Source: Pipra filicauda (taxonomy: Eukaryota > Chordata > Aves > Passeriformes > Pipridae). From it: DNA of 64,000 nucleotides. The translations under genes and the position numbers were made by a program. Positions 1 to 64,000 of the stretch are shown piece after piece (within the stretch, counting starts at the first letter, position 1; the number at the start of each line of letters is the position of its first letter). The notes below the pieces were generated by a model. It was not told where the DNA came from and ran no database searches. It saw only the letters and a program-made list of their open reading frames with translations. Location: positions 2,418,001 to 2,482,000 of the forward strand of contig NW_024104443.1 of assembly GCF_003945595.2 (NCBI RefSeq), read 5' to 3'.

Positions 1-1703
1 ATTCCAAGGGACTGATTTCTGTCAGCTTCACCAATGTGCTCAAGTGTGTCTTAATGTTGGAATCCTCAAAAGAAGTTACTGAAGCATTTTCTTCTCAGTG
101 AGACATTAAAAATAATAAGTCAAACACTAGTCATTTCTCCTCAAACCACAGATAGAGACATCTGAAATGCTGAAAGAGGGTGTTAAACAGTATTGAGAAT
201 AAAAATTTTGTTGTATAAATTACATCAGTCCCCAAAGACTCATAAAGTAGTTTCTAAAGCTGTTAGGTTTTTAAAAGGATATAAAACATAATAGACTGTA
301 CATTTATATTGCATCTTCTTCATCTGTTAGTTGGGCAGAGTTGAGGTTTATGAGGACACTAAAGAATAATTCTGCATCATAAAAATGTTATCACTATTTA
401 TTCTTTTAAACAATAAATATTTTACTTGGGTTATCTTAGGAAAGCAGTAATTAAATCTGAATGAAAATCGCTCTGTCTGTTATAAGAAACTAATGAGATT
501 TCTTATATGAATAATAAGGTATAAAGAAAAAGTTATGCCTGTATAGAGACTAGACTAATACAACTCAAAAATTCTCATTCAACCATTAAGATTCCCAGAC
601 GGAATCTTAAAAAATTCTTTCATTATTTTGGTCAATTTACTTCAGTTACAATTCCAATGGCATTTAAAAGCAAACCTCAATTAAAGGTATATCATTTATT
701 TTGAAACAACCAAAGCTACTTATCCTAAAAGTACAGAGTATCACTGACAGCTTTGAAAAGCTGTGATTCCCGTTATTTCTATCAGACATGATTATATTTT
801 TCTTTGCTGTAGGAAAAACATAGTGATGAGTTTACTATAAAAATCAGTGTAGCACTATAATATAGATATTGACGGTATCAGTCACAACATGGGATCAACT
901 TAATTGTGAACACAAATTCTACTTAATTGTAAACAGCAGATCCTGCAAAGAGCAGAGGAAAATGCATTTCTGTAAGTACTTTCCAGAGCTACCCTGTGGT
1001 AAAAGAGCAGGTATAAATGTTAAAATTCAATACTACAATCTCTAAAGTGGAATTCAGCGATCCCAGAGAGAAAGAAATCAAGCCTCAAGGAACATACACT
1101 AGGAAATGTAACTCCTCTTGTAAAAAAAAAAATCAATTCATAAATCATGTGTCTTTCCTCATAAACTAGATGTAAACTCCTCCTGAAGAGCTCTGAATTC
1201 TATACGACCTTGCCTGTTTGTGTATTCTCAGGCTCTAAAACTTTTGTTCACTTAAAAAAATCCTGCTTGAACTTCTCTGGACTTGTAAGAAATCAGTAGC
1301 TGCTTCTAGGCAAAAGAGCAAACAGAGATTTAATAAATTGCTTTAAATAAATTTTAATATGATGGAAGATTCACCTGGTGTATACCTACACATAGCATAC
1401 AGAGGTATTTATTTCTTTATTACACTACAGCCTAAAAGTTTCCCACTTTCATTTTTCTACCAGGTAGGGCAACACATAAATCTCTGGGATTATATTACTG
1501 ATGAAGTCATAGGGAAACTAGACAACTCCCTGGTGTCCTTGTAAGGAGGGTACAGTCCTTAGTCAGGGAGATGACAGGAGCCAAATACATTTTTTATATT
1601 GTTCATACGTATTCCTCAAGCTTGCTTCCAACTAAATCATTTCTTTATTTGTTAAAGCACAGCTAAATAATATGAAACTGTATTTCATGGTTGCTACAGC
1701 CAA

Positions 1704-1798
1704 CTAGCTGCCCCCAATATTCATGTCTTCAAACAGTCCCTCCTGGTTGTTATTATGAGGTTTCCTTGTTGGTTCCTTCACCACTTGCATCAAAAGTC
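1704..1798 (-). other. candidate terminal coding exon (speculative)
   Basis: On the minus strand a very pyrimidine-rich acceptor (a run of T followed by GTTATCCCCCAG) ends at 1799. It is followed by an open frame of 2 bases plus 30 codons that ends in a TAG at 1704-1706. In that frame the last residues read QEGLFEDMNIGGS. Its phase (two leading bases) fits the one trailing base of the candidate membrane exon at 5016-5076. A second frame, ending at an earlier TAA, is also open after the same acceptor. No protein family is recognised, and a chance pseudo-exon is the main alternative. Confidence 0.14.
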
Positions 1799-4700
1799 CT
1801 GGGGGATAACAAAAAAAAAATCTTTATTCAGTAAATTAGTATTTTTATGGAATTATCCTAGTGTTAAATTTTCCAAACACTTTAAGCAATGCTAGCTAAT
1901 ATTTCTTTGTCCTTCCTCTTACAAGCAAGTAAGGAAACAAGATTGTGAGTCACAAATTCTTAAACCAGAACCGCTCATGTTTATAATATATCCTGCTTCC
2001 ATAAAAAACACAGGGTGAGGAATTACATCTGATAAATTCTGAAGCAAATCTGTGACTTCTGAGTAAGAAATAACTCCTTATTTAGAAGTCTTTAAATCTA
2101 AAGTTAAAGCTCACACTCCATCTCTGGGTAATTCAGGGGCTGATTGTTACAGTGATTTTTTTTTTTTAATATGTCCTTGGATAAAATGGATCCAGTTTCT
2201 GGGATGAACTTTTATGTTCTGGAAAATTGATTTATTCTATATGTAAAACTCAGTAAACCTGGGAGTGGAAACTACTAATCTGAGCATTCAACCACTGTCT
2301 GCCTGACAACACTGACAAGGTATAGAATGCCATTGTCGTCACAGTTTCATATTAATTCCTAAAATAATCTGAAGATTTAATACATGTGCTCTAGATTCAT
2401 CACTGTTTTTCAATTTTTCCATACCTTAAAAAGAAATTTTTACCATTACAGCCTTTTTTGTTAGTTTATACATTTAACTTGACTTTTCCCTTGTATAGTT
2501 TTTGTCTTACAGGCCTACGAAAGAATTGAGCTACTGGGGAAAGAAAACTATATGTTCAGAACAGAGGACGAAATTATTTCTAACAGATTCTTGAATATTG
2601 GCTAAGAGGTTAAAAAATAACCTGCAAGTAAAGTGGCAAGAGCTGGTGAATGGTGAGCTAATGAACTAGAACTAAAAACTGGTCATGTTGACCACACTAC
2701 TCGTCTGAGCGGGCATAAAATTCTGTTGTGTTCACGTAAGTGCTGCACAGCTATGTAATGATGAATTTAGCTGATAAATCCAAGAATATACTAAACATAT
2801 AGTAAATTAAACTCTAATTCTATGAGGCCAAGAACAGAACTCTAATTGATCAAATTGTTGCAAGGACTACAGCCAATGAGCTTGTTGGCTTTGTGGTTTT
2901 TAAATTCCAGGGTTAGTTTATGACTTTCTTTTCTGGTAGACAGGCACACTTCTGTAATATTTCTTTGTATTTTAAGAGTCTCCTGGTAGGTTTAAGGGGC
3001 TATGCATGGTCAAAGATTGGTAATAATAGATATTTGTCCAAGAAAAGTTTTATACTGAACTGCTGTTTGTTTTGATTTAGACTCTCTAATCATGGAAGAA
3101 AAAAATTTACAATTCCCCACGTAAAATCAATTAGCATAACAAAGTGGATTAAAAAGATTAAGAAAGTGCAGAAGAATAAACATAAAATTAAATCAAATAG
3201 GACATTCTTAAATAAAATATTCTAGAAATATTCATGAAAATTGAAGGGGACCTGCAGTATTAGAGAACATAAACTGTCTTCAAGGGGAAATTTTGCTGTA
3301 GAGCAATTAAGACATTTCCTTGATATTATTGTACCTCTAAATTATTCCATCTACCAATCAGTTTTGTGAAAGTAGGAAAATGAAAGCTAACCTTAAAATA
3401 AAAATAAAATGAGCTACCTTGAATTCTGAGGCAGTACAAGGCAAATGAAAACCGAAATGTTGCACAGCAGAGCAAGGAACTAAGAGTTTCATAGATTTTC
3501 TAGAGAAGTACAGTAAAATAATGGAAAAATAAACCGTGGCAGGTCTTTTAAAGACCATTTTGCTGTTGTAGTGTTTCATCAATTTTATCAATAAAAAATG
3601 AATACTGATGTTAGAATTTGTTTTGTCCCCAAAAACAGTGCTAAACCATCCATACCATAACAGAATTATACTCTAATTTCTAAACTACACCTTTAGTTTA
3701 ATTGTGTTATCTTATCCTATTTGTTTGAATTACAGGGAACAAGGAGCAGAGAAGATTCTTCACTATCTCTTCACAGTAGCATCTCATGCATTTTGAAACC
3801 ATTAGCATGTTCAGCCATCAGTCTTTGTTTCTCTTAACAGTGCTACTTTCATAATTTTTCACCATATGCAATTTTTCTAGCCACCTAATCATATCTGCTG
3901 CTTTCCAGCAGGTCACACCCTAATTTAGGTGTTCCTATAAAACTGAACTACACACACTACCTGGTTCAATAAAAACACATCACAAAATAGAGAATGAAAT
4001 GCATGGTTTTTTACATTTGAAGATTTTGGATCTAAAGATAAAAGGGCAGAATTAAGCTGACCAATTGTACACACCCAAAGTAAAGATGTTTATATGTGAG
4101 CTAGTCACTCTAGGGTATCTTTAGTAAGCCTTATCAATAAAGGATTTGCCTTCTATCCCAAGAGAGACTAAATTCCAAAGATTTAGAGTTAATTTAGAAG
4201 TATTTGTTGGGAAAAAATTAAATATTCCCCAGAGAGACTGTGTCTTCTCTTTGATTATACAGGGAGTTAAAAGTTACTTGCTGAAAAGTACATCTCTATT
4301 TTTAGTCTGATAAAACCTAGCCTGTGTGCCCCTACATATACATATTTTTGAATCTCTTATCTTGTCTCCAGAATTTCAGGTTGTTTTTTTTTAAATCTCC
4401 AGCTGTTATAAATAAAACAATCCAAACCAACCAAACAAAGAAACAAAAATAATTAAAGGAGAGATATATTTAATGGAAGTATGAGTTCTATTCCCATCTA
4501 AATTTTTTCTGAAATGAATGAAATATAGCTATTTTTCTGAGATACCTGGCAACAATGACATTATTTAATGATAATTCAAAATGCTAACATTAGTAGTTCT
4601 TTATCCTTCCTATGAAAAAGATGTAAGAACACACATAATCCACAGTTTAATCTAATTTATTCTTTTGATGACTTACAGGGGCAAACCCTGGAAGAAGTCT

Positions 4701-5015
4701 TTAATTATTTCCACTGATTAAATATCATCTGGGGTAAATATATACCTTTTAACTCAAATATATTAACGCTAAGACATGCTTAGAGAACCCTTTACTCCAA
4801 GCCAACTCTGCTTCCGTTTCAGCATACAACAGAGCAGATACGGAATGTAGTCATTAAGGACAAGACCTGCCTGTACTTTTTACCAGGGTACCTTGCTAAG
4901 CCAGAGTATCACAATTGAAAGTAATAGCTTTGCTATATTTTCCAGCCATCCTTGCTCATTTTTCAATACTTTCCTTACTGAAGAACACATCTTATCATAG
5001 ATATTTTAATTTTAC

Positions 5016-5076
5016 CTGCTAGCAGGAGTCCCACAATGACTGCTGATGATAAATGTTGTTTTACTGTAACTACTAC
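5016..5076 (-). other. candidate exon encoding a membrane-like helix (speculative)
   Basis: On the minus strand an open frame ends at a CAG/GTAAAA donor (GT at 5014-5015) and codes for a strongly hydrophobic stretch, SSAVIVGLLLA. It reads like a single-pass transmembrane segment. Several acceptor AGs are possible upstream (exon ends at 5063, 5076, 5082 or 5084), all with modest pyrimidine tracts. The exon ends in phase 1, compatible with the 1704-1798 segment. No family is recognised, and AT-rich DNA often yields hydrophobic frames by chance. Confidence 0.13.
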
Positions 5077-5996
5077 CTGTAACTCTTATGAAGAGGTAAA
5101 TTCACCCTTCCTTACTGTCTACATTTACCAATATGTGTATGGGCAATATACCTCCTGATGTGACGGCTATATTTATGTAAGTAAAATGCTTAAATCCAGT
5201 ACATGGGTCCAAATAGTCGTCAAATCATCTATGCTCTTCAAATTTTTATCATCTATGGCAAAGTTTTGACCCCTGCCAACTAACAAACTCCTTAACATTA
5301 GATAAGGCTTAGTTTATAACGTAGCAAGGATTCAGAATAATCCCCAACAGAGGAGGGAGAAAAAAAGAATTTGCTAGAATATATAAAATTTTTACTGTAT
5401 CAGATAGCCTTGGCCCACATAATGGTTGCCTGTTCATTTTATTCGGTGCCAAAATATGATAGGAAATGTCATCCTTTTAAAAAGCTGGTATTTCTAGGAG
5501 ACCTCTGTTTAAAATGCATTTGTGTATGTGTTTTTAAAACAGTTTAGGGGGTTTTAAAAGAACTAGAGGAGAAACGTTTCAACCAGCTGAAAGAAAAACT
5601 GCTTGTGCTCCATATTTGTATTCCCAGATCAGATTTATAAAGCAAAGACAAAAGGAATTAAAGATAAAAGAAATTAAAGAAAACAAAACCAGAGAAATTT
5701 TCAAGTGGTAAACATGAATCTGTTTATACAGAAGAGTTGCATCCTTGTTCCTTCCTGAGCTTTTAATAATGAAAACATTAATGGTAATGAAGCTGGAAAG
5801 ATCCCTGGGCATAGCTATTGGGTATATACCAAACAGGGACAAGTATGCCATATCTCTGCCAGATGTTATAGTTGCAAGGAAAAACAAGCTGCAGGTCTTC
5901 ATTGACTGTTTGATGAAAGAATTGCTGAAGGGAGGTTAGCAACAGGGTGGAAAAACTGTCCCTTGGGCTAAAATATGCCAACAACTCTGTAATTCT

Positions 5997-6257
5997 TCAG
6001 CAGAAATGCACTCTGCTTTTAAGTTCCACAAAACAAATAACCTCTTCCCAGTCCTCAATTACAATCAAGTGTGATAATGTGTTTCTGGATGGTTTAAGTG
6101 GAAAAATGTTGATCAGGGCTGACAGTTTAGTGGCTGTTTCCATACTGTCACTGAGGTCTTCAAAAATATAAACTGTGAGTGCAGCTTCTGGCTGGTAGTT
6201 GGAGTATAGCTCATCATTCAGCACACTAATGAGTACGTTGTGCTTATATCTTCCAAA
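5997..6257 (-). other. protein-like open segment, possible pseudogene remnant
   Basis: On the minus strand an uninterrupted frame of about 86 codons runs between a TGA at 6258-6260 and a TGA near 5997. Its first half has a balanced composition rich in acidic and polar residues (for example NVLISVLNDELYS and FEDLSDSMETATKLSALI), unlike the Phe, Ile and Lys-rich junk frames around it. There is no convincing start codon, splice donor or continuation on either side. It could be a fragment of a processed pseudogene, an old exon or chance. I do not recognise the family. Confidence 0.13.
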
Positions 6258-6367
6258 TCAGACATGCTTTTAAACATACTATGAACTCCGGTGCAATGAC
6301 TTGATGTAAGTATAAAACAGTGTGCTAATGACTTACTTACAATAAATCAAAGTAAAATTTGGAATAC

Positions 6368-6578
6368 AGGGTGTTCAACCTGAATATGAGGAAAAGTTTC
6401 TTTACTGTGAGGGTGACAGGAATAGGATGCACAGAAAATCTTCACAGTGGAGTGTCCTTCAAAGCTGCCTGGATGGGATCCTGTGCAACCTGCTCTGGGT
6501 AAATTTGCTTTAGGAGGAGAGTTGGACTAAATGATCATGAGAAGTCCCTTCCAACCCCAGCCACTCTGTGATTCTGAA
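6368..6578 (+). mobile_element. CR1 LINE, 3' terminal fragment
   Basis: About 210 bp match the 3' end of avian CR1. The order is a stretch equivalent to the last ORF2 codons (GAGGAAAAGTTTCTTTACTG), the segment around GCTGCCTGG, the antepenultimate block GGACTAAATGATCATGA, CCCTTCCAACC, and the closing CTGTGATTCTG. It is a strongly 5'-truncated, diverged copy in plus orientation. It has no coding capacity and no clear target duplication. Confidence 0.85.
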
Positions 6579-9500
6579 ATAAAATTTGAGAGGGAAGGAC
6601 ATGACATAGACAATACCTCTTAGAGCATTTTGCTACCAGAAATGTTAACTAAATAGCCCTATCCTCCATTCCTTCCAAGCATTTATCAAAAACACAGTAA
6701 CAGATGTGGGAACCATAAACAGTGGAAAAGTAGTCAACGGGATCTTCTTTCAATTTTAACAAGTGTTATTTAATGCATTTTTCCCATATCTGTGAAAAGC
6801 ATTTTCTGTTTGTACTCAGTTCATCAGAGTGTTGCTTGCAAATATGCTACAGAAAAATACATCTGGAGTATATGCAATGGACCAGATTGCAGAGGAACAG
6901 AAGTGTCTACAAACCCACTTACAATCTGGGAAATTCAAAAAATTGTTCACAGACCCAGTTAAAAACAAAGCAAGCAATGTTAGCTGATATATGTTAGCAC
7001 AGAAGACCTTAAACACAAGCATGTTTTAATTTCAACACAAATGTGTTACATATTATTTCTATAGAAATTATTTTATACATTCATCACCTGCAAGTTTAAG
7101 TCTCCCATCCATAACCACGGTGAACTTCTAAGCATATCAGTAAGAACTCTTAGGGAAGAAAGAACTTCAGTGTATTTTAAAAAGTCATTACCATGAAATT
7201 TGCTTACTTCAGTAGCATGTACTTTAGATTCTGCTTATTTACCCAACCTATGCCTACCATTTTAAAATTATGCATGCAGAGTAAATCTGCGGAAAAAAAC
7301 CAAAACCTAGGTTATTATAAGGACAGTGAACAATCACAGTAGAAAATAGATGAGCATAAGAAAAAGACCTGAAATAATGATTCTTCTTTTAGCCAGTATT
7401 CATTGAATTAGGAGAGATTGGAATAATCTTTACAAAGTGAATAAGGGAACTGATGCATGGAAATAATTCTCTCATTTGCTTGACATTTTTAATTCAACCC
7501 ACAGGGAGTTTTAGCAGTCTCGGGATAATCTTGATTTCGTATGAAAGTCACGTCAGCAAGTAATGTGAATCCAGAGACCTTGAAAAACAGTTTCTTGTAC
7601 TGGATGCCCATGTTGTCAGTTTCTTAAAAAAACAAATTTTGCAAAAATTTGAAGAAGTACCTAGAGGGTAGATTGTATTTAAAGTAACTAAGAAAGTTAG
7701 AGGGTGAAAGTTTCTTTTCTTCGTGTTTTTTTTACTGAAGATACCCGAGATATCTAAAGAGTTATATCCCTTCCTCTCTTTCTTTAGTTAGCTCATTTAA
7801 TGAAAAAGGGAAGCAATACATTCTCTTCTGTGTGAGTACACTCCCTATGGTGTCATTGATTTTTGTGTATCTCTCTTTATTGCCTTCAGAGAGATTCTGT
7901 TGTATGTTTTCCTGATGTTGTATTCTAGCAGGACAGATCCAGTAAGAGATAATTCAGATGTTCGGGATATTCAAGAAATTCTTTTATAAGGTTCATCCTA
8001 ACCCTCTATCAATCATGAGTACTTTTCAGACTATTGATAGTATTTCAGATTTGATATGTTGTCCAACATGTCAGATTTACTTTTTCAGTTTTTGGTTCAT
8101 TCAGTTGAAATTGAAGCAGATCAACATCAAACACAGTGAAAATTCTCTGTATTTCAGTACACCACTGCATTCAAGTCTGGCCTTGTACTGAGAAGTGCTT
8201 TATGGTATATAGATGTATACCAGGGCATGTAACTACAGGAACTATTCTTCTATTTTCAGAACTGAGGGTTGTAGAAAATTTTCATTGCTATTATTATTAC
8301 ATATTGAGGCATTGTCAGTCTGGAAAACCATCTAGGTTGGCTGCATGCCTGCAGAGGAACTCAAGATCAGCTCAGAACTCTAGGCAATTCACAGAACGGA
8401 AGCTGGAACAAGCTGTAGCAGGAAATACTTCTCAACCTCTACAAGCCACACTGCTTCATCAGTCATTATAGAGGCAAATGTTCTCCTCCATTCAATCCAC
8501 ACATATTAGCAAATGATGTTATATCATAATAAAACAGGACAAGGCAGGAAATTTCTGCCTGATTGTTACAGTTCTCACTCATGTTGCTCACATTGTCAGT
8601 AGCAGTTTCCCTCTATTCTTTTTCCACCTGTCCTTTCCCACCATACTCCTCACATCAGAATGGGTTCTGTGCCTCACTAGTCTGACAGTAAGAGATCTTT
8701 CAACTTGCAACTTAAATTTTTCTTTGGCTAGCAAAGCGTGCTCATTTTTTATTCAGTTTATGAATTTTTTTTAGCCTCAGAGTTTTTCCCTTTGAAATTT
8801 TTTACAAACTGTAAGCATTTACTGTCTTATTCTTATTTTGCTAACTAAACAAGTTATTATAAGGAAACTCTATCCCTCATCATCTTAATAGATATTTTTT
8901 CCTCCTTCTTATCAGTGTGATTTGAAAAAATCCAATATGAAAAAACAAAGGTAAAATAAGAAAAAAAAAGAAATTGATAATATCAAAATTACTTACATTT
9001 TGGCATGATATAGACTTACTGATGCACTCTCCAAAACAGATTTTCTGTTTTAAATAAAAGTAATTTATAAATTTGCATTCACTATCCAATATTATATACA
9101 ACACTTTTGTTATATATAAAGGAAAAACTAACTCCCTTTTCTCTTTTCAGCTATGCTATATTTATTTCTCCTTCATCTTCTTAAAGGAAATGCAATGCAA
9201 AATACATCCATAAGTATTTTTCATGTGAATATTGAAACTCAAAATTTGCAAATATGTGCAAGACTGGTGAAAGAGAATTGCTTAGTGCTTATGCACTTCC
9301 TGCTGGCCAGAGTAGGCTATAAAAAGACTGGAAGGTATAAACATAAAATGTAAGATATTTTCTTTTGAATAGGAAAGCAGAAAATCCATTCAATCACTTG
9401 GCACACTAAATGTCATTTTCTTATCACTTTATCATGACAATCCATAAGATTCGGCATGGAATCTGGGAATAACTTCCTTTTGCTCAAAGGAAAAATAAAG

Positions 9501-12500
9501 CTGAATTGGTATTTTGGCATTAAATCTCATAGCAGCTCTGTAACTTGGCATTTACTGCACATCCTTGCATTGATTTAGCATTTCTACCCCCATAATATTT
9601 CTTTTTCCTAATGCTTGCCTATCTCCCATTTTAAAACAATTTATATTAGTTGCTGCTTTTGTCACCATTGGTTTTTCATTGCACATACAATATTGTCCCA
9701 GTTGCAACACTGTATTTAAGGTTCTGTCAGGATTTTTGTGCTACAACATTATTTTCTTGGATTCATAATTTAAAAAAAGATCCTTTGGTTGAGATGCAAC
9801 GCTATTGCAAATTTTCAGGTAGCAAAATGGTTATTTTTTTAATCCTACTTTTAATTATTTCTTTTAAGTATTAGGAAGAATATCTCAAATAAGCAAGTAA
9901 CGATGCATATATTTGAACTTTTTACTGTGAATACTTATTTTTTTAATCTTATCTTAACTTTGTGATTCTTATTCATACTAAATAGTACGATTTATTTCCT
10001 CTGATTTCACTATCTTCATGCAAAAGTATTCTAAGTGGTCTGCCCTCTAGAAGTAATGATAAAAAGAAGTATAAAAATAGGTTTCTTTAAGGTTAGCAGA
10101 CATTAACATGTATAATTATACATTAATTAGTATAAGCTGATACTCCAAGTGAAGAAAACCTAGATTAAACCCAGAAGTTTTTCTTAATAAGTAAAGACTG
10201 TAGTACATCTTTAAAGGACTGAACAGGAAAGAGAAAGGAAGAAATATGTATGGGTTATATAACACATTTCTAAGCTCATAAAAAAGTCTCTGTACTTGAA
10301 AAACTCGGTTTCATTAATCAAAAAACAAAGGTCCCTTAATATAGGAAGAACTTGACCTATGCCTGAAATATCTTTGCTCCTTCGCTTTTCTGCCATTTCT
10401 TATAGTGTCAGCAAATTCACATAGGCCTAATATTGAGGTATACACATTGCAAGAGAGAATCTAGGATTGTTTTAACAGCAATGTTAAAGGGATGTTTGGG
10501 GATTTATTTAATATAAAAATGGTATCATTTAAACATTAGTGGTTCAAAAATATGAAATAAAAACACCAACTGTATTTCCATTTTTTGTAATTAGAAATTT
10601 CAGTATCAAAACCCAAGAAACAATACATATGACAGAATTAATTAGATTCCTTCATAGATGTATCAAAATCTAGATAGAAACGTTTGTTTCCAGAATTAAT
10701 ATAAATAATTGGATTGCACCGTTCTTGCCTTCGTTAGTACTGGATAGTCATTAGAAAGATACAGATGAAAAACAAGGAATGTCACATCATTTGGAAACAA
10801 TTTCAAAAGAATTCTCTGTTTCACTGTTTAGTCATTCCCTAAGTGAAACAAACTGTACTTTTGGTACTGGCCTAGCATGCATGAAACAAATTAACAACTG
10901 AATAACAATGTTTAATTAAGGATAATAGATATATGTCAATATTTGGAGATAGTAAATATGCATGTAAGTAGATTAATAACAAGTTGTCTTTTTTTAATAA
11001 TAATTTAATAATAATTTATTATCATCATTAAATGAAATACTGTTAATACAACATTTCTTTCCACTTTCTCCAAAATATTATGCCTCATCTCTTCATTTTG
11101 GGGTTCTTTTTAGCTACAGAAAATCTGATTTGTCTGAATTTTGCATAACTGAAATCCAAATGTTTATTTCTTTGCATGATTTTCCCACGGTTCTTTCACA
11201 ATTATGCAATCTTTTCTTTATCTATATATACAGAGGTATGTATATATATTACCCTGCCTGAAATTGTTTCATTGCAAATAAACTTCTGCAAAGATCCTCT
11301 GGCAAAACATTTTGTGGGGCACACCTTATTGCAAAATAATTTTTCATTCTAATATAAGGTGAAAATCGCTTTTTTTTCCAAATAATTTTCCATAGTACAT
11401 CACAAAGTATCTTATCTCTATTACCATTTCTCCTTTACAGTATTCTCTCATAATTATATAAAAAATGTTTTTCTCACTTTAGTACTTTTTGCTTTCACTG
11501 GACTGTGAGGTGTCTATGGTCAATAAGTGTTCCTGCTTCCAAAGTAACCCTGGAATTTAGTTTCACTGATTTTAGGAATTTTATGCACAACTAAATGAAG
11601 AATACAATCTCAGTGCCACTGATCAAAACAATTTTAATGACACCAATACATGTATTTCTCTTGAGTTTGGGATAAATGTGTTTCTAATATTTAATAGCTC
11701 ATTGAGTTAACACTGTAATACGGCAAGTCTGCAAGACAGTATAGCTAAATACTGTAGATGTAGACATGTGGTAGATTCTGCATGAGTTTTGACCTCTATT
11801 TTGTAGAGTGGGAATGGAAAAAATAAAAATCTGTAGCCTTTTGTAGTAAGAGAAGAGAAGGGCTAACTCAAGAAAGTCAATAGTCACGGGTTTAATTTAC
11901 ATCAGTATGAATCTTATTTTTAGAGATGTTTTGAAGAGTGACAGTCAGTCATGTCACTGAATGTTTTCCCTCATGTTCAAGGAACTTTATTTTCATTCTT
12001 CATATTCTTAGAGCAGTTAAAAACATCCAGACAACACCAAAAAGGAGTTTAATTTTACCTCTAACTTCTTGAAAGGAAGCATTCCAGAAAATTAGAGACA
12101 AAAGAAGAGGAGGTTTATTTGGGACTGGTTTCACTTTGAGTGGGTTCTTTTTCTGATAAAAAAATGTATTATTCCAGTTTTGATAACACAAGTAAGAACA
12201 TATCTTTTCCCTCAACTGAGATTGTAAAGCTAGGGTCTAACTCAAGGTGACAAGATTTTCTAACTCTGAGTTAGGGGACCAGAGTTGTGAGTTGAGGACA
12301 AGAACTCAAATTTTTGTTTATTTTTCTTGTCATGAATATGAACTAATCAGGGACAGTATCATAGTTATAAGTGCACTGAACTGCCTGTTACCACAGGCAC
12401 TTCACCTGACGAGGTCTCAAGACAGAATTCTGTAACAAATTCATTCTGCTTTAGCTAAAGTTGACTTCAAAGAGGTTCTGCAAGTTATCCTGGGGCTGAG

Positions 12501-12680
12501 AGAGGCCTTAAATTTCTGAAATAGGCCCTTGCCTGTGAAGCTTAATTCATGTAACAGCTTTCAAAACAAGTTTTTCCTGTGCTTTAGAGACCTATTTTGT
12601 CAGTAGACGAAGCTGAAAACACACCCTTTAGCTGAATTTAAAGCCTGGTAAGCATTGGAGCAGTATAAATAATATACTTT
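6579..12680. other. AT-rich DNA, no recognised gene
   Basis: Nothing is recognisable as a gene or transposon. Simple-sequence stretches include the AAT/ATT-rich 10997-11035 and a TA-rich run at 11221-11250. Short open frames on both strands have composition typical of random AT-rich DNA. One 48-bp splice-bounded candidate (8997-9044, minus strand) is listed separately. Confidence 0.6.
8997..9044 (-). other. candidate 48-bp exon (speculative)
   Basis: On the minus strand the acceptor TTTATTTAAAACAG is followed by exactly 16 open codons. These give a Cys-containing peptide beginning KICFGECIS. A consensus donor GTAAGT (GT at 8995-8996) then follows in phase 0. It is short, so chance occurrence is likely. 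Confidence 0.1.
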
Positions 12681-12999
12681 TGTTTTGATGGCTGTGTTCG
12701 CATGGCAAGGTTTTGGTAGCAGAGGGACTACAAGGATGGCTTCTGTGAGAAGCTGGCAGAAGCTTTCCATGTGTCTGCCAGAGACAATGCCAGCTGGCTC
12801 CAAGATGCACCCACTGTTGGCCAAAGCTGAGCCCTTCAGTGATGCTGGTAGTGCCTCTGTAATAACATATTTAAGAAAGGGAAACCATTTCTGCACAGCA
12901 GCCAGGAGAGGAGACACCAAGGTCAGTGAGGAAGGTGGGGGGAGGAGTTGCTCCAGGTGCCAAAGCTGAGCTTCCCCTGCAGCCCATGGAGAAGCCCAC

Positions 13000-13250
13000 G
13001 GTGAGGCAGCTGTGCCCCTGCTCCACACTGGAGCAGACTCCTGGCAGAACCTGTGGAGAGAGGAGCTCATGCTGGAGCAGGTTTGCTGTCAGGACTTCTG
13101 ACCCCATAGGAGACCCACACTGGAGGAATGCATTCCAGGACTGCACCCCGTGGAATGGACTCACACTGGAGAAGTTTGTGAAGAACTGCAGCCTGTAGGA
13201 AGTACCCACATTGCAGAAGCTCATGGAGGACTGTCTTCTGTGGGAGGGAC
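13000..13250 (+). repeat. degenerate internal repeat modules in the ERVL-type LTR
   Basis: Modules of roughly 40-45 bp recur with variation around the phrases CACACTGGAG, GGACTGCA and CCGTGGAA/CTGTGGGAG. This modular array is typical of this LTR family and explains the overlapping open frames on both strands. Confidence 0.7.
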
Positions 13251-13544
13251 CCCACACCAAAGCAAGGGGAGAGTGTGAAGAGGGAGGAGCAGCAGAGACA
13301 ATGTGTGATAAATGGACCACAACCCACATTCCTTCTATCTGCACCCTTTGATGGGGAGAAGGTAGAGATATCCAGAGTAAAGTTGAGCCTGGGAAGAAGG
13401 ACAGGGTGGAGAGATGTTGTTTTTAAGAATTGGCTTTATTTCTCATTATCCTACTCTGATTTGATTGATAATAAATGAAATTAATTTCCCAAAGTTGAGT
13501 TTGTTTTGCCTGTGACACTAATCAGTGAGTGAGGGCTCTATTCC

Positions 13545-13568
13545 TGTCCTTACCTTAAGGTAAGGACA
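13545..13568. repeat. 24-bp perfect palindrome inside the ERVL-type LTR
   Basis: The 24 bases centred on CCTTAAGG form a perfect inverted repeat without spacer; the left arm is TGTCCTTACCTT. The surrounding LTR does not normally carry a palindrome here as far as I recall, so it may be a local inverted duplication. Confidence 0.8.
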
Positions 13569-13669
13569 TGAGTCTTTCATTGTATGTTTCTTCCCCTGTT
13601 GAGTTGAAAAGGACAAGTAATAGAGTGTCTTGATGGGCACCTGGTGCCCTGCCAAGGTCAACCAACCAC

Positions 13670-15445
13670 CCGGCTGAAACAGGAAAATAAACATGAACTG
13701 TTTTCCACAATGAAAATATAGTTATGATTTTATTGTATTTAAAATATTTTATTTAGTTCTAAGTATTTAGCTCCTATCTGCATAGAGTTTAAGACTGAAA
13801 ACACTTTCACTATTGTTTTTGAAAGGTGAATGCAAAAAAAGAAATTTTCTTCTCTGGATTTCCAGGTGAAACTATTTGAAGAATTCAAGTGTAAAAGAAA
13901 TCTAAGTAGACTTTTTTGTTTGTGTTTCAGTATTGTTGCTATAATATCATTACCAACTGGAAAAAATAATTCATTTCATAGCTTGAGGAGGTGTAAAAAG
14001 ATACTAATAGTAAATTAGGGACTTGGTTTTAACTCTTATGCTTATTTCAAAACTCTAGATTATATTAGAGATTTTTAAAAAACTAAAAACAAACAAACAA
14101 ACAGAACAAAACAAAAAAAAAAACTAAAGAGAAATGCCAAAGAACTGAAAAAAGATAGTCTAATATTGTCTTTGATATATCTGAAAAACAATTTCTGTTT
14201 ATGGTAATTTAACAAATTTCACTGAGTTGCCTAGATGAAGAAGACTAATCTATTTGAAATATTATATTATATTTGCTGGCAGAAAAGTGACTGTATTTTC
14301 ATACATTTATTTTTGGTAAACATAATATAAGAAATCTCATGGCTTGCATATGTTTATTTGAGAAATTAAGTAATTGTTATTGTACATTGCTGTAAAAAAG
14401 CTGGACAAATTGAAAAACTAAAAAGATTCAAGTGGGAATAAAAACTGGGAAATACATTTAAGACACAATTTGAACCAGAGCAAACCAGAGCAAAGTTTTA
14501 CATAACTTAAGACTAAATAAACATTAGTGTTTCGCTTTGCTTGACCAAATTCTGAAACATGGCATAATTTTTGAATGTTTGCTAAAACTTTCATTGCAAT
14601 GCAGGTTTTGGTTGATTTTTTTTCGTTTTCATCCAGGCAAGCAATTGATTTAGCCAGTTCCTGTGAAAATTGGTTTACAATATCTACAGGCATATTTAGA
14701 TACTGAAACACTCCATTTTTATTTCATGCACCAGAGGCAAGAATGCTTTAGTAAGTTGAATTATCTGAATTAATTCCAAGGATCTGGCATATTTATTTTC
14801 ATCTTACTAGAAGGGATAACTCATTTAGGTAAACAACTCATTGGCAAAAGTGTCCTAGAATAATACATAATGACATACATCCTATTAAGATAATGCGCTC
14901 CAACATTTGGTTCTCAGAACATGAACATTCGGAGCATTCTGATTCAGAAGTTGATTATATTCAGACCAGATACCAGGGACTGTATTTTTCTGTATTTATT
15001 TAGACTGTTTTGCATGGCTAATCATCTCAAGCTAAAATTATTCAGGCTATTCAACTCTTCAAGTCAGCCACAGATGATTATTTTCTTTGTCTACAGCATG
15101 ACATAGTTGAGTGACAAAAGTGTCTCCCGAGAGATTTGAGGACATTTTATCCCTTCATGTCAGCAGGAATCGTAAACATATGCTCAAGGTCAGAAAATAG
15201 ACACAAGCGTATGGTGTTCAACACAGTGCATGGTGCACTGTATAGTGTGAGGTAAACATAGTCTTATTCCCTCTTACCAAATGTGCACAGTGGCAGCCTT
15301 AGTGCCGTTCTGAACAAGAAGAGAGACAGAGAGTGATGCAAAGCTGTTTGACCTGACATGAAGAGTAAATGCTTCACGGGCTCTCCACCTCCCATTTTAA
15401 AGTTTATTCCAGCAATTAGGCTGAAATATATGCCAACACCTTTCA
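13670..15445. other. AT-rich DNA, no recognised gene
   Basis: No gene or transposon is recognised. An A-rich AAAC simple repeat lies at 14086-14124. A perfect 8-bp inverted repeat with a 3-base loop lies at 15223-15241 (ACAGTGCA, TGG, TGCACTGT). The lead-in from about 15286 may belong to the AviRTE copy that follows but is too diverged to assign. Confidence 0.55.
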
Positions 15446-16304
15446 CCTGCCGTTTGGTGTTCCATCATCCCCATTTCACCACTGGCGAATCAGAGCTCAA
15501 ATCAGTCCAGCAGCCTAATTACCTAGGTAGCCTCATCTCCTCAGATGGTAGAGAGACAACAGGTTAGCAAAGGCATATAGTGTTTTTGGAAAACTCCATA
15601 AAAAAGTATGGCGTAATAAACACCTGAAGAAAAGCACCAAGATCAGTGTTTACAGAGCCATAGTGCTGTCTACTCTCTTATATGGTTCCGAATCATGGGT
15701 CATCTACCGCCAGCACCTGCGTCTTCTAGAACGCTACCATCAACACTGTCTCCGTACAATCCTAAACATCCACTGGTCAGATTATGTGACCAATACATCA
15801 GTTCTAGAACAAGCAGCAGTCACAAGCATTGAGGCCATGTTGCTGAGAACACAGCTGCGATGGGCTGGGCACGTCTCCAGGATGAAGGACCACCGCCTCC
15901 CTAAGATCTTGGTTTATGGTGAACTTGCCACTGGCTGCCACAAGAGAGGAGCCCTGAAGAAAAGATACAAGGACTTCCTGAAACAACATCTCAGCCTTGG
16001 CCATATTGATCACCATAACTGGTCTACTCTGGCCTCCAATCGGGAGGCCTGGAGACACACCATCTATAACGCTGCTGTCTCCTTTGAGAACACACGCAGG
16101 ATCACTCTCAAGGAGAAAAGGCAACGCAGAAAGAATCGTGTCTTGCAGAATATACCACCTAAGGAGTCTTTCTGCTGTGCCTTTTGCAATCAGATATGTC
16201 TATCTTGTATTGGCCTCATTAGCCACCAGCGTGCTTGTAACAAATGTGGACAGAGCATTCCTAAATCTTCGTTTGCAAAGCCTAGCCATGATGATGATGA
16301 TGCC
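15446..16304 (+). mobile_element. AviRTE-like (RTE clade) LINE, 5'-truncated
   Basis: This copy keeps the region downstream of the reverse-transcriptase core, up to the 3' tail. The frame starts weakly at 15446 (reading ESELKSVQQPNYLGSLISSD) and continues after a shift in the open frame 15663-16334. That frame contains LLYGSESWVIYR, RCLRTILN-like text, MLLRTQLRWAGHVSRM and LSLGHIDHHNWSTLASNRE. It also holds a cysteine/histidine C-terminal finger (CCAFC, SHQRAC). The catalytic polymerase motifs and the endonuclease are absent. The end is the conserved tail at 16265-16287 followed by a short GATGATGAT run, as expected for RTE elements. It is dead by truncation and a frameshift near 15560-15660. 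Confidence 0.88.
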
Positions 16305-16334
16305 AACAGATGTAAGAGCAGGTCTGTTGCCTAG
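15663..16334 (+). pseudogene. C-terminal remnant of the AviRTE ORF
   Basis: A 223-codon frame codes for the post-polymerase C-terminal domain of an RTE-type ORF. It shows the LLYGSESW and LRWAGHVSRM blocks of the connection region and a terminal zinc-finger-like cluster (CCAFC followed by HQRAC and CNKCGQ). The final residues past 16290 are read through the GAT-repeat tail (a run of Asp) into flanking DNA and are not part of the protein. Endonuclease and polymerase catalytic residues are missing, so no activity is expected. Confidence 0.8.
16265..16287 (+). repeat. AviRTE 3' tail with short stem-loop
   Basis: The tail motif ATCTTCGTTTGCAAAG plus CCTAGCC is shared with 29757-29780, 33739-33761, 38152-38174 and 42931-42953. 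The arms around the centre can pair. It is followed by a GAT microsatellite, the usual RTE terminus. Confidence 0.85.
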
Positions 16335-16670
16335 TTGTGGAGAAGGAATTACTTCTTCACAACGTGCACTATATTTAGTTCCTAGAAGTGTTTTTCACCA
16401 GGAAAATAGACACTAAATATTATTAATATTAATAAGCTTATGCCACTTTTATATTTTTCTGCCACTATGCCTGTTTAAAGACACAATCTCTCTCTTCCTC
16501 TCTCTCATGAACTAGTATGTATAACTGTTTAGGTTTAATTTCATAATGCACATTAGGCTAGGGTCAGTTTCCATGTTTTAGTGATCCAACCAATCTACAC
16601 CACTAGAAGGATAAAGACTATGCAATCATTGAATATTTCACTTGGGATTTCATAACTGAGTTGTTTCTGG

Positions 16671-16917
16671 AACACTAATCCTAAACCCAATGTTAACAAT
16701 AGCTTAACAATAGTCCTAACCCCTACCCTACCCTAAATTCCAGTCCTTAACTCTGACCTCCAGTCTTAACTATAACATTAATGCTAATCCCTAACATGAA
16801 CCTGACGCTAAGCCTTGGTGCTAATGGTAACCTGAGCTCCTAATCTAAACCATAACCCTTAAAACTAACCCTAACCCTTAACCTTAACTCTAGCCCTAGC
16901 CCCAACCCTAAGCTAGT
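16671..16917 (+). repeat. degenerate interstitial telomere-like repeat (CCCTAA)
   Basis: About 245 bp consist mostly of decayed hexamers related to CCCTAA, with the best-preserved stretches near 16873-16885 (AACTAACCCTAACCCTT) and 16900-16913. Spacing of about six bases between TAA/CTAA units persists through the more diverged middle. This is compatible with an old interstitial telomeric sequence with the C-rich strand on plus. Confidence 0.75.
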
Positions 16918-16989
16918 GACCTTACAAACAGTATCATACATACATCAGGTGAGTGCACAGCAAATAACCAGCTCCCTAATGTGGACTGC

Positions 16990-17222
16990 AGTATGTTAGA
17001 TATTACAAATAGGTTCTTCTCCCACAGGGTGGTTGAGCACTGGAACAGACTCCCCAGGGAAGTGGTCACAACACCAAGCCTGACAGAGTCCAAAAAGTGT
17101 TTGGACAATGTTCTCAGGCATATTGTGTACTCTTGGGGTGTCCTGTGCAGGGCCAGGAGTTAGACCTGATGATCCTTGTGGGTCCCTTTCAAGTCAGGAT
17201 ATTCTATTATTCTATGATTCTA
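16990..17222 (+). mobile_element. CR1 LINE, 3' terminal fragment
   Basis: The sequence matches a CR1 3' end: the ORF2 C-terminal codons (AGGTTCTTCTCCCACAGGGT, then a TGGTTGAGCACTGGAACAG block), CCTGACAGAGTCCAAAAAGT, and CTTGGGGTGTCCTGTGCAGG. It closes with GATGATCCTTGTGGGTCCC and the terminal ATTCTATTATTCTATGATTC. It is 5'-truncated, plus-oriented and close in type to the copy ending at 62476. It sits directly beside the telomere-like stretch. Confidence 0.88.
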
Positions 17223-20200
17223 AGAATATCGGAGAAAATTATTTTCTTCCATAAATATTAGTAGATCACTTCACTTTGCATAAATCAGTCTTCAAGTCCA
17301 AATGCATCTGTTTTTACCTCTATTCCAAACACACTAAGTTTGCTAGATCTTTCAGATGTGAGGAAATGCCTTGTGTTCTCTCATCATTCCGTTTCAACTG
17401 TATCAACTGATTTTACAAATGTATTCTGCCTTCCTACAGTCCTTTCCTAATTTTTTTTCCTCAATATTGACTTACAGAAAATTTCTCAAAGCTCTACAAA
17501 AGATCTATAGGGGACAGGATGAGGGATTTGAAGTACTTGACAGGGAACAAGAAGATTGCTGTCCAAAGCCTGTAGCATAGAAATGGACTGAGTCTGATCT
17601 AAAGACACTGACATGTAGAGAAAGACCTTAGCTTCATGCACAAGAAGGTGAGCAAAATAAGATTAGATTATTGAGCTCTATACCAAAAGAGTAGGGGGAA
17701 AAAAGCAAAGAATTTTCCTAGGTGGATGTAAATCCAAAAATGCCAATTAGAATTTTCCCCCTAACAGAAAAAAAGTCACAGCAGAACAGTCAGCATGTTG
17801 TTAAAATGTCCAAGCTATAAATGCATTTACTTGGTTTCATAATTATAGGCAAAATAATTTATGGCACAAAAGACAATTTATGATATGTATGCAGCTTGAC
17901 ACAAGTAGCAGGAATTACTCAGAAGATTTTGCTGAAGCCAGGGTTGCTTAAAAATAGATGACCTGAAAGCATCTGGAGAAAACAGTGAAATTAAGATCTG
18001 CCATCTTGAGGAGTTTTTTTGGAAGGTTACATTTGGCAAGAATGCTGATGAATATACAAATTTATGCAATGTGTCAACTGCATTCAACTGCATTGACATT
18101 TTTGAAATTAGTTATTAGAGAATCTGCTGACAAGGAGCACTGTAAGGACACAACAATTAAAAATGAAATAAATTTATAATGTCAGACAGCAAAATTACAG
18201 CATGAAGAACTGATAAAAAAACCCAAGTATTACACTAACAGCATTAACAATAAAATATGCTATTAGTCATTCAGTGGGAACTACACAGAGAGAAATAGAC
18301 TTTGACTTGTGCTGGTTTGAAATGAGGTTTAGATGCCTAAAGCAGTTTTGTATTCTGGTCCATGGCGTTTAATGAACACATGATGGCAAAAGAAGGAATA
18401 TAAAAGAAATACAGTAAAGGTACATAGAAATATGAGGATTGATCTCTATTTTAGGATGTCAGAGTATAGCTTTTCACAGTTTAATATTACAGGCATTACT
18501 TGTAGACAAAAAGAATCCTATAGCAGTAGCGTCTGATCTTGTAAACCAAGACAGAGTGCATTACCGACAGAAATTTCTGTTGCATGAGTTTGCTTTTCTC
18601 TCTATAAAATCAACATATTTATACCTTTTAAAAATATATTTATTTTGGTGAGCTGTTCATTTTATAATTTGAGCTGCCAAATAATGCATTTTCAGTAGTC
18701 AGCTTGTAGTTTCCTTTGTGTCAAACATACTTTTGGTGTCAATGAACTTCCGACCTTTTCAAAATGCATTTTTATTCAACTTGACATTGTAAAATTCTGA
18801 GAACAAAAACACAACTAGACTTTTTTTAAAATGTTTCACAACAGAAACTTGGACAAAATATATTTTTGACACCCTCAAAATTCATATTTCCAACTCTGCT
18901 TATAGTTGAAGCCATTCACTGAGTATGAACTCTCACCAATTCAATCCTTCAAAAATATTGTTTATCCGCAATTTCATTTTGAAGACTCCACTGTCCATCA
19001 CAGACTACAGTACTAACTTGTTTAAGAACTCATTTCTTATCATAAAGCAAGTGAAAACCACTTAAGCTATCTTTCTACATTTTATAGAATAGTACCAATT
19101 AATTTAAAGACAATCAGAATGATCAGTGTACCTTGTCACAAGTACACAATGAACTACAATTTTTGCTAAATAATCCTTACCTTCTCACTTTTATGTTTAA
19201 TTTTCCACCAACTTTTATTTTTATATCTTTTCTTAGGGTAGTAAGTGCATTTTCAGTAACATCTGCCTCATGTCACTAGGTTTCATTTTAGCAGGTTATG
19301 GAATGGACCATTCTTCCACCTGTGGAAGGGCTTTCAGCTGCCTCTCTGTGTTTTGTACAGTCACCAATGGTTTAGAGCCTTTGATGGGTAAACTTTTTAC
19401 ATGTTATATGTCAGCCATACCTTTTACCATCTGTAACATTTTGGTAATTCCTGAATTCATAATTATCTCTTTGTTTTCATATGCATTTGCAAGTTGCATG
19501 TGCTACTTCTAAGGTCAGGAAACATATCAAAAGAAATTATTTCCAAAGTCACAAGTCCACATTTTGCATTCTTTTTCTGTTGAAGGTCTAACAAAAAAAA
19601 AAGAAAGTAAGTGCCATTTGGTGAAGTCTGTGACCTTTTTGCTGAGAATACAATTGTCTGATTTGATAATGTCTTTATCATGCACCCTGGTTGCCACACA
19701 GAAAACAGATTATGTGTGCATGGTATGCGATAATACACACGCAAGAGAAAACCATATGATGGACTCTATATTAGCTCTATATTAGTATAACTTCTCTCAA
19801 ATCAGAAAAGATACATGAAGCTCAACATTGAGAATTCTCAGAAAAAATAAGCACAATGTGTATCACTGCTTAATAAGACCAATAAAATTAGGAATAATCA
19901 GGGTGAATAGGGGAGTAGCATATGTTATTATACTAATGTGAAATCTGCGGTATGCTAGGAAAGAAGAGTAATATAAGAGTCAAAGATAAGGAATAATTTT
20001 CATAGAAAAAGAGGTTAGATGAAATGTAGCTCTCCAGCTTAGAAAACAGAAGACTTACAACTCCTGGTTGTAAGCACTGGGGGTCTGTAAAGTCATAAAA
20101 AGTGTGAAGTGGGAGGGAGAAGAATCATATGCACTGTTTCATACAACACAGGCAAGCTAGTAAAGTTATGAGGGATTAGCAGTATGCTGGTTCCCTTTGA

Positions 20201-21851
20201 TGTAATTCAAATTGACCTACTAGACTTAGTGTGGCTGAAGATAACAGTTTTAAACAATATGAAAGACATTTTCCAATCAGGGCTGCAAACAACTTGCGTG
20301 CAAAGTTGTAGGCACAAAATCGTGGTGCGGTTTCCAAGTGCAATTGTACAGATTTGGAGACAATCCTGTGGAGTAGTGATTACTAAACATAAGACCCAAC
20401 AGAAACCTGTCACTCAAAAAGTCTGTATGTCACTGGAAATTGTTAGGTTTCAGAAATCTGTTCTTTCCCCGTCTTTCTAAAACAGTTCTGCTTGTTGCTC
20501 CTAAAGATAAGCTCCTAAAGTAGAGGCACCTTCAGCATCATCCAGACTGGTGATTCTCATGACAAACATTACTTTCTTAACAGATAATGTCCGGCACTAA
20601 GATGCTAAGCCAATGATTGTAAAATTTTATATATAGTAAAGAAGAGAAAGATAACAATCTCATCATCCTATTTCTAGTATGTCAATTAACAACTCTTTTA
20701 ATTGTATTTTTTCAGAATAAGGACAAAATAATTAATGTCTATGTGACTAGATAAGGAGCAAAAGCAACAACAAAAAGAGAAAAAACCTGCTTGCTTGAAG
20801 TAGAAATATACTAAAAACATCAGTCAGTGCATTGGTGTAATCCATACACTACTATTCTATTGAATTATGCATTTCCTAAGTTTCTCACATAAATATAAAT
20901 GTTTTCAATCCTTCTCATTGATGAAATTGATTCTTTTTCCTAATCTGCATCAGGAATTTCTGTCCTGCAGAGACAAAACTGACCATTTGCATGACCAGCA
21001 TCCACCTAACACAGAGCTGAAAATAGTTTTCATTTTTTTTGGTATGAATTCTGTGATTTTTCCTTGTACTGTAGCCATTACTCCAGAAAGAAGGAGAAAT
21101 TTTGTCTAATTACATGCATCAAACTACCATGTTGCTAAATTCATTTTATTTATTATTTCAGTGGTGGTGAAACCTGTGAGTCACATCACATCAAAAGTTT
21201 TGCAAAGCACTTTGTCACTGATCTCAGAAAATTATTTTCACTGTCAGTTTACCACACAGATCCAGCAGCATATACAGTGGTTTTGCTCAGAAAAGCTTAC
21301 TTCTAATTTACTTTTGTGACAGATTTGGGTTATGTCAATGTCTATCTTCTCATACTCTGTACTGTCATACTGTTTCAAGAAAACCAAGAAAATTTTAATT
21401 GCAGATGCCAGAATATGCATCCAAAGCTACCAACATTAAATTTCACTTTACTGTTTCATGAAGCCAGCAGGAATTTAAATTGTGAGCCAGTCAGGGAGAT
21501 CTGATTTGGTCTTAGAAGCAAATTTAGTCACTGAGTTTTCTGAAAACCTCATATCACAGAGTTCTTAGCTCAGTAAACTATTCTTCTGAAATATCTTTTT
21601 AGATCTTCTGCATACATACATTATATAGGGCATCTGAAAAATGGCTTTTTTAGAGAAATTGAATCAAAATATCTGAAAAGCATACTCAGCTTCAGATAGA
21701 AATACATGTAACATAGTAGTCAATAGCCATGAAGGCAGAGCCAGTCAATCTCTGTACATAGTAACTACACACAGGTAAACGTGGGCATTTTTATCTCTGC
21801 ATCCTCTCTAAAGTGCTACCCCAAAGAAGGAGAAGTTCAGGCAGTTGTGAA

Positions 21852-22301
21852 CTAGACACAACTTCCTTCTTTTCCTGAAGACTCTTTTGCATTCTCATCT
21901 GATGAACTGAGTGACAGAATAAATTTCCCGATCTTTCTCAGTTTTCTCATGAGAAGGGAAGCATTGTTTACACTGCTTCTCTTCAGTGCAACTGCAGCCA
22001 TGGAGCAGCTTTTGAGCTGTGCTGCAGCTGACAGCTGTGGGAATTTCTCTGTGCAAAGTCTGGCTAGTAGGAGTTGGCCAGAAAGAAGGTTGTTCCCATC
22101 TGTGTTTGTGCAGAATTGTTGGAAAAATAAAATAGTTAGTCCATTGTTAATTTTGAAGTGATTTAACAAAATTACATTAGTTTTTGTGAGTGACTCTCTG
22201 TCTTTCATGAGAACAGCAGGTCCTTTGCAGAGGCCCTTTGCAAGTATCCTTTGTTCATATGCTGAGCTCTGATTTAAAACCTGTGAAACTGCACTTAACA
22301 C
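21852..22301 (-). other. 149-codon open frame of unknown nature
   Basis: This is the longest open frame outside a transposon. It begins at a GTG rather than ATG (the first in-frame ATG is near 22205), ends at 21852, and codes for a basic, Leu/Ser-rich sequence with no recognised domain (it includes SLLMRKLRKIGKFILSLSSS). There is no Kozak-type start, promoter or splice context that I can support. It may be chance, part of an unrecognised repeat, or a non-coding exon. Confidence 0.12.
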
Positions 22302-22935
22302 AGTGCTAAGCTCTTGGGTGTTATGTATGTTTCAAGCATCTTGCTATGCTGCTACCACTGCAAAATTACACAGCTTCTGGCTTAGATCTGTCTCCTGTGA
22401 GGCTTTTTCATAGCATTGGATGAAGAGCCCAAATTCTCTTGCAAAAAAAATGTAGGCACACAATCAGATAACTTTGTAGGTAACCTTAACAGTAATGTTT
22501 TCAGGTGATCTTTAGAAGTCTTAAATTCCTTTTTTTTAGATGGAATGGGGCTTTTATATGCTTAAGTAGTATCAAGATGTTTTGAGTTGCCCGAGGTAAG
22601 AACTGAAAAAAACTCGTGAATTCTAGCACCCATCACATTCAAAATAAAAAGTCACTCTATTGTTTTGTATAACTGAATGGGATAGTTGAAAAAATTTGAC
22701 CTGAATTTGTGGGGATTATGAAATTTGACCTTGAGCATTTTATCTCCCTATATCACCATTTTCCACCGATTTCATTAATAGGTTATAAACCTGTAGCAAT
22801 CTATATCTGTGCATTCCATATTAGGTATTCATGATGAATTGTTGTGTTTGATCTCAGTGTAGACTAAACTAAAACACATTGGAGGTCCACAACTAATCCT
22901 CTCAAAGAGAAGGGAAAAAAAAGAAAAGAAATCAA

Positions 22936-22963
22936 ACCAACTAACTAACCAACCAACCAACCA
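22936..22963 (+). repeat. AACC simple repeat
   Basis: A short tetranucleotide run of AACC/AACT units preceded by a purine-rich stretch (22912-22930). Confidence 0.85.
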
Positions 22964-24943
22964 GCTCTGTTTTATCTGTGATTAGGATTTCTTTTTGGCC
23001 CACTGTGCATAAATTATACATTTTTTTCAAGTTTAAGATTGAGTTTGAACAGCGATTTAATCTGTATAGTAAGGGACTATCACAATTTCTTGTGTGTCTG
23101 AATCATCTAACATCAGCGCTGCTGGAGCATGCAGAATTACACTTCTTATGTTTACATTTTCTGGCTTACTAAACACTATAAACTCTTGAAAACAAAGCCA
23201 AGGAAAGAAATATTCACTACATGCACTTCATGGTATGCCTAAATGTACAAGCACTTTTTGAGCTATGATCAAGAGTTTAATGTGTAGTGCTTTTGATAAT
23301 TAAATGCTTTGATACATTTATATTTTCTCCATTTCTTTTTTCATTGCCAACTTAAAAAATTCAGTGTTTGTCTGCCCTCACAGTACATCAACAGTACTAT
23401 TCACTGATGAGGACACTGAATGGGATATTGATTCAATTGGACAGAGTAGGGAATTTCAGCTTTCCAGCCCTCTGTACGTGTTCTGTGATGGAGATACTAA
23501 TTTTTTCAAATAAGCAGCACAGCTGTTTAAGTCTCCCCACCAGAGAAATTAAGCTAAAAGTCCTAAAACAACTATAGATTTCTTTTTCCTATCTGCTTAA
23601 ATTTCCTAAGAGAGTTTATAACTGCCTATATAAGCGTTCATCAAAGCTTGACAATATATTTAATGACTGACTTTATTAATTCCCTCTGCCTGGATTCATT
23701 GCCAGTTAGGACTGCCTCCATATTGCTGAATGAAACAAAGTCAGTGCAGGGACTTAGGTATTTCCCCAAATCTGTTGGATTTTTAACATGGTTCCTGACA
23801 TGATATGGGCCACTTCCAGTGACTACTCACTCAGGAATTAGTAAGAATCAAGAAATGTTCCTGACATTTAGTCTGGATGTGACCACCCTGTTTTGGAAGG
23901 TTTGTGGATGCAAGCCATGATCTGCCAGCTGTCCTCAAAGCCAGAAAATTGTCCATTGTACATTTTAATTGCTCATATTTTTATACAAAAGCACATTGGA
24001 AATAATGAATCTCATCGTTACTGTGGTTTTTTGCATGAGACTTTCTATTTCAGACATTCTAAGGCCCAACTTGATACATGGCAATAGTAACTCATGGGTT
24101 CTTCACAGGACTGAAGCCAGAAAGGCTTCTTTCCAAGTTTTACGTGCAGAAAGGTAATGGCTGGAGCCAGACAGGGTTTGTATGTGGAATAGTACAGATA
24201 AGATAGATGGGAGACAGCAGAAGAGTACTGTGCCTTACATATATTGCATCAAAGGTGCAGCAGAAGCAGTCTAGAGATACCGGAATGTTCACCGGGGCAG
24301 ACAGGATATGATCTCACTGCAGATCTTTTTTAACAGCCTGAAAGAAAAATATAAACATGGCCTTAAATTGCAATAAACCTCTTTGTTATTACAACAGTTT
24401 CTAAAACGTATTTTGAGAACTCCAAGGTTACAGCAGAAATATGTATTTTAAAATGAGGTAATCCATTCACTGTTCCATAGCAGAGCCTGTTTTCACATCC
24501 TTAAGTTATATGTATGCATGGGCAATCACACTGGAGATAATTGTGAACATATTCTGGCTGGGAGTATAATATATTTTTTAATTCTGATTTAGAAAAAAGT
24601 AGCAACCTAAAAAACCTTTCCTTCACTATATTCTAATTGGTAAAGCAAAGTTACTTTAAAAAGAAGCAATTACAATTCAAAGTATCAACAATTATGATTA
24701 CACATTGCTAGAGTACATCCAGTGTCAAACTGACATTTTTATTTATACAATGTTCTGATTAAAATGAAATAGTTTTTCTTTTTACTGATCAGACAACAAG
24801 AATGAGAGACAACCCATGATGAGTTTTCTAAGTCTATATTTAATAGACAGTAGAGCAGTGTGCAAGGAATAATAATTCATGTTAGATCATGCAAAACTGA
24901 TGTGTGAAGTTTATCCCTGACATAGTGCCGCTGAAGTCAGTGG

Positions 24944-25025
24944 CATTACACTGAGGTTAGACATATCCTATAATGTCTTAGTTTCATTACACTGAGGTTA
25001 GATATGGTCTATAATGTCTTAGTTT
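24944..25025 (+). repeat. 41-bp tandem duplication
   Basis: Two adjacent 41-bp copies (24944-24984 and 24985-25025) begin CATTACACTGAGGTTAGA and end TATAATGTCTTAGTTT. They differ at four positions in the middle. This is a simple recent local duplication with no coding content. Confidence 0.9.
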
Positions 25026-28000
25026 GAGCAATTTATTAGCACACTCCTATTTCATCCTTGAGTATGTGATTATTCACTGAGATTGCAACAATTAGGGCTG
25101 ACAAAAAACTGTGCGTGAAATGGAGTGGATCAACCTACCCAATTTTGAAAATGTGAAAATTGATTATTAAAAATGTGACAAATTGATTGTGAAAATTTTT
25201 ATAAATATCCATGTAATGAGAACAACATTTTACACAGTTGCCTGAATTTGGGTAATATGATATCACAAAGAGACAAGAATCCCAGCATACGGTGAAGCAT
25301 CCTGGTCTACTGCCCCAGTAGGCAGAGAGAAGGCAGAGAATCCCAAGGGTGATTTCTAGCTGCGGATTCTTAGATCTATCACCACTGGGACTGGGAATGA
25401 CTGGGGTTTTCAGGCTGCACTGGCAGCAACTGAGTACTGGGGGAAATCCTCTGCCTCAGAGTGACAGGGTGACCTTGCTACAATCATCTGGGATGGAGGG
25501 GCTGGCTGCTTTCACCAGAGAAAGCATAAGCTCCCCTCTTCTTAGGTACTTGGTTTATCAGACACTTTCTGTAGCATTATTGGGATAACTCTTCCTCAAT
25601 TTTAGGATATTTTGGAAAGCACAGATTTTAGAGGATCAATACACTTAGAGGGACCTGTAGCCTGTTAGGGTCTGAAATAAAATCACAGTTTGTCACCTGG
25701 AACTGGTATTCTTTCCATAGCTTCATGTGTACTTTCTCAACATAGATAGATGTTAGTTGTAAACATATTCACAAAGAATTTCAATCCAGGAAGTGGGGTG
25801 TTAGAGGAAGCTCTACGTGGAGTAGCACCTTCATCAATTTACTATTGCTGGTACTAACATAAGTAAGAATACAATGAAATGAGCTTTGACTAAAAGTCAG
25901 GGGCTTAGGCACATGCCACATCTCAGTCAAGTGCCTTTTTATTTCTATTATACCTCATGTGCCTAACTTGATGTACTACAGTCACTGCCAAGTTTTGGTT
26001 CCAAATTGTGAACCTGTAACTCACTTTAAGTAGCAACTGTTCAAATACAGTCACCATTATTTTTGCAACTCCATAACCCAAAATACACAGGGGAAGAATT
26101 AATATGTTAATTTTTTCCCAGAACAGAAATCTTAATATTTCCGAGTTACTTTTTCAATACCAAATTTTCTGACAGTCTGCCTGTACTGAGCTTTTCATAT
26201 AACCAGTAAAACGGGGTACACACATGCAAGACAAATAACAAAAATAACAGCACATAAATTGCAACGTAGATGGCAAAGGATTCCATTTATATGCCAGAAT
26301 ACCTACAGAATCCAAATTCGAAGTTGCTAATGACAGTCAGCATCACCTGCATTTGACTTGGAATAAGTCCCCAGAATCACAGAACAGACAATAGTCTCCA
26401 AATTACTGAATGCATGAGTTTAAATCCATAAGTTTTCAGAACCATGAGCATACATAAGAAGCCATCATATCCATCATGTTCTATTACACAGGAAAGCGAT
26501 AGTCATGCTCTATTCATCACTAAAGGAACTTCTAGTTGTTTCTCAAGATGGTTCTAACCATGATGCTTGGAATGGCATGTGAAAGTGATCTTAATAATTC
26601 ACAAAAAAATCTCGGTTAGGACCAAAGTATCATATGATTCTTATTTTCTGTTGGTTGTTGAAATATAAAATCACCTGATGCAAGCTTTTATTTTTTATTT
26701 TACAAAACTACTGTTAAATATATAATAATGAATAAAATATTTTGATTTGAAAGAAATTATGTATGCAAATTTGAACAAGGGTGGTTGTGTTTTGAATTAA
26801 GTGTTAATGTGTCTAAAAAATAGAAATACCCTAAATACTTTTGCTTTGATTTATTATATCATTCTAGATCAGTAAAGAGAAAACCAGCAATTTAATCACA
26901 TTTTACCCTGGATAACAAGGTCTTATCTAATGTTGACTTTATGGATGTAATTTGAAAGAAAGAATTTCATTAACATTTAGGTTCCCTGAATTCATAAAAA
27001 AATGCATTATTGTTTGATAAATATTCAACTTTTTATAAGTAACTTACATTGTTCTCTTGTTGATTACTAACTATCTGAATATAAAAAACATAGAATGGAA
27101 ACTGGAGAAACCTACAGTGAAATAATTGCAATTTATTATTTTTACAAAATTTATTTCATATTTTAGCTACTTAAAAATATTTTCAAGCAACTATATCTTA
27201 AATAAATAGGGTTTACCAAAAGTTTAATAGTCTTTACAAAATAATACATATAACTCTTTTTTAAAAATGCAATTAGGATTTAAAAGTGATTATACAGTCA
27301 GTAAATTCCAGAACTAAAATTTCATGAGGAACTCAGAAGCACTTCCCCTGCGCATTTTCATTATGTCACAACTACCCGACAAAGTATTATTTTTCTTATA
27401 GGGCCCATTTCTTTGGTACACAGGGAAGATAAGAAGAAGGGGAGTTGTTTTGTTCTTGTCAGTTAGTAAGTAATATGTTCTTTCTTACATCTTAGTTCTC
27501 CCTGAAGACATACTTCTTTGCTTCCCCAGAAACTTACTCATAGTGTTCATCATCCCTGTCATCGTGTGGTTACAAGTATAGAAATAGGCATTTTGTGAAG
27601 AGATAAGGTTCTATAGCTTCATTGTATGGATGAAGATCAGATGTGCAGACTGACAGTCTGTTCTATTCATAGTAGTCAAAAGATGGACATTTTTTAGGGG
27701 TTTGGGTGTTCCCCTTTCCACCTCCTCCCTCCACAACATTTCCATTGTATATTTGAAGCTGGAGGTGTGAATGTATTCTATTTTTGCAACTCAAAGCAGG
27801 GAGTGGTATAACATGTTTCAGGAAACTAAGCGGCTTTCCACTAGTGAATTTGCTACACATTCGATTTAATTCAGTGCAGGAGCTGAACTAAGGACGAGAA
27901 CTTACATGGCAGAACATTCTCATGTTTTTGTCAGGATAAGCTCCTTTGTTTTGTCGTCATTCCTTCCTCGTGCACCTTTCATGTTCTACAACAACTAAAG

Positions 28001-28257
28001 CAGAACTGTAGCAGGAAAAGCCTCCTTGATGACATAAATTGGTTGTTCCTAAAACAGGCCTGCTCTGTACAGAAGATGAAGCTAATAGTGTCTAACTATA
28101 GGCTTTGATTGCTGTCATATGACATGTTGAAGGAGAGGTGAAATAAGACTATATTTGAGAAAATTACATCTAATTCCTTTTCAGCCAGGAATTTGAGGGT
28201 CATTTCCAGTCTGCAGAGAGGAAGGAACATGATCATGTAGATGCAATCTTCTCTTTC

Positions 28258-28526
28258 TGTTCTTATCCTGGTTTCAGCTGGTATAGATTAGGTTTTCTTC
28301 CTAGTAGCTGGTACAGAGCTGTGTTTTGGAATTAGGGTGAGAATAATATTAATTACACACTGATGGTTTGGCAGTTGCTAAGTAGTGCTTGCCCTGAGCC
28401 AAGAACTTGTCAGTGTCTCATGTGCTGCTAGTGAGGAGCTGCACAAGAAGCTGAGAGGGAGCATGGCCAAGACAGGTGACATAAACTGGCAAAAGGGATA
28501 TTCCAACACCATAGAATATCATGCTA
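28258..28526 (+). mobile_element. ERVK-type LTR, first part (U3), split by CR1
   Basis: The block matches the start of an abundant avian betaretrovirus-like LTR. It reads TTATCCTGGTTTCAGCTGGT, then TTTTCTTCCTAGTAGCTGGT, TTGCTAAGTAGTGCTT, GCACAAGAAGCTGAGAGGGA and GGCAAAAGGGATATTCC. It breaks at ATGCTAAT (28521-28528), where a CR1 begins, and continues at 29892. Family assignment to ERVK is from recall of similar passerine LTRs. Confidence 0.82.
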
Positions 28527-29891
28527 ATGATGCATCACAATTACAAAATAACAAGAGTTTTTGATTCTCAAAGAAATGAGGAGGAGAGTCAGCAGAACTT
28601 CCATCTTGGACTTCCAGAGGGCAAACTGTGGCTTTTTTATGAGGCTGGTAGTTCTGGGAGGCAGTTCTGAAGGGAAAAGGAGTCCAAGAATGCTGAAATT
28701 ACTCAGGATGGAAATAGTAAAGGTGCAGGAGCAGGCTATCCACACATGCTGAAAGATGTACCAGCAGGGAAGAAGGTTGGCTTGGCTGAACTGAAAGCCT
28801 TGTCTGGAACTCAGGGAAAAAGGGAGAGTTTATGACCCTTGGAAGAGGAGGCAGGCAACTCAGAGGTCTACAAGGATACCTTGAGGTTATGAACAGATAA
28901 AATTAGAAGGATTGAAGCCCAACTAGAATTCAATCTGACTACTGCAATAGATGACTATAAAAATATTTCTATAATACCTCAACAACAAAAGGAGGGCCAA
29001 GGAGAATCTCCATGCATTGTTGGATTTGGTGGGAAATACAGTGACAAAGGCTGAGTAAAAAGCTGAGGTACTTAATGCCTTCTTTGCCTCAGTCTTTAAT
29101 AGTAAGACAGGTTGTTCTCCAGGTATCCAGCTCCCCAAGCTGGAAGACTGGGACAGGGAGCAGAATGAAGCCACCATAATCCAAAGGGGAATGGTCAGTG
29201 ACATGTTACTCCATTAGACATGCACAAGTCTATGGGACCAAATGGAACCTAACCAAGGACCCTGAGACAGCTGGTGAAAGTCACTGAGCCACTTTCCACA
29301 ATTTACCAGCAGTCCTGGATAACCAGAGATATCCCAGCCAACTGGAGGCTGGCAAATGTGATGTCCATCTACAAGAAGGGTCGAAAGGAGCATCCCAGGA
29401 ACAACAGGCTTGTCAGCCTGACCTTAGTGATGGGGAAGGTCATGGAGCAGAGCATGAGGAGCATCTGAGGGAGCTGAGATTGTTTAACCTGGAGAAAAGG
29501 AGGCTCGGGAAGAACCTTATTAATCTGTAGAACTACTTGAAAAGAGATTGTATTGAGGTGGGAGTCTGTCTCTGCTCCCAGTTAACAAGTGTTAGGACAA
29601 GAGGAAATGGCCTCAAATTGCACCACTTGAGGTTTAGATTGGATATGAGGGAATATTTCTTCATGGAAAATTTCTTCATTGGAACAGGCTGCCTGGAGAA
29701 GTGGTTAAGTCACCACCCCTGAAGGTATTTAAAAGATGTGTAGATCTGGCTCCCAAATCTTCGTTCGCGAAGCCTAGCCACGATGAGATCTGGCACTCAA
29801 GGACATGATTTAGTGGGCTTCACACAGTTGAGTTAATGGTTGGACTTGATGACCTTGAAGGTCTTGCCAAACCTAAATGACTCTATGAATC
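28527..29891 (+). mobile_element. CR1 LINE inserted in an LTR, internally deleted
   Basis: The sequence is collinear with the CR1 at 40.0-42.6 kb. It holds a linker region (CTTGGACTTCCAGAGGGCAA), the start of the reverse transcriptase (GGACCAAATGG, CAGTCCTGGATAACC, then a CATCCCAGGAACAACAGGCT segment) and GTCATGGAGCAG. At about 29450 it jumps to the ORF2 C-terminal region (GGGAGCTGAGATTGTTTAAC). It then runs to the 3' end (GGACTTGATGACCTTGAAGG, CTCTATGAATCT). The polymerase active-site region, about 900 bp relative to the other copy, is missing. The flanks ATGCT(A)AT and ATGCTTAAT form a probable short target duplication. A 35-bp secondary insertion lies at 29751-29785. Confidence 0.88.
29751..29785 (+). 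mobile_element. 35-bp AviRTE/SINE tail insertion with 9-bp target duplication
   Basis: This 35-base segment is only the conserved AviRTE 3' tail (AAATCTTCGTTCGCGAAG, then CCTAGCC) plus a short CGATG end. It is bounded by a perfect 9-bp direct repeat, AGATCTGGC, at 29742-29750 and 29786-29794. Removing one repeat copy and the insert restores the normal CR1 text at this position. This is what a very early-aborted target-primed reverse transcription event would leave. Confidence 0.85.
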
Positions 29892-30221
29892 TATGCTTAA
29901 TATATAAACTGAGGGGAGTTGACTGAGGGATGTTGATCACTGCTGGGGAACTGGCTGGGCATCAGCCAGCTGGTGATGAACAATTTTATTGTGCATCACA
30001 ATTTTCCTTGGATTTCATTCTTCCTCCTTCACTTTTTCATTTGCTTTGTTATTGCTACTGTTTTACTGTTAAATTATACTTTATTTATATTATTAAACTG
30101 TTCTTTTCTCATCCAGGGATTTTACCTTTTTCTGATTATCCTCCCCGTCCCACTGGGGGCAGAAGAAAAAGTGAGCTAGCGGGTGAGCGGTACTTAGTTG
30201 CTAGCTGGGGAAACCACAACA
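29892..30221 (+). mobile_element. ERVK-type LTR, second part (core promoter, R, U5)
   Basis: This continues the LTR begun at 28258. It has a TATA box TATATAAA at 29901-29908, then CTGGGGAACTGGCTGGGCAT, ATTGTGCATCACAATTTTCC, and a pyrimidine-rich section. An ATTAAA polyadenylation-type signal lies at 30092-30097, followed by CCCGTCCCACTGGGGGCAG and AAGTGAGCTAGC. The terminal GGGGAAACCACAACA ends at about 30221. The two halves give a solo LTR of roughly 600 bp. No matching target duplication was found at the outer ends, so they may be a few bases off. Confidence 0.82.
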
Positions 30222-32600
30222 ATTCTGATTGTTTTTCAATTCTTTTCTGTTTCTCCCTTTCATTACTTTTTCATCCCATCCATTTTTGTTTTCTCTTAAT
30301 GTGTCTTCACCTTTGAAAACTTAGTTTGTCCCAGTAACAGTTCCTCAGACATTTAATTTCACCTGCCTTATCTAAAACATTCCTTTTTTAATGTTCAGCT
30401 CTTCCCATACCCTGCATTTGCAGTTCCACTACCTGCATTACAGATTCAGTTTCCTTCTTTTTCCTTCACATCTGAACAATTCATCGCCATACTTTGTCAT
30501 CCTGCTGAGTCTTTCACAAAACTCTTTTTGCTCTCATTTGCTTTCCACCTCCAACTGCCCTTCCTGAATCATTTCCTAACCTTAGTGCCCAGCTGCTCCT
30601 ATCACTCTACTTCTTTTCCCAGTCTCTATCATGAAACCGTAATTGACTTTATCTTCTATAAATTTTTTTCCTTTGACAATAATTTCAGACCTCTTATCTG
30701 TAGATGAAGATAAAAGATGCTATATTTTCTCACAGTCTCTCTGTAAGTGTAGTCCATTTATTCTACTCACAGTTTTAAGCAGGCAGTTCTTTAAAAAAAA
30801 GTAAAGGATTTTAAATCCTGTGTGGTTTCTATGAGGTATTCAATTACATTGTGAGAGAAACAGCTCACTGATCTCAGACCCAGACCAAACGTGAATATGT
30901 ACACAGGAAAGTTCAGCCAAGCACCAGCAGATCTTTCTCGACAGAACAGAAGACACAGTTTTCACACACAGGCACTGTAACATTTCAGATTCTGGACTTC
31001 TAATTTTGCATCTACAGGTCTTTAGAAGAAAAAATCACCATCATGTTTAAACATGTTTTAGCATGTTTTTCTTCAGAGAGCCAGTTGAACAGTTTTGGTT
31101 GATATTTTTCATTAATTTTCTGCCTTGGGCAGCAACTCAATGCAGAGAATGCTTTCACAAGCTATTAACTTTCATACATTTGCAAAATTGAAAATGCAGA
31201 AGTGCTACTAGGCCTTCCACAATAATTTAATATTTTTCAGATTTTTTTTCTGTCAGAAGAATTTGCTGTATAGCATCTAATCTAACCCTTACTTATGTAA
31301 CTAACTTCTGTTGGCTCATGAATGTTGTACTCAAATTTGTATGTTGCTTCTGACTTTTTTCTTTGAACAGAAACCAACCAAATGTTTCTCAATTTGCATT
31401 ATGAATTTTAAGTGACTTTAATATTCAAGCATTTTTAAAGCAGAATATGTAAATGAAAAGCAATATTGATATAAAGTTGTATTGTGCAAGGGCTAGGTGA
31501 TTATGTGGCAAATTAATATAATTCTCTATGGAACAGTAAAGAATAGAAAGTGCATTATTTCCACAGAAAAGATGAAAGCTACCTCTGATAAGAGAACATA
31601 TGCCTAATTAGATTATTCCGACTTTATAGACAAACATAGCATCCTTGCAAAATCTCCAGAAGCTCAAAATTCACTAAGAAGTCAAGTTATACATTTGCAC
31701 AAGGGTTAGATGTAAACTAGAGTAGAAAACCAAAACTCTAAAATATTCCACCAAAAAAAAAAAATTAAAATACTTTGTTTTAAGACATTAAAGAAAAACT
31801 TGAAGGAAGTGAAAATACTGGATTGACTTACAATCATAATGCAATGCTGGTTTACAATAACAATAAAACTTACAGACCTATTTTTTGATTCAATGCCCAT
31901 AAAAGCAACTGAAATTCCAGTTACAGTTCATTCTAAAACTGAAATTTCTAGTTCTAATAATGTCCAAAACTTTACTATAGTAGACTCCTGCTTAAAAACA
32001 AAAAAAACAAACAAAAAATTCCCTTTAGTTGGAAACATATTCCTTTAGTTTCAACCAGAAAAAGAATTTTAAAATTGTTTTCAATTACTGTCTTGAGGGA
32101 TTAAATGTAACCAGTTCTGCTGAAAATTTTCCTTAAGATACACTTTTTTTTAGTGTATATCTGTTTTTCTATGAAAATTCTGCTGACAGGAGGGAAATTC
32201 TATTTTCTTTTCATTATTGTGTGTATCACTTAGAAATATTACCAGGTCTCATGATAAACAATTTCTCAGTAAGAGATTTTTTTTACTAAAAAAAAGCCCC
32301 ACCAAACAACAAACAAACAAACAAACAAACCATAAAAAAGAAAAATACAGTGTCATCACTCCTGCTAACTGAGAGAAGAAATTGATGAGATGCACAGAAG
32401 TCCATTTGTTCAGAGCTAAAGTAAGTGACCTGGTGTATTGGAACTGCCTGTCTGTGGGAATTAACTTTCTGAACATCTAAATATGGGTTACCTTGATGTC
32501 TTTTACTGCTGTGCGCAGACAATGAATAATTTCTGTAGGATATTAGCAGTCTCAAGTTTTCAGCTCTTTGCAGCTACAGGCTCTGATGATGGGTCAGCAC
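30222..32600. other. AT-rich DNA, no recognised gene
   Basis: Pyrimidine-rich to 30700 and otherwise ordinary AT-rich sequence. An AAAC simple repeat lies at 32304-32330 and short poly-A runs near 31753. No element or exon is recognised. Confidence 0.6.
32304..32330 (+). repeat. AAAC simple repeat
   Basis: A run of about six AAAC units. Confidence 0.9.
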
Positions 32601-32785
32601 TGTGGGTTAATGTCAGCAGGCAGCTCAGCACCACGCAGCTGCCTGCTCACCCCCGCTCATTGTGGGGAGGTAGCCAGAAGGATAAAAGCATGAAAACTTA
32701 TGATCTGAGATAAAGGCAGTTTAATAGGTACAGCAAAAGCTGTGTGCACAAGAAGAGTAAAACCACTTCCAGTGAGCAGACAGTG
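32601..32785 (-). mobile_element. ERVK-type LTR remnant (3' end, minus strand)
   Basis: Read on the minus strand, this ends in TTAACCCACA at 32601. Upstream it carries the GTGAGCAGGCAGCTGCGTGG and GTGCTGAGCTGCC blocks, a CCTTCTGGCTACCTCCC section, and ATTAAACTGCC at 32717-32725 with TTTATCTCAGATC. These match the R-U5 end of an avian ERVK-type LTR related to the one at 29892-30221. The U3 part is not recognisable, so it is truncated at about 32785. Confidence 0.72.
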
Positions 32786-32910
32786 AGTCGGAATCTGGGG
32801 CTATTTTCAAAGATTGGAAACTCTAAGTTACTTTATCAATGACTGAAACCAATTTACAATGCAAAGTATTGATTGAAAAACTCCTCTGTTAATTTGATTT
32901 TCCTCTTCAG

Positions 32911-32977
32911 TTTCCAAGAACTGATCTACAAGTACAAAGTGACCACACACTACATGATATTTGGGGTGCAGATGAAG
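32911..32977 (+). other. candidate 67-bp exon (speculative)
   Basis: A good acceptor (TTTGATTTTCCTCTTCAG, AG at 32909-32910) is followed by 67 bp and a near-consensus donor AAG/GTAAGC (GT at 32978-32979). Two frames are open across it. One codes FQELIYKYKVTTHYMIFGVQ and would use phase 2 to phase 0. No family is recognised and no phase-compatible neighbour was found. Confidence 0.14.
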
Positions 32978-33734
32978 GTAAGCAAGCAGGAGATCATGGA
33001 TGAGCTATGCTCCGTCACAGAAAGCCTCACCTTAGTTCCATAGACTGCTACACCCAGCATATCTTAATTGCCAGGGAAAAGAGCCCAGACAAGGTTATCA
33101 TGTGGAAATCAGAGTCAGGATCCCTAAACTAAAAGATACAGTAATTTTGTGTAAACCTAGATGACTAGGAAAACTGTAGATCATGTCATTGTTCTGTGGA
33201 TGAATTTTGGGTGAGCCTGAGACATCTGCACATAACTCCATTGTACCAGGGATCAGGGTCTCCTGTGCCCATTACTCCCTGGGGATACCTTTGCATTCCT
33301 GAGCTGCTACAGAGGAGATCCAGCATATGCTCTGCACAGTCAATTTTGTGCTGCAAAGGAGAACACCTAGCCTTTCCTAAACAATGAATTGCAGATTCTG
33401 TGTTTGCTTTAAGGCCAGCTGTCTCTTTTTAAACTCACTGAAAATAATGCAACATTGGAAACATTTTCTGATTTGAACTGCTGGAGCCCTAGTTAATTTT
33501 CTGTTTTGGATGACTATATTCTTGTAGCTTGCCAAATTGAGTAATGATACCAATGCAGGTTTTAACTTCTTTCTCTTTAAAATTAATAAACATTTTCTAA
33601 TTGACATGAAAATGAAAATAAATTAAAATTGAATGAGTGTTTGACTCTTTTTGGACTTCCAGACATTGCCACTGCAAAAAGCTTGTATATGATCTCTGAC
33701 ACAGTCTCAGGCTACGCTTCTGCTCAGAGCTCCC

Positions 33735-33828
33735 TGATGGCTAGGCTTCGTGAACGAAGATTTGGGAAGGCTCTATCCACATTTGCTACAGGCATGCTGG
33801 TGGCTTATGAGGCCAATAGACGATGTAC
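33735..33828 (-). mobile_element. AviRTE 3' end fragment (minus strand)
   Basis: About 90 bp match the very 3' end of the AviRTE copy at 16200-16290 in reverse orientation. The tail motif lies at 33739-33761, preceded on the element strand by sequence equivalent to the C-terminal finger region (GGCCTCATAAGCCACCAGCA). The microsatellite tail is reduced to a single ATC unit. It is heavily 5'-truncated with no coding value. Confidence 0.85.
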
Positions 33829-34289
33829 TAGTGGGTTTTCAAACTGTGTCTTTTTGATTTTGCTGGATTAAAGAAGTGAATTGACGAGTTCTGTGCTAGA
33901 ACTGTACCACTGTGAGTTTGGTCTGAAATAGTAACTCCCACAGTGGGACCACTGTCTGCCTATGCTACACTGACTCTGGTGTGCCTGGCTCCTGGCCATG
34001 CTGTGTTGTGCAGTTCCTGCTCATACAGGCTGCCTTGTTGACTATTCCATGACTGTCTGATTTGCCTACTATTTACTGGATCAAAACACTGCAACACCTT
34101 TGCCTTTGCCAACTGGAGGACTAAAGGAAACACAGAAGCAATGCATAAGAGGGAAGGTGTGGGATATTTGCAGGAAAATGGACATTTTCTGAACAATCCA
34201 TATTTTTGAGAAGCACTAGGCCTGCTTGACATAACTTTGAAAGTTGCAAACTGTGAAAACTGTGTTTATACTTACAAACTGTTAATTTG
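33829..34289. other. unassigned DNA between AviRTE fragment and LTR
   Basis: No gene or transposon recognised. Confidence 0.5.
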
Positions 34290-34676
34290 ATTGTTAATTG
34301 AAACTATGCAATGTTTATACTTGTTAGCTGTGTGTTTATAGGTAAAAGGTATGAGAAAATCATGTGTTTATAGTTGAAAGTTTTGGGAAATTGGAGACAA
34401 AGGGACACCTGAAAAGTCTCGGGAAAATCCCTAAAGGTGGATTGATAGGAGGGACTTTGGGTGGAATAAATGATCTCAGACCGCGTGGACAGAGCACCAG
34501 AACCAATGAACTGAAGGCATGAGACATGTGCACAGAGTGAGCTACCCAATCACCTTGTTTTAAGCACGTACCCAGAAAAAACTAAACTGTATAAAAGTTA
34601 ACTTATTTAAATAATAAATTGAATATCCTCTGATCACATTGATCATCTGTGTGTGTTCTGGAACTTCTGTGTCCAT
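34290..34676 (+). mobile_element. probable solo LTR (ERV1-like, tentative)
   Basis: A TATA box TATAAAA at 34590-34596 is followed 17 bases later by a polyadenylation signal AATAAA at 34613-34618. Next comes a CCTCTGATCACATTGATC region and a GTGTGTGTTCTGGAACTTCT stretch, an arrangement typical of the U3-R-U5 junction of gammaretrovirus-like avian LTRs. Upstream sequence contains diverged repeats of TGTTTATA/TGTGTTTATA. The ends and the family are uncertain, and no flanking viral genes are visible. Confidence 0.5.
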
Positions 34677-36012
34677 AGGAAGGTACCAGCTTTTGTGAGT
34701 TAATGACAGGAGCCATGCTAGTCATGCCATTAACTTTTCAGCTAGTCTGAAAAGTGTGACTCATTAAATTGAATGTATTTTGTTAGAAGGTCATGGTTTC
34801 CAGGTTTTCCCCTATGTCATCATGCACATACAAAGAGTTTAATTAGAGAAGCAGAAGTTCCGCTTTAATGAAAAGCTTTTAACTGTAGTTTCTATTATGA
34901 AAGATCCCAGTCTATGAGTAATGCTAATCATGAGATTATTTGGATTATCTCAGGATCTCTCTGCATAAAGAATATTTAAAACAAAGTTAACTGAAAGCTT
35001 GCTTAAACAAAATTAAAAAAAACTGCAGAAGCTACCTTAAAATTTCCCCACCAGACTTCCAAGAAGTCACATAAGATTATCTATGAAAGGTTCTGGAGAC
35101 AACATTTTCCGTGATTGTCCTGTTTTCAACACTCCCTCGCCTCTCTGTCAACAGCAAATTCTTTGAGGATATTTTCAAGGTAATTTCAGTACCTCTTATT
35201 TTAAAGAGATTACATTAAAGAAACACAGAGAGACACTGTGTTTGACACTTAGCAGAAGCTAAGGGAACTCCTAAGGGAGAACTCAAATCAGTTCCAGTTC
35301 CAGAAGCTTTGATGTTCACCTAAAAAGAAGTCATGGGATTTCCTTGTATTTCCCAATAATAAGTGTAAAGTTTACTTTTTGCTCCTAATACAGTGCTTAC
35401 CTGTCCAGAGCTACACATGATCCAAAGTGAAAGATGCTGGGTCTATGGGCTTACTCTATCTGTATATCACCACATAGGTCAAATGCAGTCTGCTGGAAAG
35501 AACAGCTTACATTGTACAACAAATTTTCCTGCCTTGCTCAAGCATTGCAGAATGCACAGTCTACATTCCAGTATTCATCACTCCTCCCAAAGACAGTGAA
35601 ACATTCATTTCCACTGCAGCATATAATTAAAAAAAAATAGACTGGGAAAACTCTTCGTTTGTTCAAGGGTGAATATACCGAGCTACTAGCTCACAGTGAA
35701 GTTCACATAGCTTATATTCACCGTTCTTACTGTCATTTGTACAAAACTGAAAAAAGCTGACAAAAGTTTACAAGAATTCAAAACCCTTGTAATAAAATCA
35801 GAACCATATGAACACCAAATGGCTTCAAAACTTCTCTGGCAGCTTTTGGATAAAAGAAGGTCTCCTTTGTCTTGTTTATTGCATGAACATGAAAGCATTG
35901 TCTGAACATAAAATGAATGTTTTATAGAAGACCATAGAAGAAAAAATACTTCCTCTCTTCTTTCCACAGGGTAATTCTAATTTGCCTTTGTCCTTAACAA
36001 CATCCTTAGCTC
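34677..36012. other. AT-rich DNA, no recognised gene
   Basis: No exon or transposon recognised. Confidence 0.55.
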
Positions 36013-36358
36013 GTACCTCAAGTACCTTGTTCAGTTTTACGCCCCTCACTTTGAAAAGGACATTGAGGTGCTGAAGCAAGCCCAGAGAAGGGCAATAAAT
36101 ATGAGGAAGGTTCTGGAGCACAAATCTGATGAGGAGCAGCTGTGACTGTTTAGCCTGAAAAAAATGTGGCTCAGGGGAACCTTATCACTCTGTACAACTC
36201 CCTGACAGGAAGTTGTAGCCAAATGGGGGTCAGTCTCTTCTGCCGTGTCTCAAGTGAAATGACAAGAGGAAATGGTCTTAAACTGCACCAGGGGAGGTTC
36301 AGATTAGATGGTAGAAAAAAAATTTTCACTGAATGAATAGTTAGGCATTGGAATAACT
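36013..36358 (+). mobile_element. CR1 LINE internal fragment
   Basis: The sequence corresponds to the ORF2 C-terminal region of the CR1 at 42090-42440. It contains the counterparts of TGGGCCCCTCAGTTC, AAGGACATTGAGGTGCTGAA, CAGAGAAGGGCAA, GAGGAGCAGCTG, CTCTGTACAACTCCCTGACA, and AGATTAGATGGTAGAAA. It stops at about 36358 without the 3' untranslated end or terminal ATTCTATGA motif. Several stops interrupt the frame. It is an old copy and appears to have lost its 3' end after insertion. Confidence 0.82.
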
Positions 36359-38100
36359 TTTCCAAAATGTTGAGGAGGAGCTTAGTCTAGCCAACAGAAA
36401 TCTTTCCAAACTTTTTTTTTTGTTTGCTACCACATAAAGAAAAAAGAGAAACTAACTGTAGAACAGGTGTCTCTTTTTCTTCTTTCATGAACAGAACACT
36501 GAAATGAGATTGTTAATTGGTTCAAATTTTATCCATTGTATCCACAGAGAAAGCAGAAAAATATATGCTGTTTACCTCATTCCTTATTCTGTTTTATTAC
36601 ATCTTCAACATAATTGCTCCTCGTTAAAGTCTGTCATTTTCTCTACATCTAGGTTGTTTACCACCTGAATGTTATAAATCCATTTTGACTACTTGCACAG
36701 AAATATATATTTTAAAAAATCAGCTTTTTCAGACTTTCTTTTCAGGTTTTTTTTTTCTTTGTCACCTAGATAACTACCTTACCCTTTTTGAAAGCTTGTA
36801 CAATTTGAATTTTAAGATATGTGCCAATAAAAGGGCTACACCAAAGATAAGAAATCAATGACTACCATATCACTCTTGCATTGCTACTCTCTATATGGGA
36901 GAATAATAAATGAACACTGTAATAGTTTGGACAGACTGAAGTGGGAATTAATCAAAGACAAAATGAACTTACCACATTAGCAGAAGTTTATAGGAATGAT
37001 TTAGAAATTCAGAGTTTGTTATCCTGCTGTCTCTGAGAGAGTGATTTATAATTCCTTCCTCCAGAATAGAGGACTCAATTCTACAAAAACCAAATCACTT
37101 ACTTACATTAAAAAAAAATGTAACTAGTAGGAGCAAGTCACATACATTTCCTTCTTGCTCTATATTTATAAAATTCTCTTCCTCTGAAACAGCAGAATCT
37201 CACAGAACAAGCTGATAGATTCTTAAATCACAAAAATTGGAAGGCATTAGGAAAGCTCTTTTTCTTCTTCATTACTTGTATTTTTGTTACAACTGTCTAA
37301 AACTGCACCTTTGCTAATTTCTGTATAAACATACGATGAGACTACAATCGATGCTCTGAAAGACTGTGTAGTGTAGGAGCCTTGAAGAGGCAGTGGATGC
37401 AAAATGGAAGTGTGTAGGGTGCAAGTAGAGCAAACACATTTTGCTAGTTTATATTCCTGAAAGCAGCCTCCAAAGTCCAGTTTGTTCTTCTCCAGTCACT
37501 GCTGTGAAAATATTTATTTCAGATTTTAAAATGATGTTTCCAGCAGAAGTTTGAGCAGGATAACCTAAGTAGATTGACAAAGTGTGCACAGGGATTTGAA
37601 GAGCTGCTGTAGAGCTCCCTCCCCTGCTAGGTTACCACAACAAGAGCTGCAAACACCTGCTGTGGTGCTGTCCTGTCATAAACTGACAAGGTCCAACTGC
37701 TGGTGTGGGCACAGGCAGCAAGGTCAGAGAGATTTTTTCCTGCACTTAGAACTCTGAACCATCTAAGTGGGTTGTGGTTGTGCCAGTTACAAATAAGGAG
37801 CAGTGTCCAGCCTTTCTTCTCAATTAGAGAAGTTGTAATTCTTTTCAGAGTTTACGTAGTGCTTCATCCTTTGTTTGGGTGTTCTCCTTTAGTTTCTTTA
37901 TTTGTTGAACTGTTTGTATGATTTTCACTATAACTACATGACTCAAGGCGTGGTGTGACATATTCATCACTTATTCTTTAAGTGTCTCTAAAGTTTTGGC
38001 TCTAAAGAGCACTTGAAAAGTCTAAGCTGAAATTTTACACAACGATTTCCAAACTTCTAATGCACTACTTTCCTGTAATCTACAGTATGTTTGAATTTGT
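36359..38100. other. AT-rich DNA, no recognised gene
   Basis: Nothing recognisable. A slightly GC-richer patch at 37590-37800 was examined without a match to a known element. Confidence 0.5.
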
Positions 38101-38101
38101 A

Positions 38102-38151
38102 TTCATCATCATCATCATCATCATCTTCATCATCATCATCATCATCATCAT
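38102..38151 (-). repeat. GAT microsatellite tail of AviRTE
   Basis: About sixteen ATC triplets on plus (GAT on the element strand) with one interruption form the 3' microsatellite terminus of the AviRTE copy that follows. Confidence 0.95.
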
Positions 38152-38662
38152 GGCTAGGCTTCGCAAATGAAGATTTGGGAAGGGCTCTACCCACATTTAT
38201 TACAGGCGCACTAGTGGCTAAAAAGGCCAATACAGGATAGGCACATCCGGTTGCAGAAGGCACAGCAGAAGGACTCCTTAGATGGTACATTCTGCAAGGC
38301 ACGATTCTTTCTGCGTTGTCTTTTCTCGTCGAGAGTGATCCTGTGTGCGTTCTCAAAGGAAGCAGCAGTGTTATAGATGGTGTGTATCCAGACCTCCCGA
38401 TTGGAGGCCAGAGTAGACCAGTTATGGTGATCAATATGGCCAAGGCTGAGATGTTGTTTCAGGGAGTCCTTGTATCTTTTCTTTGGGGCTCCCCTCATGT
38501 GGCAGCCGGTGGCAAGTTCACCATAAAGCAAGATCTTAGGGAGGCAGTGGTCCTTCATCCTTGAGACGTGCCCTGCCCATCGCAGCTGTGTTCTCAGTAA
38601 CATGGCCTCTATACTTGTGACTGCTGCTTGTTCTAGAACAGACCAGTGGATGTTTAGGATCC
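38152..38662 (-). mobile_element. AviRTE-like LINE, 5'-truncated (minus strand)
   Basis: On the minus strand this copy matches the plus-strand copy at 15755-16290 over most of its length. The frame 38211-38603 codes for MLLRTQLRWAGHVSRMKDH, LSLGHIDHHNWSTLASNRE and the finger start CCAFCNRMCLSCIG. A frameshift separates the last residues from the tail. A small deletion of about 20 bp relative to the other copy lies near 38640. Similarity stops at about 38662, where an oppositely oriented SINE-like segment begins. Confidence 0.88.
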
Positions 38663-38990
38663 AGGCGTGGAAAGTAGAGAAAGAGGGGGAGCTTCACCAG
38701 TGTAGACTACACCCTCGTGGGAGATGAGAGGGGGAGCCTTGGAGCACACAGAGGAGAAGGACAACTCTAATTCCAAACCCAGGCAGATGGAGCTCATTAA
38801 GCCCTGTAAGGCCATCCATCTAAGAGAAGGTCACTAATTAAACCTATGTCCTGAGGACCTCGCTGCCACCATCCAAGCTTGCTCGGCCCTGGCAGATGAA
38901 CCTTAGGATTAAAGGGTGGGTCCAGTTCCGTGCATACTGCGTCACCTAAAAAATCCGTTGCTCAGGCTCAAAGGCCTTACCCACATTTGC
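38663..38990 (+). mobile_element. SINE/RTE-related segment, plus strand, with different 5' part
   Basis: From 38789 (CCAGGCAGATGGAGCTC) to about 38972 (GCTCAGGCTCAAAGG) the sequence matches, in opposite orientation, the body of the SINE at 42960-43174. The shared text includes GGCCATCCATCTAAGAGAAG, CTGAGGACCTCGCTGCC, AAGCTTGCTCGGCCCTGGCA, and AGGATTAAAGGGTGGG. The first 125 bp (38663-38788) lack the tRNA-like head and A/B boxes of that SINE. They carry an unrelated sequence with GTAGACTACACCCTCGTGGG. Either this is an AviRTE internal segment from which the SINE took its body, inverted by twin priming, or it is a second SINE type. Confidence 0.6.
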
Positions 38991-40017
38991 AAAGGGCAAT
39001 TTGTATTAATAAATTAATAACTAACAAACACCTGTCTGGACATCTGCATGTCCCTTTTATGAATATTTTATCTTCCATATACATGTGCAATATTGTGCAT
39101 TCTGTATACTTTCTGTCAGTGTGGTTGTCAGGTACAATAAAAAATTTTCACAGCAGAAAATACCACTGAATGTTACCTGTTCCGCTCTAACTACCAACCT
39201 GAGATATCAACCTGAGAGTGACAGAGTTTCTTCAAAGGTCTCAGTCCATAGGGTCTGAAATGGAAATGACATGCAAATATTATCCTGCCTAACATTTTAA
39301 ACATGTCTTTTAAATCACTTAGATTTAGGAAGGTATTTGGAAGTCCTATTATTGGATTAAATTATAAATAATGATAGCACTGAAAATTACTTAAAGAAAG
39401 TATCCTCATGATGTATTTACCTAATTTGAGGGTAATCTGGAAAAACAAGAAGACAAAATAGAGCTATAAATCATTGGGGTTTCCAGCTCTGTTGCAAAGT
39501 AATCTAATACATTTGAAAAGCTTAAGTTTGACTTATTTATAGTTTAACTGTTACATTTATAAGACAAAAGGGAACAAGATTTTCTAGAGATTGTGGAGTA
39601 TTTTTCCTTGCTATGGAACCAACATATTACATTTTCATGAATTATGTAAATAAAAAATAATATTTTTTTCATATAGATAGTTCTCAGTGATACACTATCT
39701 AAAAATTAAAACAGGAAAGACAGAAACTGTGTTTATGCTAACACAACATTACTACCTTGCACTATCTTTGCCATGCCATAGCAGCACAAAGGGGGTGAAT
39801 GATAAGCAGGAAACACCACCATTCTACACTTCTTCTGATTCCTTCTGGTATGAAAAGGGAGATACTATGCTTCAAACAAAAATAGCTTAAGTTATAGCAC
39901 AAAGAGAATGTTGTCACAAGGTTCAGTTATCTTTCATATATAGGAAGCAAAACAAAACAATTCATCTATATGTTAGAGAGTATCTTGATCCTGTAGAACT
40001 TAATAATAAGGTTTAGT
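38991..40017. other. AT-rich DNA, no recognised gene
   Basis: No gene, RNA or transposon recognised. Confidence 0.6.
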
Positions 40018-40064
40018 ACCTGTGGATCAAAATCAGGGGGAAGGCCAACAAGGCTGATATACTG

Positions 40065-40424
40065 GTGAGAGTCTGTTACAGACCACCCAACCAGGATGAT
40101 AAAGGTGATGAATTATTCTACAAGCATCTGGTAGATGTCTCAAAATCTCCAGCCCTTGTTCTCGTGGGTGACTTTAACCTGCCGGATGTCTGCTGGGAAC
40201 TCCACACAACTGAGAAGAGACAGTCTAGGAGATTCCTAGAGTGTAGAGAGGATAATTTCCTGCTCCAGCTGGTAAATGAGCCTACCAGGGATGGGTCTCC
40301 GCTAGACCTGTTCACAAACAGAGAGGGGCTGGTGGGAGATGTGGTGGTCGGAGGCCGTCTGGAGCACAGTGACCATGAAATAATAGTTTTCAAAACTCAG
40401 GGATGCCAGGAGGGCCATCAATAA
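40065..40424 (+). pseudogene. CR1 ORF2, endonuclease C-terminal part
   Basis: A 119-codon frame codes for the C-terminal part of an APE-type endonuclease. Visible motifs are CYRPPNQDD, VLVGDFNLPDVCWE (catalytic GDFN) and HSDHEIIVF (catalytic SDH). The N-terminal catalytic residues lie in the missing 5' part. The frame ends in a stop at 40422-40424 in the linker toward the polymerase, which is one of the inactivating changes. Confidence 0.85.
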
Positions 40425-40862
40425 AATCTCTACACTGGACTTCCAGAGGGCAGATTTCGGCCTATTCAGAAGACTGGTTCCGAGGGTAACTCTGGGAAAG
40501 AGCCCTTGAAAACAGAGGGGTCCAGGGGGGGATGGACATGCTTCAAGAAGGAAGTCTTGAAAGCACAAGAGCAGGCTGTCCCAGTGTGCCGAAAGGCGAA
40601 CCGGAGGGGAAGATGACCAGTCTGGCTGAACAGAGAGATTTTGAAGGAAATTAGGGTAAAAAAGAGAGCTTAACAATTATGGAAAAAAGGGCTGGCTACT
40701 CATGAAGAGTTTAGGAATATAGTTAGGTCATGTAGAAAGAAAATTAGAGAGACAAAGGCAAAATCTGAACTCAATCTTGCCACTTCTGTTAAGAATAACA
40801 AAAAGTCTTTCTACAGGTACATCAGTAGCAAAAGGAGGGTCAGGGAAAACCTCCATTCTTTA

Positions 40863-41390
40863 TTGGACATGGGCGGGAACATTGTTATCAAAGATGAGGA
40901 ACAGACTGAGGTATTTAATACCTTCTTTACCTCAGTTTTCAACAGTAAGACAGGTTGTCCTGAGGACAGCTGGCTTCTGGAGCTTGTAGACAGAGATAAG
41001 AAGCTGAATAGCCCCCCTGTAATCCAGGAGGAAACAGTTAGCGACCTGCTGAGCCACCTGGATCCTCACAAGTCTATGGGACCAGATGGGATCCACCCAA
41101 GAGTGATAAGGGAGCTGGCAGAAGAGCTTGCCAAACTGTTCTCCATCATCTACCAACAGTCCTGGCTCACTGGGGAGGTCCCAGATGATTGGAAGTTGGC
41201 GAATGTCATGCCCATCCACAAAAACAGCCAGAAGGAGGATTCAGGAAACTACAGGCCCGTCAGCCTGACCTCAGTGCCTGGCAAGGTTATGGAGCAGATC
41301 ATCCTAATTGCAATCACCTGCAGCACCTACAGGATGGACAAGGGATCAGATCCAGCCAGCACAGGTGTAGGAGGGGCAGGTCCTGTCTGA
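40863..41390 (+). pseudogene. CR1 ORF2, start of reverse transcriptase
   Basis: This frame carries the N-terminal reverse transcriptase blocks. They are EQTEVFNTFFTSVFN, LSHLDPHKSMGPDGIHPRVI, LFSIIYQQSWLTGEVPDDWK, and NYRPVSLTSVPGKVMEQI. It then runs out of frame near 41290-41390. The continuation is in another frame at 41189-41569 (ISFYDQVTCLMNEGKAVDEV, then YLDFSKAFETVSH). Aspartate of motif A is retained; the second acidic position reads Glu instead of the usual Asp. Confidence 0.85.
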
Positions 41391-41611
41391 CCAACCTGAT
41401 CTCCTTTTATGATCAGGTGACCTGCCTGATGAATGAGGGGAAGGCTGTGGATGAGGTCTATCTGGATTTCAGCAAAGCCTTTGAGACAGTCTCCCACAGC
41501 ATTCTCCTGAAAAAGCTGCAGCCCATGGCTTGGACAGGGGCACTCTGTGCTGGGTTAAGAACTGGCTGATGGCCAGGCCCAGAGAGTGGTGGTGAACAGG
41601 GCTGTGTCCAG

Positions 41612-42523
41612 TTGGTGCTGGTCACTAGTGATGTCCCCCAGGGATCAGTGTTGGGCTCAGTCCTGTTAAATATCTTTATTGATGATTTAGATGAGGGGAT
41701 TGAGTCCATCATCAGCAAATTTGCAGATGACACCAAACTGTGGAGGAATGTCAATCAGCTGGAAGGCAGAAGGGCTCTGCAGAGGGACCTGGACAGACTG
41801 GAGAGATGGTCTGATTCCAACGGGATGAGGTTCAACAAGGCCAAGTGCCGGGTCCTGCACTTTGGCCACAACAAATCCATGCAGTGCTACAGGCTGGGCA
41901 CAGAGTGGCTGGAGAGCAGCCAGGCAGAGAGGGACCTGGGAGTTTGGATTGATAGGAATCTGAACATGAGCCAGCAGTGTGCCCAGGTGGCCAAGAAGGC
42001 CAGTGGTATCCTGGCCTGGATCAGGAACAGTGTGGCCAACAGGACCAGGGAAGTGATTCTTCCTCTGTACTCAGCGCTGGTGAGGCCACACCTGGAGTGC
42101 TGTGTCCAGTTCTGGGCCCCTCAGTTCAGGAAGGACATTGAGATGCTGGAGCAGGTCCAGAGAAGAGCAACGAGGCTGGCGAAGGGACTGGAGCACAAGT
42201 CCTATGAGGAGAGGCTGAGGGAGGTGGGGTTGTTCAGCCTGGAGAAGAGGAGGTTTGGGGGAGACCTCCTCACTCTCTACAACTCCCTGAAAGGAGGTTG
42301 TAGCCAGGTGGGGGTTGGTCTCTTTTCCCAGGCAACTATCAGTAAGACAAGAGGGCATGGTCTGAAGCTGTGCCAGGGGAGGTTTAGGTTAGATATTAGG
42401 AAGAAATTTTTTACAGAGAGGGTAATCAGGTACTGGAATGGGCTGCCCAGGGAAGTAGTGGGTTCTTCATCCCTGGAGGTTTTTAAGATGAGACTGGATG
42501 TGGCACTTAGTGCCATGGTCTAG
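41612..42523 (+). pseudogene. CR1 ORF2, reverse transcriptase palm to C-terminus
   Basis: A 303-codon frame codes for the PQGSVLG block, [20 protein letters not shown] with the intact catalytic FADD, and the thumb region ([20 protein letters not shown]). It continues with [74 protein letters not shown], and [10 protein letters not shown], to a stop at 42521. This is the normal C-terminal end of CR1 ORF2. It is long and clean, indicating a fairly young copy, but it is separated from the upstream part by a frameshift at 41560-41612. Confidence 0.9.
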
Positions 42524-42926
42524 TAACTGCGGTGGTAGTGGATCAAGGGCTGGACTTGATGATCTCCGAGGTCCTTTCCAACCCAGCTGATTCTATAATT
42601 CTATGATAAATGTGAAATTATTGGGGCAGAATACATACAGTTTCATTACTTTTTCTCCTTGAATGTTTCACTCTTGCTTTTCTAAGCTACTTTTTCACAC
42701 AACATCTCTTTTGATGCATCATTTCTTTTTTCTCTTATAGTTCCTTCTCCTTTTCTTTCCACCTCATATTTCCACATTTGCTTTTCTGATTTTGTGATGC
42801 TTATTTAAGATTGGTCTCACCAAGTCTCCTGAGCATTTTGCTGCAGTGAGAATTGTATGAAAACACTGTAATTTTATTCAAACACAGAAATAAATAATTA
42901 ACATCCATAGAACTTTGAATGAATAT

Positions 42927-43256
42927 GTATGGCCAGTCTTCGCGAGTGAAGATTTGGGAAAGGTCATTACCCTTCGAGCCTGCGCAGTGGATTTTTTTAG
43001 GTGAGACCCAGTGTGCGCTGAACTGAGCCCACCCTTTAATCCTGAGGTTCATCTGCCGGGGCCGAGCAAGCTTGGACACTGGCAGTGAGGTCCTCAGGAT
43101 GTAGGTTTGTTTAGAGTGACCTTCTCTTAGATGGATGGCCTTACAGGGCTGACGAGCTCCATCTGCCTGGGGGAGTTTTTCCCTGGCCGGAATCGAACCC
43201 CGGTCGCAGCGGTGAGAGTGCTGCAACCTTAACCACTAGGCCACCAGGGCTCCCCT
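42927..43256 (-). mobile_element. tRNA-Glu-derived SINE with AviRTE-type tail (minus strand)
   Basis: On the minus strand the element starts with a tRNA-like head that resembles tRNA-Glu(CTC). It has GCCCTGGTGGCCTAGTGG with an A box TGGCCTAGTGG (43233-43243), an anticodon-like CTCTCACC, and a perfect B box GGTTCGATTCC (43189-43199). The body of about 200 bp is shared with 38789-38972. The 3' end is TTCCCAAATCTTCACTCGCG plus AAGACTGGCC, the AviRTE tail motif, so it was probably copied by AviRTE machinery. The flanks share TGAATAT (42920-42926 and 43259-43265), a possible target duplication. It is probably full length. It matches my recollection of AviRTE-mobilised SINEs in suboscine birds, but the family name is uncertain. 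Confidence 0.88.
43189..43243 (-). promoter_or_regulatory. internal RNA polymerase III promoter (A and B boxes) of the SINE
   Basis: The A box TGGCCTAGTGG and B box GGTTCGATTCC read on the minus strand, with tRNA-like spacing. Both match the canonical consensus, so the copy may still be bound by TFIIIC. Confidence 0.8.
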
Positions 43257-43713
43257 GGTGAATATAGATTGAATATAGATTGAAATAAAAAGGAAAACCA
43301 TAGAGAGATTCACCAAGAGGTTCAATTTGTCAAGTTGAGGTTTGCATACAAAACCAAATAAAATTTAAAAAAGTAAGTGTACTCAGAGGATTTCTTTTAC
43401 TGTGCAAATAAACGTAAATCCACACCTTAACCATTAGGCTACAATGCAATGAGCAATTTTTCAGCTTGTAGTCCACAAAAATTATCTTTAGAAACTTCAT
43501 ATGGACTATACAGAAAGATAATTATGTAGAATTTTTCAAGTGGTTTGCTTTTACTCTTGAAAAACTGTGGCTAAAAAATTAGAAAAGCCTTTAATAGCTG
43601 ATCCTTAGTTGAGTGGTTTCGTTGGTTAAGAAAGATCAAAACCAACCAGAAAACCCCCACAGAACAAAACTGTCATAACACAAGGTAGATCACAGAAACT
43701 GGCACACTTAACA

Positions 43714-43752
43714 ATGGAGTCCTCAGAGGATGAAACCTATCTGTGCTTCTTG
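43714..43752 (+). other. candidate first coding exon (speculative)
   Basis: An ATG in strong context (ACAATGG) opens 13 codons, MESSEDETYLCFL, ending exactly at a consensus donor GTAAGT (43753). No promoter or downstream phase-0 exon was found. Chance is a realistic explanation. Confidence 0.1.
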
Positions 43753-46700
43753 GTAAGTCATTCACCTCACAGAGGAAACAAAATACATTCCCGTGCTTGA
43801 GTAATTGGAATGTGTTTAAGCCTTTGATTTTCTCATGTCTTCAGACAGAAGCATCTCCCTTCTGCCTTTGGCTTCTTCCTTTTTCATGAGCCCAGGATTT
43901 CCCCAATTTTAAAGAAGTTGTGCTTCCACTGACAGTGCCTCCTCTATAGTGAGCTGTGTACATGCCTAGACAGAGAAAATGATCAGGGAGAGGAAAAGTC
44001 TATAAATGGCCTCATGGAGTAACTTTTTTGGTTTTGTCATGTCAGATTAAAAAGTGTCCTGCAGCATGAAAACATAACTACCTTCTTCTGGAAGAATCAA
44101 CTGGGTATAAAATTAAGTTAGTCAGAGGATTGAGGCAACTAGTTCACATCCATCTAAGGCTAAAATATTAGCATGAGGTTATACATATCTATATTTTGGA
44201 GAGTTGGTTCAGAGGTGACAATTAATTTTGGCTGGCTATAGAAATCAGTGGAGAAGAGCAGCTCTTCTACCTATAGGTATATGAATATGAGATGTCTAAA
44301 CTAGGGTACATGTCTAGACATCTGGTACAATTAGAGAAGGAAACAGGAATTTCTAAGTACTCATTCATTCTCAAACACATCATAGATTAATGTGAGAAGG
44401 TATCTGTTTCCCTCTGCCATTTATAAAGGCAGCCTAGACAACCAACTCAGTCTAGATGCCATTTAGATTGCTAAAATAATGCAAAACAAATTTTTGTACT
44501 TTTTTGGGAATGGTTGCAGATATTGTCTAAAATAATTACATTCAACAATATCATCAGATTTTAACTATAAAAAAGAAAAATGTCCACTGCTACAGATGAA
44601 CAAGCAATGAAGCTATGAATTAAACTGTTTGAAAACAGATCAATCAAAAAAGTGACCGGGAAATGCTAAATACAAAACTTTATATTGCTCTGATCCCTAG
44701 GAAACACAACAAATAGTTGAGTAATGTCAACACACACAAGAAAAAAAAATACTATTTGATTTTCCAGCCTATAACAAATACATTTCTGATGTTATATTTC
44801 TTAAGAGATGTTCCTTTCTGAAAGCATGCTTTATTTTCTGATGACAAGCAGATAGTATGTAGTGTTTTCCATCTCAAAAGGCGAAAATGTGACAGATGTA
44901 ACGTAAAGAAACAATTGGAAAAAACTACCCCTGCCAAGGAATCTCTAGAGCTTTAATTACAATTAAAAACTGAAGTAGTGGCAAACCTAAATTAGACTAA
45001 CCATGAACAATGATAATGTGAGTATTTAGTAATTTTAGTATTCCTTGTTAGAGCTCAGTAATGGATTCCAGGCTTTTTCAAGCATTTTTTCAGTGCAGAG
45101 TCACATGTAAAATAGTAATTCAAATAATGTTTCAAAACAATATCACATTTCAGAAAGTCTTTTGGATTTTTTTAATCAGAGATGGTCTATGTTATAGAGA
45201 CTCTAAGAACATTTTAGAAATCTGCTTGGGAACAATCTCTAAATGCCATTTGTCTGATCAGGAACTTGTACTTATTCATTGCTGTGGTACCCAAGTAAAT
45301 TGCTGACATTGATACATTTATGCAATGCTTGCATCACTATTATTCTAATTTTACAGTAGGGATGCATCACATCAACTGTGTTTTACTCCCTCTAACTAGA
45401 GCTGTCTTAGAGTCAAGGGTTCCAGTGCGCCCTCACAGAGTAGCCTGCTGTCTAATCCACAGCAACAGGGAGATTTCCCCTCCCATGAGAGGGAAATCCA
45501 TCCTATCTGAGAAACCTGTCTGAGAATGGCATGAAAAAAAATCTGTTTCCCATGACTAAACCACGGTGATGAGTTTAGTATCAATTCTAACGCCTAGATG
45601 AAGGAAATTATGAAAGGAATGCTATTTATGTGACAAGTTTGGTATCAGATGAGAAGGAACTTGATATCAAGTTGAGATTTGAAACATCAACATGCTTTTT
45701 CTGTTTACAGATTATGTGTCTCAAACTAGAAACTGCTTCTAAAAAGGCTGTCATGGATATGAGTTGCATTTGTATTAATGGTCAAATGCAAGTATGGATC
45801 TGTGGCCTGGCACTTTCAAATATGACAGTACCAACTGAACTGTGGTCCTCAGACCCATTAATTAGCAATTTATTTCTATATCTTGACATGGTACATTCTT
45901 CTCATTCTAAATATTTGGCAAAATATTGGAGAAAATTAATAACTGAGCAGTCATGCTGAGTCTGCTTTCAGGGAGATCCGGCACACAGTGGTTCACATGT
46001 ACGTGTACGTGTAAAATTGCATGTCTTTAAACTTCATACTTAGTAAGTTTTTTCCAACAGGTTGTTAAATATGTTCATCAACAATTTCTATATCCTGATC
46101 ACTGTGGATGTATACAGTGGATGTATAATTGATATAATCATGCACAACTTAGGATTTAAGTCATGTTTTCATTCTGCATGCATGTTCTATTTTCTAACTT
46201 ATAAAGAAATTCAATGTTTAAATATATTAAAAAGATTTTATAAAAACATTGACATAGCTGGATGAATAGGTTTTTACCAAAAAATCTTATGAGTAAGAAA
46301 ATAATGGCTAAGATATAAAAATTTGTAAATGTTTTTCATTAAATGCAGAGGTAAAGTGCTGTTAAAATTCTAACACCATATTCTGAAATGTGGGCTTACT
46401 TAAAATATGTGGTTTCCCTGTGTTTAAACAAGAATGAGATCCAGTTTCCAAATAAAGATAGGTCATGTTAAAACAAAGAAGCTCATCTGCAGGAATAAAT
46501 CAATAAATGGAAGTCAAAGTCAAATTTTGCAATCTCTCATATAAGATTGTGATGCAAAAGCGGAACCATATTGCAAAGGGAGAGAAACCAGGTGTTGACA
46601 ACAAATGTCATTAAACCAAATATATGTTGCATACACCATAGAAGTAACTATCTAGCCCAGTAGTCCCTTGAGCCTCATGAGAGCAAATATCTTCCTAGTA

Positions 46701-48134
46701 GCTCACTGTACAACTCAGAAAAAAACTTCCTTAAACTTGAAACCTCGTGTTTATGTCTGTTTCTCTTGGTAGAAAACAAGTTTAATTGCATTTTTTCAAT
46801 AGTAATTCTTGCTTTGTTATGGTGTGACTTGATGTAATGTTTGTGAGGAGTCCATATACAGACATATTAAGTACATTAGACATCTCTAAATTATTTTTAA
46901 GTGAGTAGAAGAAATTATGATATTAACAAACTACTTAGCAAAGTTTTTTGTAGCCATCATGGCTTAAACAATGCCAAATATGTTTATATGTGTACCTCTA
47001 ATGTCTGCTACCAGATCTATTTATACAAAGGTGAAACTGGATGAGCTTTTGTCCATCAGATCAGTGGTGTCTAAGTCCAAAGTTGGAACAGACAAGCCTT
47101 AAACCTATATATTGTGGTACTTTGGAATGAATTACAGTAATCTAAGGAGCTAATAATCAAAGGAAGTCACAGATTATGCTTCAGAGACAGGTCTGGCAGT
47201 CCCTAAATCATCGTATGTCCAAAACCAAAAGGTAGACTTTATTTATTCACATCCTCACTTCTGTTACTGGCCACAGTTGGATGAGACGTAGCTGACCAGA
47301 GGCTGAACTGCCTGTGGTAGAACAGCTGATGTCCACCACTTTGAGGTTTGCCTGATTTGCGCTGGGACTCAAACAAATCATGTGGGTATATTTCGTTTAT
47401 TTTAACACATCTGCCTTGTAGATTCAACAGGTGATCTAATTTTTGAGAAGATACAAATTTATCCATATTCATGGATTACAAAGGCCTCTGTACAGTGTCT
47501 ATTCTCAAGTAAATAGTTTCAGTCTATTTAGCTTTTACTGTCATTATGGAAGCAATTTCACAGCTCTGATCATCCTCTCCATGTTTTTCTAGATCTACTT
47601 TGTCACCTTAAGAGGACCAACACAAACAATATGTTCATTCACCGACTTTCCTATTTTGTTGATATTTTTTTCTAACTAATCATAATGGTCTAGTTACTTT
47701 TTCAATTGCTTAAGCATTAAGCTGATGTTCTCAAGTAGCTATAGTGGTGATTGGAATTTTGTTCCCTGAATAGCAACCCTATTTACAAGGAGGAAATATT
47801 TATGTATAATTAGGATTTTTTTTCCTTCCCACTGGGTGTATTATTTTGGATTTTCTTACATTGACTTACTTATGACATATTTCAGCCAGTACCAAAACCT
47901 CTTTTGCATCTCTTCTAGTCACTTTTAAATTTTCGTGTTCTGGTTAATTTGATGCCATCTTCAAACTTTATTTCGTCTTTCATCTACTGCTCCAAATAAT
48001 TTTTGAATGCATTGAATAAAACAAATTTTGCTTAGTTGTAACTTAGTTTTAACTTTAACATGGGATAATACAGCTCTTTCATTAGGATGCATTTAAACTT
48101 CACTCCTTTCATTGTTGTTCTTATTCTCTTTCAG

Positions 48135-48222
48135 CATCAAAGACCTTATGGATAAAATCCACCTAGCAGTTTGTCAATGTGAACAGATGGTTAAAGAGAC
48201 TCAGAGCAAGGCAGGCCTACAG
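48135..48222 (+). other. candidate 88-bp exon (speculative)
   Basis: A strong acceptor (TTGTTCTTATTCTCTTTCAG, AG at 48133-48134) leads into an open frame of 29 codons. The composition is balanced and protein-like (IKDLMDKIHLAVCQCEQMVK and following). A CAG/GTGCAG junction at 48222-48223 is only a weak donor. The frame stays open for another 39 codons if unspliced. I do not recognise the sequence. Confidence 0.17.
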
Positions 48223-48754
48223 GTGCAGTTTACAACCTTTCCAAAGAGGAATCAGCCACAATTTTTAAACATGTTTCATGTTGTTGCTCCTGCCAATTTT
48301 TTAAACATGCTCCCCAAGATTTATATTTCTTTCCTTTAAAAAAAAATTAAATAAAAAAGGTGTTTGTAGGACTTGTAAGAGCTACTATTTGCCTGAGGCA
48401 CATCTATACATCATTAAAAAAACAGGTATCTTCAGCCATCCATATTGTAACACTAACAAAGCCAACAAAAGTTAGAGATGCAATAAAAGTTCATACATGT
48501 GCAAGAGAGTTAAAACTGATTTTTTATTGTTTTAGAATAAACAGCTATCTGTTAAAGGATTGTCAGATAGACCAAAACTTCTCTCTCTCAGCAACTGTAA
48601 ATTCAAAATTAAGGAGCTTTAATCGAGGAAGTGTGGAAAAACCAGAAGAAATAACAACCCTTTATTAAAAGATGTATGTATGTTGCCAAAAACAGTAACA
48701 GAACACAAAAAAAACTAGACAATAATCCTAGAAAAAAACAAACAAAAAAAAAGT

Positions 48755-49440
48755 CTGAATGAACACTTCTCTGTCCTTCAGCGCAGTTCCAATCCCGGCC
48801 GGCAGGGGGCGCTGTTGGATCGCTGGAGGTGCAGAGCCTGCAGTGCTCGGTGTTGCCCTGCAGGGGGCGCTGTCGGGCTCTGGCGGTCACCGCGCGGGAG
48901 GGGGGTCTGGGGGTGTCTCGGGAGTGGGAGGAGCCGAAAAGAGAATGGGGACCCTTCCCCCAGTGGGAGAAAGGCAGAAGGAAAAGCAGTTCACCCCTAC
49001 GAGACTCACTGTTCCCAGATGACAGTGTTCCAAGGCTCTCCCCTTCTCTCCCAGCAAGCACAGACCTCTCCAATGAAAAAAAAAACAGTAGGTCCCAGCT
49101 GGAGTCACGAGGCAGTGGCGATGCAAGGTCGGTGGTCAGGCCTCACCAGGACGAAAGAACCAGAAAGACTGGCTCCCAGGCTTTTCCTCCAGAAATGCCC
49201 GGACACAGTCCCTGTCTCTGTCCTGGCAAGAGAACTCCGCGGTCTGACCTGTCCTCTGTCCGGGTGGCCAGCTCCCTAAATCCCAAACCCTTCTCCCCCT
49301 CACTCCAGCATTCGATGGGCCATTAGTATGGAATGCAGCCTGGCCAGCCATTTCTTTTGTAAGGCTAATTGATTCCCTTCTCCCTTCCCTATTCAAGCTC
49401 TGTTTCTCCTATAGGGAAGCAGGGAAAGAAAAATTTCTCT
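48755..49440. repeat. GC-rich repeat-like block (possible LTR remnant)
   Basis: A sharply bounded GC-rich block sits in AT-rich surroundings. It contains a 58-bp-spaced pair of GCAGGGGGCGCTG motifs, a G-rich stretch (CGGGAGGGGGGTCTGGGGG), and long overlapping open frames on both strands. Such multi-frame openness is a by-product of base composition. The look is that of an avian LTR or other repeat on the minus strand, but I cannot name the family. An AAAC/poly-A rich stretch (48700-48755) precedes it. Confidence 0.5.
48799..48870 (+). promoter_or_regulatory. two CTCF-like motifs in tandem
   Basis: CCGGCAGGGGGCGC at 48799-48812 and CCTGCAGGGGGCGC at 48857-48870 each match the CTCF core CCASYAGRKGGCRS at 13 of 14 positions. 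They share one orientation and lie 58 bp apart. Binding cannot be shown from sequence alone. Confidence 0.6.
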
Positions 49441-52400
49441 CTCAGATTTATAACCTATAACAGGATAATTTAAATTGAGTTAATTCCCCACTATCAAAAG
49501 AAAGGGCCAAGGGTCTGGTATGTATGAATGATTAACAAGTGTGTAAAATCACCGGCTTTCAGCAGGCTCACACTCTGACTTGCTGTATATTCGTACGTCA
49601 TGCTACCTCCTGCACCATTTGTCCACTGAACATGAAAAAGAGTGACAATTAAACATTTTCTTATTCTTCACCAAAAATCTTCAAATACCCTCAAAAACAT
49701 TGCTAAAAGTGCAGTTTCAGTCTTTTAGGAACGATGTATTGGGTTACTGCTTCTTTTTTTTTCATTCCTCTTTGCTTCCATACACCTGAAAGAATACAAA
49801 CTGTCAGTGTACCATACTTTGGAAAATATAGCGTTAGAGGGTACTCTAACACAGAAGTGGAAAAAGTCTTCCTTTGTGCAGACAAGAAAGCCACTAAAAC
49901 TACATGAAAAACATGAAGGTCTGATTTAGGGTCCTTTTGTTCCTGCAATAAAAGGAGTAGAATGGAGAAGACATCTGGATCTAACAGCAGATTTTACATC
50001 TTGTTTCTAGGAGAAAATGTAGCAATTACCCTAAAATGGGTATGATTCACAAGGGAAAAGAAGGGTAACAATGTAATCACATATTTTCTATAGGTGGCAA
50101 AGACATGCAAGTCATGGAAATATGGCCAAAATATGAAGTCAAATTACCATTTTAATTAGACTTTTTGTTTGTAGTAGAACATATTGACCAAATACAGAAG
50201 AGATAATCCTGTAGTTTAGAAATATATCCAAGGATCTGTGAATATTAGACCAAATTCTTGAGTCTGAAGTGGAAGTTTTTAGAAGTTTAAGCAAATGTAA
50301 TTTTTTCTTGCATGCAAATGAAAAACAATGAAACAATTAAAATAGAGCACAACTGCGCTGTGCCAAGTAAAAGTAACTGCTGGATAAAATGTATGTTTGA
50401 ATGTTCTTTGGAAGCATAGGTGGCAACTGAGATGTCCACCTTCATTCTGAGGTCAGCTGTTCCCCACAGTCACAGTTGAACCAGGAGGTGAGAGTACTGT
50501 AAGAAAGCAGAACTGTGCTGTTAGTAGATGGAGGATCTAAATCAGACACTCAAACTGAAGTAGGCCTATACTCTTCCTAACTATATCTGAATCATTCTCT
50601 CAGCTTCTAAGATTTCCTTTTAGCCCAGCTAACCATAATTTAATGGTAAGAAATAGAATTTATTTGAATTATATGATCCTCTGTGAATGTCTCCTCTAGT
50701 TATCTCTCTGTGGCTAAATCTCAGCAACCTCTTTTCTTATTATACTTCAACGATTTTGGCATGATGCTCTACCCTCTGGTCCCCCCATATGAGCAAAGAT
50801 ATATATTTTTACCAGTTCTCCTGAATTCAAATGTAGTAAAATATTTTCAGGTGTACTCTGGGGCTTATTAGTTTAGCTTGTTGGGTAAGCTAAGTCTCAA
50901 AGTGATTACAAGACAGTCTGTATTAGAAGTGTCACAAATGAAAACAAGGATGAAATGGCCTGCTGGAAAATACACCAGGACTTGGATTACAGCAGCCAAG
51001 TTGTAAACAATGTTATGAACCGACAATTTTAAACTCTGAAAAATACTTGAGCAATGGAACAAAGCAAAAATGTAAAAAAAGTTATTTAGGATAAAATGAG
51101 GCAACTGTTCCTAGGAGACAGATAAATTTTCTTTAGAACCGTATAATAATTCTCGGGCTTTGTCAATCATATAGTGATATATTACTAACAAAGTAGATTA
51201 CAATATCTTATATGTACTCATGTTTCTCATGTCCTTGGAAAAACACTAAAAACACATGTGGTTTAGTCTGAATACAATTTTCATCTTAGTAAGGTCTCAG
51301 CTTGTCATTGCTCCTTATCCTGGACTTAGAAAAGAAGGCTGAAGCAGGAAATTCTTCTGAATATGGAAAAATAGGAAATATTCTAATCTATATAGCTGCA
51401 AAGTAAGACATGAATTTACTATACTATCCATACAGTAGAACAGGTACTACAAAATCCATGCCATTCTGGAGTAAAAAACCCACAGAAATCCAATTACCTG
51501 GATATTTTTCAGAAACATCTATAAATTCTGTATGTCTGGAATGCAGAAAAAGATTCTAGAAAAAGCTTAATGCAACAACACAGAAGTCAGAAAATATCAA
51601 AACACATATCTTCCACATCAAACATTATTCCAAGAACAACAACAAAAACATCTTAATCTATATCTTCAGAAAACCTTTGATTTTCAGTAAGAAATCCAAT
51701 TTATAAAAAAATTTCTTTTTATTTACTTGTGATGCATTATAAGAGTGGAAATTGGTTTTTTTCATTTCTTGTTTCTTTTATACAAAAGAACATGAACTCA
51801 ATTCTTACATATATCATGGGAGCTATATTAAATTATGGAAATGGTCCCCCATATATATCTGTTCTCCATCTGGTGTCAGTTGGCCATTAGACATCTAAAA
51901 TTATTACATGTCAGTAAAGCTCATTCACATTGATGGAATTTTTTTGATTTTCATCTGTCAAAGATCTGCTCCAACATTCCACAAAATCATTTACTGAAAA
52001 CCCAGAACAAAAATCCATGTTTAACTCAGTATATTCAATATAATCTAAATGTCCTCTTAAAAAGCAAACTCGAATCTTCTGTACTAAAAGGAAACATTAA
52101 ATGTTTAAAAAGCATTTGGATTGAATGGTATTCTCTGGAAAATAGATTGAAAGGAAATAGAAGAAAAATTCTGCTTTTTTTTTCTTTAGACCTCAAGACT
52201 ATTTTATAAACCTGATGGCTACAACTATTTTAATGTTTTAAAGTAAAAATATAATTTGTATTTTGTTTTTTCAGTATTCTGAAAGAACATTTTTATCACA
52301 TCAATATGTCCAGACTTTGTTTCTACCCCTAGGATACCAGAAAAGGGGCTTGTAATTAGCAGTGGGTTTTTTTATAAATTGCACAATCTAAAGGAAATGT

Positions 52401-53815
52401 GTTCTTTTCTGGCTGAAATTTTAATAAAAGTAAACATATATTTGTAAGTAAACCAGTTGCTGTGGAAACTATTTTCCACTGCCTAAACTCCACAAATAAT
52501 GAAAAATACAAACACAAAAAAAACCATTGAAAGGTGGGGTTTTTTCATGTTGACTTTGCCAAGGAGGTCACTCAATCAAATACATTAATTTAATTACACT
52601 AAGCAATAGATAAAAGAAAAAATAAACAGATTATTTAGGCTACGCTGTAAGTTCCAAGCACTATCTCAGTCTTACGCTCATGCAAAACTTTTACAAATAC
52701 ATTAGAGCTTCTATTTTCAAAGACTTTTTCTTCTAGAGCCTCATGAATCTTCTGCTTATCTAAAATCTAGTCTTTTACTAGTGAAATGTATTCTCTGAAG
52801 AAAGTAGTTGCATAAAAACAAAAAAAAAAAAAAAGGAAATAAAGTCTGTGCAACTGGCTCTTGAATGCATTTCTTGATATGCTGATGATCAACTCTTGCT
52901 TGACAATAAGAGTGAGTTAGATATGATATAACATTTAGGCTTATAGATTCTGAAAATACCCAAGTGTGTCACAATTTTAGGTTTTGTTCCAATAACGCTA
53001 TGCTCTAAAGTTAATCCCTAGAGAACTGGACACACCTTTTCACTCTCAGGGAACAGTAGACAAAAGGAAACAGAACTTCTTCTTGATAAATGCTGGCAAA
53101 GTCCAAAGAAGACAAACGCTTTTATCATCTTGACATTTTCTAAAACACTTCCCTATTCATTATCAGACTCAGTACATAAGAAATGACATTCACATTTCTT
53201 CCTTAATGGAAATTCTTTCTACTGTTATGAGCAACTCTATTGACAGAGCGAGCCAAGTCCAGCCCACAGCACAATTTTGGCAATAAAATACCTGGTGATT
53301 TTGATGTTTGGAGACTTGAGCTGCATATTGGTAATAATTTTCACAACTGGTACCAACTTTCTGTTACTATTCATCAGAGGCTCTCAAAGAGGTTTGCAAA
53401 CTTTAATTATGCCTTGCCTCATGAGAGTGAGATTAAGTAGTGTGAGATCAGCTTTCTCCATTTCACAAGCAACAAACTGATTCACATGGCAGCTTGACAC
53501 CTGAATAATTGCCCTATATTTAATTTCAAAAAATTGTTACAGTAATTTGTAGTATTTTTGAAAATTTAATGTTTGCAGATTGAAAAAAAAAAAACAAAAT
53601 TGATATATGGTGGTGTGTTTGTGACTGTACAAATCCTTAGCTTGACCATGTGGGTTTTTCCCTATCCTCTCATCTTCTGAATACATTATCCCTATGATAG
53701 TGCAGGACTGAATATTCTTTATTCTTTTCCCTGTTTCCTCACTCCTGGATAAAATCAACAAGACCAAGTCGCTGCTAGAGGAGCGATGCAGGGGTACAGC
53801 CAAGACAGGCACTAT
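49441..53815. other. AT-rich DNA, no recognised gene
   Basis: No gene or transposon recognised. A poly-A-rich run lies at 52813-52834. Confidence 0.6.
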
Positions 53816-53949
53816 GTAAAGGATATGGGGGCCCCCAAAAGTGGCCCCACATCACCCCTGCATTGCACGCTGTTGTACCCCCAATTTGTTACAGGTGTGA
53901 ATAGACACACCTGCACAACCTTTCTCTGAGTGTCCCCAAGCCTTCCTCC

Positions 53950-54370
53950 CTCTCCTCCTCCTCCATTCCGTGGGGGAAGCCAACCTTTTTTACTCCAAAT
54001 TTTTTAATTTTTTCACAAGTTTTCTCCAAACATTTTAGCCTCCCTTTATTTCATTCCAAATACCTCATTTTTGAAATAAAGTTTTTATTTCCCCAAATCC
54101 CCATTTTCCCCTAAATCTTCCTTTTCCCCCTACAAATTCCCCTTTTTTACCCCAAAATACCTCATTTTCCTGCATATTCCCCCTTTTCACCCCAAATTCC
54201 TGTTTATTAATCCCCAAATCTCATTTTTCCCTCCTAAACTCCTGTTTTTCTCCCCCTTAAAATCCTCACTTTAAGAGCAACTCCCTCATTTTTCCTGAAA
54301 AATCCCCTTTATTCCCCAAAAATCTCCCATTTTTCCCTCCACAGAATACTCATACCCATAGGAACCCCCT
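53950..54370 (+). repeat. C/T-rich, G-poor degenerate minisatellite
   Basis: About 420 bp with very few G residues on plus are built from variants of CCCCAAATTCCCATTTTTCC-like units of roughly 20 bp. It is a strand-asymmetric degenerate array, preceded by a GC-richer part (53815-53950) with GGGGGCCCCCAAAAGTGGCC. Confidence 0.7.
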
Positions 54371-54442
54371 AGTAGGCCTCCCAGGTGAGGACCCTTGGAG
54401 CGAGGTGATGCTGGCCCTCATCCCTCAGGTGGTCCAGGTATT

Positions 54443-54448
54443 CTCAGG
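54443..54448 (+). repeat. left copy of 6-bp target site duplication
   Basis: CTCAGG directly precedes the 5' LTR and is repeated exactly at 57506-57511 after the 3' LTR. Removing the provirus and one copy leaves a continuous host sequence. Confidence 0.95.
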
Positions 54449-54761
54449 TGTGGAGAAGCAAGATTCAGGATGGGAACAGTTCCAGGCATGAAGAAAAGCA
54501 TACAGCAATTGGCAGGACTTTCATATGGACTTTCACTGTATTCATGCTACACAGTGCACAACTGCACATGCCCAGGCTTCCTCCTCCCCCTTTTGCCTGT
54601 GCCCTGTTCTGATTTGCTCCCCCATTTGTCTGTCTGATAGCCCACTCGATGTTCTGCCCCTGCCCCTGGCAGGACGGTTAAGAATCGGGCGCGCCTGAAT
54701 AAACAAGTCTGCTTGCACCCTTCCTCGTGTCCTGTCCCCTCTTCCCTTCGGACCCGCAACA
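54449..54761 (+). mobile_element. 5' LTR of the gag-only provirus
   Basis: The LTR is 313 bp with TG...CA ends. A polyadenylation signal AATAAA lies at 54698-54703, just after GAATCGGGCGCGCCTG. No canonical TATA box is obvious; TTAAGAA near 54679 is the nearest candidate. It differs from the 3' LTR by AAGAA versus GAGAA near 54491 and by CA versus TG near 54670. Confidence 0.95.
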
Positions 54762-54762
54762 G

Positions 54763-54780
54763 ATGGCGCTCACCGTCGGG
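54763..54780 (+). promoter_or_regulatory. primer binding site, lysine-tRNA type
   Basis: TGGCGCTCACCGTCGGGC starts two bases (GA) after the 5' LTR. It differs at three of 18 positions from the tRNA-Lys(1,2) primer site used by many betaretroviruses. This supports the ERVK-type assignment. Confidence 0.8.
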
Positions 54781-54914
54781 CAGAAAAGGTTTTTACCTTA
54801 AGAAAACCTCTCCCACGCCACAAAGGGCTCAGACAGCGCTGAGAGAAGCGTTTTCGCCTCGCTGGTCCTTCCCGGTAGAACCCCAGATTACGGCAAGATA
54901 GCCACCGCACCGAG

Positions 54915-54924
54915 AAAGGTGAGC
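54915..54924 (+). promoter_or_regulatory. leader splice donor
   Basis: AAAG/GTGAGC with GT at 54919-54920 lies between primer site and gag start, where retroviruses keep the major donor. It pairs logically with the acceptor at 56956-56957. Confidence 0.65.
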
Positions 54925-54975
54925 TCCGGGAAAAACCCCTAATCCCATCTCCCACCCTCACAAAATAATTTTGCA

Positions 54976-56910
54976 ATGGGCCTCTCGCTATCTACCCCTC
55001 AAAAGTTTGTATACCGCAAGCTTAAAGACTTTATTTTGGAAAATGGACACCCTTTAGACAAAAAATCCGCAAAATCCCTTGCTAAATGGCTTGAAAACAG
55101 AGGGGAAGCAATCTCCGACAACATGTCCCTGAAAGACTGGGAGAAAATTGGATACAATATCTGGAGAGCTAAAGAGAGGGGAGACAAAACGGCTACTGAA
55201 GCGTTAATAGCTTGGAGATTGATTTTGATGGTGCTACAACATCAAATAACCAGTCCCAATGAAAATCTCCAAGAATCTGAGCAAAAATCCAAGCCCCCAT
55301 CCCCGACAAAAGACAAGCCCCGGAAAAACGAGCACGGCGGGAGGGAAAAAAGCGGCGCAGGGAACACGCGGTCTTGGCAACATGGTGACGGGGGGGGTGA
55401 AGGGCGCTTGCACGCGCACGGGGTCGAAGCACGCGGGGGGAGATCGCGGGAACGCACGCCGCGTGGCAGCACGGCCCACAAACTTTTCGCGCGCGTTCCG
55501 TCGGTCCCGCCCCCCAGCCCGCCCGTGGAAGCTCAGCCGGCACCGCCCCCCAGCCCGCCTTCGCGTCCGCCCCCCTACACCCCCGGCACGCCCAAGGACC
55601 CTCCCACCAGAACGCCCTCTCCCTCCAGCGCTGCTTCTACCCCCACGTCATCACCCTCCCGGGGTAGACGGAAACTAAGGAGCAGGACCAGAGCCTCTCC
55701 CGACGATAACACCCGGGAAGATGGCCGCACCCATGAAGCCTTTGTTACCGAGGCTCCCGGTAGTTGCAGGATGACAAATGCCTCTCTTCCATGCAATGAT
55801 ATTTGGAAAGCTTTCCGGACAGAAGCTGCACAGGCTAACGATGCCGAGTTTTTAAAAGCTTTTCCAATTTACCTAGAGGAAGTTCGTGCTCTTGAGTGGC
55901 GTCCGGTGTCCTATACTATGTTAAAGGACATCAAAAAAGCGATTGTAGAGTACGGTTTAGGCTCACCCTATACCGTTGGACTTTTTGAATCGTTTTTTCT
56001 CGCCTGCCACTTAATACCTTATGATATCAAAGCGGTAATTAATGGACTGTTATCGACTGTGCAGGCATCCATTTTTGAAGCGGAATGGAAACGTCTTATA
56101 GTTAAATATGTCAATGAAAAGATGGAGAGGCGTGGTATTCCTGTAAAAAATGCTATTGATATGCTGTATGGAGAAGGCAACTATGCCAGCCGACAAGACC
56201 AGGCTCTTGTGGATTTAAAATACTTAGATATTACAAAAGATCTGGCAATGGAGGCCTTTAAAAAAGTTGCTGATGCATATGTCCAAACACCCTCCTTCAC
56301 CCTAATTCATCAGGGCTCAACAGAACCTTTTGTGGACTTTATAACCCGGCTAAAGGAAGCTATAGCACGGCAAGTCCAGCAAAAGGAAAGCCAAGACATT
56401 CTGTTTAATAAACTTGTGATTGAAAAGGCTAATGAAGATTGCCAACAAGCCTTAAAAATGCTAAAAGATCCCACACTCCTGGAGATGATAGAAGCTTGTA
56501 AGAATGTGGGGTCTAATTCTCATAAAGCAAGACTAATAGCTGAAGCTTTAGCTGGACCACAAACCTGTTTTCACTGTGGAGAGACAAGACATATTAAAAA
56601 GAACTGCCCACAATTAACTACAAAGACTGAGCTTCCAAAGACGCCGTGCAAACGATGTGGGAAAGGCAGACACTGGACTAAAGATTGCCGCTCCCGTACT
56701 AACATTTATGGACAACTGCTGCCCCCGAAAAGGTCACCAGACTTGAGAAGAAAAGTGACTTTTAATTCAATGCCAGATCTTAAACAGTGCACCTGTGAGC
56801 TGTCAAGAAACAAGGCAGCACCCCCTCAACCGCGTTCCATCCTGCGTAGCCCATCCCTTCAGCAAGTGCCAGCAAACCACAACAATCCCTACAGTTCCCT
56901 TATCACATGA
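54976..56910 (+). CDS. gag: intact retroviral Gag polyprotein (betaretrovirus-like)
   Basis: The single ORF of 644 codons has no stop or frameshift. Gag assembles the virus-like particle and packages RNA. The first ATG after the leader gives an MGLSLS start, a myristoylation signal for membrane targeting. A basic helical matrix follows (to about residue 95). Next is a long Pro/Arg/Ser-rich linker in very GC-rich DNA with a PPPY late-domain motif at residues 198-201. The capsid covers roughly residues 265-525 with the major homology region QGSTEPFVDFITRL at 446-459. Two CCHC zinc knuckles lie at residues 531-544 and 558-571. A 73-residue tail follows the second knuckle. Length is normal for betaretroviral Gag. 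No protease frame overlaps the end, so cleavage would need a protease in trans. Function in the host, either particle formation or domestication, is inference. Confidence 0.95.
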   Translation: MGLSLSTPQKFVYRKLKDFILENGHPLDKKSAKSLAKWLENRGEAISDNMSLKDWEKIGYNIWRAKERGDKTATEALIAWRLILMVLQHQITSPNENLQESEQKSKPPSPTKDKPRKNEHGGREKSGAGNTRSWQHGDGGGEGRLHAHGVEARGGRSRERTPRGSTAHKLFARVPSVPPPSPPVEAQPAPPPSPPSRPPPYTPGTPKDPPTRTPSPSSAASTPTSSPSRGRRKLRSRTRASPDDNTREDGRTHEAFVTEAPGSCRMTNASLPCNDIWKAFRTEAAQANDAEFLKAFPIYLEEVRALEWRPVSYTMLKDIKKAIVEYGLGSPYTVGLFESFFLACHLIPYDIKAVINGLLSTVQASIFEAEWKRLIVKYVNEKMERRGIPVKNAIDMLYGEGNYASRQDQALVDLKYLDITKDLAMEAFKKVADAYVQTPSFTLIHQGSTEPFVDFITRLKEAIARQVQQKESQDILFNKLVIEKANEDCQQALKMLKDPTLLEMIEACKNVGSNSHKARLIAEALAGPQTCFHCGETRHIKKNCPQLTTKTELPKTPCKRCGKGRHWTKDCRSRTNIYGQLLPPKRSPDLRRKVTFNSMPDLKQCTCELSRNKAAPPQPRSILRSPSLQQVPANHNNPYSSLIT

Positions 56911-57178
56911 TCCCAATCCTAAATTCTCCCTTCTAACATGTTCTGCTTACTTTCCAGGATCTCGTAGTCCACAGAAGACCACTATCACTAAGCTTTTAGA
57001 CACCATGGAGCAGTGGCATCTCGGGCTGGAAACAATTTTAGGGGGGGAGTCACTCAGCAAATGCAGCTGTCCACTTGTTTTGAAATTTTGCTTTCTCTGT
57101 TTGTTTTGTTACTAACTATTTCTTGTGTCACAGCATGCTGCAAGAAGGACTATCGCAACAGGCATCTTTCAAACTAAT
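56911..57178 (+). other. short post-gag region with splice acceptor, pol and env missing
   Basis: Between gag and the 3' LTR there is no protease, polymerase or integrase text. A good acceptor (TTCTGCTTACTTTCCAG, AG at 56956-56957) precedes an open stretch to 57115. That stretch ends in a Cys/Leu/Phe-rich hydrophobic run, possibly the last piece of an envelope transmembrane domain. A G-run at 57041-57047 is a possible slippage point. The internal deletion must have removed roughly the whole pol gene and most of env. Confidence 0.6.
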
Positions 57179-57179
57179 A

Positions 57180-57192
57180 AGAAAGGGTGAGA
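57180..57192 (+). promoter_or_regulatory. polypurine tract
   Basis: The purine-rich AGAAAGGGTGAGA ends immediately before the 3' LTR at 57193, in the position used to prime plus-strand synthesis. A single T interrupts it. Confidence 0.75.
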
Positions 57193-57505
57193 TGTGGAGA
57201 AGCAAGATTCAGGATGGGAACAGTTCCAGGCATGGAGAAAAGCATACAGCAATTGGCAGGACTTTCATATGGACTTTCACTGTATTCATGCTACACAGTG
57301 CACAACTGCACATGCCCAGGCTTCCTCCTCCCCCTTTTGCCTGTGCCCTGTTCTGATTTGCTCCCCCATTTGTCTGTCTGATAGCCCACTCGATGTTCTG
57401 CCCCTGCCCCTGGTGGGACGGTTAAGAATCGGGCGCGCCTGAATAAACAAGTCTGCTTGCACCCTTCCTCGTGTCCTGTCCCCTCTTCCCTTCGGACCCG
57501 CAACA
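57193..57505 (+). mobile_element. 3' LTR of the gag-only provirus
   Basis: The LTR is 313 bp, the same length as the 5' copy, with three substitutions. AATAAA is at 57442-57447. It ends CGCAACA and is followed by the CTCAGG target duplication. Confidence 0.95.
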
Positions 57506-57511
57506 CTCAGG

Positions 57512-57960
57512 GGTCACAGTGGTCATAGCAATGTGCTTAGACTTTTAGTGAGGTCCCCGTAAACCTGTGTGTCATCCACCCAAGACACTTCAGCTCCAGC
57601 TCCAGCTGTGGGGCAGGCCGCCTGTGTGACCCACATGCTGCCCCACAGCTCCACGTATGACCAATCCCAAGGGCTATCTGGCTGTGGGGCAGGATCCATT
57701 GCATGACCTACATCCTGCCCCACACCTGCCCCACAGCCTGACCCACAGCTCCAGGTCCAACCCAAAGCAGGCACTTCCCATCTGTGGAGCAGGACTCATG
57801 GCCTTGGTGCCTGGTCCATAACCCACCCCATCACACTGCCTCATACCCCCAACTTCAGGGGCTCAGCCCCACAGACACAGGTAGCAGCACAACACTAATG
57901 CCAGGGCTACAAGTGTCCCTACAACAGAGGTGATACGTGCTCCCCCAAAATTCTCACCTT
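57512..57960. repeat. GC-rich flank with repeated GCCCCACA/TGTGGGGCAG units
   Basis: Several variants of CTGCCCCACA and TGTGGGGCAG recur on both strands (about 57610, 57640, 57690, 57720). This makes a loosely tandem GC-rich block that is continuous with 53815-54448 across the provirus. I do not recognise it as a named repeat. Confidence 0.5.
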
Positions 57961-60169
57961 GTACCTTAAAATGGATTTGAACCAAATGCACTAAATGCAA
58001 AATACATTAAACTAAAATTTCTGGAAACTAGTGACATTTCATCTGGGCTGTACTAAATTGCAGAAGAACTTAACCACGCATCATGGAATCCCCAGCAGGG
58101 AGAATGCTGCTTTATCAGTACCAGAAACTCATGTTTTAAACTTCTCGAGGTGTTGGCCATGAAAAAATTCATGGATAGCCATCATCAATATAATTACATC
58201 CTGTTTTATTAGGCTTGCAAATCACAGGTAGCACAAAAAGCAAAAGCAGCATAGCATTTCTAATTTGTTATTTATCAACCTAAAGACTTGATTGAGCACA
58301 CATTATTAAATTCAAATTAATAGAAAGTTATTATGCAAATGTTTATTCTTTCTTCTGTATTCCATTTAGCATTTTTAGGGGAAAAAAATTACTTCATAAT
58401 ATGTCCATTTAAAACAAATTTAAATCTTTGTTACTAGCAAAACTAAAGACTAACTTAGCTGTATGAGAACAGAAATCAGCTGGAGCAGTAGGTGCCCTGA
58501 AATCAAAAGAATATCTTAAAATTGAGATTTTTACAGTGTTATTAGTTTTTCTCATGTTCATTTTTTCTTGATCATGTTAATATATTACATATTTACCCAA
58601 ACTCAAGTTACTTTGAAGATCTAATTATTATGTAAATTTATGGAAATAAAACTAGAAAACCAGGTCAGTCAATAAATATCATTTACACTGTAATGGAAAA
58701 ATCCCTCACCATAAAGTAAGATGATTTGCTCTTCGGCTTTTATTTTGTCTAGTCATCATTTCTATTGATCTGTACTTAGACCATGCGAGAAACAGCCTTA
58801 AAGTACCACCTACAGAAAATTTTGTAATTTGAAGTAGTCATATCAACATGAGCAACTGTTTGAATTTTCACCGTTTCACAGAATTTTTTCATTTTGTTCT
58901 GTGAAACAGTAATAAGGAATTTTAAAATGTCATACCTCAAAAACAAATATTTTATAAATTATTTTATCTTTACCAGACTAAACATGCAAAACAAAACATT
59001 TAAAATTTCAAAATTAGTTTTCAGAAAGACATTTTCATATTTCAAATAACTTTGATTGTTATGGTAAAATGTACAAAATAAATATTTCATTTCTGGTTGA
59101 ATGGAAATTCTCATTGCCACCAACAGGTAACCATCAAGTGAAAAAAAAAAAATGGAGATTCTGGAGAACTGAACTCTGGATTATTTACCCAACTAATCAA
59201 AAGAAACACTAAAACTGACAATATCATTCAGCAGGTGAGCTTCCAATATATAGTTCATGAGACATACATGATGATTGTATTGGCACACATACTTTGTGTT
59301 GTAACTACTGTACTTTTTTAATCATCATCTCATTAATTTCAGTGAGATTCCCCTTTCCCTGTAGATTCAAGGCTTTTGTTGAACTGAGATTTTGTTCCCA
59401 GAGTCTGCTCAGAGTAAACAGCATGTTTAGTGCATTTCACCTCCCACACGTGGAATAACATTCTGCTAGTTCCAGAACTTACCTCTGCTAAGACCCCTCC
59501 TCTCCATTTTACTGCTGAGCATGAGCTTATATGGCATGAAATATCCCTTTGGATAGGACAGCTCAGGCCCTGGCTGTCTCCCTTCTGCATCCCTTGCACA
59601 CCACCCAAAGCTGTGAGAGCAGTGTGAGAAGCAGAGAGGGCTTTGATGCTGTGCAAACACTGGATTGTTTTGGTCAAAAACATAAAACACAGTACTCTGT
59701 GAGCTGCTATGAAGAAAACTAACCCCCTTCCAGCCAGACTGAGTTAGTAAACACTGTAATATTAATACTGAGGGCAAGTTGTTAAAGTTTTGTAGAGACA
59801 AAATTTTTTAAAAAGGTATAGTAACAATCATTTTATCACATATTCTATTAAACAGGCTGCAAGCTTTTGCTGATCAGGATAAGAACACAAAGAAAAAGAA
59901 AATGTACAGTTCTGAGGATAAATTACTTCCTTTTGTAAAATACTTTTATCTTATTTATACACTGAATCTGGATAGTTTCAGTACTCTACCAGTGGGTCTT
60001 GTAAAATCTTTGCTTTTACATTACTTATTGATGAAATTTAGACTGAAGAAAACATATTGACTTTCTCATTTTCCTTTTCTGATGACCAAAAGACTTAGCT
60101 CCTGGAATTTCACTGCAATACATACCTTACGTTCCTAAATACTTGTGATATGCAACCAAGAGAAATGAC
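57961..60169. other. AT-rich DNA with one GC-richer patch
   Basis: No gene recognised. A GC-richer patch at 59480-59640 includes the splice-bounded candidate 59483-59610 (minus strand). Confidence 0.5.
59483..59610 (-). other. candidate 128-bp exon in a GC-richer patch (speculative)
   Basis: On the minus strand an excellent acceptor (CTCTGCTTCTCACACTGCTC, then TCACAG) is followed by 128 bp and a strong donor AGAG/GTAAGT (GT at 59481-59482). Two of three frames stay open: one reads FGWCARDAEGRQPGPELSYP, the other LGGVQGMQKGDSQGLSCPIQ. GC content is visibly above the flanks. The first frame's phase (one leading base) fits the two trailing bases of the candidate at 62568-62698. It could equally be a non-coding RNA exon or repeat-derived. 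Confidence 0.2.
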
Positions 60170-60755
60170 TGAAACACCAGCAGGTCATGCTGCCATTCGG
60201 AGGACCTGCCATGCAATCTGGACAGGCTGGAAAAAGGGGCTGACAGGAACCTCATGAATACAACAAGGGGAAGTGCAAAGTCCTGCACCTGGGGAGGTAC
60301 AACCTCAGGCACCAGCACAGTCTGGGGGCTGCCAAGCTAGGAAGCAACTTGGCAGAAAAGGCCTTGGGGGTCCTCATGGAAACCAAAATGAACATAAGAC
60401 ATCAGTGTGTCCTTACCGCAAAGAAGGCAAATGGTGCTCTGCACTGCATTAGTCTAAGTACTACCAGCATGTTGGCAGAGGTGATCCTTCCTTTCTACTC
60501 AGAGCTGGTGAGGTCACACTGTCCACTACCAGGCTTCCCAGTACAAGAGAGACATGGATACACTGGCAAGAGTCCAGTGAAGGGTTGCTGAGGTGATGAA
60601 GGGACTGGAATACCTCTCCTATGAGGAAAGGCTAAGAGAACTAGGACTGTTTAGCATGAAGAAAAGGAGGATCTGGAGGGATTTTATCTACACAAGTACC
60701 TGAAGGGAAGGTGCAAAGAAAAGGGAACCAGGCTCTTCTCAGCGGTGCTCAAAGT
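60170..60755 (+). mobile_element. CR1 LINE internal fragment
   Basis: The sequence corresponds to CR1 ORF2 downstream of the polymerase core. The order is TGGACAGGCTGG, GGGGAAGTGCAAAGTCCTGC, and CTTGGCAGAAAAGGCCTTGG. GTGATCCTTCCTTTCTACTC, then CTATGAGGAAAGGCTAAG and TCTTCTCAGCGG follow. It is interrupted by frameshifts and stops short of the CR1 3' end at about 60755. It is a diverged subfamily different from the 40-kb copy. Confidence 0.85.
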
Positions 60756-61479
60756 GAATTACATGTTTGGCTTGTTTCTATATTTGCTGAACCAATTCAG
60801 TGTAACCTTATCCTACATGATCCCACAAACTTCTTTTCCTGCTTCAACAGCCTGTTACACTTAAGTACACACAGATTTTGATATTATAAATGTTTGGTTT
60901 TCAAACTGTTGAAGAAATATCTTTAGCTAATATATTCCAGCCTGTATGTTGTTTGTGAATTATGTACTTCATCTTCAATTTTAAATATCAGCTCTGCTGA
61001 ATAATTTATGATTGAGTCCTACAATATAGAAATCTCTCCTTCCCAACATTTTTCACCCTTGACCTCTCTCCTTTTTTGTATATGTCCACAGACATGAAGT
61101 TATAGCAACTGTAAAAGTTAATTTCCCAGAGAAGAAACTAACTCAAACACTAAAACCTGGAAACATTGAAGCTTATTATTATTATAAACATCATTTTTAA
61201 AAAAAGTTATACAAGGCTAGATTTTTTTTCTTAAAACCCAAAGGAGCATATAAGCAGCAAAAGGAAATTTTAGAACTCTATCTGCTGTTAAAGTCAAATA
61301 CAAACACCCATTTCCTTCCATGGATGTAGACTATCATTTTTGTGTCTCTGGATGAAAATTATTTTTGAAAATACGTCCTTGCCTTCTAGGGGATTTAGTT
61401 TTCTATACTTTCACTCACCTTCCCAAAGCACAAGCTTTTATTTTTAGGCCACAAGAGATATTTTCCTTAGACTATTCAT
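60756..61479. other. AT-rich DNA between CR1 fragments
   Basis: No gene or element recognised. Confidence 0.6.
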
Positions 61480-62105
61480 CCATGGCTCCTATACACACTC
61501 CTCTACACAGTGTCATTAGTGGGGTTCTGCAGGACTCTGTGCTCTTCAACATCTTCTTAAATGACTTGGACAAAGTACTGGAAGGGATACTAAGTAAGTT
61601 TGCAGACAATACAAAACTGAGAGTAGCTGTTGACTCCCTCGAAGGCAGGGAGGCCTTGCAGAGAGACCTAGACAAATCAGAGAGATGGGCAATCACCAAC
61701 CGTATGCAGTTTAACAAGTGCTGGATTCTGCACCTGAGACAGGGCAGCCCTGGATATACGGACAAACTGGAAAGTGGTGCCACATTAAAAGACATGGGGG
61801 TCCTGTTTGATGGCCAGTTGAATATGAGTCAGCAGCGCCCTGGCAGCCAGGAGGGCCAGCTGAGGGGGAGGGGGGGCATCAGGCAAAGTATTGCCAGCTG
61901 GTTGAGGGAGGGGATTGTCCCACTCTGCTCTGTACTGGTGTGGCCTCACCTTGAATATTGTGTGCATTTTTGGGCACCACAATATGAGAAAGATACTAAG
62001 GTATTGGAGAGCATCCAAAGCAGCACAACGAAGATGGTGAAGGGCTTTGAGGGGAAGCAGCTACGAGAAGCAGCTAAGGTCACTTGGTCTGTTCAGCATG
62101 CATGA
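61480..62105 (+). pseudogene. CR1 ORF2 reverse transcriptase remnant
   Basis: About 208 codons of CR1 reverse transcriptase palm and thumb region remain open in one frame, then the frame shifts before the ORF2 C-terminus, which continues in the frame 62188-62382 (RKRFFTQRVVGYWKRLLREV). The active-site second Asp is replaced by Asn. Confidence 0.82.
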
Positions 62106-62476
62106 GAGAAGACTGAGAGGAGCCCTAATTGCAGTCTAAAACTTCCTTACGAGGGGAAGAAGAGGGGCAGACACTGATCTCTTCTCTGTGGTGACCAGTG
62201 ACAGAACCCAAGGGAATGGCCTGAAGTTGTGTCAGGGGAGGCTTAGGCTGGATAATAGAAAAAGGTTCTTCACTCAGAGGGTGGTTGGGTACTGGAAGAG
62301 GCTCCTCAGGGAAGTGCTCCCAGCATCAAGCCTGACAGAATTCAAGAAGCATTTGGATCATACTCCCAGGCATCTGGTGTGACTCTTGGGGATGGTCCCG
62401 TGCAGGTTTAAGTGTTGGCCTCGATGATCCTTGTGGATCCCTTCCAACTCCTTATATTCTATGATCTGCGATTCTG
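61480..62476 (+). mobile_element. CR1 LINE, 1-kb 5'-truncated copy
   Basis: It starts in the reverse transcriptase around the PQGS block (degraded to SGVLQDSVLFNIFLNDLDKV) and runs to the full 3' end. It contains LQRDLDKSERW, MGVLFDGQLNMSQQ and VWPHLEYCVHFWAPQYEKD, and the final AGAGGGTGGTTGGGTACTGG. GCCTCGATGATCCTTGTGGA and TATTCTATGATCTGCGATTC close it. The catalytic FADD reads FADN (61599-61610), which would kill polymerase activity. The frame 61365-62105 begins in flanking DNA, so its first 38 or so residues are not CR1. Confidence 0.9.
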
Positions 62477-62567
62477 CAACATGAAACAATCATTCCAAAT
62501 ATGCTCTTCTCTGTTTCACTGATGCTTCATGTTTTGGAAACAAAAATCTGGAGAACATAAAGCTTAC

Positions 62568-62698
62568 CTTTCATGTAACTGGTCACCTACTGTTTCTCCA
62601 GTGTCAAAGAGAATTAAAGCTTTCTGAAGAAACTTGTCTTTCATAGAATTTGTACAGAGTAAACAGTTACAGGCAGGAACCAAATCTGTTGTTGATGG
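62568..62698 (-). other. candidate 131-bp exon (speculative)
   Basis: On the minus strand the acceptor TTCCACTTCCTGTTGTAG (AG complementary to 62699-62700) is followed by 131 bp and a near-consensus donor AAAG/GTAAGC (GT at 62566-62567). One frame is open for 43 codons plus two bases. It has a cysteine cluster (ACNCLLC) followed by a natural-looking stretch, KALILFDTGETVGDQLHE. No family is recognised. An open frame of this length is not rare by chance. Confidence 0.2.
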
Positions 62699-64000
62699 CT
62701 ACAACAGGAAGTGGAACATGACTGTGGTTCCTGGAAACTGACAAGATGCAGTTAACAATGGCAAGGCACAGTTATATCACCGGTTTTAAGGTAGAATTCC
62801 CCAAGGATTTTGGTGGTTAAAAACTGCTGACATAACATGGCTTGGAATTACTGCTCACACTTTTTTTCCACATAGATACCTCTTTCCATCACAACAAAAC
62901 TAAAAGCATAATCTGGACAAGATTAGCAGAAAACCTTTAGCATTTATTTAACATTGTTCCCACTGAAATAAAGCTAACCTTTGTAAAGGAACAAAGGCCA
63001 ACTCAGAGAACTAAAAGCTGGACTCTTAGGGAACACATTTAACTTACATCACAAGGACTCTTATTTCCTGTTATACAAGCCAGGAAACGCAAGTTTGGCC
63101 CAAATCAGCAACAAGTAATTGCTAAAAAAAAAAGGCAGGTTGTGTGAGTAATAATCTGTAATATTGTTTGAGGTAGAATGCACAATAAATCTGTACATTT
63201 TACAGGGCATAAATAGATTAGAAAGATAATAGCAATCCATTATTAGTTGACAACAGGAACATTTCAGAATCTCATTTCCAACATTTATCTATCTCTGTCA
63301 GTGGGTTCATATATTTTTAAGGTAGCAAAGTAATTACCATTACTTGTCTTGGTGAGATCTTACCCAGCCACAGGGAAGGAAAATATTTTATAAGACTACA
63401 ATTCTCTAATCCATTGGAGTCATTACAGTTCAGGTGTTTTCTGGCTTTTTCTATCCACATGAGGCAGAGACAGTAATTATTTTTCAGAACATATTGGTGG
63501 GATATCAATTGGACCTGCAATAGGAGTTTTTTAATTCAGAGGAGCAGTGTGCACTATGAGTAATAAATAGATCTGTGAGTTCCCTGTGGCCCTTGTGTAT
63601 GTGTGAGAGACATCAGTGAAACTGAATATGTAGTCTTCAATTTCTTTTGAGACTTAAACTTCCCTAGACTACATTACTCTCCAGTAATGTATCCATAATT
63701 TCTGAATCAAGATTTCTTCCAAGATAAATATCTTAGCATATGAAAGTATCAATTTATATGCCAGAGTGGATTTTTTTAAAATATTAAAGTTACTAGATTT
63801 TTTAAAAATACTGTAAACTAGAAAGAGTAATGATAGGTAATGGTTTAGGATTTCTTCAACGCAATAAAAAGGACCTCTTTAGCCCACTACGAAAATGAAA
63901 AGGAGAATATTATTTTATGTTATCACCCTTTGTCATTTCAGCATGGTTCTAATAAAGATACAATTATTGTGTTTCAGAAAGAAAAAGAACACATTCTTTT
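62699..64000. other. AT-rich DNA to the window end
   Basis: No gene, RNA or transposon recognised. Confidence 0.6.

What the first reader, a model, noticed from the sequence alone, without database searches (positions are those of the whole stretch)
54449..57505. Young gag-only endogenous retrovirus with an intact 644-codon Gag
The provirus has matched 313-bp LTRs (three differences), a perfect 6-bp target duplication, a Lys-type primer site, a donor/acceptor pair and a polypurine tract, yet only gag. The gag frame is completely open while every other element in the window is broken. This fits a non-autonomous retroelement family that supplies its own particle protein but borrows polymerase and integrase, a life style rarely described in birds. 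A host-co-opted Gag is a less likely alternative.
Basis: partly seen in the sequence, partly recalled or inferred. Interest (0 to 1): 0.9.

Follow-up and report, generated by a model that had tools for sequence, protein, structure and literature searches.

The report
Gag-only endogenous retrovirus family, manakin
In a bird genome (probably the wire-tailed manakin) a retrovirus-like element that kept only its capsid gene is present in about twenty young copies, presumably spread with borrowed enzymes, and selection has kept the capsid gene and a short non-coding tail.

Summary
The window element (54449-57505) belongs to a family: 20 scored places in the genome, itself included, match its capsid-nucleocapsid DNA at 96% or more, and all 20 have the LTR-gag-remnant-LTR build without pol or env. 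Of 19 copies dissected, 15 have perfect, all different, 6-bp target duplications and 12 have open gags (628-657 codons). Gag is under purifying selection after the deletion (dN/dS 0.15 in CA-NC; 0.17-0.31 against seven older gag-only copies). On a gag tree the 16 gag-only rows form one clade, sister to a pol-bearing provirus: the build probably arose once. All 14 gag-only rows aligned lack the gag-pro slippery heptamer, kept in 3 of 4 pol-bearing rows. New here: the 282-bp non-coding remnant before the 3' LTR changes 4-7 times more slowly than synonymous CA-NC sites.

Most likely: a non-autonomous class II retroelement that makes its own Gag and takes protease, reverse transcriptase and integrase in trans. 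Gag-only ERVs are known (zebrafish BHIKHARI, chicken ENS-1), so this is a new betaretroviral variant of a known kind. No intact helper, RNA or insertion polymorphism was shown.

The parts
54443..54448 (.). 5' copy of target-site duplication CTCAGG
54449..54761 (+). 5' LTR, 313 bp, AATAAA at 54698
54764..54781 (+). primer-binding site, Lys(1,2)-like with 3 mismatches to the recalled type; 3 of 19 copies carry the exact type
54914..54924 (+). splice donor AAAG/GTGAGC upstream of gag, also present in pol-bearing L041
54976..56910 (+). gag, 644 codons: MGLSLS N-terminus (myristoylation-type, recalled), variable middle 55198-55797, PPPY motif 55567-55578 (late-domain type, recalled), Gag_p24 and Gag_p24_C, two CCHC knuckles (56566-56607, 56647-56688)
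56805..56811 (+). remains of the gag-pro frameshift heptamer: A AGA AAC where 3 of 4 pol-bearing relatives have G GGA AAC
56911..57192 (+). 282-bp non-coding remnant: two pieces that align to the pro region of L041 (56931-57004, 57003-57068) and a piece that aligns behind the env ORF of L037 (57067-57147); more conserved than CA-NC synonymous sites
56945..56962 (+). splice acceptor 1 (exon from 56958)
57110..57133 (+). splice acceptor 2 with TACTAAC branch-point-like motif; inside a stretch 90% alike in gag-env relative L037, where it ends CATAG
57179..57192 (+). polypurine tract
57193..57505 (+). 3' LTR, 313 bp
57506..57511 (.). 3' copy of target-site duplication CTCAGG

Best explanation
The element is one copy of a gag-only, non-autonomous class II (betaretrovirus/ERVK-like) endogenous retrovirus family. 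It derives from a gag-pro-pol-env ancestor by loss of most of pro, all of pol and nearly all of env, and has since multiplied as a gag-only lineage with at least two subclades. Shown by comparison: the shared build, independent insertions, one gag-only clade on a gag tree, purifying selection on gag among copies that all carry the deletion, absence of the frameshift heptamer, and a conserved 3' remnant. Inferred: its Gag assembles particles and packages its own RNA; protease, reverse transcriptase and integrase come in trans, probably as Gag-Pro-Pol of related pol-bearing elements that co-assemble; and the conserved remnant is a cis-acting RNA element for splicing or export.
For: Family: the junction query gives 19 places at 96% or more over 292-293 of 293 bases, window included. 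The CA-NC query gives 20 at 96% or more, next best 86-90% (40 of 69 candidates scored). All 19 dissected copies have LTR-gag-remnant-LTR spanning 2.7-3.2 kb; the 20th place (L027) has the same body with a different 463-bp LTR pair, 97.4% alike. Independent insertions: 15 of 19 have perfect 6-bp duplications, 15 different. Coding: 12 of 19 open, all 12 with MGLSLS, PPPY and two CCHC knuckles; length differences among open copies are in frame. Selection: pooled dN/dS over the 12 is 0.18 MA-N, 0.60 variable middle, 0.15 CA-NC, 0.35 whole; 0.17-0.31 in CA-NC against seven older gag-only copies at dS 0.34-0.54; CA-NC shared variants 17 N:31 S, private 30:20, neutral expectation 2.4:1, Fisher p 0.017 (one shared stop variant not counted). 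Single clade: 16 gag-only rows (98/96), with pol-bearing L041 next (99/99). Heptamer G GGA AAC kept in pol-bearing L040, L041 and L051, absent in 14 of 14 gag-only rows. Pol-bearing relatives exist: 39 other pol places at 72-81% to L041 (40 of 83 candidates scored); 10 of the 11 gag places at 68-70% lie beside one. Remnant K 0.066-0.107 against CA-NC dS 0.34-0.54 and LTR K 0.15-0.32.
Against: No intact helper was found: L041's gag lies in two frames and no 3' LTR was found in the 7.9 kb fetched downstream; the C1146 copy has its RT palm domain cut off in one short ORF and the rest in another. LTR and leader of two pol-bearing families (L049, L050) show no useful similarity to this family's, so use of their enzymes is not obvious. 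Pol-bearing L047 also lacks the heptamer (AGGAAAT), as does gag-env L037 (AGGAAAC), so its loss is not unique to gag-only rows. 7 of 19 copies are broken in gag, and private variants look only weakly constrained. Over the 69-71 MA-N codons the synonymous distance to L033 and L034 is only 0.23 and 0.19, so the remnant's slowness there is about 2.5-fold, not 4-7. No RNA, particle or polymorphism data. 0 of 61 predicted pairs in the remnant are compensatory. The tree rests on one 480-nt gag piece, is midpoint-rooted with a long L040 branch, and recombination is evident (L031 shares a 30-nt deletion with the young clade; several copies have 5' and 3' LTRs of different subtype).
Confidence: 0.82

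Rival explanations
1. One-off deleted provirus that happens to keep gag.
For: A single copy would look like this.
Against: 20 places at 96% or more share the build, 15 of 19 with different target duplications.
Confidence: 0.01
2. Host co-option or 'addiction': the Gag serves the bird, as proposed for BHIKHARI and ENS-1 (PMC10996621), and selection on gag is host selection.
For: Gag is constrained; precedent in zebrafish and chicken.
Against: Constraint is spread over many copies and is stronger for shared than for private variants, as expected of selection for replication; no single locus stands out. It does not exclude an added host role.
Confidence: 0.08
3. A hidden autonomous member of the same family (low frequency, unassembled, or an exogenous virus) is the real replicating lineage, and the gag-only copies are its repeated defective by-products.
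For: No intact helper was found; the same possibility is raised for BHIKHARI-1 in PMC10996621. Only the best-scoring candidates were scored.
Against: Gag-only rows exclude L041 on the gag tree, share the same deletion breakpoints and lack the frameshift heptamer, which an autonomous member would be expected to need.
Confidence: 0.08

Closest known systems
BHIKHARI-1 and BHIKHARI-2 (zebrafish, lokiretrovirus relatives; PMC10996621, sections 5 and 11 and passages read)
   Same: Non-autonomous ERV families with one long gag ORF and no pol or env; BHIKHARI-1 has young copies with full-length Gag and no known helper.
   Different: Different retroviral group; here a betaretrovirus-type CA and two CCHC knuckles, and selection after the deletion, single clade and frameshift-site loss were examined.
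ENS-1/ERNI (chicken; non-autonomous variant of ENS-3/Soprano; PMC10996621, passages read)
   Same: A young bird ERV that spreads in a non-autonomous form encoding a Gag protein.
   Different: Sister to the ERV-L clade, with a known reverse-transcriptase-bearing variant, ENS-3.
Deer mouse mysTR-related non-autonomous ERVK subfamilies (PMC10089650, passages read), and ETn/MusD as cited there
   Same: Class II; non-autonomous forms with autonomous relatives; the best-conserved stretch lies just upstream of the 3' LTR, function unknown.
   Different: Those subfamilies lack obvious coding capacity; here gag is kept and selected.
TR-GAG elements of plants (search listing only; details recalled)
   Same: LTR elements with only a gag domain.
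   Different: Plant LTR retrotransposons, not retroviruses.
HeT-A of Drosophila (recalled; search listing only)
   Same: Gag encoded in cis, reverse transcriptase from elsewhere.
   Different: Non-LTR telomeric element.

Membership tests
Gag-only non-autonomous ERV family (BHIKHARI type) | Paired LTRs, gag ORF, no pol or env, in many independent copies | tested here: met
Gag-only non-autonomous ERV family (BHIKHARI type) | Recent copies with intact Gag | tested here: met
   12 of 19 open; LTR pairs differ by 0-10 substitutions and 0-3 gaps
Gag-only non-autonomous ERV family (BHIKHARI type) | Insertion polymorphism in the population | not testable with these tools
   one assembly only
Gag-only non-autonomous ERV family (BHIKHARI type) | Helper that supplies pol | tested here: inconclusive
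   pol-bearing relatives exist, no intact one identified
Class II / betaretrovirus-like (ERVK) Gag | Retroviral p24 N and C domains, two zinc knuckles, closest solved sequences in class II retroviruses | tested here: met
   best hits a 'Gag protein' (8c9m), then ERV-K Gags 6ssj and 32yy
Class II / betaretrovirus-like (ERVK) Gag | pro in the -1 frame behind G GGA AAC in pol-bearing kin | tested here: met
   L041: heptamer at 7355, pro ORF 7349-8158 with RVP 1e-18 (frame by my arithmetic)
Class II / betaretrovirus-like (ERVK) Gag | Placement on a reverse-transcriptase tree | not tested
   pol pieces were only scanned with Pfam
Domesticated gag gene | Single conserved locus, LTRs decayed, host orthologues | tested here: not met
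   multi-copy with LTR pairs and target duplications; orthologues in other birds could not be tested
ENS-1/ERNI | ERV-L-type Gag | tested here: not met
   Gag matches p24 models and ERV-K structures; no direct comparison with ERNI was made

The most novel reading that the evidence does not exclude
A betaretroviral lineage that gave up its enzymes once, lost the frameshift signal that made them, and then persisted as a capsid-carrying parasite through at least two subclades, held together by two selected parts: its own Gag and a roughly 280-nt non-coding 3' element (with two splice acceptors) that is more constrained than synonymous sites of the capsid region. The 3' element would be a new kind of cis-acting RNA signal for class II ERVs, possibly the same one left unexplained upstream of the 3' LTR in deer-mouse ERVKs.
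Probability: 0.4. Interest if true: 0.8.

Novelty: new variant of a known kind. Interest (0 to 1): 0.63.

Why it matters
It shows that a retroelement can be cut down to a capsid gene and still be kept under what looks like selection for replication, which bears on why Gag proteins so often survive in, and are recruited by, vertebrate genomes. It separates what a class II retroelement must supply itself (Gag, leader, LTRs, 3' element) from what it can borrow, and gives a ready comparison set (about 20 young copies, older gag-only copies, pol-bearing kin) to find the function of the conserved 3' element.

Tried and rejected
Rejected: one-off deletion; assembly gap or collapse; a conserved micro-ORF at 57005-57115 (in older copies the codon TGG reads TAG in C760, C1027 and C99, and C597 has a stop further on; C498 has lost the ATG; my reading); a covarying RNA structure in the remnant (0 of 61 pairs compensatory); a known Rfam family (none at gathering threshold in the window). 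One suspect copy: L014 and L021 share an identical 300-bp 5' flank but not the 3' flank and L014 has no duplication, so L014 may be a recombination or assembly chimera. No duplication was found for L017 and L025; for L009 the script found 4 bp, and by eye it is 6 bp (CACCTT) if its 3' LTR lost the last base. Led nowhere: protein, family, leader and tRNA-pattern searches of the genome (did not complete, below). Ascertainment: the older copies were found with the remnant itself, which could favour conserved remnants; the independent gag search showed no further gag-only copy, but only 40 of 69 candidates were scored and the build at C726 is unknown. Correction made on rechecking: a notebook entry gives the L047 heptamer as GGGAAAT; the alignment reads AGGAAAT, which counts against uniqueness of the loss.
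Full report
What is there. The element at 54449-57505 has 313-bp LTRs with 3 differences, the duplication CTCAGG on both sides and no N. Between the LTRs lie a primer site, a donor, a 644-codon gag and 282 bp that end in a polypurine tract. Gag carries Gag_p24 (1.4e-21), Gag_p24_C (1e-17) and zf-CCHC_5 (4.5e-9) matches, with a weak sub-threshold Gag_p10 match. By sequence its best solved relatives are a 'Gag protein' (8c9m) and ERV-K capsids.

Which genome. The window is a stretch of a 1.08-Gb assembly. The best protein match of the capsid piece is an ERV-K member 24 Gag-like protein of Pipra filicauda, 523 aa, on a contig of 1,929,741 bases. Contig C498, which carries copy L026 with a 523-codon ORF, has exactly that length. 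So the genome is very probably that of the wire-tailed manakin. The other 18 matches are at 64% or less: 9 in manakins (Pipra, Manacus, Chiroxiphia, Lepidothrix), 8 in Pitangus, 1 in Willisornis.

A family. The junction query hits 19 places at 96% or more over 292-293 bases (all 34 candidates scored). The CA-NC query hits 20 at 96% or more; the best of the rest is 86-90% (40 of 69 candidates scored). The LTR query returned 40 scored of 345 candidates, so further LTRs are not counted. I dissected 19 copies, the window included: all have LTR-gag-remnant-LTR (L024 has lost the leader match and the 5' part of gag, L025 the first 34 bases of its 5' LTR). Fifteen of 19 have perfect 6-bp duplications, all different. 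LTR pairs differ by 0-10 substitutions and 0-3 gaps. With a neutral rate of 2.3-4.6e-9 per site per year (recalled, not from a call) this is about 0-7 Myr, and 1-2 Myr for the window copy. Several copies have 5' and 3' LTRs of different subtype, which inflates such ages and points to template switching between co-packaged genomes. The twentieth place, L027, has the same body (CA-NC 97%) inside a largely different LTR.

Coding state and selection. Twelve of 19 gags are open (628-657 codons); six are cut short (L010, L013, L016, L019, L021, L026) and L024 lacks the start. In all 12 open copies the N-terminus MGLSLS, a PPPY motif and two CCHC knuckles are kept. Their indels are multiples of three, except that L022 and L023 show 16 and 20, which sum to 36. 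Pooled over the 12, dN/dS is 0.18 (MA N-terminus), 0.60 (variable middle), 0.15 (CA-NC), 0.35 overall. In CA-NC, over all 19 copies, shared variants are 17 N to 31 S and private ones 30 to 20, with a neutral expectation of 2.4 to 1; one shared stop variant was left out; the difference has p 0.017. MA-N (shared 4:6, private 13:10) and the variable middle (64:38, 48:21) were not tested. This is the pattern of selection on the replicating lineage followed by decay after insertion, so an open frame in one copy proves little, but the frame between subfamilies does. These copies all carry the deletion, so this selection acted on gag-only elements unless recombination with pol-bearing kin intervened.

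Depth. Seven older places (L028-L034) have gag pieces 69-89% alike and the same remnant; in L029 other sequence with pol domains lies in or beside the element. L032's own LTR pair is 98.3% alike and L034's 91.6%, so more than one gag-only lineage was active. On a 480-nt gag piece the 16 gag-only rows form one clade (98/96), with pol-bearing L041 next (99/99), then gag-env L037 and pol-bearing L040 (midpoint root; L029 was left out, and 8 of the 18 other young copies were used). CA-NC dN/dS of the window against the seven is 0.17-0.31 at dS 0.34-0.54 (79-360 codons each). L031 shares a 30-nt deletion with the young clade, a sign of recombination.

How it arose. L041 keeps gag domains, pro (RVP 1e-18) and a reverse-transcriptase match. 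The window's remnant aligns to L041 in two pieces of the pro region, 7842-7915 and 8121-8186, and its last part to a stretch behind a gp85-type env ORF in L037. So three blocks are gone: about 375 and 205 bp of pro, and everything from early pol to the end of env. L034 shares the second and third breaks but keeps more of pro. The gag-pro heptamer G GGA AAC is present in pol-bearing L040, L041 and L051. All 14 gag-only rows aligned have AGGAAAC or AAGAAAC. Against a simple reading, pol-bearing L047 (AGGAAAT) and gag-env L037 (AGGAAAC) also lack it. The change common to the gag-only rows (Ser TCG to TCA) is silent in gag.

The remnant. Diversity among the 19 copies is lowest in its middle (pi 0.004 at 56999-57148; the neighbouring bins are 0.017 and 0.014, CA-NC bins 0.013-0.027, the first LTR bin 0.008, the variable middle up to 0.16). 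Against the seven older copies its K is 0.066-0.107, while CA-NC dS is 0.34-0.54 and LTR K 0.15-0.32; leader K, measurable in three of the seven, is 0.13-0.15 (ratios to dS 0.13-0.27). MA-N dS is lower for L033 and L034 (0.23, 0.19), which narrows the gap. It has no kept ORF and no covarying pairs. It holds two splice acceptors, the second with a TACTAAC motif; C88 has lost the second AG. I infer a cis-acting role in splicing or export of RNA. A survey of deer-mouse ERVKs reports the best-conserved stretch between mysTR-related subfamilies just upstream of the 3' LTR, function unknown (PMC10089650, passages read).

Helper. Forty pol places were scored with L041 pol as query, 39 besides itself, at 72-81% (83 candidates). 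Ten of the eleven gag places at 68-70% lie beside one. Two such families (L049, L050) have the exact Lys(1,2)-type primer site but no useful LTR or leader similarity to the gag-only family. A C1146 copy (L051) has protease in one open stretch and RT thumb, RNase H and the start of integrase in another, with the RT palm cut short between them. No intact helper was identified. That the leaders differ while gag is selected fits a division of labour in which the element's own Gag packages its own RNA and only Pro-Pol is borrowed; this is inference.

Known kinds. BHIKHARI-1 and -2 in zebrafish are gag-only, BHIKHARI-1 recently active with no known helper, and chicken ENS-1 is a non-autonomous bird ERV encoding a Gag (PMC10996621: abstract, sections 5 and 11, passages). 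Searches for gag-only or non-autonomous gag-bearing ERVs in birds listed no betaretroviral case (listings only; passages of PMC6523648, PMC5006616 and PMC3362752). The library lacks most subscription journals, so this is not proof of absence.

Noticed in passing
L037 (G000:C616), gag 4995-3089, env ORF 2801-1806, LTR pair 96% alike: A second kind of pol-less element in the same gag group: gag plus an Avian_gp85-type env ORF, pol missing, frameshift heptamer absent. One run of 141 N lies outside the LTR-to-LTR span.
   Followed up: partly
L027 (G000:C983), 683-1144 and 3674-4135: Gag-only body (gag 92%, CA-NC 97% like the window's) inside a largely dissimilar 463-bp LTR pair: LTR exchange by recombination.
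   Followed up: partly
window 55198-55797: Variable middle of Gag exists in two main forms with several in-frame indels, dN/dS 0.60, pi up to 0.16: either acquired from another lineage or under diversifying pressure.
   Followed up: partly
primer sites of the 19 copies: Three recurrent primer-site types among closely related copies, perhaps different primer tRNAs; the tRNA pattern search did not complete.
   Followed up: no
L029 (G000:C760) 3609-5660, minus strand: 684-aa open ORF with RNase H and integrase domains of another retroelement, apparently inserted in an old gag-only copy.
   Followed up: no
window 41612-42523: 303-codon ORF with part of an RVT_1 domain, probably a LINE fragment (not tested).
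   Followed up: no
window 43179-43250, minus strand: ARAGORN reports a tRNA-Glu (ctc).
   Followed up: no
window 54041-54333: Degenerate pyrimidine-rich direct repeats (31-nt copies, 65-77% alike) just upstream of the insertion.
   Followed up: no
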